From Chthonomonadales bacterium (lineage in GTDB: Bacteria > Armatimonadota > Chthonomonadetes > Chthonomonadales > CAJBBX01), in NCBI GenBank assembly GCA_027459625.1, contig DAIDHP010000033.1:1-45036 (forward strand): a stretch of DNA of 45,036 bases. The letters run 5' to 3'. This document shows positions 1 to 45,036 of the stretch, piece after piece (within the stretch, counting starts at the first letter, position 1; every line of letters begins with the position of its first letter). The notes under the pieces are model-generated. The model saw only the letters and a program-made list of their open reading frames with translations, was not told the origin of the DNA and searched no databases. A program made the translations under genes and the position numbers.

Positions 1-36
1 TCGTGTTTTCGGTAAGCGCGGTTTGAACCGCCGGCA

Positions 37-66
37 CCCCCCCCCGATACCCGATACCCGATACCC
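37..66. repeat. C-tract plus three tandem GATACCC units
   Basis: Nine consecutive C residues (37-45) are followed directly by three head-to-tail copies of the 7-mer GATACCC (46-66). This is a simple-sequence repeat in the non-coding leader region upstream of the first gene. No function is evident; such tracts are prone to slippage. Confidence 0.7.
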
Positions 67-87
67 CCTCCATTTTCACGAATTTCC

Positions 88-117
88 TTGGGGGCGGTGA
101 GGAAAAGCCAGTATAAT
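88..117 (+). promoter_or_regulatory. putative sigma70-type promoter of the 171-6963 operon
   Basis: A perfect -10 hexamer TATAAT lies at 112-117. A weak -35 (TTGGGG, 88-93) sits 18 bases upstream. Transcription would start around 124, leaving a leader of about 47 bases before the ATG at 171. A purine-rich GAGGAGAG segment (121-128) is too far from that ATG to serve as its ribosome site. The weak -35 limits confidence. Confidence 0.4.
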
Positions 118-170
118 AAAGAGGAGAGAAAAATTCGTTATCATTATCCGTTTCATTTCATGCAACTCTA

Positions 171-1733
171 ATGCCCTATTTTCGCTTGGACGACAAACAT
201 GTTCCTTTTGAGCCCGGAGAGACCCTTTTGCAGGCGTCGCTCAAAGCGGGAATCCATATCCCCACCCTTTGTTACCTTGAGGGACTTCCGCCGCAGACAT
301 CCTGCTTCCTCTGCGTGGTTCGCGTCAACGGCATGCAGCGCCTCCTCCCGTCCTGCGCCACCAAAGCCGAGGAGGGCATGGAGGTGCAAAACAACACCCC
401 TGACGTGCTGGAATCTAGGCGCACCGCCATCGAACTGCTGCTGAGCGATCACCTCGGCGACTGCATCGCTCCCTGCCAGGAGATCTGCCCCGCCCATATG
501 AACATGCCACTCATGAACCGCCAGATCGCGCATGGCGATTTCCGGGAGGCGCTGATAACCGTCAAGGAGGATATCGCGCTGCCGGCGATTCTGGGACGGA
601 TATGCCCGGAGCTCTGCGAAAAGGGATGCCGCAGGGGGCCGCACGACGGCGCCCTCTCCATCTGCATGATGAAACGTTTCGTGGCGGATTACGATCTCGA
701 ATCGGGCGATCCCTGGCTTCCCGCACCCTCCCCCCCCACGGGAAAGAGGGTCGCGATCATCGGGGCGGGACCGGCGGGTCTTTCCGCAGCGTGGCATCTG
801 ACTTTGGAGGGTCACGAGTGCACACTCTTCGACGAGCGACCGCTGCCGGGAGGCGCATTGCGCACTGCGATCCCGGAGGAGCGTCTCCCGCGTCATGTCC
901 TTGACGCCGAGATCGACATGATCCTGCGCCTAGGGGTGCGTTTCGAGGGAGATATCAAAGTTGGCGAAGACATGGATATCCGGTCATTGTTGGACGGGAT
1001 GGACGTCGTGCTGGTCGCAACCGGTCCGCGCACGAACTCGGAAATCCCCTCTCCCATCCCCTTGGAAGAACTCCGAATGGATCGCAAATCCCTGAGAACG
1101 AACGTCCCCAAGCTTTTCGTGGCGGGATCGGCGGTTACGCCCTCGCAGCACGCCATCCGAGCCGTTGCGGATGGCAAGAACGCAGCGCATTCCATCCATC
1201 AATTTCTCACCGGCGCACAGCACGCCGATTTGGGACACGATTTCAGCGTTCATATCGGCAAGTTAAGCCCTCTCGACATCCCCGTCTACCTTGTGAACGG
1301 CAGCCCCAATCCGAGAACCCCCGTGCACGAAAGAGGCTTGACCATCGAGGAGGCGCAAGCGGAGGCGAGAAGATGTCTGCATTGTGATTGCGAGGGGGCG
1401 GAGGACTGCCGCCTGCGAATGTTCGCCAAGGAGCTTGGAGCCAACCCGTTACGGTTCCGAGGCGAAAAACGGGGATACGAACGCGACACAACTCATCCCA
1501 ATCTCATCTTTGAATCCGGCAAGTGCATCGCCTGCGGAATCTGCGTGCGTATCGCCGCGCAGGAGAAGGAAAGGCTGGGCTTGACATTTGTCGGCAGAGG
1601 GTTCGCGCTAAAGACCCGCGCCCCGTTCGGCGAGGATTTGGCGGTCGCCCTGAAGGAATCCGCCGAGGCTTGCGCCAAGGCGTGTCCGACCGGGGCGCTC
1701 ATTTGGAGACCCTCCAAGGGAAACAATGGATGA
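171..1733 (+). CDS. iron-sulfur flavoprotein, GltD-like, without NAD(P)H-binding insert
   Basis: A 520-residue multi-centre redox protein, probably cytoplasmic. Residues 1-75 form a plant-type [2Fe-2S] domain like that of NuoG (C34, C45, C48, C62). Residues 90-180 match the cysteine-rich domain of glutamate synthase small subunit and dihydropyrimidine dehydrogenase (C98, C102, C106, then GRICPELCEKGC ending at C153). An FAD Rossmann motif GAGPAG is at 198-203. The C-terminus has C452, C455, C458 and C501/C505 with CPTGAL, like a [4Fe-4S] ferredoxin domain. In GltD relatives a second Rossmann fold for NADPH follows the FAD motif; here the text runs straight from VATG to FVAGS, so that fold is missing. 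The usual fourth Cys of the first C-terminal motif is Ala (CVRIA). The stop overlaps the next start (ATGA), indicating coupling to the ABC transporter genes. The physiological electron donor and acceptor are unknown. The ATG at 171 has no clear Shine-Dalgarno, but no better start exists. Confidence 0.85.
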   Translation: MPYFRLDDKHVPFEPGETLLQASLKAGIHIPTLCYLEGLPPQTSCFLCVVRVNGMQRLLPSCATKAEEGMEVQNNTPDVLESRRTAIELLLSDHLGDCIAPCQEICPAHMNMPLMNRQIAHGDFREALITVKEDIALPAILGRICPELCEKGCRRGPHDGALSICMMKRFVADYDLESGDPWLPAPSPPTGKRVAIIGAGPAGLSAAWHLTLEGHECTLFDERPLPGGALRTAIPEERLPRHVLDAEIDMILRLGVRFEGDIKVGEDMDIRSLLDGMDVVLVATGPRTNSEIPSPIPLEELRMDRKSLRTNVPKLFVAGSAVTPSQHAIRAVADGKNAAHSIHQFLTGAQHADLGHDFSVHIGKLSPLDIPVYLVNGSPNPRTPVHERGLTIEEAQAEARRCLHCDCEGAEDCRLRMFAKELGANPLRFRGEKRGYERDTTHPNLIFESGKCIACGICVRIAAQEKERLGLTFVGRGFALKTRAPFGEDLAVALKESAEACAKACPTGALIWRPSKGNNG

Positions 1734-2467
1734 AACTTCGACTGGAGAACATCGGCAAATCCTATCCGCTTCCAAACGGGAATCTGGAGATACTCAAAAA
1801 CCTCTCCCTCGACGCAAACTCCGGGGAGACCATCGCCGTAATCGGCCCATCAGGCGTGGGCAAGAGCACCCTGTTGAACATCATCGGATCGTTGGAGCCG
1901 GTTTCCGCCGGAAAAGCGCTCTATAACAATGTGGATATCTCGCATTTGACGGAGAGGGAACTGGCGAGCTACCGCTCCTCCTGCGTGGGGTTCGTCTTCC
2001 AGGATCATCATCTCCTGCCCCAACTTTCCGCTTTGGAGAACGTTCTCCTGCCGGTTTTGGCGTATCAACTCAGAACCTCGGAGGGCAAACGCGAATCCGC
2101 CTCCATGATCTTCTCGCTTCCCCCCCCGCCAACGAACGAGGAAGCCCGTAAAAAAGCGGAGGAAATGCTGGAACGCGTGGGAATGCGGGATCGCATGGAT
2201 TTTGCGCCCGGCAAACTCTCAGGCGGTGAGAGGCAGAGGGTGGCGCTAGCTCGGGCGTTGATTAACGGAGCGGAACTTCTTCTCTGTGACGAGCCCACCG
2301 GAAATCTCGACCGCGATTCGGCGGGCGGTGTGATTTCGTTGCTGTTGGAACTCGCCCGCGAGAAAAATGCGGGCATCATCATGGTGACCCATAATCACGA
2401 ACACGCCTCCAAATTCCAGAAATGTCTGAAGTTGAATGACGGAGCGTTGCAGGAATGCTCGCCATGA
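1730..2467 (+). CDS. ABC transporter ATP-binding protein, LolD/MacB family
   Basis: A 245-residue ATPase that would energise the FtsX-type permease encoded next. Walker A (GPSGVGKST), the Q-loop (FVFQDHHLLPQ), the signature LSGGERQRVALARAL, Walker B (LLLCDEPTGNLD) and the H-loop histidine (VTHNH) are all present and intact. The LSGGE signature followed by EPTGNLD is typical of the LolD/MacB/FtsE group (type VII ABC systems), which work on substrates in the outer leaflet or periplasm. The open frame extends upstream, but the ATG at 1730 is chosen because it overlaps the previous TGA as ATGA and begins the conserved text MKLRLENIGKSY. A short insert rich in Ser and Pro (SMIFSLPPPP, about residues 125-134) lies between the Q-loop and the signature and is not usual in LolD. 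Confidence 0.92.
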   Translation: MKLRLENIGKSYPLPNGNLEILKNLSLDANSGETIAVIGPSGVGKSTLLNIIGSLEPVSAGKALYNNVDISHLTERELASYRSSCVGFVFQDHHLLPQLSALENVLLPVLAYQLRTSEGKRESASMIFSLPPPPTNEEARKKAEEMLERVGMRDRMDFAPGKLSGGERQRVALARALINGAELLLCDEPTGNLDRDSAGGVISLLLELAREKNAGIIMVTHNHEHASKFQKCLKLNDGALQECSP

Positions 2468-5400
2468 ATTTCCCAAGGCTATCCTGGAAGGGAATCCTGC
2501 ATTACCGGGCGACGGGGTTATTGATCTGTCTCGGTATCCTGATCGCCTCCGCCACTCTCACCGGATCGCTTGTGGTGGGGGATTCCGTTCGGGGGAGCCT
2601 GCGGGAAACCGTGTTGCGCAGGCTGGGGAACATCGATGTGGCGATCTTCTCCACCAACCTCGCCCCCGTCAGCCTGACGGACCATCTCGACGCCTCGTCC
2701 AAGTTTCGACAATCCTATTCGCATATCGTCCCCGTTCTCCAGGTGATTGGAAACGCGGTCAATCTGAACACCAACCAGATTCTGCCGCGCATCAACCTGA
2801 TCGGAATCAGGTCGGACTTCCCCCTCGCGTACCCCTCCTTTCGCGCCCCGATTCCGCATGAAAGGGATGTTGTCGTGAATGAAACCGTCGCCAACGTCTT
2901 GAATCTTCACGTCGGTGACGCCCTGATGCTTCATATTCCGAGCATGTCTGCGGTGCCGACCGATTCCCTTTTCGGCAGACGTTCCAAGGAGGACGCCGCG
3001 AGTTCACTGAGAGTGATCGTGTCCGCCATTCTCCCGAAAAACGAGGGGGATTTCAGCCTTACGGCGTCCACCGGCTCCACGGAGGATATCTACATCTCTC
3101 GCGAGTGGCTTCGCATGCTGATCGGGGAGAAAGAGGATTGCGCCAACATCTTCCTGCTCGTGAAATCCGCCTCGGGAGAAGATGCCGATGCAGCGACGGT
3201 GAAATCCGCCTTGGAACGATACGCGCAACTGAGCGACTTTGGATTGAACGTCACCGAAAACACCGATCATCGCTATCTCAATCTGCAAACAGATTCCATT
3301 GTCATGGATAACAAAGTGGTGCAAGCGGCGCGGGAAGCCGCGACGGATTGCGGGGCGTACTCCACCCTCTCCTCCATCTACCTCGCCACCCAGGTAAGCA
3401 ACACGCAAAACAAAAATTCGTTGCACTACCTTGTCGTTGCGGGCGTTGGGGATGGATTGGGGATATCCTGCCCCGATAATGAGATACTCCTGAACTCCTG
3501 GGCGTACAAGCGACTGCTTCCCAAACTTGGCGCCGCGCTGAATGTCAAATTCCTGGCGCCCGATTGGATGGGGACATACGAGCCTCGAAGCCTCACCCTT
3601 CGGTATTCGGGACTGACTGACCCCACGGGCGAGGGTTACGATGACGGCTTGGTTCCAACCGTTCCCGGAATCACCGACGAGGAATCCATCGCCAATTGGA
3701 ACCCGCCGTTCCCGATCAATCTTGGCGTGGTCACTCCCGATGATGAAGCCTATTGGAACACCTACAGAGCCGCGCCTAAGGCGTTCGCGAGCCTTGACAC
3801 CGTGAAAGCCATGTGGCTTGAGGGCTCGATGGATAGCATGAAGCAATGGGTCACCGGAGTGCTCGCGCTGCCTCGACCGATTGTTGGGAAGGCTGCGCAC
3901 TCCCCCTTCACCGCTCAAGAGATGGAAGCGCTGAAGGCGACATTCATTCCCGCCCTTCTGCATCGGCTTGTCGAGGATAACGCGGGATTGTCGGTCCTGC
4001 CGGTTCGACAATTGGCGTTGAACGCGGCGAACGGCTCGACGGATTTCGGCGGATTGTTTCTTGGGCTCGGGTTCTTTCTGGTTATCGCCTCGCTGCTCTT
4101 TTCCGGGGTGTTGATGAGGCTTTCCGGGGAGCGGCGCGCTTCGGAGGCGGGGGTTCTTCTGGCTCTGGGGTTCTCCCCTGAGGAATCGATTCGCGCCATC
4201 AAGCTGGAGGGGGCCATGTTATCCCTGTTCGGGGCGCTGGCGGGAACGGGCGTCGGAGTCGCCTACGCCGCTTTCACCCTTTTCCTTTTATCAACGAAGT
4301 GGAGAGGGGCGATAGGCGACACTCATCTCGACCTGCATCTCATGCTTTCCTCCTTGTTCCTCGGCTTTTTCCTGTCGTTTTTCATCGCCTTTCTTAGCAT
4401 GCTCTTCAGCCTGGGGAGATTAACGAAAAGACCGGCGCTCAGGCTTTTGCGGGGCGAGACGCAGGAGATCCATCCCGTTAAAAAGGTCACATTCGCGGAA
4501 AAGGCGACGCAGACGGTCGTCCTCGCTCTCGCCCTTGCGCTTTTCGTATCCTCCACGCTCTTCAAGCTCATCTCGGGAGCGGAAAGTTTCTTCGCCATCG
4601 GGGCGTTGCTTCTCATCGCCTTCCTTAACGGCGTTCGCATCCTTCTAAAACGGCAATATGACAGGACGATCACGGGATCGAATTTACGGCGGCTGGCGCT
4701 GCGCAACCTCTCCGCAGGTCTGCTGCCCTCCATGGCTGCGATAGGGCTGATTGCGGGAGGGGTGTTCGTGCTGATCGCCGTGGCGGCGAACGTTCGCGTG
4801 TACCATCAAGGGGGCTTGCTCTCCAAAACCTCCGGCACGGGAGGCTACTCGCTTATTGTCAAGACGACATTGCCGGTCAACTCCGGGAAAACGCTGATGG
4901 GCGAGGGGGAATCCGCCAACCCGCAGGATGCGCCGCTGCTTCGTCAATGCAGGATCATGCCCTTCCTTGAAAGTCCGGGAGACGATATCAGTTGCCTCAA
5001 TCTCGCAGCGCCGGAGCATCCAAGGCTTTTGGGAGTCTCTCGGGCTTTCATGAATGCGGACGGCTTCGACATCTCCGCCAACTCATACTCTCCCAATCCT
5101 TGGAATTTGCTCGTCGCCGCCCCCAAGAATAACATCATTCCAGCATTCGCCGACTCCGACAGCGCGGAGTGGATTCTGCAGTCTGGCTTGGGACAGACCT
5201 ATGAAATAACGCTCCCGAACGGAGAAAAGCAAAAAATCAGGTTTGAGGGTCTTCTGAAACACAGCGTTTTCGCGAGTGAGATTCTCATCTCGGAGAGCAA
5301 TTTCCGCAAGCTCTTCCCCGAGGTCTCCTATCCGAGGTATTTTCTGGTGCAAACTCCCCCGGGGGGTCAGGATCAGGTCTCGAACGCGCTGCAGCGCGAT

Positions 5401-5850
5401 CTCGCCGATTACGGCGTGCAAATCCAAACCTCCCGGGATTTTCTGAACTCCATCATCGCCGTTCAAAACACCTACATCTCGGCGTTTCTGGCATTGGGCG
5501 GGATCGGTTTGCTTTTGGGGGCCGCCGGATTGATCGCCGCCTTGCTGCTGAACGCGTGGCGCAGGAGGAAGGAGTTCGCCATGATGCTCGCCATCGGATT
5601 CGACAAGAGGGATGTCGTAACTCTGCTCCTGCTGGAGTACGGGGGGATTTTGGCGATCGGTTTGCTGACCGGGACCGTCACCGCGCTGATCGCCTCCTAC
5701 CCCGAGATCATCTCCTCGGATGCAAGGATCAACTGGCAAATAATCCTTATTACGCTCGCCTCATTTCTTGTCGCGGGAATCCTGCCCTGCCTATTTGCAG
5801 GCAAGCATATCGCGTCTCAAAACATACCCATCGCTTTGAAGGAGGAATAA
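2464..5850 (+). CDS. FtsX-family ABC transporter permease, ten-helix, very long
   Basis: A 1128-residue inner-membrane permease, partner of the ATPase upstream. Hydrophobic segments fall at about residues 17-39, 527-548, 582-608, 623-648, 681-700, 708-728, 753-777, 1003-1032, 1051-1078 and 1090-1113, giving ten helices. Two large extracytoplasmic loops follow the first helix (about 490 residues) and the seventh (about 225). Helices 2-4 and 8-10 each read as an FtsX triplet (for example VIASLLFSGVLMRLSGERR followed by LLALGF, and LNAWRRRKEFAMMLAIGF), so the chain is a fused pair of FtsX units. This type VII architecture moves lipoproteins or other envelope substrates by mechanotransmission rather than classical import. 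The start at 2464 overlaps the upstream TGA as ATGA and has AGGA about ten bases before it; an ATG at 2455 is the alternative. The substrate cannot be read from sequence. Confidence 0.88.
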   Translation: MNFPRLSWKGILHYRATGLLICLGILIASATLTGSLVVGDSVRGSLRETVLRRLGNIDVAIFSTNLAPVSLTDHLDASSKFRQSYSHIVPVLQVIGNAVNLNTNQILPRINLIGIRSDFPLAYPSFRAPIPHERDVVVNETVANVLNLHVGDALMLHIPSMSAVPTDSLFGRRSKEDAASSLRVIVSAILPKNEGDFSLTASTGSTEDIYISREWLRMLIGEKEDCANIFLLVKSASGEDADAATVKSALERYAQLSDFGLNVTENTDHRYLNLQTDSIVMDNKVVQAAREAATDCGAYSTLSSIYLATQVSNTQNKNSLHYLVVAGVGDGLGISCPDNEILLNSWAYKRLLPKLGAALNVKFLAPDWMGTYEPRSLTLRYSGLTDPTGEGYDDGLVPTVPGITDEESIANWNPPFPINLGVVTPDDEAYWNTYRAAPKAFASLDTVKAMWLEGSMDSMKQWVTGVLALPRPIVGKAAHSPFTAQEMEALKATFIPALLHRLVEDNAGLSVLPVRQLALNAANGSTDFGGLFLGLGFFLVIASLLFSGVLMRLSGERRASEAGVLLALGFSPEESIRAIKLEGAMLSLFGALAGTGVGVAYAAFTLFLLSTKWRGAIGDTHLDLHLMLSSLFLGFFLSFFIAFLSMLFSLGRLTKRPALRLLRGETQEIHPVKKVTFAEKATQTVVLALALALFVSSTLFKLISGAESFFAIGALLLIAFLNGVRILLKRQYDRTITGSNLRRLALRNLSAGLLPSMAAIGLIAGGVFVLIAVAANVRVYHQGGLLSKTSGTGGYSLIVKTTLPVNSGKTLMGEGESANPQDAPLLRQCRIMPFLESPGDDISCLNLAAPEHPRLLGVSRAFMNADGFDISANSYSPNPWNLLVAAPKNNIIPAFADSDSAEWILQSGLGQTYEITLPNGEKQKIRFEGLLKHSVFASEILISESNFRKLFPEVSYPRYFLVQTPPGGQDQVSNALQRDLADYGVQIQTSRDFLNSIIAVQNTYISAFLALGGIGLLLGAAGLIAALLLNAWRRRKEFAMMLAIGFDKRDVVTLLLLEYGGILAIGLLTGTVTALIASYPEIISSDARINWQIILITLASFLVAGILPCLFAGKHIASQNIPIALKEE

Positions 5851-5856
5851 CTTCGC

Positions 5857-6963
5857 ATGCGTTTTATGAAACATCTGATCGCCATTGGAATTCTTCTCTC
5901 CCCGATTATCTTTTCATCCCCCGCCATCGCGCAGAACTGGACCTGTTTTCGCGGCTCACCGAACTTGTCGGGGGGCTCCGAGTCTCCCTTGCCCGCGAAG
6001 CCAAAACTGCTTTGGACCGCTGAAACCAGGGCGGATGTGAAAGCGACCGCCGCAATTTCAGGAGATCGAGTGTATATCGGGGACCAGAACGGCGTGGAGC
6101 AATGCCTCAATCTGCGCACGGGCAAAAGAATATGGAGTTTCAGGGCGAGAGGGCCGATATCCTCTTCGACATGCGTTCTAAACGGGGCGATCTACTTTGG
6201 CGACGAGGACGGCTTCTTTTACTCCTTGAACGCCGACAACGGAAGGAAGAGATGGATATATCAGACCGGCGAGGAGATCGTCTCCTCGCCAACTCCCGCC
6301 GGAAATCGCATCCTCGTAGGATCGTATGACTACTATCTGTACTGCTTCGGCGAATCGGGCAAGGTGATCTGGAAATATCACACCCAAGCGCAGGTGAACT
6401 GCGCCCCGTGCGTCGCCGAGGGCAGGGTTGTTATCGCCGGATGTGACGGATTCGTGCGGATTATCAGCCTCTCAACGGGCAAGGAAATCGCCCGAGCGAA
6501 GGCGGAATCCAATTTCGCCGCCTCCGCAGCGTTCGTCAATGGCAGGATCTACGTTGCGTGCATGGAGGGAGAGATGCTGTGCGTTCGCCTAGCGGATGGC
6601 CGTATCCTTTGGAGCAAGCCCGCCCTTAGCTCCAACGATGGAGTGAAGGCGTGCGCCGCCGTGAAAGGGGATATCGTCCTGTTCGCCACCGACGGAAACC
6701 ATGTCGTTCGCGTCAATCCAAGCAATGGGCGGGTATTGTGGACCTTCACCTGCCAGGGTGAGGTGAACTCCTCGCCGGTGATTGACGGCGGCGCTGCGTA
6801 TTTCGGATCGGATGATGGCAACCTATACGCCGTGGATGTGGCGAATGGCAAGGGCTTGTGGAGGTTCCCCGCCGGAGCGCCCATAAAAGCCTCTCCGGCG
6901 ATCGCGTGGGGACGGCTAGTGATTGGAACCGGAGACGGCGGGGTGTACTGCTTCGGGAAATAA
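5857..6963 (+). CDS. secreted PQQ-type beta-propeller repeat protein
   Basis: A 368-residue exported protein. Residues 1-25 form a Sec signal peptide ending at AIA-Q, followed by a short mature N-terminus (NWTCFRGSPNLSG), as often seen in PQQ-like propellers. From about residue 60 to the end there are seven or eight blades of the pattern xYxGDxDGxxYxLxxxxGxxxWxF, each ending in the W that closes a blade. This resembles BamB and quinoprotein dehydrogenase propellers, but no quinone-binding Cys-Cys pair or dehydrogenase residues are seen, so an enzymatic role is not supported. GGAGG (5841-5845) stands 11 bases before the ATG. It is the last gene of the operon, six bases after the permease, which suggests a periplasmic partner or scaffold for the transporter. 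Confidence 0.88.
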   Translation: MRFMKHLIAIGILLSPIIFSSPAIAQNWTCFRGSPNLSGGSESPLPAKPKLLWTAETRADVKATAAISGDRVYIGDQNGVEQCLNLRTGKRIWSFRARGPISSSTCVLNGAIYFGDEDGFFYSLNADNGRKRWIYQTGEEIVSSPTPAGNRILVGSYDYYLYCFGESGKVIWKYHTQAQVNCAPCVAEGRVVIAGCDGFVRIISLSTGKEIARAKAESNFAASAAFVNGRIYVACMEGEMLCVRLADGRILWSKPALSSNDGVKACAAVKGDIVLFATDGNHVVRVNPSNGRVLWTFTCQGEVNSSPVIDGGAAYFGSDDGNLYAVDVANGKGLWRFPAGAPIKASPAIAWGRLVIGTGDGGVYCFGK

Positions 6964-7006
6964 CGGAGCAAGGAAAGCATTGAGACAAAAGAGGGTTCCA
7001 ACGGCT

Positions 7007-7237
7007 CTAAAGGCTATCGGAATCCTTCGCTTTGAGGATCGTCTCGCCATAATCGAGGATATTTAACACATCTCCTTCGCGCAGTTTACGTCCCCTTCTC
7101 GTCTCCCGTTCACCATTCACCTTCACTTCGATCTCCGAGAGAAAGCCCTTCGCATCCCCTCCCGCACCAATCACGCCCAGAACTTTCATAACCTGCTGCA
7201 GAGTGATGTATTCGCCCTTGTATGGAAACTCCTTCAT
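7007..7237 (-). CDS. S4 domain RNA-binding protein, YaaA type
   Basis: A 76-residue single-domain S4 protein. The segment EYITLQQVMKVLGVIG, then GGDAKGFL, VKVNGE, RRGRKLREGD and VLNIL reproduces the S4 RNA-binding fold in its YaaA/RluB-like stand-alone form. Such proteins bind structured RNA or stalled ribosomes. The ATG at 7237 is preferred because GAGG lies about six bases upstream; a GTG four codons earlier would also stay in frame. The gene converges on the operon to its left and stands alone. The family assignment is confident, the cellular role is not. Confidence 0.87.
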   Translation of the reverse strand: MKEFPYKGEYITLQQVMKVLGVIGAGGDAKGFLSEIEVKVNGERETRRGRKLREGDVLNILDYGETILKAKDSDSL

Positions 7238-7390
7238 GGATCGCCTCACTCGTCTTCCGAATAATGAATTTTAGGAACAACGGAATTATACCTGCAACGA
7301 TTATCCTGTTGTCCGAATAAACATGAAAGTAATCTCAATGAATTCTACGGATATTTCTCCATGATTCTATTTGTTCGTCGCTCCCGTCAT

Positions 7391-7420
7391 TTGATTTCAT
7401 CCCCTCGCTTCGGATAAAAT
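7391..7420 (+). promoter_or_regulatory. putative promoter of the GH31 gene
   Basis: TTGATT (7391-7396) and TAAAAT (7415-7420) are separated by 18 bases, 65 bases before the ATG at 7486. Each hexamer matches the sigma70 consensus at five (-10) or four (-35) of six positions. It lies in the 248-base gap between the divergent S4 gene and the glycosidase. Confidence 0.42.
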
Positions 7421-7485
7421 GATCCCAACTCGATGATATCCATTCGCGGGGCATCCCCGCCAACGAAACACCCTGGAAAAATGAA

Positions 7486-10400
7486 ATGAAAGCATCGCTT
7501 CGCGCTCTGGTCACCTCGCAGATAGCCTTTTACCTAATTGCGTCACTCTTAGGGATTGCGGCGGCTTCCGCGCCCAATCCCGTCACGATAGGAGACGCCA
7601 GATTCACGGTCATCACTCCGGAATGCATCAGGATGGAATACTCCCCCGAGCATCGGTTCATCAACAACCCCACTCTGTTCGCCATGGAGCGTAACGCACG
7701 GGATAAGAAGGCGCGGATCGTTTTAAGCCACGATCGGCTAATTATCCGCACCCCTAACTTCGAATTAACTTACGCACCCGACGGGAAACCGTTCTCGCCG
7801 GATAACCTGAAGGTGAGGATTTTGAATAACGGGGAGCCGGAGACATGGACGCCAGGCGAAAAAGACCCGAACAATCTTGGCGGTCCCATCGCCACACTGG
7901 ACGGCGTGTCCAGCCCTTTGGATCTTCCCACAGGGCTCATCTCTCGATCCGGTTGGGGCTTGGTGGATGATTCCGGGCAGCCCATTCTCAGGAACGATTG
8001 GATCGCCCCGCGCCCCGGCTTTGAAAAGGGCATACCAAGCCCTCAGGATATGAGCGGCAAGGATATCGACTGGTATCTCTTCACGTATGGAAAGGATTAC
8101 CAAGGGGCGCTGAGATCGCTCGCGGCAATTTCGGGACGCGCCGCGATGCCCCGCCGGGAGGTGCTTGGCTCTTGGTATTGCAGATGGTACAACTACACCG
8201 GAAAGCAATTCCAACAGATTGTGAATGGGTATAAGAAGCACGATTTCCCATTGGATATCCTCGTGATGGATATGGGATGGCACCTTCAAAACGCAACCGC
8301 CGGCATGGGCTGGGCGAACAATCTCGGCTGGACGGGCTACACTTGGAACCGAAATCTCATCCCCCACCCCAAGCAGTTGCTGAAAACCTTCCACATGGAT
8401 GATATTTTCGTCACTCTGAACGATCATCCCGCCGACGGTATCCGCACGACCGAGGAGTGTTATCCGAAATTCATGAGGCTCATGGGTCTATCCCCGGCAT
8501 CCGGCAAGAACCTCCCCTTTGACGACGGCAGCAGGCGATACATGAAGGCTTTTTTCGCGGCGAGTCACACCCCTTTGGAAAAGGAGGGGGTGGATTTCTG
8601 GTGGCTGGATTGGCAGCAGGACAGCCTCATCCCCTGGGTTCCAGGAGTGCCCGGATTGCGCAACCTGCCGTGGCTCAACAAGCTTTACTACGATCACTCC
8701 GTGAAGAGCGGGTTGCGGGGTCAGATTTACAGCCGCTGGGGCGGTTGGGGCGAACAGCGATACCCCATTCAGTTCTCCGGGGATGCAGGTGGGTTCTGGA
8801 GCCTGCTCGGTTTCGAGGTGCCCTTCACCCTCGCATCCGGCAATGATGGCTGTTTTTACTGGGCGCATGACACCGGTGCGATCTGGGGGCCTCGCAACCC
8901 CGAGCTATACGCCAGATGGACTCAGTTCAGCGGGTTCTCCGCCTCGCTTCGAGTGCATTCCATGGGCGATATCGACCGTCGCCCCTGGCTTTGGGGGGAA
9001 CCGTTCGTAAGCTCCATGCGACGAATATATCATCTGCGATCTCAACTGTTCCCATATATCTACACGAGCGTCCGCGAATGTTACGATAAGACGATTCCGC
9101 TCCTCCGTCCGATGTATATGATGTATCCCAAAGAAAGCCAGGCATACCACTATCCAGACGAATACCTTTTCGGAGACAACATCCTCGCCGCCCCTATCAT
9201 CACGCAGGGTGTGGGTCCCGGCATGGTGGCGAATCAAGGCGTCTGGTTTCCGAAGGGCGTGTGGTATGACCTGTTCACGGGAGAGCGCTGCGAAGGAGAT
9301 TCCGAAAAGTTGGTTGCCGCCGACATCATGGAATCGCCTGTGTTCGTTCGCGGCGGCGTGCCCATTCCCATGCAACCCTACACTCCGCGTATGACAACCG
9401 CCCCGATTCGGACGCTGACCGTGAGATGCTATCCCGGGGAAAACGGAAAAACGGGGCGTTCCTCTCTTTACGAAGATGACGGTCGCACTCAAGGCTATCT
9501 GCACGGGCGATACGCAAAAACCCCGATCTCCTATTCCCGCCTTGGCGACAAGGTGGTGGTCCGGATCGGCGCAACATCGGGGCATTACGCCGGTCAAGTG
9601 AGGATGCGCGGCGATATCGTGGAACTTCCGGATACCGCAAGGGGGACGCGCGCACTTGTAAATAACAGATTCAGCCCCCTCATCTACAATCCAATCGATC
9701 ATATAAACCGTGTGATCGTGCCCATTCACCCCATCACAAAGCCGACGACCGTCGTGATTAATTGCCTCCCCGTGAATTTCACGATCCTTCATGAATTTTC
9801 CGTTTCCCGTAGGCTGCAAGGGGTGATGGGAAAGGATATCCCCTCCTCCAATCCGCTTCAAACACTTCAAAGTTCGAAGAATTTGACGGATGAGCAAAAG
9901 AGGGCGATATTAGGCATTCTCGGAGTGGGATTGATTAAGGAGACCGATGGCAGGGACTTCCAATCCAACCAGCCACGATACGTCTTCTACGCCCCAAAAG
10001 GGTTAATAGACGACAACATGGCGTATGTTTCCGATGGATCGGATGCAGGCGAGGATGTGAGCATGGCGAACGGCGCGGCGCTGGTTGGAGGACAAGGCAC
10101 AACCATTCCTGTTCCAGTGGTGAGTTTCAAGATCGGCGGGGAGCCATTCGAACTATCCGGTGGTCCGTTTATCGGCCAAGGGGATGTGGCGTTACAAGCC
10201 AAGGTGACCGCAAGCGGTTCCGAGGGAGGTTACAGCCCGCAGGGTGCGATTGATGGAGTGATCAACGGCTATCCGAACAACAAGGCGAACGAATGGTCCT
10301 CCGGTTCAAAAACCGGCGCTTGGCTGGAACTTAAGTGGGACACGCCGCAAACCGTGGACCGTATTGAACTCTGGGATCGCCCCAACCTCACGGATCAGGT

Positions 10401-10602
10401 GACGGGAGGCGTAATAACATTCAGCGACGGAAGCTCCTTGGACGTTGGGAAATTGCCGAATGACGGACAGACAGGCGTAACGCTGAAATTCCCGCCGAAG
10501 ACCATCACCTGGCTTAAATTCACCATTACGTCGGTAAGCCCAAGCACTCAAAACGCAGGCATATCCGAAATAGCGGTCTACAAAACGGACACCGATAAAT
10601 AG
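7486..10602 (+). CDS. GH31 family alpha-glycosidase with C-terminal discoidin-like domain
   Basis: A 1038-residue secreted retaining glycoside hydrolase. A signal peptide covers residues 1-27 (ending AAASA). The GH31 N-terminal sandwich is followed by the barrel. The likely nucleophile is D375 in FWWLDWQQD and the likely acid/base is D433 in FSGDAGGFW; the downstream YWAHDTGAIWG is the family's substrate-site loop. The usual GH31 C-terminal beta domains follow (LLRPMYMMYP, then FVRGGVPIPMQ). Around residues 780-830 a linker contains TDEQKRAILGILG. Residues 890-1035 read as a galactose-binding-like F5/8 type C (discoidin) domain (GAIDGVINGYP, NEWSSGSKTGAWLELKWDTP). WLDWQQ instead of WxDMNE places it in a GH31 subgroup, so alpha-glucosidase, alpha-xylosidase or alpha-galactosidase specificity cannot be told apart. 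It stands alone downstream of its own promoter and upstream of the 116 bp repeat array. Confidence 0.9.
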   Translation: MKASLRALVTSQIAFYLIASLLGIAAASAPNPVTIGDARFTVITPECIRMEYSPEHRFINNPTLFAMERNARDKKARIVLSHDRLIIRTPNFELTYAPDGKPFSPDNLKVRILNNGEPETWTPGEKDPNNLGGPIATLDGVSSPLDLPTGLISRSGWGLVDDSGQPILRNDWIAPRPGFEKGIPSPQDMSGKDIDWYLFTYGKDYQGALRSLAAISGRAAMPRREVLGSWYCRWYNYTGKQFQQIVNGYKKHDFPLDILVMDMGWHLQNATAGMGWANNLGWTGYTWNRNLIPHPKQLLKTFHMDDIFVTLNDHPADGIRTTEECYPKFMRLMGLSPASGKNLPFDDGSRRYMKAFFAASHTPLEKEGVDFWWLDWQQDSLIPWVPGVPGLRNLPWLNKLYYDHSVKSGLRGQIYSRWGGWGEQRYPIQFSGDAGGFWSLLGFEVPFTLASGNDGCFYWAHDTGAIWGPRNPELYARWTQFSGFSASLRVHSMGDIDRRPWLWGEPFVSSMRRIYHLRSQLFPYIYTSVRECYDKTIPLLRPMYMMYPKESQAYHYPDEYLFGDNILAAPIITQGVGPGMVANQGVWFPKGVWYDLFTGERCEGDSEKLVAADIMESPVFVRGGVPIPMQPYTPRMTTAPIRTLTVRCYPGENGKTGRSSLYEDDGRTQGYLHGRYAKTPISYSRLGDKVVVRIGATSGHYAGQVRMRGDIVELPDTARGTRALVNNRFSPLIYNPIDHINRVIVPIHPITKPTTVVINCLPVNFTILHEFSVSRRLQGVMGKDIPSSNPLQTLQSSKNLTDEQKRAILGILGVGLIKETDGRDFQSNQPRYVFYAPKGLIDDNMAYVSDGSDAGEDVSMANGAALVGGQGTTIPVPVVSFKIGGEPFELSGGPFIGQGDVALQAKVTASGSEGGYSPQGAIDGVINGYPNNKANEWSSGSKTGAWLELKWDTPQTVDRIELWDRPNLTDQVTGGVITFSDGSSLDVGKLPNDGQTGVTLKFPPKTITWLKFTITSVSPSTQNAGISEIAVYKTDTDK

Positions 10603-11645
10603 AACATGATTGATGGATACAGGGATTAACAGGATGAGGTTATGCAGTATCCCCCATGCCCTCGATGCGTTCCATCCTGTCCATCACTCCATCCTGAAAT
10701 CTTGTTCAAACACAGGAACACGATGAAAGGGATTAAGGGATTAACAGGATGAGGTTATGCAGTATCCCCCCATGCCCTCGATGCGTTCCATCCTGTCCAT
10801 CACTTCATCCTGAAATCATGTTCAAATATAGGAACACGATGAAAGAGATTAAGGGATTAACAGGATGGGGTTTATGAAATCCACATCAATGCCCTCGATA
10901 CGTTCCATCCTGTCCATCACTTCATCCTGAAATCATGTTCAAATATAGGAACACGATGAAAGGGATTAAGGGATTAACAGGATGAGGTTATGCAGTATCC
11001 CCCCATGCCCTCGATGCGTTCCATCCTATCCATCACTTCATCCTGAAATCATGTTCAAATATAGGAACACGATGAAAGGGATGAAGGGATTAACAGGATG
11101 AGGTTGATGGAATTTACGCCAATGCCTTCGTTAAGGTCCATCCTGTCCATCACTCCATCCTGCCATCTTGTTCAAACACAGGAACACGATGAAAGGGATG
11201 AAGGGATTAACAGGATGAGGTTGATGGAATTTACGCCAATGCCATCGTTACATTCCATCCTGTCCATCACTCCATCCTGAAATCTTGTTCAAATATAGGA
11301 ACACGATGAAAAGGATTAAGGGATTAACAGGATGAGGTTTATGGAATCTACGACAATGCCCTCGATGCGTTCCATCCTGTCCATCACTTCATCCTGAAAT
11401 CATGTTCAAACACAGGAACACGATGAAAGGAATTAAGGGATTAACAGGATGAGGTTGATGGAATTTACGCCAATGCCCTCGATGCGTTCCATCCTGTCCA
11501 TCACTCCATCCTGAAATCTTGTTCAAACACAGGAACACGATACGTTCCATCCTGTCCATCACTCTATCCTGAAATCTTGTTCAAACACAGGAACACGATA
11601 CGTTCCACATCCTGTCCATCACTCTATCCTGAAATCTTGTTCAAT
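10603..11645. repeat. tandem array of 115-117 bp units with two 58 bp half-units
   Basis: The word TTAACAGGATG recurs at 10626, 10741, 10857, 10974, 11090, 11207, 11324 and 11441, spacing 115-117 bases, so eight full units are present. Each unit is two 58-base modules. One begins CGTTCCATCCTGTCCATC and ends ACACGATG; the other begins AAAGGGATTAAGGG and ends CCTCGATG. The last two copies before the next gene contain only the first module (period 58), as expected from deletion between the CGAT words. AACAGGATG in one module is complementary to CATCCTGT in the other, giving a possible long-looped stem in each unit. Units differ by scattered substitutions. No coding potential, spacer structure or cas genes are seen. 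Confidence 0.92.
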
Positions 11646-11705
11646 ATGTATCATACTATGAATAGATATTTTATCACCATGCGGATTTTGGAGAGGTGCA
11701 AATCA

Positions 11706-13991
11706 ATGGTTTCCAAAGGGATTAGGACAATTGCCGTCACCTTCTTGTCGTTTGCGCTTATATACGGCTTCCGAATGGTGACGTTGGCAATGGATAATCC
11801 CCATTCAATTCTCACAGCCGCCGCCGCACCCAAAGGCGACGACATCGCTTGGCGATCCGTGGGACCGGGAGGCGGTGGGTGGATCGAATCCATCGCCTGG
11901 GATCCCAAGGATGTCCGCACCCTCTACGTGGGATGCGACGTGGGCGGATTTTTTATCTCCAAGGATGACGGGCGACATTACGAAAGACGCAATACCGGAC
12001 TGAAAAACTACTTCATCCAGGACATAGCGGTCGATCCGAACAACACGCACATTATTCTGCTCGCCACCGAAGGGGGCGTATATCGCACGACGGATCGCGG
12101 AAAACACTGGACAAGCATCCGCAACGGCTTCCCTCCAATCCAACGTTACTCCTTCTCCGCACCCATCGGATGCATCCAGTTCGATCCGGTCCATCCTAAC
12201 ATCGCCTTCGCAGGGGTGGGACGTCCACGCTGGGGAAAGGGAGGCGCGGGGGCGATCTATCGCAGCACGGACACGGGACTGACTTGGAGGGAGGTCTCAG
12301 CCGGGCAACTCCCCGAGGATGCCATCGTGAGCGGCATAGCGGTGAAACCCAATGACAGCCGAATTATTCTTGCAGCGACGGATCATGGCGTATTTCGCAG
12401 CGATGACGATGGAAACAGATGGATGCACAGTGATAAGGGTTTGGATAATATCGATTGCCAGCGGCTGGCTTTCTCTCCATCCTCCCCGGATGTCGTCTAC
12501 CTAACCGTCAACACCACTGCGAGAGACAATCAGCCTTGGAACGGCGGAGTGTACCGCAGCGACGACGCGGGAGAAACATGGAGACCCGTGAATGGAAATG
12601 GAATGCATGAGCAGGTGGGAAAAAGCGGGGATTCCCCCTATTTAACAGACAGTGTCATGGCGTTGGCGGTGGATCCACGCAATGCTAACGTCGCGTATAC
12701 GGCGGACCACGATTGGATTAACGCCGGAGTTCTCAAAACTACCAATGGCGGAGCCTCTTGGCGAGAGAGTACAAACTCCACGAAAAATACGGGTAACATG
12801 CAATACGGTTGGATAGATTTTTGGGGACCAAGCGTGGAATGCATGGCTCTATCCCCTGCGGACCCGAATCGAGTCGCCATCGGCACCAGCGGACACGTCT
12901 TTGTAACGAGGAACGGCGGAATTACATGGGACCAGCGATATTGCGAAATGCTCCCCGACGGACGATTCACCGGTACGGGACTGGAGACCACCTGTCCGAA
13001 CACGGTTATCCCGTCCGACTCCGACCCGCATAAGGCGTACTATTGTTACGCGGATATCGGTTTGCTTATAAGTCACGACGACGGGAAGAGCTTCCATCGC
13101 TCATACAAGGGCATGAAGTATGCAGGTAACTGTTTTACGGCGCTGGAGGATCCGTCACGCCCCTCCACTTTATGGGCTGCGACTGGATGGTGGGATCATA
13201 ATGCGGGAGATATTTGCATGTCCGTTGACGACGGCGCCACTTGGCGCGTCGTAGGAGATCCGAGCTCGGGTTTGCCAGATGGCCAAACGAGATATCTCGT
13301 TCTGGATAAGCACAGCCCAGTGAAGCGGCGAACTCTTGTTGCAGCCTGCGAAGGATACGGGGTCTATGAATCCAAGGATGGTGGGGAAAGTTGGGCGTGC
13401 ATTAACGGGAATCTCCCCGCTGAGGCATGCAGGCGGCCAAGAGGGTTGCTAACGGATCCCGCCAATTCGAAGCATATCCTCATAGCCTTGGGAGGCTTCC
13501 CCGAGGAGGGGTCAGGAGTTTACGAGACAACCGATAACGGGGTGACATGGAGCAAACGAAACATCCGAAATGATTTCGCCGATATTCGATGCATGGCGGC
13601 AACTCCGGGGAATATCTCAACGTTATATATAGGATGCCAGGAATCATACGATCAAACCAGCAAAACCGATTATCCGGGGGGTGTTTTTAAAAGTACGGAC
13701 GGGGGGGAAAGTTGGAGGTTAACGCTTAGCGATCCCACCATTAGCTCAGTTGCGATCGCCCCCCAAAACCCCCGGACCATCTATGCGGCGACAAACGATT
13801 TCCCTTACCATGACGACTACGCCGCATACGGATTGTTGATGAGCAGGGATGGCGGGAACACCTGGAAAAAAGAGGATAACGGTCTCTCCTTGCTGAATGT
13901 GACTAACATCACCGTCAGTTCCGGTGCGCCGTATAACTTATATCTATCCACCCAGGGGAACGGGGTATTTACTGGCACGGCACTACGGTGA
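11706..13991 (+). CDS. secreted BNR/VPS10-like beta-propeller protein, GH74-like fold
   Basis: A 761-residue exported protein made of sialidase-type (BNR) repeats. The pattern SxDxGxTW recurs throughout (STDTGLTW, SDDAGETW, TTNGGASW, TRNGGITW, SVDDGATW, SKDGGESW, TTDNGVTW, STDGGESW, SRDGGNTW), consistent with one or two seven-bladed propellers. The N-terminus WRSVGPGGGGWIESIAWDP with YVGCDVGGFF resembles the opening of GH74 xyloglucanases and VPS10/sortilin propellers. I cannot locate the GH74 catalytic aspartates with confidence, so enzymatic activity is unproven. The start at 11706 is chosen because GGAGAGG (11690-11696) lies nine bases upstream and the protein then begins with a signal-anchor-like segment (IAVTFLSFALIYGF). 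The open frame extends back into the repeat array, which is unlikely to be translated. Confidence 0.8.
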   Translation: MVSKGIRTIAVTFLSFALIYGFRMVTLAMDNPHSILTAAAAPKGDDIAWRSVGPGGGGWIESIAWDPKDVRTLYVGCDVGGFFISKDDGRHYERRNTGLKNYFIQDIAVDPNNTHIILLATEGGVYRTTDRGKHWTSIRNGFPPIQRYSFSAPIGCIQFDPVHPNIAFAGVGRPRWGKGGAGAIYRSTDTGLTWREVSAGQLPEDAIVSGIAVKPNDSRIILAATDHGVFRSDDDGNRWMHSDKGLDNIDCQRLAFSPSSPDVVYLTVNTTARDNQPWNGGVYRSDDAGETWRPVNGNGMHEQVGKSGDSPYLTDSVMALAVDPRNANVAYTADHDWINAGVLKTTNGGASWRESTNSTKNTGNMQYGWIDFWGPSVECMALSPADPNRVAIGTSGHVFVTRNGGITWDQRYCEMLPDGRFTGTGLETTCPNTVIPSDSDPHKAYYCYADIGLLISHDDGKSFHRSYKGMKYAGNCFTALEDPSRPSTLWAATGWWDHNAGDICMSVDDGATWRVVGDPSSGLPDGQTRYLVLDKHSPVKRRTLVAACEGYGVYESKDGGESWACINGNLPAEACRRPRGLLTDPANSKHILIALGGFPEEGSGVYETTDNGVTWSKRNIRNDFADIRCMAATPGNISTLYIGCQESYDQTSKTDYPGGVFKSTDGGESWRLTLSDPTISSVAIAPQNPRTIYAATNDFPYHDDYAAYGLLMSRDGGNTWKKEDNGLSLLNVTNITVSSGAPYNLYLSTQGNGVFTGTALR

Positions 13992-14128
13992 CAGGCTTAA
14001 CCGACCTAGCGATTGCGTAGGAACTTGTCGATATTTACGCGAAAAAAATGCGATCCCTGAAAAATCATGAAGGAATATTTCAGGATGAGGAAGAATATTA
14101 AAGGAAAACATGAAAGGGACAGGAACCA

Positions 14129-14830
14129 ATGGGGAATGTGATCATTGTAGAACATCATCCGCATGAGACCGCAGGCACCATTGCGGACGCCTTGGCTTTA
14201 CATAATCTCCACACCAAATACTATCGGACATACCAAACCCAGCCTCCCAAAGAGATGGAGGACGCGGACGCGCTGATTATCATGGGCGGTCCCATGAGCG
14301 TACATGACACCAACCAACACCCTTTCCTGCTTGATGAGATGGCGCTTATTGAAGATGCGATGCGCCGTAAAAATCCCATTTTGGGAGTCTGTTTGGGGAG
14401 TCAGCTTATCGCGATGACACTAGGCGCTGAGGTGAAGCAAGGCGCTCACAAGGAACTGGGGTGGCTTTCGGTGGCGCTGACCAATGAGGGAATGGAGGAT
14501 ATCCTCTGGAAAGACATCCCCACTCCGTTCACAGCTTTTCATTGGCACGGGGATATCTATGATCCGCCCCAAGAAGCCGTTAAGTTAGCATACTCCGCCG
14601 TTAGCCCTTGTCAATGTTTTCGATATGATGAGAACATATATGGTATGCTTTTTCATCTGGAAATGACGGAAACCATGGTTTATGACATGGTTCACCAATT
14701 CAAGGAGGAATTACACGGGGCTCACGTCAACGGGGCGGAAATAATCGAGGAGGCGGAGCGAAACGCACCCATCCTGGAAGATCTCGGCGAGCAAGTGTTT
14801 TCGAGGTGGGCATCCTTGGTAAACGCATGA
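14129..14830 (+). CDS. class I glutamine amidotransferase domain protein
   Basis: A 233-residue type 1 glutamine amidotransferase-like protein. The nucleophile elbow GVCLGSQL holds the catalytic Cys, HLEMT provides the His and the Glu two residues later, and IIMGGPMSV forms the oxyanion strand. This is the stand-alone GMP synthase-like group (YfeJ, GuaA N-domain relatives), which releases ammonia from glutamine or acts on gamma-glutamyl compounds. AGGA lies five bases before the ATG. No partner synthase is adjacent, so its substrate is open. The lipoprotein gene downstream follows after 76 bases. Confidence 0.88.
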   Translation: MGNVIIVEHHPHETAGTIADALALHNLHTKYYRTYQTQPPKEMEDADALIIMGGPMSVHDTNQHPFLLDEMALIEDAMRRKNPILGVCLGSQLIAMTLGAEVKQGAHKELGWLSVALTNEGMEDILWKDIPTPFTAFHWHGDIYDPPQEAVKLAYSAVSPCQCFRYDENIYGMLFHLEMTETMVYDMVHQFKEELHGAHVNGAEIIEEAERNAPILEDLGEQVFSRWASLVNA

Positions 14831-14906
14831 AAACGAACTCGCAGGATAATCAGACGATGCAATACTTTTATGAGACAATGTAATCAAGAAAATAGGAGGA
14901 AATCCC

Positions 14907-15632
14907 TTGTTCAAACGCGCATGGATATTCATCTTCGTCCTCGCAACCCTTGGAGGCTGCGGAGGAGGCAAATCCCCGACCGATCAGCTACTAACCTATG
15001 CGGCGGGGCAGAAATGGACTTACAACATCTCCGGGACCGCAACAATCGGGTCATCCACCACATCGATTCCATTGGATTCCACCAAGAGCACGATCACTTT
15101 CCAGGTGGAAAGCCAGACCGCCAAGGATTCAAACAATCAAACGGTTAATATTTTGGATAGGACCTTTGATATTTACCTTGTGGATGGCAGAGAGATACAG
15201 GCGATATCAAGGCTGTATTACACGCAAACCAGCCAAGGCATATTCGTACACGGTTTTAACAACACCATTGGATCTCAGATCAACACCGCCAATGATAAGT
15301 TCGTGCCTTCCACCGTGCAACCGCAGTATGCATTTTTATACATGCCTAATCCCGCAATACTTTCGTCGACCCTCACCTACAATAACCCGTTCGGTTCAAT
15401 TGCGGCGGGAGGGTATTCCCTTACAATGCTCAGCACCCGCCAACTCGTAACCACCCCTTCAGGCACTTACTTCGCCATGCCATTTGCGGTAACAGAGGGT
15501 TTCAGCAATCTTGGCATAGGACAGGGATCTTACATGCCCGGTGTCGGTATTGTCTCCGGCAATCTAACTCTAAATCTCTCCAACGGTGACACGATCAAGG
15601 GTCCCATACAACTAACCGGCTTCACAAATTAA
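14907..15632 (+). CDS. lipoprotein of unknown function, TTG start
   Basis: A 241-residue predicted lipoprotein. The N-terminus MFKRAWIFIFVLATLGGC has a lipobox LGGC with Cys18 followed by GGGKS, so the mature protein would be diacylated and anchored. The rest is a Ser/Thr-rich beta-type sequence (YAAGQKWTYNISG near the start) with no motif I recognise. The start is TTG at 14907, supported by AGGAGGAAA (14895-14903) just upstream and by the lack of an in-frame ATG before the lipobox. Transcription ends in the strong hairpin 22 bases downstream. Confidence 0.75.
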   Translation: MFKRAWIFIFVLATLGGCGGGKSPTDQLLTYAAGQKWTYNISGTATIGSSTTSIPLDSTKSTITFQVESQTAKDSNNQTVNILDRTFDIYLVDGREIQAISRLYYTQTSQGIFVHGFNNTIGSQINTANDKFVPSTVQPQYAFLYMPNPAILSSTLTYNNPFGSIAAGGYSLTMLSTRQLVTTPSGTYFAMPFAVTEGFSNLGIGQGSYMPGVGIVSGNLTLNLSNGDTIKGPIQLTGFTN

Positions 15633-15653
15633 AATTGAACCTCCACAATAACC

Positions 15654-15691
15654 GAGCGGAGAATGGTTGAATCATTCTCCGCTCCTTTTTT
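15654..15691 (+). terminator. rho-independent terminator after the lipoprotein gene
   Basis: A 12-base perfect stem GAGCGGAGAATG (15654-15665) pairs with CATTCTCCGCTC (15673-15684) around a seven-base loop and is followed by C and six T residues. This is a textbook intrinsic terminator on the plus strand. Confidence 0.93.
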
Positions 15692-15907
15692 GACAATATG
15701 AAATCATTGATGAATGTGAGATTCCTTCCAATCACACCCAACCGCAATAACGTAACACATGAGTTGATGGAACGCGTCCGGATAAACGCCAAGATTAACC
15801 AGCTCATATGCCCGATCCGTTCGGGAAGGCTCCGATTACGCGCCGCAGGCATTCAAAAGGAATAAATAAATCGTTGCTCTCATCATGTTACGTATTAGGT
15901 TATTCCC

Positions 15908-16771
15908 TCAATTGTTTTGATTGTCCAAAGCTTGATCAGGAAAACTCGGAGGCATATCGGATGTTCCAACATTCACAATGGGAGCAGATTTAAGCGTGTG
16001 GTTGTAAGTCACCAAGATGCTCACTCTGCGGTTAACATATGCGAAGGGATGAGCGGGATCACGCAGGTGAGTGGGACCATACCCCCGTATCTCCTCAACC
16101 TGATTGGATTTAAGTGTGTTCGCCATCGCCCTTCGTGCGCTGTTCGCCCTGTCCGAAGATAGCTCCCAGTTGGAATAACCCGCCAACCCTCCCACGTAAG
16201 GTTTCGCGTCAGTGTACCCCTCAATCATGATCTTGTTTGGCATCTGCCGTATAACCGTGGCTATTTTCGCTAATAGATGAGCCGTTGAGGGTTCCAAAAC
16301 CGCACTGCCCCGTTTGAAGAAAAGTGATTGTTGATTTTCCAACAGTTCAATCCGCAATCCCTCGCTGGTGATGGTGATGGAGATGTTCTTGCTTAATTTT
16401 TTAAACTCGGAGGAGTTGTTAATCATCTTCTCCAGTTTCTTCTTGGCGCGCATGAAACGAAGGTTTTGCGTATCAATGTCGCTCTTGGATGGTTGAGTGG
16501 GAATTATTGAAGGGTGAGTGCCGCTTTCCTGCACGCCGATACCGATCTTGCTTGCTCCCCCGATAGTGGTTTTCATCACGCCGGTGGGATTATTAAAGTA
16601 AGCGGCGATGGATTGGCGAACATTCTGGTTCAATCCGAGGATCCATAACACGAGAAATAGCGCCATCATGGCGGTTACGAAATCGGCGTAAGCTACTTTC
16701 CACGCACCTCCGTGATAACCGCCATGACCGCCTTTTTTCTTGATGATAATAATGGGGCGATCTTCGCTCAT
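15908..16771 (-). CDS. motB: flagellar motor stator protein MotB
   Basis: A 287-residue stator subunit. A single transmembrane helix at about residues 25-47 carries the proton-binding aspartate D30 in YADFVTAMMALFLVLWIL, the MotB hallmark. Residues 150-270 form the OmpA/MotB peptidoglycan-binding domain (MIEGYTDAKPYVGG, NWELSSDRANSARR, VNRRVSILV). The N-terminus is rich in Lys, Gly and His, as usual for stator B subunits. With MotA it forms the ion-conducting stator anchored to the cell wall. motA lies upstream on the same strand, but the pair is separated by 255 bases that hold a dispersed repeat, an unusual gap for stator genes. Some related proton-driven B subunits (ExbD/TolR, AglS) lack the OmpA domain, so MotB is well supported. 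Confidence 0.93.
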   Translation of the reverse strand: MSEDRPIIIIKKKGGHGGYHGGAWKVAYADFVTAMMALFLVLWILGLNQNVRQSIAAYFNNPTGVMKTTIGGASKIGIGVQESGTHPSIIPTQPSKSDIDTQNLRFMRAKKKLEKMINNSSEFKKLSKNISITITSEGLRIELLENQQSLFFKRGSAVLEPSTAHLLAKIATVIRQMPNKIMIEGYTDAKPYVGGLAGYSNWELSSDRANSARRAMANTLKSNQVEEIRGYGPTHLRDPAHPFAYVNRRVSILVTYNHTLKSAPIVNVGTSDMPPSFPDQALDNQNN

Positions 16772-16859
16772 GCGCTAAAAACCTTGAAAGGGATATCCAT
16801 TATCGGACTGATGTTCAAGACTCCATATCTTGGATCAGGAATATCAATACTGACAATTC

Positions 16860-16946
16860 AGGTGATTGCAAAATTCGCTTTTCAGGTATTTCGCCGAGCA
16901 TGAAATGAGCGATATTAGCCTCATTTTCTGCATTTTGCAATTACCT
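16860..16946. repeat. 87 bp palindromic-ended dispersed element, copy A
   Basis: The ends are inverted repeats: AGGTGATTGCAAAAT (16860-16874) against ATTTTGCAATTACCT (16932-16946), 14 of 15 positions matching. The interior has its own small stem (GAAATGAG and CTCATTTT). It differs from copy B at 34811-34897 at only three positions in 87. CAATT stands one base before the left end and directly after the right end, a possible target-site duplication. It separates motA from motB. Confidence 0.88.
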
Positions 16947-17026
16947 CAATTGATAACCACTAATGAGGAATTTCTTTCCGTTTTTGAAGATGAGGAGGAT
17001 ATATCTTCTCCCAAGCGTCACCAATC

Positions 17027-17878
17027 TTATCCTCCTTTCAGATTGGCTTCCAACTCCGCGAACGTGCATCTCACGTTCGGTTCGATATTTCTTCGAGCGA
17101 ACTCCACAGCCGTCAGGGGGGCGTCTCCGCGGGCGAAAGCAAGCAACGCGGAGCGGATGCAGCACATGTATTGCGATTCAGCGTTCATCATTGTCTCTAT
17201 TGCCTGAGAGAGAGGTTGGAACACGCCATATGCCATTAGAACCCCGAGAAAGGTTCCGACCAAAGCCGCCGCGACATGATGACCGATCTCCTCCGGTTTA
17301 CCGCCTATCGCCCCCATCGTGATGACCACTCCCAGCACGCACGCCACAATGCCATATCCAGGCATCGCGTCACCGGTTTTCGAAAGGATGGCGGGTATCT
17401 TTTGCGCAGCTTCATGGTGCGTGTCCAAATCCACATCCATCATTTCGGCGAGATCGTAGGGTTGAACCGTGCCAGTGATAATCACCTTCAAAGTGTCCGA
17501 GAGAAATTCCATGGCGTGGGGATTATTGGCGAATGACGGGTAACGCTTAAAGAATTCGCTCTCCTCCGGCCTTTCCGCATGATGCTCCAGAGCCACCAAT
17601 CCTTCGCGACGCGCCAGCATGAAGAGATCATACAGCATTTTCAAGAGTTCGTTGTACGTGTTTTTTGTATAGGTGTTACCTTTCAGCAACCCCATGATGT
17701 TGCGAAATATCTCGCCGATAATGGATGGAGGGTTGCCGATGAGCATTGCTCCGAGTGCAGCCCCCCCGATCACAATAAATTCAGATAACTGGAACAGCAC
17801 CATCAGTTTTCCGCCGGCGATGGTAAACCCAACGATGATGCTGCCAAGCAATACGACCACGCCTATAATGACAAACAT
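17027..17878 (-). CDS. motA: flagellar motor stator protein MotA
   Basis: A 283-residue four-helix stator subunit. Helices fall at about residues 1-22 and 30-48 and in a later pair (GYGIVACVLGVVITMGAIGG and AAALVGTFLGVLMAYGVFQPL). The cytoplasmic loop contains ARREGLVALEHHAE, which matches the conserved Arg and Glu that contact FliG, and MPGYGIVA carries the conserved Pro near the ion channel. The start is placed at 17878 (MFVIIGVVV), where GAGG lies about seven bases upstream; an earlier in-frame ATG would add 28 residues not typical of the family. It is transcribed divergently from the secreted protein at 18061 and upstream of motB. Sodium or proton use cannot be decided. Confidence 0.93.
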   Translation of the reverse strand: MFVIIGVVVLLGSIIVGFTIAGGKLMVLFQLSEFIVIGGAALGAMLIGNPPSIIGEIFRNIMGLLKGNTYTKNTYNELLKMLYDLFMLARREGLVALEHHAERPEESEFFKRYPSFANNPHAMEFLSDTLKVIITGTVQPYDLAEMMDVDLDTHHEAAQKIPAILSKTGDAMPGYGIVACVLGVVITMGAIGGKPEEIGHHVAAALVGTFLGVLMAYGVFQPLSQAIETMMNAESQYMCCIRSALLAFARGDAPLTAVEFARRNIEPNVRCTFAELEANLKGG

Positions 17879-17972
17879 GCTCTCGCCTCGTATTCTCTCC
17901 GCTTTCATATTCGGCATTTTTGGCTGCGAACACAAGACCGAAATGAAATATCTTTTTAGCAAACGATCTTTT

Positions 17973-18000
17973 TTAATATCATGGCTTTCCCTGTTGACAA
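17973..18000 (-). promoter_or_regulatory. putative promoter of motA (minus strand)
   Basis: On the minus strand TTGTCA (18000-17995) is followed after 16 bases by TATTAA (17978-17973), with TGA just before the -10 (extended -10 type). Its -35 overlaps the -35 of the divergent plus-strand promoter. No sigma28-type element was found upstream of motA. Confidence 0.4.
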
Positions 18001-18022
18001 TTATCTCTACCTATGATACACT
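17994..18022 (+). promoter_or_regulatory. promoter of the secreted repeat-tail protein
   Basis: A perfect -35 TTGACA (17994-17999) and TACACT (18017-18022) are 17 bases apart, with TGA forming an extended -10. This leaves a 5' leader of about 30 bases before the AGGAGG ribosome site. It is the best-looking promoter in the window. Confidence 0.65.
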
Positions 18023-18060
18023 TGAAGACTACCAGGATATTTCCAGGAGGTGTTTTGATC

Positions 18061-19674
18061 ATGCTGCACCGGAATCGAATCACAATAATCATGCTTTGCT
18101 TCATGATGGCCGTGATGGGTGAATGTGTCCGCGCACAAAATGAAGTGCCTTTTACAATTCGCTACCCTCCGGATGGTTCCATAGTACGTGAAAAAGTTCC
18201 TATTAAAGTCCCTCTTGCAAGCATCCCCGTGGGCGGGTACATCTCCGTGGATATCGACGGTCATTTCGTGGTGGCGATGGCCCCCACCGCCGAGGATCGC
18301 GCCCAAGGCGGGGCGGGGGCGGATTACGTGTACGTATGGGATACGAAAAGTCCCATGCAACTTGGACGAGGTCAGGAAGTCTATCCGCAGGATGGTGAAC
18401 ACACGATCTCCGTGAGCCTCTATTCCCCGAGACCATCGGATCAAGGCAACGGCGACATGCTGAGTGCCACGTCCTCGATAAAAGTCCAATTGAAGAACAA
18501 GGTGGACATGAACGCGGCTGTGACACTGCGTTATCGTTTCATAGACGGGGATATTTTCACCTATACGCGTTCGGGAACCACGGATATCAAAGGGGGTCCA
18601 AACCAACAACAGGACACTCTCAACGCCTACATGCAAAAAAGTCATCTTGACGTATCCATAGACGACAAGTACTCCAACGGGGACGCCATGGTGCGGAACA
18701 AACTAACGAAGTTATCAATCACTCATGGAGCCCAGGAAACCATATTCCCGACGGATCAATTGCCGAAATCGCTGTACGAAGAGCTGGACGCGCTGGGGAA
18801 CGTGCATTACCAGAACAACACCGCAGCGTCCTTCGCGGAGTTTGCCCGTTTGGGCATACCGGTGAGTGCTACGATTGACTTGCCGATTCTGCCGGAGAAC
18901 CCCGTGAATATCGGGGATTCCTGGGAGACACCTGATGTGCCGATCGATATTCCAGGTGTCACGCCGGATCAGCAACCCAAGGAGAGGGTGAAAAGCACTT
19001 TGGTCTCCTTTGAATGGCAGGATGGATACCCCTCCGCGAAAATTCATCAGCATTACGATGGATATCCGGAGGAGAAGGCGATTGACTATCAAGGGATGCA
19101 GATTGATCATCCTCATGTGATATTCGATCGGGACATATGGGTGGCGTTTCGCGCGGGCTTGCTCTTAAAAGTCTATCGAACGATTGATGTGTCCGGTAAA
19201 CTACTCGAAAACAATCTTTTCGCAGGGGGCTCTCCCTACGGCCCCGGCGCTTACGCCGGCATGGGTTCCTCTCCGTATTCAGGCATGGGGTCCTCCCCGT
19301 ATTCAGGCATGGGGTCCTCCCCGTATTCGGGCATGGGGTCATCTCCCTATTCCGGAATGGGGTCTTCGCCCTATTCCGGCATGAAATCCTCCCCATACGG
19401 ATCCATGGGTTACGGGGGTTCGCCTTATTCCGGCGCGGGGCGCGGCTCTTATCCGATGAATCCCTATAGCGGGTCCAGCGGACCCTATGGAGGATCAAGT
19501 GCGTATCCTGGACCGTATGGCGGCTCCGGCGGATATCCTGGAAGCGCCGGTTACAACCCATACATTGGCGGAGTACAGGCCAAACCTCAGGCAACGGAGA
19601 TCAGTCTCAAATCGACTATGACCACTGAGATCATCCCGAAAAAAACAAGCGTGCCTGACACCAACGCACAATAG
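18061..19674 (+). CDS. secreted protein with Gly/Ser/Pro/Tyr-rich repeat tail
   Basis: A 537-residue exported protein of no family I recognise. Residues 1-26 form a signal peptide (cut after VRA-Q). Residues 30-160 look like an Ig-type fold (FTIRYPPDGSIVREKVPIKVPL, GYISVDIDGHFVVAM). Residues 165-385 form a second mostly beta domain, with TLRYRFIDGDIFTYTRSG and the phrase NIGDSWETP, reminiscent of bacterial surface proteins that measure total exposure (similar text occurs in DUF6263-type proteins). From about residue 400 the tail is low complexity: five GMGSSPYS units, a degenerate sixth, then Gly/Tyr/Pro-rich sequence. AGGAGG (18045-18050) stands ten bases before the ATG; a TTG two codons earlier is possible. 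Its own promoter and signal peptide suggest an abundant surface or matrix protein. Confidence 0.7.
   Translation: MLHRNRITIIMLCFMMAVMGECVRAQNEVPFTIRYPPDGSIVREKVPIKVPLASIPVGGYISVDIDGHFVVAMAPTAEDRAQGGAGADYVYVWDTKSPMQLGRGQEVYPQDGEHTISVSLYSPRPSDQGNGDMLSATSSIKVQLKNKVDMNAAVTLRYRFIDGDIFTYTRSGTTDIKGGPNQQQDTLNAYMQKSHLDVSIDDKYSNGDAMVRNKLTKLSITHGAQETIFPTDQLPKSLYEELDALGNVHYQNNTAASFAEFARLGIPVSATIDLPILPENPVNIGDSWETPDVPIDIPGVTPDQQPKERVKSTLVSFEWQDGYPSAKIHQHYDGYPEEKAIDYQGMQIDHPHVIFDRDIWVAFRAGLLLKVYRTIDVSGKLLENNLFAGGSPYGPGAYAGMGSSPYSGMGSSPYSGMGSSPYSGMGSSPYSGMGSSPYSGMKSSPYGSMGYGGSPYSGAGRGSYPMNPYSGSSGPYGGSSAYPGPYGGSGGYPGSAGYNPYIGGVQAKPQATEISLKSTMTTEIIPKKTSVPDTNAQ
19258..19401 (+). repeat. 24 bp coding tandem repeat (GMGSSPYS)
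   Basis: Five consecutive 24-base units encode GMGSSPYS and a sixth degenerate unit encodes GMKSSPYG. The first three are nearly identical at the DNA level, while the later ones differ mainly at third codon positions (TCC/TCA/TCT, CCG/CCC), so the peptide repeat is being conserved. Confidence 0.9.
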
Positions 19675-19689
19675 AACACCGCACAATAT

Positions 19690-19737
19690 CTGTCAAGCCG
19701 GGCGTCACCGAGGTATAATAGCGTGACGCCCTTGTTT
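19690..19737. promoter_or_regulatory. hairpin enclosing a TATAAT box upstream of tatC
   Basis: GGGCGTCAC (19700-19708) pairs perfectly with GTGACGCCC (19723-19731); the tract after it is TTGTTT, a poor terminator tail. The loop contains TATAAT (19714-19719), and CTGTCA (19690-19695) lies 18 bases upstream of it. The segment could therefore be a terminator for the upstream gene, a promoter for tatC, or both. Confidence 0.5.
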
Positions 19738-19777
19738 ATGCGTCAAACAAAAAGGGTGTAGGAGGATTGGAAGGGGA

Positions 19778-20557
19778 TTGCTCTTCAAGAAAAAGGAGAA
19801 TCATATCGATGATGCGCGAATGGAGTTAACCGAGCATCTCGGGGAGTTGCGCACCCGAATTATACGCATAATATTATACATATTCGGCGGCGCTATTCTC
19901 ACATACAATCTTTTTAAGCCGATATATGCGTTTCTTTTTTACCCTATGGAAATCATCATGCGGCAGCATAAGGCTGAAGGATGGAGTTTGCGCTTCACCA
20001 CCTTCACCGAACCATTCTTCGTCGTATTGAAGATTGCCATAGTGGCGGGAATGATTATTGTCGCGCCTCTTCTGATTTTGGAAGTTTGGGGATTCATCTC
20101 GCCCGCCTTAACCAAAGAGGAAAAAAAACCGATTCGGTATCTCGCCCCGCTCGCTGTAACACTCTTCATATCCGGAGTGGCGTTGGCTTATTGGGTTGCC
20201 AAATACGCGATTACATGGTTTGCCAGTTATGTGGGATGGTTTCCACATGCGGTGCTTTTGCAGGATCCTGAAACTTTCGTCATGTTCATGTTGAAAATGA
20301 TGGGGGTTTTCGGTTTGGTTTTCGAGTTGCCAATCTTCCTCCTTTTCCTTGCCTGGATAGGGATTTTAACATCCGATATGATGATAAAATCCTGGAAGTA
20401 CGCGGTGCTAATCATAACGGTCATTGGCGTTATCGTAACACCTTCCAATGATCTATTCACAATGACAGTGATGATATTCCCAGTCATCCTGCTCTATTTG
20501 GCGAGCATCTGGTTGGTGAAATTAGTCGAGAAATATAGGAAAGCGCACATGCCATGA
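19778..20557 (+). CDS. tatC: Sec-independent protein translocase subunit TatC
   Basis: A 259-residue six-helix membrane protein. The N-terminal motif TEHLGELRTRI is the TatC signature, and FTTFTEPFFVVLKIAI holds the conserved Glu of the twin-arginine signal-binding site. Later helices (PIRYLAPLAVTLFISG, MGVFGLVFELPIFLLFLAWIG, YAVLIITVIGVIVTPSND) follow the family order. TatC recognises folded twin-arginine substrates and recruits TatA. The start is TTG at 19778, with GGAGG at 19761-19765; an ATG at 19820 would cut just before the conserved ELTEHL and is less likely. No tatA or tatB is seen in the window. A small membrane protein gene overlaps its stop. Confidence 0.92.
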   Translation: MLFKKKENHIDDARMELTEHLGELRTRIIRIILYIFGGAILTYNLFKPIYAFLFYPMEIIMRQHKAEGWSLRFTTFTEPFFVVLKIAIVAGMIIVAPLLILEVWGFISPALTKEEKKPIRYLAPLAVTLFISGVALAYWVAKYAITWFASYVGWFPHAVLLQDPETFVMFMLKMMGVFGLVFELPIFLLFLAWIGILTSDMMIKSWKYAVLIITVIGVIVTPSNDLFTMTVMIFPVILLYLASIWLVKLVEKYRKAHMP

Positions 20558-20853
20558 ATCGACCGCCGACAAAAAAACAGATGATTTCACAGAGAAACAG
20601 ATTTCTCAAGCAATTCGCGCTCATACTCCTGATCATCGGTTTGATGTATTGGATGGGTTGGAAATCACCATGGGCGAAACGTACAACGAAGGTGGATGTG
20701 TACGCAACCGATATGCCGCACCCCATTGTTCAAAAACAAGCGACAACGGATAATCCCACCTCGACGTACGATTCCTCATCCAACACCACTGATTCTCAGA
20801 ATCCCCCATCCAAAAAACAGGCATCCGATACTCCTGCAAATATAAAACAGTAA
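20554..20853 (+). CDS. small single-helix membrane protein coupled to tatC
   Basis: A 99-residue protein of unknown function. A basic N-terminus of about 20 residues (many Lys, Arg, Gln) precedes one hydrophobic helix (ALILLIIGLMYWMGW, about 22-36), followed by a polar tail rich in Ser, Thr, Pro, Gln and Asn. Its ATG overlaps the tatC stop as ATGA, so translation is coupled. It is not TatA or TatB: those begin with the helix and continue into an amphipathic helix with a Phe-Gly hinge, absent here. A periplasmic disordered tail is the likeliest topology. Confidence 0.7.
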   Translation: MNRPPTKKQMISQRNRFLKQFALILLIIGLMYWMGWKSPWAKRTTKVDVYATDMPHPIVQKQATTDNPTSTYDSSSNTTDSQNPPSKKQASDTPANIKQ

Positions 20854-20868
20854 TGGAGCATTCAATAG

Positions 20869-21966
20869 ATGAAAGTTGGACTGATAGGACTTCCGGAATG
20901 TGGAAAGACCACACTCTTTAACGCTCTAACCAGGGCGAATGAATCCACCCATGCATACGGGGCTCACAAAGACGAGGTGCATCTCGGATCGGTCCCGGTG
21001 CCGGATCCGCGCTTTGACTTCTGCGTGGAGGTCTCCCATCCTAAAAAGATTGCCCCCGCCACGCTGGATATAACGGACGGCGGCGCACGAATAGACTTGG
21101 AGGAGAAGCGCGAGAAATTCGGAGCGGATTTCTTCGCCGGCGTGAGAAACATGGACGCACTCGCATTGATTCTCAGAGAGTTTAAAAGCGAGATTCTCCC
21201 CGATCCGGAAGGTGGGTTGGACCCTCGCAGGGACGCTGAAAAGATTATGGGGGAGTTGCTTCTCGCGGATCTCATGGTTATTGAAGGGCGTTTGGAGCGA
21301 CTTGAAAAAAATCGCATTCTCAAACGGCAAACCCCTGCGGAGGCGGCTGAAGAACAGACCTTGCTTAAAATAAAAACTCATCTGGATTCCCTGCAACCGA
21401 TTCGAACCCTCTCCCTCACCGACGATGAAACGAAGGCCATTAAGAGTTTCGCATTTGTCAGCGCCAAACCCTTAATTCTGGTCGCGAACATAGACGAGGA
21501 CAGCATCTCCCAGGACACTCCGATCCTCTCCTCCTTAAGGATCTTCGCCGAGGAACAGAACCTGCCATTGGTGGAGATTTGCGCGAAACTGGAGATGGAG
21601 GTCTCTCAAATGGATCAGGAGGAGGAAAAGGAGTTCCTATCCGCGATGGGAGTCGAGGAGCCTGCGAGGGATCGCCTCATCCGAATCGCATACGCCGCCC
21701 TCGGATACATCAGCTTCTTCACAGTTGGCGAGGATGAGGTGAAGGCATGGACCATTCTTCAAGGAACTCACGCGGTTGGGGCTGCGGAGAAAATCCATAC
21801 GGATATCGCTCGCACGTTCATACGAGCGGAGGTGATCTCTTTCGATGACTTTCACGCCTGCGGCGGGTGGGACGAATCGCGCAGCGCGGGGAAGATGCGA
21901 TTGGAAGGCAAGGATTACCAAGTGAAGGATGGCGATATCGTTCATATCCGTAATTCCAAGGGATAG
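20869..21966 (+). CDS. ychF: YchF/Obg-like P-loop NTPase
   Basis: A 365-residue translation-associated NTPase. G1 is GLPECGKTTLFNALT, where most YchF proteins have GLPNVGKST. The G4-like motif is NIDED rather than NKxD, as in YchF, which prefers ATP. A helical coiled-coil arm covers roughly residues 120-190 (DAEKIMGELLLADLMVIEGRLERLEKN as its start). The C-terminal TGS-like domain contains SFFTVGEDEVKAW and the family phrase TFIRAEVISFDDF. YchF binds ribosomes and influences stress responses. The unusual P-loop (EC for NV, TT for ST) and the shorter arm mark it as a divergent family member. GGAG lies ten bases upstream of the ATG. Confidence 0.88.
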   Translation: MKVGLIGLPECGKTTLFNALTRANESTHAYGAHKDEVHLGSVPVPDPRFDFCVEVSHPKKIAPATLDITDGGARIDLEEKREKFGADFFAGVRNMDALALILREFKSEILPDPEGGLDPRRDAEKIMGELLLADLMVIEGRLERLEKNRILKRQTPAEAAEEQTLLKIKTHLDSLQPIRTLSLTDDETKAIKSFAFVSAKPLILVANIDEDSISQDTPILSSLRIFAEEQNLPLVEICAKLEMEVSQMDQEEEKEFLSAMGVEEPARDRLIRIAYAALGYISFFTVGEDEVKAWTILQGTHAVGAAEKIHTDIARTFIRAEVISFDDFHACGGWDESRSAGKMRLEGKDYQVKDGDIVHIRNSKG

Positions 21967-21974
21967 AAAGTTAT

Positions 21975-22004
21975 CGGCGCCGCCCCTTTTCCAGGACGGC
22001 GCCG
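21975..22004. terminator. hairpin between convergent ychF and fucI genes
   Basis: CGGCGCCG (21975-21982) and CGGCGCCG (21997-22004) form an eight-base GC-only stem around a 14-base loop. Neither strand carries a long T run, so it may act as a weak or factor-aided bidirectional terminator between the converging genes. Confidence 0.55.
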
Positions 22005-22035
22005 TTAGCATCGCAATCCGCAGTTGAAGATGCTT

Positions 22036-23844
22036 TTATCGATAAAGCGGGCCGAAATTGGCGCAGGCTCGATAATCCGCGCATTGAGGATCCTGAGCGC
22101 CAAATCGCGACCAAACGCTTGGGCGGTAAACATTCTCCTCCGGCACATTGTGCATGTCAACGGGTATGCGCAGCATGGAGGCTAGCGTTATCACATCCGC
22201 GCCTACGTGCCCGTAACAGATGGCTCCATGGTTCGCCCCCCAATTGTTCATCACCGAATAGACATCGCGGAAAGGTCCCACGCCAGTGGTTCTCGGTGCG
22301 AACCATGTTGTAGGCCAAGAGGGACTCGTGCGGTCCATGAGCTTATTGGCTACTTCCTCCGGGAGTTGCACCGTTTCGCCCTCCGCAATTTGAACTACAG
22401 GCCCCAAGCCTTTCACCCTGTTGATTCTGATCATCGTCACAGGCATGCCGCCTGGAGTGTGAAATTCGGACGACCACCCGCCCCCTCTGAAATACTCCAA
22501 TTCCGCTGCGTCCCAATGTGTTGCTCTCATGCATTTCTCGGTCTCTTCAGCGGAAACCATCCACCATGGCTTAATGCCAGGTTTACCTTTGTCCGTTTGT
22601 TCACCGGACCAATCCAACGCCGACGCTCCGGAGTTTATAAGATGAATGATCCCGCCGCTCGCGGCTCCTTCCGGGGTGTATCCCGTCACCCTCTTGATCG
22701 CATCCGGGCTCCAGTAGGTCCTCACATCGGAGAAAAGCTGAGCGGTTCCGGTCAGGAGATGCATCAGAAGCATGGATACGCCATTGAGGGAATCATTCTC
22801 CGTGGCGATGATGTAGGGCTGTCGAACGCCTGTCCAATCGAAGGAGGAGTTGAGAATTGCCTCCAGGAAATCGCCATTAGGGAGGTGGTCGGTCCATTGG
22901 CGTTGACCTTGAAATCCACCGGATAGAGCGTTATGCCCCTCCGATTCCTCGACCCATCCGAGTTCCGCCAATTTGGGATTTCCGTTCATCAGGTCCCGGG
23001 CAATCAGAGCCATTTTGACGCTCATCTCCCATTCGCTATTCTTCATCTCACGGGAGTGGCGTTTTTCCGGTTTATTTATGTCCCGTCCCTCGGTGCAGTT
23101 CGCCTTGACCCACTTCAGAGCCTTTTCATATTCCATAGGATCGTATATGCCCCTGTCCATCCTTCGAACGAACTCCACCATGTCCACGCTTTCGCATCTC
23201 ATCCCGAAGTAACTTTCGAAAAGTTCATGGTCCACGATGGATCCCGCAATTCCCATGGAGACGGATCCCATGGATAGGTAGGATGCACCACGCAGAGTGG
23301 AGACGGCTATGCCAGCGCGAATGAAACGCAGCAATTTGCTTACAACGTCGTCGGGGATGCTTTTGTCATTCGCATCCTGCACGTCGCGCCCGTATACGCC
23401 AAAGGCTGGAAGCCCCTTTTGAGCGTGGGCGGCCAGCGTCGCCGCAAGATAGACCGCCCCCGGCCGCTCCGTGCCATTAAAGCCCCACACCGCTTTCGGT
23501 GTGTGTGGATCCATATCCATGGTTTCGGAACCGTAACACCAACAAGGAGTGACGGTGAGGGATACCCTCACTCCCTCCTTTGAGAATTTTTCAGCGCATT
23601 TCGCCGCCTCCGACACGCCTCCGATTGTTGTATCCGCGATAACGCACTCCACTGGCAATCCGCAGGAGTGTCGAACATTCCCCGTGATCAAATCCGCCAC
23701 GGAGCGCGCCATTTGCATGGTCTGCTCCTCCAGAGATTCTCTCACACCCTCTCGCCGACCATCAATTACCGGTCTAATTCCGACCTTGGGGAGGTATCCT
23801 CTCAACCGATTCACAGGCGAACACAGATCATCCTTGCCAGCCAT
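22036..23844 (-). CDS. fucI: L-fucose isomerase
   Basis: A 602-residue cytoplasmic ketol-isomerase that converts L-fucose to L-fuculose (often also D-arabinose to D-ribulose), with a Mn2+ ion. The family opening [21 protein letters not shown] is present. The metal and catalytic residues align with the E. coli enzyme: E349 in [10 protein letters not shown]373 in FSDVRTYW and H546 in CYGHVGAD, spaced as in Glu337, Asp361 and His528. Length is close to the usual 590. AAAGGA lies about 11 bases before the ATG. No fuculokinase, fuculose aldolase or fucose permease is adjacent, so the gene stands alone. Its context with GH31 and clan-A glycosidases in the window suggests use of fucosylated polysaccharides. 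Confidence 0.96.
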
Positions 23845-23884
23845 GTTTTAGCACATCCTTTCTCTTGAAATGTTAAGTTATATC

Positions 23885-23961
23885 AGGCAATTGCGAAATT
23901 CGAGGGTCTCTGTTTCATACAACGTGAAAGAACAAGCCTCATCCAAAGTTTGCAATCACCT
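23885..23961. repeat. palindromic-ended dispersed element, diverged copy D
   Basis: AGGCAATTGCGAAA at the left and TTTGCAATCACCT at the right are imperfect inverted repeats that match the termini of the copies at 16860, 34811 and 38758. The interior is different and shorter (77 bp overall). It shares AAATTCGAG near the left end with the copy at 38758. It lies 40 bases upstream of the fucI start. Confidence 0.6.
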
Positions 23962-24218
23962 CGAATGAATATCAAACAAAGCATGAACGGGAAAGTTCCA
24001 TCCATCGCCACGCGTAGAGTACGATAAGGATAGATTACCTCTATTCGCACAGAAAGACGAGTTCCAAGCCTACTATTTTCGATTTATGAGGATGCGGGAA
24101 GAGAAGCCGATCATAGACAAGAGAGAGGATGGCGATACACCGTGATTGATGAGAAAGTGCCTCACGTTTTCAAATCAACATTCAAGCGGTAGAGTGGTGC
24201 GAGTAACACAATAAAATA
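23962..24218. other. non-coding stretch between fucI and the tRNA gene
   Basis: No convincing open frame, hairpin or promoter was recognised in these 257 bases. They follow the dispersed element and precede the 3' end of the tRNA. Confidence 0.5.
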
Positions 24219-24291
24219 TGGGCCCGGTAGGATTCGAACCTACGATCCAGCAGTTATGAGCCGCTTGCCTTAGCCGCTAGGCCACGGGCCC
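24219..24291 (-). tRNA. tRNA with CAT anticodon (elongator Met, or Ile2)
   Basis: A 73-base cloverleaf on the minus strand. The acceptor stem GGGCCCG pairs with CGGGCCC, discriminator A. The D stem is GCCT/AGGC. The anticodon stem AGCGG/CTGCT holds loop CTCATAA (anticodon CAT). The variable loop is five bases, and the T arm is GTAGG-TTCGAAT-CCTAC. CCA is not encoded. The anticodon allows elongator Met or a lysidine-modified Ile2; it is not initiator Met, which lacks a paired 1-72 position, whereas G1 here pairs with C72. Confidence 0.93.
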
Positions 24292-24372
24292 TCATCGATC
24301 TATTATAGCAAATATATGGGGTGGAATCAAACACCAGGCTCTTTTGATTTCCGATATCGCATTCCACCGCTG

Positions 24373-25062
24373 TTAATCCTGCGTTTTTTTATTGAGCGAA
24401 CAGATAAATCTGTGATCCAGGGTGAACCTAATAAGCTCCGTGCGGTTGCGGAGTTCCAGCTTCTTCATGAAATTGTATACATGAACCTCAACAGTGCGCA
24501 CGCTAATGCCCAGTTTGTCGGCGATCTCCTTGTTCATCAAGCCTTCGCTTACCAGCATCACGATCTGCCGCTCGCGATCGGTCAGTTTCGACCATACCAT
24601 CTTCATTTTCTCGATTGATGCCGAGTCCACGGGAGGTATCGTATGATCCAAGTGGATTTTTATCTGCGGGAAGAACTCCTCCCCCGCCATGATACTCTCT
24701 ATCCCCAAGGCAAGCGTGTTCACGCCGGCATCCTTCAAGATATAACCGTTCGCCCCGAGTGCGCGCGCCTCAAGAACATACGCCTCCTCGGCGAACATGG
24801 ATAGGATGAGCACGCGGGTGTCGGGATCCTTCGCCCTTAAGGACCTCAGCGTTTCAAAACCGTCCATTTCCGGCATTTTCATATCCAACAAAACAATGTC
24901 CGGATGCAACGCCTCGATGCATGCGAGAGCCACCTTTCCATTTTCCGCCTCCCCGACAACATGAACACGGTTCGTTGATTCCAGCAAGGCGCAGACGCCT
25001 TTGCGAACGATCTCCTGGTCATCCACCACCAGCGCAGTCAAAAGCTTTTGCAATTCCTTCAT
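24373..25062 (-). CDS. NarL/LuxR-family two-component response regulator
   Basis: A 229-residue DNA-binding regulator. The receiver domain has the acidic pair D14-D15, the phosphoacceptor D60 in VLLDMKMPEMDG and the conserved Lys in YILKDAG. The C-terminal LuxR-type helix-turn-helix starts at about residue 165 (LTDRERQIVMLVSEGL, then NKEIADKLGISVRTVEVHV). The ATG at 25062 has AGGAAAAAAGGA directly upstream; an earlier in-frame ATG would add 11 residues. No histidine kinase is adjacent. The gene is divergent from the STAS-chemosensory cluster, so a link to it is possible but unproven. Confidence 0.92.
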   Translation of the reverse strand: MKELQKLLTALVVDDQEIVRKGVCALLESTNRVHVVGEAENGKVALACIEALHPDIVLLDMKMPEMDGFETLRSLRAKDPDTRVLILSMFAEEAYVLEARALGANGYILKDAGVNTLALGIESIMAGEEFFPQIKIHLDHTIPPVDSASIEKMKMVWSKLTDRERQIVMLVSEGLMNKEIADKLGISVRTVEVHVYNFMKKLELRNRTELIRFTLDHRFICSLNKKTQD

Positions 25063-25630
25063 TCCTTTTTTCCTAATATATAGGCACCTCGGCAAAGATT
25101 ACGGAACCAAAGTCGGGATGAGAATGTGTTTTAGTTTACCTCCTAGCAAAACTATCCTATCTTTCATTCCATATATTCATATTGTAACAGTTATAGATGT
25201 ATTTTCGTCGAAATTAAGTGGATAGTCAGCCATCTTTTTTTGTACGCCATACGGAAACGTTCGGTATCCGTATCACGGAGGCGCCCTATCGACAGTATCT
25301 CCATGACAAAGCTGCCTCCAACTATTCTTAATGATACTCAATATATTCTTGCATCCTATGGTTCGTCATACGTTATGGGTGAAAAGAGAGAAGTACCGGA
25401 TTTTACCGCGTCTCATCCACGCCATCCTCAACCATTCGATCCAAGCGTTTCATAAAACGCGTTTCTCCAAGCTTTTTCTAAAAAATACGTGTGAATACGT
25501 ATTAGGCTCCCGCTTCTCCATGCCGATATTCTATTAACGTGAGAGATGGTTACCATAACAGTTTCATATTTTCACTGTTTCCCTCTCTTGCACACGATAA
25601 ATACTGGAAACAAAAGAAAAAGAGCTACCC
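25063..25630. other. long non-coding gap between the response regulator and the STAS gene
   Basis: These 568 bases contain only short open frames without ribosome sites or recognisable protein sequence. The region must hold the divergent promoters of both neighbours, but no clear consensus pair was found. A decayed gene is possible. Confidence 0.5.
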
Positions 25631-25921
25631 ATGAGCGTTCAGTATCATGATGACAACGGTGCGGCGGTGATCACCCTCGATGGGGAGTTATTCCACGATG
25701 ACCTATCGGCTTTGATGAATGCAGTGAAAAATGTCTGTCCGGAAGCGGTTGAACTATGCATCCAAGCGGATAACCTCACAGGCATCCATTTTAGCTGTCT
25801 GCAATTCTTAATGGCCACCAGTAAAAAAATGCGGTCTTTCGGGAAAAAGGCGAAATTCATAACGCCTAAAAACGATTTCCGGGAGGTGTTGATGAAACTG
25901 GACATCCTCAATTATCTTTAA
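25631..25921 (+). CDS. STAS-domain protein, anti-sigma factor antagonist-like
   Basis: A 96-residue single-domain protein. The pattern AAVITLDGELFHDDLSALMNAV, then AVELCIQADNLTGIHFSCLQFLMATSKKMRSFGKKAKFITP matches the STAS fold of SpoIIAA/RsbV-type proteins and of STAS proteins in chemosensory clusters. In SpoIIAA the phosphorylated Ser sits in the strand-loop DSSG; here the segment is TGIHFSC, so the usual DS(S/T)G phosphosite is not intact, and a serine two residues before LQF is the only candidate. It lies 361 bases upstream of cheA on the same strand and may be transcribed with the cluster or separately. Confidence 0.72.
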   Translation: MSVQYHDDNGAAVITLDGELFHDDLSALMNAVKNVCPEAVELCIQADNLTGIHFSCLQFLMATSKKMRSFGKKAKFITPKNDFREVLMKLDILNYL

Positions 25922-26282
25922 TACCTCATGCCTGTCACGCATATCCACGACGGAAGAGTCGTGATGCATTAACCATCTCCATTTTCAAGATGAATCCTCT
26001 CGATGATATGGATGCATCTTGTTATATGGCTATTATCGCTATTAATATTTTATTTAAGCGATTGGAAGGGCGGATGATCGCAGCCCTATGCGAGGCGAGA
26101 GAGACAACAAGATTTTCACGAATAAAGCGAGACAAATGAACTCATTTCCTTACTGACATTGAAATCAAATCCACTGGACCCCGTCAATTTGACATAAGAG
26201 TAGCGACGAAGAATTCATCATCGGAAAAAGATGGGATTGATGGATTGCCTATTTCATAAGGAACGATGAGAGGAATGTAAAT
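25922..26282 (+). promoter_or_regulatory. leader region of the chemosensory operon with a possible promoter
   Basis: No gene was found in these 361 bases. A perfect -35-like TTGACA lies at 26189-26194, but the best -10 candidate 18 bases on (ATTCAT, 26213-26218) is weak. CACGAC and GTCGTG near 25943-25962 form a short six-base stem. A GAGGAA ribosome site precedes the cheA ATG. Confidence 0.3.
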
Positions 26283-28319
26283 ATGGAATCTTTGGCTGAA
26301 ATATTCTACGAAGAGGCGAGCGAGATGCTCCAGCAAATGGAGCAAATCCTCCTGAGAATGGAGACGGAGGGTGCGGAAAGCGAATCCATTAACGAACTTT
26401 TTCGATTCGCTCATTCCTTAAAAGGAAACAGCGGGGTGATGGGGTTCACGCACATTAATCGTTTCACGCACGGCTTGGAAAATGCGCTCGATTCGGTTCG
26501 CAAGGGAACCAAACCATTCACGAGCGCACTCGCAAGCGTTTTGTTAAGATGCATTGATGTGATTAACAAAATGGTGGACTCCACCAAGGTCAGCGGGGAC
26601 ACGGATGATCCGAACTGTGAAAAATTGCTTGAGGAGATCAAGCAAACACTTAATGCGGAAAACCTCTCCCCTGTCTCCGCCGCGCCGCAGGCGAGCGTAG
26701 ACTCGCCCGCTGAAAAAGAGGCTGAAGTCTTCAATAATAAAGAGACAATCTATCGCATTCTTTTTACCCCTGGAAGCCCAATCTCCGCCGAAAACGATCC
26801 CCTTTCGATTCTGCAGGAACTTTCGGAATACGGGGTCATTTTGAAATCGCATCTTGAAGAAAATATCCCCTCGCTGGAAGAGTATGACCCCAAAACCTGT
26901 TACGTGAGATGGCAACTGGATTTTCGCACCGAGGCGAATCCGGTTATTATACGCACTATTCTCGAATTGAGCGGTGAGGGCGGCGAAGCGATCATTGAAC
27001 CCATGGAGGAAAATGAGAAGCCGGATCAGACACCGGTCTCAACCTGCGTGGAGTCGTCCGCCAATCAACATCCTGCGTCACCCGACAATCCGGAAGGCTC
27101 CGCATCCCAGGGTGTCCGCAAGATATCGGAATCCGCCACCATCCGCGTGGCAACCAGCAAGATCGACGCCCTGTTCGACCTCACCAGCGAGATCGTCATC
27201 GCCCAGTCCATGCTCACCACCACCCAGAGCAGAATCCAGGACTCAGAGGCTCGAGGCGTCATCGCTCAGATGGAAAGGTACGTTCGAGACCTGCATGAGC
27301 ACGTCATGGCGATCCGAATGATACCGGTGGGCTACGTCTTCAACCGCTTCCCGAGGATGGTGAGGGAGTTGGCGATGACGACGGGGAAAAAGGTTCAGTT
27401 GGAGATATCCGGGGAGGAGACAGAGCTTGACAGAACCCTCCTGGAGGCTCTCACCGACCCCATCACCCACCTTCTTCGCAACAGCATCGATCACGGCATC
27501 GAGACGCCCGAGGAGAGGCTGAAGGCGGGGAAGCCGGAGACCGGGGCAGTGCATCTGAACGCCTTCCAGGCGGAGGGGCGCATCCACGTGGAGATATTCG
27601 ACGACGGCAAGGGGATCGACATCGAGAGGGTGCGTCAAAAGGCCGTGCAGCTTGGATGGATATCCCTCGATGATCGCCCCACGGCGGAGGAGACTTACGA
27701 GTTCCTCTTCCGACCGGGCTTCTCCACGGCGGAGAAAGTCACCGACATCTCGGGAAGAGGCGTAGGTATGGATGTGGTGAGAAAGAATGTGGAGCAACTC
27801 GGGGGGATGACGATGGTGCAGTCCGAACCCGGAAAGGGTTCCAGGTTCCTGATCAAGGTTCCCCTCACCCTGGCGATCATGGACGGTCTGAACCTCAGGG
27901 TGGGCGGAGAGCATTTCATCGTCCCTCTCACCTCCGTGATCGAGACCTTCCAACCTGAGAACGTCAATCTCTGCTCCGCGCTTGGCGGGTGCGAGATGGT
28001 GAACATCAGGGGGAGGTTCCTGCCGCTCATCCGTCTTTCGGACGCTCTGAGGATGAGGCTCGAAAGGGCGTCCATTGAGGACGGGTTGGTCGTCATTCTC
28101 GAACAGGACACGGAGCAGGTCGCCATTCATGTGGACGAGATCGTCGGACAGCACCAGGTGGTGATGAAGAGCCTGGAGACCAACTTCGTGCGCGTGCCCG
28201 GGTTCTCGGGGGCGTGCATCCTGGGCGACGGACATGTCGCCCTCATCGTTGACGTGGGGGAGTTGATCCGCAGAACCCAGGATCACGCTCTCTCAAACCT
28301 GCAGCTTGAAACGGTGTGA
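26283..28319 (+). CDS. cheA: chemotaxis histidine kinase CheA
   Basis: A 678-residue cytoplasmic kinase. The HPt domain at residues 1-115 has the phosphorylated His44 in FRFAHSLKGNSG. Residues 155-250 (ETIYRILFTPG, DPLSILQEL) form the adaptor-like domain common in CheA of non-enteric bacteria. P3 dimerisation helices begin near residue 285 (IRVATSKIDALFDLTSEIV). The kinase domain has the N box HLLRNSIDHG near 397, the G1 box DDGKGID near 440 and GRGVGMDVV near 491. A CheW-like P5 domain ends the protein. It phosphorylates a CheY-type regulator under control of the receptor at 29498, but no cheY or cheB lies in this window. Base composition shifts upward at about 27090, inside the gene. AGGA lies eight bases before the ATG. 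Confidence 0.95.
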   Translation: MESLAEIFYEEASEMLQQMEQILLRMETEGAESESINELFRFAHSLKGNSGVMGFTHINRFTHGLENALDSVRKGTKPFTSALASVLLRCIDVINKMVDSTKVSGDTDDPNCEKLLEEIKQTLNAENLSPVSAAPQASVDSPAEKEAEVFNNKETIYRILFTPGSPISAENDPLSILQELSEYGVILKSHLEENIPSLEEYDPKTCYVRWQLDFRTEANPVIIRTILELSGEGGEAIIEPMEENEKPDQTPVSTCVESSANQHPASPDNPEGSASQGVRKISESATIRVATSKIDALFDLTSEIVIAQSMLTTTQSRIQDSEARGVIAQMERYVRDLHEHVMAIRMIPVGYVFNRFPRMVRELAMTTGKKVQLEISGEETELDRTLLEALTDPITHLLRNSIDHGIETPEERLKAGKPETGAVHLNAFQAEGRIHVEIFDDGKGIDIERVRQKAVQLGWISLDDRPTAEETYEFLFRPGFSTAEKVTDISGRGVGMDVVRKNVEQLGGMTMVQSEPGKGSRFLIKVPLTLAIMDGLNLRVGGEHFIVPLTSVIETFQPENVNLCSALGGCEMVNIRGRFLPLIRLSDALRMRLERASIEDGLVVILEQDTEQVAIHVDEIVGQHQVVMKSLETNFVRVPGFSGACILGDGHVALIVDVGELIRRTQDHALSNLQLETV

Positions 28320-28350
28320 CACAAACCAATAAAGGACGGTGCCAGAAAAA

Positions 28351-28824
28351 ATGCAATCGAACAGACTTTTTTCGGAGACAAACTCATGTCAGTTCCTCGC
28401 CTTCCAGCTTGGGGCTGAGACCTACGGCGTGCCGCTGCTGGAGGTGCAGGAGATCAGAACCTACAGCAAGGCAACGCCCATTCCCAACACCCCCCCGCAC
28501 GTTCTTGGGGTGATAAACCTCAGGGGCGCCATCATCGCGGTGATCGACCTGAGGACAAGGCTGGGGCTGCCCCCCATCGAAGACAGCGACCAGACCATCT
28601 TCGTCGTTGTGACGGTGAGGGGGAAGACCTACGGGCTGCGAGCTGACTCCGTGTCGGACGTAATCGACGTGGAGAACAGCGCCATCCAGGAGCCACCCAG
28701 ACTCACGGAGGAGAGGTCGCAACGGTTCCTTAGCGGACTGGCGCAGGTGGACGACCGGGTGGTGGTTCTCCTGAACCTTGAGGAGGTAATCGACAACGAA
28801 ACCGCGGAGAGGCTTGCAGCCTGA
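28351..28824 (+). CDS. cheW: chemotaxis coupling protein CheW
   Basis: A 157-residue adaptor that links receptor and CheA. FLAFQLGAETYGVPLLEVQEI, then PIPNTPPHVLGVINLRGAIIAVIDLRTRLGL and FVVVTVRGKTYGL are diagnostic of CheW. The ATG at 28351 is preferred; a GTG at 28339 is in frame but sits only two bases after AAAGGA. It begins 31 bases after cheA and ends 20 bases before cheR, so the three are co-transcribed. Confidence 0.93.
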   Translation: MQSNRLFSETNSCQFLAFQLGAETYGVPLLEVQEIRTYSKATPIPNTPPHVLGVINLRGAIIAVIDLRTRLGLPPIEDSDQTIFVVVTVRGKTYGLRADSVSDVIDVENSAIQEPPRLTEERSQRFLSGLAQVDDRVVVLLNLEEVIDNETAERLAA

Positions 28825-28844
28825 AGGGGGGAAGGGAAACTCGA

Positions 28845-29495
28845 ATGGCTTTCACATTTTTTTTCAGGGACATGAACACGTTTCAACTTATTGAGAGGCA
28901 CGCGCTGCCCGAGATGGTTCACAGACGCTACATAGACATCTGGGACGCGGGATGCGCCACGGGCGAGGAGCCGTATACGCTGGCGATGATCCTGAGGGAG
29001 AGGATGGGCGAATTCATCTATCGGAACTTGCGAATATTCGCAAGCGATAGGAACGGGGAGTTCGGGGACATCGTGAGTCGCGCATCCTACCCTGAGGCTC
29101 TGGTGAGGAGGATACCGGAGGAGTACAAGGCGAGGTATTTCGTCCAAGAGCAGAATCCGGGGACGTACCGTCTCACGGACGCCATTCGAGGCGCGGTCAG
29201 GTTTCAGGAGCACAACCTGACCAGCCTGTCCCCCATCAGGGGGGAATTCGTTCTGATCGTCTGCAAGAACGTGCTCCTGCACCTGTCGCCCGAGGAGAGG
29301 GTCGAGGTGATAAGAATGTTCCACACCTGCCTGATTCCGGGCGGGTACATGGCGTTTGAAAACACGCAAAAGCTTCCCGCCGAGTTGAGGGGATGGTTCG
29401 AGCCGGTCGAGGCGGATGGGCCCTTGTTCCGCAAAACCGATCCTCCCGGCGGGAAAGACGACCACAGGAATAATCACAATTCCACGGAGGAATAA
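28845..29495 (+). CDS. cheR: CheR-type methyltransferase lacking the N-terminal domain
   Basis: A 216-residue S-adenosylmethionine-dependent methyltransferase for receptor glutamates. The catalytic domain is recognisable: [29 protein letters not shown] (SAM site), FASDRN, and [24 protein letters not shown]. Typical CheR is about 270-290 residues with an all-helical N-terminal domain that helps bind the receptor; here the protein starts immediately before the FFRD motif, so that domain is absent. No upstream frame supplies it, since cheW ends 20 bases before the start. GGGGGAAGGGA gives a strong ribosome site. It sits between cheW and the receptor gene, which begins two bases after its stop. 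Confidence 0.85.
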
Positions 29496-29497
29496 AC

Positions 29498-32400
29498 ATG
29501 AAATGGTTCGCTAATCAGAAAATAGCGTTCAAGCTTGGAGTCAGCTTCGCGGTGATGGCGCTGGTCGCAGGGATCATAAGCGTCAACGGCATTCGCTCAA
29601 TGAGCGCAATGAAGAGCGAGGATGAGTCGTTATATCAGAACAAAACCATCCCAATGGGGTATATCGCCGACATCGAGATGGACTACCAACAAATCCGCCT
29701 GTGCCTTAGGGATATGGTTTTGGCGAAGGGTAAAGACCAAGTAAACCTTCAGGTTCAAAACATCGGACAATACAGTGAAAAAGTGGATCAGGATACGACC
29801 AAGTTAAGTAAATGCCTAGCAATTCAATCCGACACTTTAAAAAACCTATGCAATCAAGTTGCCAATGCGGATCAGCAATATCAACCCATAAAGGATCGCG
29901 CCATCTCGCTTGCGCAAGCCGGTAAAAGCAAGCAGGCGTTAGCCGCCATCAGAACGGGTTCAGCCATATCCCAACAGGAAGACAAGGCTCTCAAGGATCT
30001 AAGGAACTCGCTCATCTCGGATGCGAAACAGACCGCCATGACAAATCACGCGGCTGCCGACGCCGCAACTCGTTCATCCATCCTGATGATGATCATCGGT
30101 ATCCTGTTCGCGGCGGGAATCGGCTTCTATCTCACTAAACTGATAGCCAAGCCTGCGGTGGCAATGGCGGAAGTGGCTAAAAAGTTATCCATTGGTGACA
30201 CGGATGTGCATTTGGATTACGAAAGCAAAGATGAGATCGGGGATCTATCGAGGGGTTTCGGTGATATTATCGAGAATAACCGTAAACGCGTTGAGGCGGC
30301 AAATGCCATCGCTCGTGGTGATCTCTCCATAGAGGTACCTGTTCGATCGGAGAAGGACATCATGGGCATCAGCCTCCGAAAAGTTGTGGATGCTCTTCAC
30401 TCCATGGTTGATGAGACGAATATGCTCATACAAGCCTCCATAGCGGGCAAACTAAATACACGCGGAGACGCTCGTAAATTTGAAGGGGCATACGCCGAAA
30501 TAGTGCAAGGTGTCAACAATACACTTGACGCAGTGATTGGGCCAATGAACGTTGCTGCGGAATACATAGATCGGATATCCAAGGGAGATATTCCGCCCAT
30601 TATTACGGAACAGTACCATGGTGACTTCAATGAGATCAAGAACAACCTCAACAACACCGTCAAGATGATGAACGATCTTCTTTGGGAGACGGATATCATT
30701 ATTAAAGCTGCGGCGGATGGAAAGCTTGACACTCGCGCTGACGCGTCAAAATTCGAAGGTGGTTGGAACAGACTCGTAACGGGAGTTAACGACACCATCA
30801 CCAATATAGTTAATCCGTTGAATGTCACGGCGGAGTATGTCGAGAAGGTGTCCAAAGGCGTCATCCCGCCGACCATAACCACCGAATACAAGGGGCAATA
30901 CAACCAAATCAAGATCAACATCAACAATATGGTTGAGATGATGAATAATCTTTTGGAGGAAACCGACAAGATATCCAGCGCCGCATTAAAAGGAGAACTG
31001 GCGACAAGAGCTAACGCATCCTTGTTTAAGGGCGGCTGGAACAAACTCGTCACTGGCGTGAATGGCACTCTGGACGCAGTGATTGGTCCGCTGAACGTAG
31101 CTGCGGAGTACGTGGATCGAATCTCCAAGGGGGACATCCCGCCGATCATCACCGAGCAGTACAACGGCGACTTCAACGAGATCAAGAACAATCTCAATAT
31201 GTGCATCAACGCACTATCCACTCTCATTGCGGAGATGAACCGGATGTCCGAGCAGCACGACCTCGGCGACATTGATGTGGTTATCGACGTCAACAAGTTC
31301 CAAGGTGCATTCCAGAACATGGCGTCCGGCGTCAACAAGATGGTGGGCGGTCACATCACGGTTAAAAAGAAAGCCATGGCGTGCGTTGCCGAATTCGGAA
31401 AAGGCAACTTCGAGGCGCCGCTGGAGAGGTTCCCTGGCAAGAAGGTCTTTATAAACGAAACCATAGAGCAGGTCAGAGCCAATCTCAAGGCACTCATACA
31501 GGATGCGAACATGCTGGTGAAGGCAGCCGAGGAGGGCAAGCTCAACACCAGAGCCGACGCCTCCAGACACGAAGGGGATTTCAGAAAGATCGTCCAGGGC
31601 ATCAACAACACGCTCGACGCGGTCATCGGACCTTTGAATGTGACTGCGGAGTACGTGGATCGAATCTCCAAGGGAGACATCCCGCCGATCATCACCGAGC
31701 AGTACAACGGCGACTTCAACGAGATCAAGAACAACCTCAACATGTGCATCAACGCGCTGAACGAGATGATCCGCGAGGCGAACACTCTCGAAAAGGCGGC
31801 GACCGAGGGAAGATTGAACACTCGTGCGGACGCATCGAAGTATCAGGGTGATTATAGAAAGATCATTCAGGGCATCAACAGCACGCTCGACGCGGTCATA
31901 GGACCTTTGAATGTGACTGCGGAGTACGTGGATCGAATCTCCAAGGGAGACATCCCGCCGATCATTACCGAACAGTACAACGGTGACTTCAACGAGATCA
32001 AGAACAACCTCAACAACACCGTCAGGATGATGAACGAACTCCTTTCGGAAACCGACATCATCATCAAGGCTGCTGCGAACGGTCAACTCGACACGCGAGC
32101 CGATGCGTCCAAGTTTGAGGGCGGCTGGAACAAACTTGTAGCGGGAGTTAACGACACCATCACCAATATCGTCAACCCGTTGAATGTCACAGCGGAGTAT
32201 GTTGAAAAGGTGTCCAAGGGCGTCATCCCGCCGACCATAACCACTGAATACAAGGGGCAATACAACCAAATCAAGATCAACCTCAATAATATGGTCAGGA
32301 TGATGAACGAACTCCTTTCGGAAACCAACATCATCATCAAGGCTGCTGCAGACGGTCAACTCGACACGCGAGCCGATGCGTCCAAGTTCGAGGGCGGTTG

Positions 32401-33676
32401 GAACAAACTCGTAGCGGGAGTTAACGACGCCATCACCAATATCGTCAACCCGTTGAATGTCACGGCGGAGTATGTTGAAAAGGTGTCCAAGGGCGTCATC
32501 CCGCCGACCATAACCACCGAATACAAGGGGCAGTACAACCAGATAAAGCACAACCTCAACAATATGGTCGAAATCATGAATGAACTCTTGTCGGAAACGG
32601 ATATTATTATCAAATCCGCATCCGAAGGCAAATTGGAGACAAGAGCCGAGGTGTCCAAATTCGAAGGAGGTTGGAAAGAGCTTGTATCTGGGGTGAACGG
32701 CATTCTCGAAGCTATAGTCGGTCCCATCAATGAATCCGCGGATGTTCTGGATCGCGTCGCCCAGAAGGACCTCACCGTAAGAATGAAGGGTAACTATCAG
32801 GGTGACTTCGCCAGAATCAAAACATCGCTCAACTCCGCGCTGGACAATCTGGATGCGGGAATGGTGCAGGTGCTGGAAAGTTCCGGTCAGATAGCGGATG
32901 CGTCAAACCAGATCAGCCAGGGAAGCCAGGCGCTGGCGGAAGGTTCCTCGAACCAGGCGGCGGCGCTGGAGGAGATCGCCGCGAGCATCCAGGAGACGAC
33001 AGCCATGGGCGATGAGAACACCAGCAACGCCCAGCAGGCCAAGGACCTGTCGGAGAGTGCAAGAAAAAGCACGGAGAGAGGAATGGGCAGCATGCGCCAA
33101 CTCTCAGAGGCGATCGAGAAAATCAAACTCTCATCCGACAACACCGCGAAGATCGTCAAGACCATCGACGAGATCGCCTTCCAAACCAACCTGCTCGCAC
33201 TGAACGCCGCAGTCGAGGCGGCGAGGGCGGGCGACGCAGGCAAGGGGTTCGCCGTCGTGGCGGAGGAGGTGAGAAACCTCGCGATGCGAAGCGCGGAGGC
33301 GGCGAAGAACACCGCGAACCTCATCGAGGGGTCCGTGAAGGACGCCGAGGCGGGGGTGACAATCAATCAGGAGGTGCTCGCCAATCTTCAAGAGATCAAC
33401 GAGAACGTCAATAAGGTCTCCGAGGTCATGAACGGCATCACTTCCGGCACCGAGCAGCAGCGCGAGGCGATCAACCAAGTGAACCACGCGGTCGAGCAGG
33501 TGAACCAGATCACCCAACAGGTGGCGGCGAGTTCCGAGGAATCCGCCGCGTCGGCGGAGGAGTTAATGGCTCAGTGCGACGAGATGCTGAGCATGGTGAA
33601 AACCTTCAGGCTAAGCTCCCAGCAAAGCGAGAGTGATCGCCGTAAGGACATCCGCCTTGTGAGAAAAGCGGCCTGA
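29498..33676 (+). CDS. methyl-accepting chemotaxis protein with nine tandem HAMP-like units
   Basis: A 1392-residue transmembrane receptor. TM1 is at about residues 13-31, an extracytoplasmic four-helix-bundle-type sensor at 33-190 and TM2 at 192-212. A canonical HAMP follows ([19 protein letters not shown]). Residues 317-1130 hold nine units of 91 residues (one of 90), each of the form G-x-L-x-T-R-A-x-A-S-K-F-E-G ... [10 protein letters not shown] ... SKGDIPP ... [12 protein letters not shown], matching HAMP_2-type repeats. The fourth unit (about residues 590-680) is strongly diverged. The C-terminal signalling hairpin contains [22 protein letters not shown] and [10 protein letters not shown]; Glu-Glu-rich helices provide methylation candidates. 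There is no C-terminal NWETF-type pentapeptide. It is the last gene of the chemosensory operon, ending at a strong hairpin. The large HAMP array would place the kinase-control tip unusually far from the membrane. Confidence 0.95.
30446..32899 (+). repeat. 273 bp tandem repeat encoding HAMP-like units
   Basis: Unit starts (codon for the Gly of G-x-L-x-T-R) fall at 30446, 30719, 30992, 31265, 31535, 31808, 32081, 32354 and 32627, so the period is exactly 273 bases except for one of 270. Units at 32081 and 32354 are nearly identical at DNA level. Two subtypes alternate irregularly: A (AVIGPLNV...[13 protein letters not shown]: units 1, 3, 5, 6) and B (NIVNPLNV...[13 protein letters not shown]: units 2, 7, 8); unit 4 is divergent and unit 9 leads into the signalling domain. 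Confidence 0.95.
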
Positions 33677-33697
33677 TAAGCCAAACTCATATGACAC

Positions 33698-33731
33698 AAA
33701 GGGCGACCATAACCTGGTCGCCCTTTCTTAT
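33698..33731. terminator. bidirectional terminator after the receptor gene
   Basis: AAAGGGCGACCA (33698-33709) pairs perfectly with TGGTCGCCCTTT (33715-33726) around a five-base loop. T-rich sequence follows on the plus strand (CTTATT) and the A-rich left flank gives a T-rich tail on the minus strand. It lies between the converging receptor and NlpC/P60 genes. Confidence 0.87.
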
Positions 33732-33762
33732 TGATCCTTACGAGAAATAGATATAACGGGCG

Positions 33763-34599
33763 TTATCTTCTCGCGCCTGCATACATTCTTTGGTAAAGCG
33801 AATCGGAGAGTTTGCTTATCGACACGGCGTGGTTCAAGCTTGATGCTTGTATGAAATACCCATTTCCAATGTAGATTCCGGTATGAACAATCGCTCCGCT
33901 TCTATTCGCGAAATAGAGGCGATCCGCAGGCTGCAATTGGTCCGCCTGGACCGGCTCACCATAATTGATCTGCTCATGCGCGGTTCTAGGAAGGGTGATT
34001 CCTGCGGCTGCGAAGCACTTCTGCACAAACCCGGAACAATCCATTCCCTCAACAGTTGTGCCTCCCCACTTGTATGGAACGCCAAGATAGCTGTAGGCGG
34101 TTTCCAATATCGTTTTTTGCTGAGCGGAAAGAAGCGGATTATCGCGAAAATATCTCTCATCCCCCGAGACCCCTCGCGAAGGGAGGGGAGCGGTGGACAC
34201 CACGTCATAATCCAATACCTTGACATACTTTGTCGGCACCCAACCGATACCCTGATCCTGCAGCAGAACCCCGTACCATTCCCCGCGCCGGGATTTCAAA
34301 GCGAGATAGGTTCCGGACACGATCCGTGCCACCGGTTGGATATTGGCTTCAGGTTGCAGGCGCAAAGGAGCCGTTGTTTCAACTATCCCAAGGTGACCAA
34401 GCACCTTTTGGTCCTCATTCACTCTCACTCCACCATGACGATCCACTGCGTTCGAGGGTGCGGGAGGAGCGGCACGGGTGTTGGTCCTATTGTTATCCGT
34501 TTGAAACGAGGGGAGATTGATAACCAAAATATCATCAGCCATTATCGGCGCTGAAAGCGATATGGCGAAAAGCACCGAGGCAATTTGGGAGAAACGCAC
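33763..34599 (-). CDS. secreted NlpC/P60 cell-wall peptidase with SH3 domain
   Basis: A 278-residue exported endopeptidase. A signal peptide covers residues 1-21. Residues 70-135 form a bacterial SH3-like domain (IVETTAPLRLQPEAN, RRGEWYGVLLQDQGIGWVP). The NlpC/P60 domain at 160-278 has the catalytic Cys in GMDCSGFVQKCF, the His in IVHTGIYIG and a third polar residue in SLNHAVSIS. Such enzymes cut gamma-D-glutamyl-diamino acid bonds in peptidoglycan stems. The start is GTG at 34599 with AAAGGTGGG upstream. The gene is divergent from fapA and converges on the receptor gene. Confidence 0.92.
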   Translation of the reverse strand: MRFSQIASVLFAISLSAPIMADDILVINLPSFQTDNNRTNTRAAPPAPSNAVDRHGGVRVNEDQKVLGHLGIVETTAPLRLQPEANIQPVARIVSGTYLALKSRRGEWYGVLLQDQGIGWVPTKYVKVLDYDVVSTAPLPSRGVSGDERYFRDNPLLSAQQKTILETAYSYLGVPYKWGGTTVEGMDCSGFVQKCFAAAGITLPRTAHEQINYGEPVQADQLQPADRLYFANRSGAIVHTGIYIGNGYFIQASSLNHAVSISKLSDSLYQRMYAGARR

Positions 34600-34810
34600 G
34601 ACGCAATTCCCACCTTTCCAATGTATTTCGAATCGCGTCCGATAACTGTTATCAGACGCACCGTTCCATATTATCGGATGGCGACCACGGTTTTCAGTAT
34701 ATCCGGTAACGATGAAAAAAAAGTGATATCCCCGTATTAATATGGAAGAAAATATTATGGAATGACTTTAATCAACAGTTCGCATGTCGTTATATTTTAT
34801 CATTAAACAC

Positions 34811-34897
34811 AGGTAATTGCAAAAATCGCTTTTCAGGTATTTCGCCGAGCATGAAATGAGCGATATTAGCCTCATTTTCTGAATTTTGCAATTACCT
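34811..34897. repeat. 87 bp palindromic-ended dispersed element, copy B
   Basis: AGGTAATTGCAAAA at the left and TTTTGCAATTACCT at the right are perfect inverted repeats. The whole element matches copy A (16860-16946) at 84 of 87 positions. CATTAAAC occurs two bases before the left end (34801-34808) and directly after the right end (34898-34905), an eight-base direct repeat compatible with a target-site duplication. It stands 15 bases before the ATG of the FapA gene. Confidence 0.9.
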
Positions 34898-34912
34898 CAT
34901 TAAACGGTTTAA

Positions 34913-36286
34913 ATGGCAACAGGACAAAACAATCAGAATGGATATGCGGAGATGAACTTTAACCCTGATCGCACGCAGGTGTACGCCACGATCACGCCTC
35001 CCACGGGGAAAGGACGTCCGGTAACCGCACAGGAGATTCTTGATCGCCTTCGCGACATGGGGGTGATGTATGGCCATCGCGAGGAGGAAATCCTCAAAGC
35101 GGTGCGAATGGCGAGCGAACCCGGTCAACCGGTGTTAAAAGCTTTAATTGCGCAAGGTGTCCTGCCGGAAAACGGCACGGACGCTCAAATCCTTTGGAAA
35201 ATCCCTGAGAGCTACGTGCGCGCACTTCCTCGCAAGGATGACGGCTCCTTGGATTACTTTGCGTTTCCCAAGGACCAAAAGGTCAAAGCGGGACAGACGC
35301 TCGCATCCATCATTCCCGCCAGACCGGGGGCTCCAGGTAAAACCCTCACCGCGCCTCTCTCCTCAATTCCACAACAACCCGGAAAAGAGATCAAATACGT
35401 TGCGGGAAACGGGGTTGGCATGTCCGAGGACCGACTGCAATTCATAGCTCGATGCGATGGAATTTTCGAGGTGCATAACGACAAGCTGAGCATCCATCCC
35501 TTGGAGATCATGGATGGAGACCTCCCGCCCGGGGATCATCATTTTTCCGCAGGGGTTATCATCACCGGGAGCGTCAAAGGCGGCGCGATACAGGCGGAGG
35601 GCTTGGTCGCCATCAAGGGGATATCCGCTGGAGTCACCATCCGCGCCAAGGGAGACATATATTTCACGCGCGCCGCTCGATGCTGGGCTCTGGCGACTGG
35701 TGATGTCCATATCGGTGAAACGCTGATGCACAGCGATATCATCACCCCCGGGAAACTCATCGGTTCCAAGGGGTCCAAAATATACGGCGGTTCCCTGTCG
35801 GCGCAAAAAGGAGTGGATGCTTGGGATATCGGCATGGAGGACTTCACTTCAACGAAATTGGTAATTGGACAAGATCAATTTTCAAGCTATCGAGTGGCGG
35901 AAGTGGATGAGGCGATACGCACGTGCGAGCAAAACGTCCATCGCATAACGCAAACATTGCGTCCTCTCGGCGGGCAATGGAATGACAAACTACCGCCGGA
36001 GAAAAAGGCGCTGGCTCAGAAACTGATAGACCAGCGAAACAGCCTTGAGCAGAGGATTAGAGAACTGTTGAGTGAAAAGAGAACATTAATGCTTGGGTCG
36101 AGAAACGTCAAGGATAGTCAAATCTACTGCCAGGGGACCATCCATCCCGGCGTTTGGATTACAATCCTAAAGGCGACCATGTTAGTGGAAATTCCCCAAA
36201 GCGGCATTGAATTCACACTTGACAGCAGCGGTAGAAGCATCAACATGAATCGCCCCTCGGCGTCACGGCGCCCCGCGCTAAAATAA
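34913..36286 (+). CDS. FapA (DUF342) family protein
   Basis: A 457-residue cytoplasmic protein. The N-terminal part (ARLPITPPTG-like text VYATITPPTGKGRPVTAQEIL, then ILKAVRMA) and the central beta-helix (GDHHFSAGVIITGSVKGGAIQAEGLVAIKGIS, AGVTIRAKGDIYF) are typical of FapA. A coiled coil follows at about 335-395 (EVDEAIRTCEQNVHRITQTL, QKLIDQRNSLEQRIRELLSEKR), then a C-terminal beta segment (SQIYCQGTIHPGVWITI). FapA-type proteins influence flagellar placement or polar targeting in Vibrio and Bacillus. Here the gene follows the chemosensory operon and P60 peptidase, consistent with a motility role. There is no Shine-Dalgarno between the dispersed element and the ATG (ATTAAACGGTTTAAATG), so the element may have displaced it. 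Confidence 0.85.
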   Translation: MATGQNNQNGYAEMNFNPDRTQVYATITPPTGKGRPVTAQEILDRLRDMGVMYGHREEEILKAVRMASEPGQPVLKALIAQGVLPENGTDAQILWKIPESYVRALPRKDDGSLDYFAFPKDQKVKAGQTLASIIPARPGAPGKTLTAPLSSIPQQPGKEIKYVAGNGVGMSEDRLQFIARCDGIFEVHNDKLSIHPLEIMDGDLPPGDHHFSAGVIITGSVKGGAIQAEGLVAIKGISAGVTIRAKGDIYFTRAARCWALATGDVHIGETLMHSDIITPGKLIGSKGSKIYGGSLSAQKGVDAWDIGMEDFTSTKLVIGQDQFSSYRVAEVDEAIRTCEQNVHRITQTLRPLGGQWNDKLPPEKKALAQKLIDQRNSLEQRIRELLSEKRTLMLGSRNVKDSQIYCQGTIHPGVWITILKATMLVEIPQSGIEFTLDSSGRSINMNRPSASRRPALK

Positions 36287-36348
36287 GGGTATCATAATCC
36301 TCAGGAGCTTACGAAGATAGACATTGCTTCGCGAGTGGAGGATTCCAG

Positions 36349-36681
36349 ATGGATAATCGTTTCAAGCTGACTCGTTTGGTGCGAACCCAAACCTCCGAGA
36401 TCTATCTCATATGGGATGGAGAAAAGCGAGTGGGGCAAGTGGATTTGCACTATGCTCATGACACAATCCATGCCACCGTTGTTTTTGAAACCGACCTGAC
36501 CGTCGCCGAGGAGGAGGAACTGCTAGGTCAAGTGGACGACGATATCGTTACATCCTATCTTCCTCGGTTTGATCGCGAGGATTTCGTCGCCCACGTATTC
36601 AGAGGCGAGGAAATCAGTCGCTATACGGATTGCACCGGAGCCATGGACGACGAAATGGAGGAGGAGGACGATGACGAATAA
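36349..36681 (+). CDS. small acidic protein of unknown function
   Basis: A 110-residue soluble protein with no family I recognise. A basic-to-neutral first half (FKLTRLVRTQTSEIYLIWDGEKRVGQVDLHY) looks like a short beta-sheet unit, and the second half ends in an acidic tail of Glu and Asp (DDEMEEEDDDE). GGAGG (36337-36341) lies seven bases before the ATG, so it is very likely translated. It follows fapA by 62 bases and may share its transcript. Confidence 0.7.
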   Translation: MDNRFKLTRLVRTQTSEIYLIWDGEKRVGQVDLHYAHDTIHATVVFETDLTVAEEEELLGQVDDDIVTSYLPRFDREDFVAHVFRGEEISRYTDCTGAMDDEMEEEDDDE

Positions 36682-36699
36682 TCATCCTCCTCTCCCACT

Positions 36700-38730
36700 C
36701 TATATGTAGATTTTATACACCTGCACGTGCATCAATGGGCCGTAGATGGCCCAGAGAGACCCAAACACAAAATCCCCAAGTATCAACCCCAAAAACATTG
36801 GAATCGCCGCGTTATGCGCCTTCATCCCTCCGAACCGTATGATGAGAGTTTTGATTACCCAACTGATGAAGAAGGCGAACCAGAAATAATCCATTGCGTA
36901 GGATACTGCGAGAGCATAACCGGCGGGATGGAAGGGCCACCAGATAAACGCACTTCGCAAGGCTCTTAGCGCGATCGTAAAAAGCGCCCCGCCGATCATA
37001 TAACCTATCTGAGTTCGATCAGGGTGCGTAGGAGTTTGCAGCCAGCCATTAAGCTGGTCGTAAGCCTCTTGCCCCACCCATATCTTATAGCCCACGCACT
37101 TGCTTGTCGCACCATCCATATAGGTCACCTTAAGGTTCGCCCAATAGGCGCAAAGGATGCCGATCAGCATCGAGACGGCGAGCAGGGCGATCAGGCGATT
37201 GGTCTGCATTTTACCGTTCTCCGCCATCTTAAACGCCTCCAATTGGTTTGGCATTAGATGGTTCCGGTATCCTCTGTTGTACCAATAGAGCGGTGCGAGG
37301 GAGGTAAGGCTTTGCGCGCCGATGGTGTTCACACCAAACAGGGTGACAATGATGCTGCGCGGATTCACGAAGAATATCTCATGGGGCGATCCGAACTCCG
37401 CTCTTACGCGCGTGATCACGAAGGCGATAAGAAAGAAAAGACCGAAAAACAGCAATGCAACCCAAGCGGAGAGCTTAATCTGATTGGAAAACCAGGATAG
37501 GAAGATCACCCCCGCAGCCAGAAAGATGAACGCCCCCCTGTATCTTTTGCGATCGGCGAGATACTCCTCGTATTTCTCTCCGTGCATCTCGGGAATCGAT
37601 CCGAAAGCGGTTTGCCAAGCGGTTTTAAACTGCCCCCTAAGGGACCAAACGATAATGCATCCCAAAGCGATCCAGGCTCCAGACGCCTGCTGCTGGAAAA
37701 ACGGGAATCCCACATTCGAGGGCGCGTCCCAGCCCATTTCGGCCCCAAGCACCTGAAACAACTTGCGCGCCACGAAGAAGAACCAGCAAGAGAACGCCAA
37801 ATCCAGCGGGAGAAAATAGGCGATCCCTATCGCAAACGGATACATGGAGATATTCGTGTCGCTGATGACATTCCAAGGGCGCTGGGTGAAAAACTGACCC
37901 ACGTTATACAGCTTTATCCATGCGAGAAACGGAAAAGAGGGATAGAGGTAATGCAATCCGTTCACGATATCGATGGCGCCGGCTATGGCAAATCCGCCCC
38001 ACATCATCGGGCTTTGCCAGAACGGCGTGCCTGTGGGGTCGGTGTTGGTCATCGCCAAAGGCAATTGCACGATCGGGAAAGCGAGCTTTTCATTCTCCGT
38101 CCACGCCTTGCGGATGAGGATATTCAAGCTAAGGCACATACCGCCAAGGAATCCAAGAAAAATCGCCCACCAAAATAACGGACCGGCGAACGCCGCGATG
38201 TATGCAGGGTTTGTCCATGAGACCCCGCCTTGATAGAACGCCTTGATCGCGCCCATGTTCGTCACAATCAAGAAGGAGGAGGGCTTCAGATACTGGAAAA
38301 AATGCTCCTTGTAACCGTTTTCAGGTTTCGCGAACTCGTAGGCGTGCGCGATGGACCCGAAAAGGTTCTGGATCAAATCATGTCCCGCAAGGGCGGTGCC
38401 CATCACCAGCATCACGTAGATTGCAAGGAGTTCCCCCGGATCCAACGCCATCCGAGGCTTCTTGCTACGAACCGCGAAATTCGCAAGACAGATGCAAAAG
38501 AGGAAAAATACGGGTTCGATGAATAAAGGAAGGCAGGTGCCGTCAAGCGTATACCATCTCACCTCAACCACAGTGATCCAATAGGCGTTGATCGGCATGA
38601 GAATAAGCCCGATTAAAAAGGCTCTAAAAGTAATACCCTTGTTTTGCGCGGGCTGAGAAGAATGCGTTTTGTGAAGGCTTCCCTCCACAATGTTGGGATC
38701 GGAATCATATCTTTCAGGGTCTGTACTCAT
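36700..38730 (-). CDS. DUF6785/DUF6784-type polytopic membrane protein (OPT-like)
   Basis: A 676-residue protein with about 14-16 hydrophobic helices. Shared signature text with its neighbour at 39087: DPGELLAIYVMLVMGTALAGHDLI, WTENEKLAFPIVQLPL, RVRAEFGSPHE and FHPAGYALAVSY. These match the DUF6785 family, often with a DUF6784 C-terminal part, found widely in Armatimonadota and Planctomycetota and loosely related to oligopeptide transporters. The substrate is not known. The ATG at 38730 (MSTDPERYDSDPN) is chosen; the frame reaches back to 38769 but that part lies inside the dispersed element copy C. No clear ribosome site was seen. It is the downstream member of a tandem pair with the same orientation. 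Confidence 0.75.
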   Translation of the reverse strand: MSTDPERYDSDPNIVEGSLHKTHSSQPAQNKGITFRAFLIGLILMPINAYWITVVEVRWYTLDGTCLPLFIEPVFFLFCICLANFAVRSKKPRMALDPGELLAIYVMLVMGTALAGHDLIQNLFGSIAHAYEFAKPENGYKEHFFQYLKPSSFLIVTNMGAIKAFYQGGVSWTNPAYIAAFAGPLFWWAIFLGFLGGMCLSLNILIRKAWTENEKLAFPIVQLPLAMTNTDPTGTPFWQSPMMWGGFAIAGAIDIVNGLHYLYPSFPFLAWIKLYNVGQFFTQRPWNVISDTNISMYPFAIGIAYFLPLDLAFSCWFFFVARKLFQVLGAEMGWDAPSNVGFPFFQQQASGAWIALGCIIVWSLRGQFKTAWQTAFGSIPEMHGEKYEEYLADRKRYRGAFIFLAAGVIFLSWFSNQIKLSAWVALLFFGLFFLIAFVITRVRAEFGSPHEIFFVNPRSIIVTLFGVNTIGAQSLTSLAPLYWYNRGYRNHLMPNQLEAFKMAENGKMQTNRLIALLAVSMLIGILCAYWANLKVTYMDGATSKCVGYKIWVGQEAYDQLNGWLQTPTHPDRTQIGYMIGGALFTIALRALRSAFIWWPFHPAGYALAVSYAMDYFWFAFFISWVIKTLIIRFGGMKAHNAAIPMFLGLILGDFVFGSLWAIYGPLMHVQVYKIYI

Positions 38731-38757
38731 GAAAATTAATCTCGCATAAGGTGATTC

Positions 38758-38844
38758 GGATGACTGCAAAATTCGAGTTTACGATATTACCATAAACGTC
38801 CGATAAGCGCCGCACGGCTTATATTTTGAATTTCGCAATTACAT
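38758..38844. repeat. 87 bp dispersed element, copy C (diverged interior)
   Basis: The left end GATGACTGCAAAATTCG and right end GAATTTCGCAATTACAT match the inverted termini of copies A and B with a few substitutions, and the length is again 87 bases. The interior is unrelated and holds another hairpin (ATAAGC and GCTTAT around GCCGCACG). It lies directly upstream of the DUF6785-type gene, in the region of its promoter. Confidence 0.65.
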
Positions 38845-39086
38845 CAACTGTTAAGAGATCGTTGCGATTCCCCACTTTGCCGGGGAAATCGCATGGAATT
38901 GCTTGACTGGAGGAAACGCTCAACGACATCGCGGATTAAGGCGAAGCGACCTTCCACCCATACTCACCTTTTCCGACTGAGTTCGTAGCGGGTGAAGAGT
39001 GAAGCACTGGGATGGAAAGCGCCAGCGATTTGAAATCCGGATTAAACCACAATGATATATCTTACCCACATTACTCCGCAATATCA

Positions 39087-41096
39087 TTATGGCCAAAAGG
39101 CATAGGTGGGAATATTTAATGAAATCCCGATCAACATCCACAAGCTGCCCAGAATGCACTCCCCGATGATCAATCCGAGGAAAAGCGGCAACGCCTTGCG
39201 ATAGGCTTTCAAGCCTCCGTATTTCAATATGATGAGCTTAATGAGCCAAGCGATCATCAATGGAAGCCAAAGAAGACTTAGCGACCAGGAACTGGATATG
39301 GCGTATCCCACGGGGTGAAAAGGAAACCATTCCAATCGTAAACGAAGGGCGTTGAGCAGAAGCGTGAAGCAGAAACCCACCGCGATCGCCACGCGGGTGT
39401 TGAACTGCTGTTCGGGGGACGGCGGTGTGTGCAACCACCCCTGCATTCTGTTCCACGGCTCCCCGCCGAAGATGAGTTGCACATTGGGCGGGGCGATGTT
39501 TTCCGCAGCGCCGTGATGATATGTGAGAAACAGGTCGGCGAAAAATGCGCAAAGCGACCCAAAAATAACCGCCACCATCATCGCTGCAAAAAGCCCGCTG
39601 TAATCGTTTGTCGCTTTCTGTGTGATTTTCATCCCTTCGAGTTGCACAGGCGATGGGTGGGATCGGTAGGCGCGGTTAAAGCCCCAAAACATGGAGAACA
39701 TCGTGAGGTCCTGGCGTGGCAGCGTGTTCGGCGCCACCACCGAGGTGATGATGGAATCCGGGCCGCTATAATGCATATCGTGCGCCGGCACCCCAAGTTC
39801 GGCTCGCATGCGGGTAACCGCCACCGCCAAAGTGAAATAGATAAGGAAGAAGATAATGATCAATCCCGTCGTCATGCCCGTCAAACGACAGAAGATATAG
39901 ATAATTCCGCTGCCAACCACTATTCCCATGGCGGCAAGACGATAGGATAGCGGTTCGTTATCATCCTCCAAATCGATGTTGCGATTAAACAACCCCCTCC
40001 AAATGCGCACGAAATACGACCGGCTCACCCACAATACCGATATGGCGATCCCGATATAGGCTCCGAACGATTGGGCCTCCATGTAGGGAAAACCTGGTAT
40101 TTGGGAGTAGCCGTACTCCGCGCCGAACACGCTCTCCAACCTCCACACCCACGCGAAAAACCACACCGAGAAGAGTAAATCCAACGGCAGAAGCATCCCG
40201 AGTGCGATTCCGAAAGGATAGATCGCGGCGGGCGTCCACCCGATTGCGTTCCAAGGCGGAGAGGTCAGCCAGTTCTCCAGATCCTGCGTGGGGGAACTGA
40301 ACTTGAGAGGAAGCATGGGGATGGAGGGATAGAGAAACGCAAGTCCGTTCCATATCTCCAATGTCGCGGAGATCGCCACTCCGGTCCAAAAAAGCCTGTC
40401 CTTGAAAAGCACCGTTTGGGGATTCACCATTTCAAGGGGCACGATCACCAATGGATAGGCGAGCTTCTCATTTTCCGTCCACTGTTTCCTTAAAAGGGTG
40501 TTGATGCAAAGCATGATCAGGCACAAGGTGGAAAGGAATCCGACCCAGCACAAGACCGGCACAAGCCATGCATGCCAGTTGTGGGATACAAATATGGAGG
40601 AGTTGCCGATGTAGAAATCGTGTATTGCTCTTGGATCGGTTACGGAAAGCCATTTGGGCACATAAGGAACGATCTCCGTAAGCCATCTGTTCTCTGGAGT
40701 TGCGAAATACCGCACATGCGTTAAAATCGGCGTGAGCACCTCAATCATGTCATGCCCATCCATTGCGGTGGACAGACCTAGCATGATGTAGATGGTGAGC
40801 AACTCCCCCGGATCAAACGCCCAGGAGGGGCGGACCTTGCGAACCAGGGTGTTGAGCCCAATCAGCACGGCGAAGATGAAAACGACATTGAAGAAAAGAG
40901 AAATCGTGGAGGGGTGGCCGGAATACCGGATAACCTCCATGTTCACCTGCCATAAGGAGCTGAAAGGCATAATGAACAGCGCCAACAAAACGGCGCGCAA
41001 TGTGACCATTCTAGGACGTCTGCCATCATTTGTAGATGCAATCGAGGGAAGATCATCCCTCATGGCGATTCGTTTTGGATTTTGCTGATCACGCAT
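39087..41096 (-). CDS. second DUF6785/DUF6784-type polytopic membrane protein
   Basis: A 669-residue paralogue of the protein at 36700-38730. Shared motifs at equivalent positions are AFDPGELLTIYIMLGLSTAMDGHDMI, WTENEKLAYPLVIVPLEM, RMRAELGVPAHD and FHPVGYAISSS. The sequence has alternate hydrophobic stretches across its whole length and ends in a short cytoplasmic or periplasmic tail. The start at 41096 has GGAGA seven bases upstream. The two copies are clearly homologous but well diverged, so the duplication is old. A transport role is inferred from topology only. It is followed by the GH gene upstream on the same strand, separated by 142 bases. Confidence 0.78.
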   Translation of the reverse strand: MRDQQNPKRIAMRDDLPSIASTNDGRRPRMVTLRAVLLALFIMPFSSLWQVNMEVIRYSGHPSTISLFFNVVFIFAVLIGLNTLVRKVRPSWAFDPGELLTIYIMLGLSTAMDGHDMIEVLTPILTHVRYFATPENRWLTEIVPYVPKWLSVTDPRAIHDFYIGNSSIFVSHNWHAWLVPVLCWVGFLSTLCLIMLCINTLLRKQWTENEKLAYPLVIVPLEMVNPQTVLFKDRLFWTGVAISATLEIWNGLAFLYPSIPMLPLKFSSPTQDLENWLTSPPWNAIGWTPAAIYPFGIALGMLLPLDLLFSVWFFAWVWRLESVFGAEYGYSQIPGFPYMEAQSFGAYIGIAISVLWVSRSYFVRIWRGLFNRNIDLEDDNEPLSYRLAAMGIVVGSGIIYIFCRLTGMTTGLIIIFFLIYFTLAVAVTRMRAELGVPAHDMHYSGPDSIITSVVAPNTLPRQDLTMFSMFWGFNRAYRSHPSPVQLEGMKITQKATNDYSGLFAAMMVAVIFGSLCAFFADLFLTYHHGAAENIAPPNVQLIFGGEPWNRMQGWLHTPPSPEQQFNTRVAIAVGFCFTLLLNALRLRLEWFPFHPVGYAISSSWSLSLLWLPLMIAWLIKLIILKYGGLKAYRKALPLFLGLIIGECILGSLWMLIGISLNIPTYAFWP

Positions 41097-41238
41097 GGCT
41101 TCTCCAATGACTGAGATAAAAATGCCAGGCTCAAGAGGATTTCATGCAGAATTGTAGCATATTCCAAGCGGTGATTCGTCATCAATCTCGGTCAAAAAAA
41201 GCTTACACATGCAAATTGTTGGACAAATTACCCGCTCT

Positions 41239-43974
41239 TCACCTAACGATCATTATCGCCTTCGCCATCGCCCCCGCGCTATCCGGTTTCCCCAACACAT
41301 AGATGGGATCATCCGACGGTGTCAACCTCTTGGCGTTGAGAGGCTCCCCCATGATGTCGTAAGCCTTCACTTGCAGGATCGGGATGGACAAAGAGGTTCG
41401 TGCGGACGTTGGATTCCACAGGATCAAAAGGGATTTTCCATGGGTGTCAAACGCCGCAACCCGGCATCCCCCTTTGAGCGTTTCATGCAGGACCGGCTGC
41501 GGAGCGCTCCCCGCCATCTCCGCGAAGACCGCCAGTGCGGGAAGGAGTTTGCGAGGTGCGCCTTCTCCGGCGAAGATCGGGCATTCCAGATCAGGCGTGT
41601 TTACCGTTCCGCTGACACCCGCGTGTATGAAGATTTTTCGCACTCCTCGCGCCATCATGATCGTGAAGAAGCGGATAGTGTAATCGGCGCATTGGCGTTC
41701 GCTAGCCAGCAGGCGGGTATCCTCCCAGGAGTATGGCTGGGGAATGAACGGTTTGCGAGGGAGGTTGTCGCATCCGTAATAAGCGAACTCAGTAATCCAT
41801 ATCGGCTTGATCCCGCCGTGTTCTTTCATCAATGACAGCAGGCGATCCATCTCCTTCTCATACCCCTCCGGAGCGCGGAGACCCGGGTAGATATGCAGGT
41901 TGAGGATATCCACCACTTTCAGAATGCCGTCGTCCATCAACTGAGACGTAAAGCGATCCGGATCGGATGCCACTCCTCCTATCACCCTGCATTGGGGGTC
42001 CGCCGAACGCATCGCCGCCGCCGCGCCTTTAAGAAGGTTGACGTAATCCTCCACGGTGTATCTGCGCCCGGGATATCCCCCAACACCCGATCCTGGCAGG
42101 GAGTAGTCCGTGAAAATCGGCTCGTTTAGAAACTCCCAATACATGACTTTCCCCTTGTATCTGTCCGCCGCGCGTTGAATGAACTCGTCAAGAAGCGAGG
42201 GGTCCTTTGGAGCCCAAGCCTGCCTAAGGCGTGACCCCGGACCCGCCTGCGGAAAATCAATGGGAGCCTCGGATGACCAATTCGCGGAAGGAAAGGGAGG
42301 CAGAAGGGCCATTAGATTCACTTTTTGCGCCCGGACGCGATTGATCTGTGTGTCCGCAATACCCCAATGCCACACTCCCGGTTCCGACTCCATGTCCTGC
42401 CATTTGATTGACCAATCCCTGTACCAGGTGACCCCCGCCTTTTTCGCCAATCGAATGAGGGTGTCATCCGAAAAGGCATGGTTCAGCCCCACGACGCTGT
42501 CTTGGGGAATGCCGTCCGGAAGGATCGCAATGCGATTGGAGTGGCTGAACGGCTTGCCGGCGATATTCCATTGCGCCGTGATTCGAAAATATCCCCTCCA
42601 ATTCGAAGGAAGCGTCAAACTCTTTTCAACCGCCTTTCCAGGCGGAATTCTCAGGATTACCGATGGCAAGGGGTGCGTTCTGTCGAAAAAATCCGTGGCT
42701 CGGAGCGCAATCCTCGATTGAGTGGTGAGGGCGGTATGGTTATAGCCATATACTAACACTTTGGCTTTCTCTCCCGCAGTAAACAGACCTCCCATTTGAG
42801 ACGGCGTCACGCCTATCTCCTCAATACATGACGGGGAGTATGCGGTGGCTTCATCTCCTCGCTCCAACTGGATGTTGGTGACATCCACAGCCCCGCTCAC
42901 CGCTCGCACCAAATCCGGGCCAACCGCAACAAAGAGATAGCGTTTCGGTGATTGAAACGTGAACGTGTATCTCTTCCAGGTATCCGAAAGTGTGACATCC
43001 GTTTCGATATCCCTCCAGTTGCCAGATCCGTCTGACGGGTTGGTCGCCATTACCCCTAGCGAGGCGCGAAGTCCTGGAGGATTTGAACGCATCTCGCATG
43101 AGAGAGTGTAGGAGGTGTCCGGCTGCACGGCGATCCATCCAAGGTTCGCCGCCAGCATGCGCAGTTGGCGCGTCGCACTTGGAACGAGATAGTCAAAATA
43201 GAGAACCGGTGTATCCCCTCCCCCCAAAGGGATCCTGAGAAAGTGGGAATGAAGCGGATCATTTGAAGCCATGACCGTTCCATGCAGATGCGCGATATTC
43301 CCCCACCCCGAGGTTCGCCCCATGGAGGACCATCCAAACGCACCCACATCGAAGGCGCCGTTTGTGACAAGGTTTTTCGATTCGGTCCGAGGAGCGAGGT
43401 CAGTGAATACCGTCTTGACGGGCTGTATCTCCGTCAACTTCACGTCTCGAAGGTAGAACGTTCCCGGCTCCGTGAACCAGAATTGCAGTCTGCTCTCCTT
43501 GCTCACAGTCCGCGTTGCTCGGAAAATAATGCTGCTCGACCGCCACTCGCTCGTCACGGGAATGGAAGTGTTCAGACCGCAGGTGTTCCAGTCGGTCATA
43601 TCCATCACAGCCACGCTGACGCTGTGTCCCTGTATTCCATTCTCACGCACTTCACACGTCAGTTGATAGGTCTTGCCCCTCTCAAGGGAGACTACTCTCA
43701 TCTGGGCGATCATGGAGTGGATATCCCCGCCGGAGCCTCGGATGCTCTTGCAATCAAGCTTGGCGCAGGATACGCCGTCCTCCCTCACCACGCTGAGCGA
43801 TTGGGTCACGCGAGAGCTATCCCCCTCCGCCGCCCAACCGACGGGTTTGCCATTCGTGACCTGCGAGAAATCGCCGTTGATGACAAGATTGCCCGAACGC
43901 GGCTCGGCGCGGGAGGTGGACACTACCATCGCAAGGATAAATATCTCAAGGAGAATGCAGAGGGTGACACGCAT
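41239..43974 (-). CDS. secreted clan GH-A glycoside hydrolase with N-terminal carbohydrate-binding-like domains
   Basis: A 911-residue exported protein. A signal peptide covers residues 1-23 (ending SRA). Two N-terminal beta-sandwich domains of CBM4/9-like type follow at about 28-185 and 200-375 (each begins LVINGDFS or LVTNGAFD and contains YQLTCEVREN or YTLSCEMRSN). A linker domain lies at 385-490. The TIM-barrel starts near 500 (AGVTWYRDWSIKWQDMESEPG). E618 in EFLNEP is the likely acid/base and E729 in ITEFAYYG the likely nucleophile, 111 residues apart as in clan GH-A (closest to GH39/GH5-like). A short beta domain ends the protein. AAAGGTG lies about nine bases before the ATG. The substrate is not deducible. 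Neighbouring transporter-like genes suggest glycan degradation. Confidence 0.87.
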   Translation of the reverse strand: MRVTLCILLEIFILAMVVSTSRAEPRSGNLVINGDFSQVTNGKPVGWAAEGDSSRVTQSLSVVREDGVSCAKLDCKSIRGSGGDIHSMIAQMRVVSLERGKTYQLTCEVRENGIQGHSVSVAVMDMTDWNTCGLNTSIPVTSEWRSSSIIFRATRTVSKESRLQFWFTEPGTFYLRDVKLTEIQPVKTVFTDLAPRTESKNLVTNGAFDVGAFGWSSMGRTSGWGNIAHLHGTVMASNDPLHSHFLRIPLGGGDTPVLYFDYLVPSATRQLRMLAANLGWIAVQPDTSYTLSCEMRSNPPGLRASLGVMATNPSDGSGNWRDIETDVTLSDTWKRYTFTFQSPKRYLFVAVGPDLVRAVSGAVDVTNIQLERGDEATAYSPSCIEEIGVTPSQMGGLFTAGEKAKVLVYGYNHTALTTQSRIALRATDFFDRTHPLPSVILRIPPGKAVEKSLTLPSNWRGYFRITAQWNIAGKPFSHSNRIAILPDGIPQDSVVGLNHAFSDDTLIRLAKKAGVTWYRDWSIKWQDMESEPGVWHWGIADTQINRVRAQKVNLMALLPPFPSANWSSEAPIDFPQAGPGSRLRQAWAPKDPSLLDEFIQRAADRYKGKVMYWEFLNEPIFTDYSLPGSGVGGYPGRRYTVEDYVNLLKGAAAAMRSADPQCRVIGGVASDPDRFTSQLMDDGILKVVDILNLHIYPGLRAPEGYEKEMDRLLSLMKEHGGIKPIWITEFAYYGCDNLPRKPFIPQPYSWEDTRLLASERQCADYTIRFFTIMMARGVRKIFIHAGVSGTVNTPDLECPIFAGEGAPRKLLPALAVFAEMAGSAPQPVLHETLKGGCRVAAFDTHGKSLLILWNPTSARTSLSIPILQVKAYDIMGEPLNAKRLTPSDDPIYVLGKPDSAGAMAKAIMIVR

Positions 43975-44539
43975 TTTGTACGCACCTTTCGCGAGAAAGT
44001 CTGACGAGAGCGATTTTTGTCATATGATACCCGTAACGCCTATTCAATAGAACATACAGGATGGATAGGATACGGGAATAAAAACATTTATTACCAAACG
44101 AACTCAAGGGGTTACACCGCTTCCGTGTCAGCCGAGAATTCGTTTATGCATCCATGGAGCAGGATGAGATTCCGCAATCCTCACGAATTGGATTTGGCGG
44201 GAGAGACCTGAGATATTGTGATCTTCTTCCGTATTCGTCTGATCGGGAATGCAAGTAGACATACGTAAATTATTCGGGTCGAACGATAAAGATGTTTCAT
44301 AAATTTCATTGACCATATCATCCATAAAAACTATTGACTACCTCTTTCAATAGTGATATCCTATCATTGGCATCCAATCCACATCGAGGGGCGACATCCA
44401 AACTCTTCGGATCCAAATGCGGAAGCTAATCATTCGATGTATACCTGAAATACCTTTTTTGCAATACGTGTTTTCTTTGCGACCCATAAGTTGAGAACAC
44501 GAACATGCCAGCGGTAAATGCATTATTCTCATACCATAG
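43975..44539. other. non-coding or decayed stretch before the RHS region
   Basis: Only short open frames without convincing ribosome sites occur here. A 64-codon frame at 44017-44211 has no recognisable domain. The sequence is AT-richer than the flanking genes. It must contain the promoter of the glycosidase gene on the minus strand; no clear hexamer pair was identified. Confidence 0.45.
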
Positions 44540-45036
44540 TATGACCTTCCTCAATTACCATGGGGGGGGGGATCGATTTCGACTTCATTCCCGCCCTCCG
44601 CCAACTATCCTGCCGGAAGCGCGCACACTTTCAGCTACGACCCTGATTCCAATCTGATGGGTTTCACGGATGCGACCGGAACCACAACCAGAGCTTATGA
44701 CGCGGACAACCGGATGACGAACGAGACAAAGAACGGAGCGACAATCAGTTACACTTACGATGGAACGGGTCAAATCGGCTTGCTCTCCTCGGAGACGGAC
44801 CAAAGCGGCCGGGTGATATCCTACTCCTACACTCCACGAAACGCGATCAGCCAGGTGACGGACCCCGCAGGCGCGACCACTTATTCCTACGACGGGGACG
44901 GACATGTGATCGGCGAGACCCTTCCGAACGGCTGCACGGTGACGAACTCTTACAACTCCGACGGCGAACTGACAAGCGTGATAAACAAGTCCTTGGGCGG
45001 GACGGTTCTCAGTTCGTTCACATACACATATAACGC
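44540..45036 (+). CDS. RHS/YD-repeat protein fragment, running off the right end
   Basis: An open frame from 44540 to the window end encodes about 165 residues of YD repeats: FSYDPDSNLMGFTDATG, RAYDADNRMTNE, ISYTYDGTGQIG, TYSYDGDGHVIGE, TNSYNSDGELTSV. This is the RHS-type repeat shell of toxin-delivery or wall-associated proteins. No signal peptide, N-terminal domain or in-frame start with ribosome site is present before the repeats. The nearest ATG (44560) is followed by a ten-G run and is out of frame by one base; with nine G it would read directly into the repeats. The fragment may be the 3' part of a disrupted gene, a silent cassette or a contingency gene. The C-terminal end lies outside the window. 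Confidence 0.75.

Follow-up and report, generated by a model that had tools for sequence, protein, structure and literature searches.

The four genes at the start of the window, a 45,036-nucleotide stretch of DNA from a Chthonomonadales bacterium, would make up the downstream end of a redox system of the cell envelope, whose redox and transporter genes are conserved in six or more bacterial phyla. We tentatively favor a reading in which electrons from cytoplasmic NADH and ferredoxin pass through the membrane to periplasmic propellers, which modify a lipid or glycolipid from the inner membrane; here we infer the direction of electron flow, the substrate and the chemistry. The gene associations themselves are well supported.

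All four open reading frames lie head to tail on the + strand (171–1733, 1730–2467, 2455 or 2464 to 5850, and 5857–6963). The flavoprotein and ATPase genes share an ATGA stop/start overlap, read directly from the sequence (1730–1733, + strand), and the ATPase and FtsX permease genes share another (2464–2467) if the permease starts at its second ATG, whereas with a start at 2455 the two genes overlap by 13 bases. Six bases separate the permease gene from that of propeller C (propC). The two ATGA overlaps and six-base gap given in a preliminary description of this DNA are thus confirmed, the second overlap with the start at 2464. That description had also proposed a search for the order flavoprotein–LolD–FtsX–propeller; it recurs identically in other Armatimonadota (G025/L043, L050, L123 and L125) and, with one small ORF separating flavoprotein and LolD, in a planctomycete (L128). 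Redox genes are contiguous with LolD–FtsX in Armatimonadota, Planctomycetota, Firestonebacteria and Bacteroidota. The contig constitutes the entire window and starts only 170 bp upstream of the flavoprotein gene, hence upstream partners are missing from it. Glycoside-hydrolase genes adjoin the locus in this genome.

The first gene (171–1733, + strand) encodes a BfuA-type iron–sulfur flavoprotein of 520 aa, assigned from Pfam, NCBIfam PRK12814 and PDB sequence matches, from comparison of its model with the NfnABC and StnC structures, and from conserved cluster ligands. FAD and cluster motifs are found in an N-terminal [2Fe–2S] domain, a GltD-like 4Fe–4S region, an FAD Rossmann domain and a C-terminal NuoG-like cluster domain, in agreement with the [2Fe–2S], GltD-like and ferredoxin-like centers noticed earlier. 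The second Rossmann fold, for NAD(P)H, had been described as lacking, and alignment, predicted model and structural comparison all find it absent; superposition likewise rules out an NAD(P)H fold hidden in the sequence. The best structures for the model are 9bov_A (NfnABC; Z 41.6, 510 aligned residues) and 8oh5_C (StnC; Z 40.3), and the match runs across 510 residues with only the NAD(P)H domain cut out. The junction maps to 1023–1079 (+ strand, about residues 285–303), where aligned long homologs carry an NAD(P)H domain of roughly 125–145 residues with GGGNTAxDA and where the model has a low-pLDDT loop (residues 289–291). In all 24 short flavoprotein orthologs the domain is cleanly missing and the Fe–S ligands are kept, the [2Fe–2S] and HxxxCxxxCxxxCP/CxxCxC motifs of the GltD–NuoG fusion being invariant; in the tree, a branch (100/97) separates the short proteins from the long ones.

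Since the NADP(H) domain of an Nfn-type enzyme has been lost, the flavoprotein probably acts mainly as an iron–sulfur relay. Bifurcation at its own flavin is unlikely, because the FAD of StnC is non-bifurcating (PMC10482914) and the flavin-proximal arginine is not conserved: the equivalent of StnC Arg239 is R in 7 of the 24 short flavoproteins and invariant in six long homologs. The GD-motif Asp near the flavin, also invariant in those six, is retained in 2 of 24. A free-standing glutamate synthase subunit was rejected, as the score falls far under the cut-offs and the conserved context differs.

Elsewhere, in a locus order conserved across phyla, the flavoprotein is preceded by propeller A (propA), an NHL protein, a Tat-exported 4x[4Fe–4S] ferredoxin, a membrane protein of NapH-like type, propeller B and finally BfuC–BfuB as a single fused protein. 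Because this BfuC–BfuB (NuoE–NuoF) protein is encoded directly upstream of the flavoprotein in most relatives, the four-gene operon represents only part of a more extensive redox locus. The earlier proposal of a redox-linked envelope system is a fair reading, though an incomplete one, and the expectation that the flavoprotein's electrons pass via another carrier was right, BfuC–BfuB being the likely NAD(H) partner. Counting against our preferred reading, the upstream redox genes of the window genome lie on another contig, with the flavoprotein far from BfuCB.

As the Bfu hallmark we used the BfuB B2-cluster His followed by CPxxxC, not found in non-bifurcating homologs. This motif (H-x4-CPxxxC) is present in 18 of 18 BfuCB cores, the window genome's included, and aligns with 7t2r_B. 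The cores comprise a Trx-like N-terminal domain, a BfuC [2Fe–2S] domain and C-terminal ferredoxin-like clusters B3/B4, the second C-terminal ferredoxin-like motif going unmatched by the pattern in two of the 18. Their conserved residues suggest electron exchange with both NADH and ferredoxin. The Tat ferredoxin carries a twin-arginine motif and 16 cluster cysteines, while the NapH-like protein spans the membrane several times and has CxxxCP motifs as well as two 4Fe–4S motifs of the cytoplasm type; the curated family scores fall under their cut-offs (napH_ 52.9 versus 213; NapG 22.9 versus 269). Many polar and Cys residues of propeller A are invariant across phyla. A motif search found no CxxCH cytochrome motif in the propellers, and the single CxxCH of the NapH-like protein overlaps a 4Fe–4S motif, which led us to reject a multiheme terminal reductase.

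The second gene (1730–2467, + strand) encodes a LolD/YbbA-like ABC ATPase of 245 aa, recognized by profile matches, with Walker A at residues 39–46 and the LSGGE signature at 163–167. The third (2464 or 2455 to 5850, + strand) encodes a YbbP-like FtsX/MacB permease, supported by two PF02687 matches, a weak MacB_PCD match, ten hydrophobic segments, in line with the ten helices first ascribed to it, and the model. It combines two FtsX domains with two large extracytoplasmic domains, and among the matches listed, for FtsX mostly LolCDE, MacB, FtsX and HrtB, E. coli YbbP and BceB come nearest to its model (VIA-align against 9ge6: Z 23.7, 714 aligned, rmsd 6.7). The pair is a YbbAP-like type VII ABC transporter. 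A LolCDE lipoprotein transporter was rejected: the ATPase scores under the LolD equivalog cut-off (226.2 versus 307.75 bits), and there is one ten-helix permease, not a separate four-helix LolC and LolE. YbbAP–TesA pulls hydrophobic compounds out of the inner membrane and does not move them across it (PMC12646458), and with a permease fold closest to YbbP the initial label of "exporter" may not apply. No TesA-type hydrolase was seen in the locus. The fourth gene (propC; 5857–6963, + strand) encodes a periplasmic BamB-like/PQQ_2-type beta-propeller of 368 aa (PF13570, 202.5 bits, above cut-off) whose N-terminus bears a Sec signal peptide (MRFMKHLIAIGILLSPIIFSSPAIA); its orthologs elsewhere lie downstream of FtsX or of the flavoprotein. 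It scores under the BamB equivalog (213.1 versus 285.2 bits) and PQQ-dehydrogenase (61.6 versus 480 bits) cut-offs, so "PQQ-like", as it was first called, is apt for the propeller superfamily only.

Co-occurrence was scored in 61 Armatimonadota genomes, with statistics that ignore shared ancestry. The flavoprotein occurs with BfuCB in 16 of 16 cases (p = 8e-14, likewise ignoring shared ancestry), and propeller A accompanies BfuCB in 17/17 against 0/44. Both FtsX and propeller A are present in all 14 tested genomes with the short flavoprotein and in none of the three with a Stn-like long one. Among Armatimonadota genomes at least 90% complete, FtsX is found with one glycosyltransferase (20/20 versus 0/31), and the redox module never appears without FtsX or without the glycosyltransferase. 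Also weighing against our preferred reading, seven Armatimonadota genomes carry FtsX and the glycosyltransferase with the redox module absent; the transporter therefore does not require that module, and the flavoprotein is not its obligate partner in every host. A terpenoid block adjoins the locus in three phyla and FtsX in a fourth. Since only 5 of the 17 Armatimonadota with the redox module possess this block, a terpenoid is not the universal substrate, unless made elsewhere.

In the reading we favor, BfuCB, with its FMN, NADH site and ferredoxin-like C-terminus, would exchange electrons with NADH and ferredoxin in the cytoplasm. The flavoprotein, as its putative BfuA subunit, would relay them to the NapH-like membrane protein and on to the Tat-exported 4x[4Fe–4S] protein outside, along a predicted topology and through presumed contacts. 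These iron–sulfur proteins may serve the membrane-anchored propellers A and B plus the NHL propeller. In parallel, the YbbAP-like transporter, periplasmic propellers C and D and the glycosyltransferase would handle a hydrophobic lipid on the inner membrane's outer face; fold and gene neighborhood suggest that this lipid is probably glycosylated, and terpenoid in some species. Electrons from NADH and reduced ferredoxin most likely flow outward, where the propellers would spend them on lipid modification; propeller A could alternatively be a scaffold. Possible, though we consider it doubtful, is a new envelope machine in which a bifurcation-type enzyme, via Fe–S proteins, drives periplasmic propellers, with a YbbAP-like extractor presenting the (glyco)terpenoid lipid that they reduce or otherwise alter.

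The same wire might instead rid the cell of surplus electrons from NADH and ferredoxin, passing them to an acceptor, either soluble or mineral, on the outer side of the membrane. Propeller A would then act as the terminal reductase or as a docking protein, and the role of the transporter and of propeller C would be limited to assembling or delivering envelope parts. NapGH/NosR-type parts are known in respiratory chains, the redox module is strictly tied to propeller A, and the carrier genus Labilibaculum (L133) has a species that reduces Mn oxides by genes not identified there (PMC5760507). However, the propellers lack CxxCH, no molybdenum reductase is seen in the locus, and the tight FtsX–glycosyltransferase link and the terpenoid genes are left unexplained; we regard such electron disposal as unlikely. 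Inward flow is improbable: propeller A would be a periplasmic sugar or alcohol dehydrogenase feeding the Fe–S proteins and the Bfu core to yield NADH and reduced ferredoxin, as the kinship of PQQ_2-type propellers to quinoprotein dehydrogenases, the invariant residues of propeller A and the neighboring glycoside hydrolases might suggest, but propellers A and C score far under PQQ dehydrogenase models and these genomes commonly encode glycoside hydrolases. We give equally little credence to the two modules being unrelated and merely needed by the same lifestyle, for although they are unlinked in G003, G005, G008, G010 and G020, 7 of 22 Armatimonadota have FtsX but no redox genes and FtsX distances follow the redox proteins less well (r 0.40–0.57 versus 0.77–0.83), the genes are contiguous in the four phyla named above and the redox module is never without FtsX in the genomes at least 90% complete.

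The Bfu family, with 17 clades lacking an assigned function (PMC9304861), and YbbAP are already known; their combination may be new, as the open-licence literature we searched gave no description of a Bfu core with NapH-like protein, propellers and a YbbAP-like transporter, itself weak evidence of absence. If our preferred reading is true, it would extend the electron-bifurcating Bfu family from soluble and proton-pumping complexes to a periplasm-wired one, give a YbbAP-like transporter a redox context, and mean that several poorly studied phyla export electrons from the cytoplasm via iron–sulfur proteins alone, without cytochromes. Cultured carriers include Marinifilum, Labilibaculum and Perlabentimonas.

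Like the Sporomusa-type transhydrogenase StnABC/Nfn–Bfu (PMC7483475, PMC10482914, PMC9304861), the system pairs a NuoE- and NuoF-type core with a 2Fe–2S/GltD-like/NuoG-like third subunit bearing the same cluster motifs, and the flavoprotein model superposes on StnC/NfnABC across about 510 residues; unlike it, the flavoprotein lacks both the NAD(P)H domain and StnC's long C-terminal FdhF-like part, NuoE and NuoF are fused, and the operon adds membrane and periplasmic Fe–S proteins and propellers. A Tat-exported 4x[4Fe–4S] protein adjoining a polytopic CxxxCP membrane protein with two cytoplasm-type 4Fe–4S motifs recalls NapGH, NosR and MauMN, yet scores are far under the curated cut-offs and the partners are a bifurcation-type NADH/ferredoxin core and propellers rather than Nap/Nos enzymes. 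Propellers A, B, C and D share the fold and repeat signature of BamB/PQQ_2 beta-propellers, whereas propC falls under both cut-offs and is operonic with redox and ABC genes. With YbbAP–TesA (PMC12646458), the best structural match among those listed, the transporter shares a LolD/YbbA-like ATPase and a permease of ten helices whose two large domains lie in the periplasm; in contrast, its permease is about 330 residues longer and its gene partners are a periplasmic beta-propeller and a glycosyltransferase.

Four genes lie head to tail at 171-6963, encoding an iron-sulfur flavoprotein (520 aa), a LolD-type ATPase (245 aa), an FtsX permease with ten hydrophobic segments (1131 aa) and a propeller, propC (368 aa). 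They are joined by an ATGA overlap, by a second one if FtsX starts at 2464, and by a six-base gap; ORFs and sequence bear out the arrangement given in the preliminary description. Downstream lie a GH31 enzyme with C-terminal discoidin-like and DUF7402 domains (7486-10602), a sortilin/BNR-type propeller protein (11577-13991) and, close to CheA-like and MotB-like genes, a 1392-aa chemoreceptor with eight consecutive HAMP_2-type matches and further HAMP domains (29498-33673).

By Pfam, the flavoprotein comprises 2Fe-2S, GltD-type 4Fe-4S and split FAD domains. Its best PDB matches by sequence search, the large subunits of NfnABC and StnABC, align with a skip from template residue ~295 to ~427, and in long homologs (Acidobacteriota, Verrucomicrobiota, Ignavibacteriota and Clostridia) a GGGNTAxDA nucleotide-binding motif occupies exactly the position left empty in the short forms. 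Superposed on the structural model (mean pLDDT 88.9), 9bov_A matches 510 residues (Z 41.6, rmsd 2.6) and StnC (8oh5_C) 512 (Z 40.3). This agreement between sequence alignment and model superposition indicates that the NAD(P)H fold, already described as absent from the sequence alone, is gone rather than concealed. Every checked cluster ligand is kept in 24/24 short orthologs, save one Cys column at 22/24, while the equivalent of StnC Arg239 and the Asp of the FAD GD motif are relaxed in these 24 and invariant in six long homologs. With its GxGxxG motif intact, the flavoprotein probably retains FAD. In an unrooted tree, short forms fall on one side of a branch with support 100/97. We read the flavoprotein as a BfuA-type subunit converted to an electron relay.

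The window is one entire contig of a draft genome, and because it starts only 170 bp before the flavoprotein gene, the upstream content cannot be read from it alone. In most other genomes, with ORFs called by a simple script, the flavoprotein lies downstream of a BfuC-BfuB (NuoE-NuoF) fusion, BfuCB, and the full order, which holds in Armatimonadota, is propA, NHL, Tat ferredoxin, NapH-like, propB, BfuCB, flavoprotein, LolD, FtsX and propC. The ferredoxin is predicted to be exported by Tat and the propellers to be membrane-anchored. Partial or full versions occur in Planctomycetota, Firestonebacteria, Bacteroidota, Verrucomicrobiota and Lentisphaerota. The window genome carries propA to BfuCB on another contig, C2 (~208850-221396), with a GH42-like gene inserted; the locus is split likewise in G001, of the same genus, and in G055. 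BfuCB shares with bifurcating NuoF-like proteins, as distinguished from non-bifurcating ones by Schut et al. (PMC9304861), the B2-cluster His (18/18) and the C-terminal ferredoxin-like domain. Given this upstream partner with bifurcation features, the NAD(H) site missing from the flavoprotein most likely sits in a separate subunit.

Several components of the locus merit separate description. The GH42-like gene, with a carbohydrate-binding domain (L104 13067-16114), lies between the NapH-like gene and propB in the window genome and likewise in its sister, G001. PropA (L182 3949-5397) is unusually conserved, at 42-56% between phyla, and invariant Trp, His, Arg, Gln and Cys residues are numerous in its blade loops, as though an active site may be present. 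The NHL-repeat protein (L104 18347-19294) carries, besides an invariant GCCNP, a SEKGxxRxK motif. An Acidobacteriia locus, L139, combines propA-NHL-Fer4-NapH and separate BfuC and BfuB with a long flavoprotein retaining its NAD(P)H domain, possibly a sister or ancestral form.

Across 61 Armatimonadota genomes, in statistics that ignore shared ancestry and with absences blurred by MAG incompleteness, flavoprotein and BfuCB occur together in 16/16 (p=8e-14); the only BfuCB genome lacking a flavoprotein match is G001, whose contig ends inside FtsX. PropA accompanies BfuCB in 17/17, versus 0/44 genomes without it, with a clear score gap (1e-170 vs 1e-93). At a completeness of at least 90%, all 15 genomes with propA also have FtsX, as do 5 others. 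In a set mainly outside Armatimonadota, FtsX and propA occur in 14/14 tested short-flavoprotein genomes (two of them, L119 and L141, belong to Armatimonadota and are included in the counts above as G003 and G020) and in 0/3 with the Stn-like long form. Presence and absence alternate within two families. Protein distances correlate among propA, BfuCB and flavoprotein (Mantel r 0.77-0.83) and more weakly between FtsX and these three (0.40-0.57).

Structural comparison places the FtsX model (mean pLDDT 78.2) nearest to E. coli YbbP (9ge6; 714 aligned residues at Z 23.7 and rmsd 6.7), with BceB next. YbbAP-TesA pulls hydrophobic compounds out of the inner membrane and hands them to a periplasmic hydrolase (PMC12646458), whereas the genetic partner of the window transporter is a propeller. 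FtsX and one GT4-type glycosyltransferase co-occur perfectly in Armatimonadota at least 90% complete (20/20 vs 0/31; the glycosyltransferase threshold, like that for propD, was fixed after scores were seen), and the glycosyltransferase gene is close to the locus in several phyla. In Marinifilum (L135, L137), LolD is still in the locus and the FtsX gene has moved to another contig.

A terpenoid block adjoins the locus in Armatimonadota, Planctomycetota and Bacteroidota; in a verrucomicrobial genome it adjoins LolD-FtsX-propC-propD. Its genes encode a squalene-hopene-type cyclase and a polyprenyl synthase-DUF116 fusion, whose DxDDT and DDxxD motifs, respectively, are intact, along with a radical SAM enzyme and an Fe-S protein. 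Only 6/61 Armatimonadota have the block, and in five of these the redox module is adjacent to it. In the window genome the block diverges from propA (C2 ~221591-228869; L182 5592-12870), with an Fe-S protein, a B12-type radical SAM enzyme, the cyclase with DxDDT, the polyprenyl synthase-DUF116 fusion and a GT4 glycosyltransferase.

We envision that NADH and ferredoxin would pass electrons to BfuCB, then to the flavoprotein, the NapH-like protein and the periplasm, with a final reaction concerning a (glyco)lipid; such outward flow fits a biosynthetic use. Outward electrons might instead be disposed of to an external acceptor, a possible reading kept alive by the carrier genus Labilibaculum, which includes a Mn-oxide reducer whose pathway is unexplained (PMC5760507). 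Inward flow from a periplasmic dehydrogenase is also possible.

In the literature searched, we found no description of an NADP-less BfuA combined with a membrane Fe-S relay, propellers and a YbbAP-like transporter. Relatives are known for every component: Bfu/Stn enzymes, NapGH-type Fe-S proteins, type VII ABC transporters and BamB-like propellers. Identity with Stn transhydrogenase was rejected because the NADP(H) domain that defines that enzyme proved absent from the flavoprotein; within the Bfu family, we class the redox module as a new variant.
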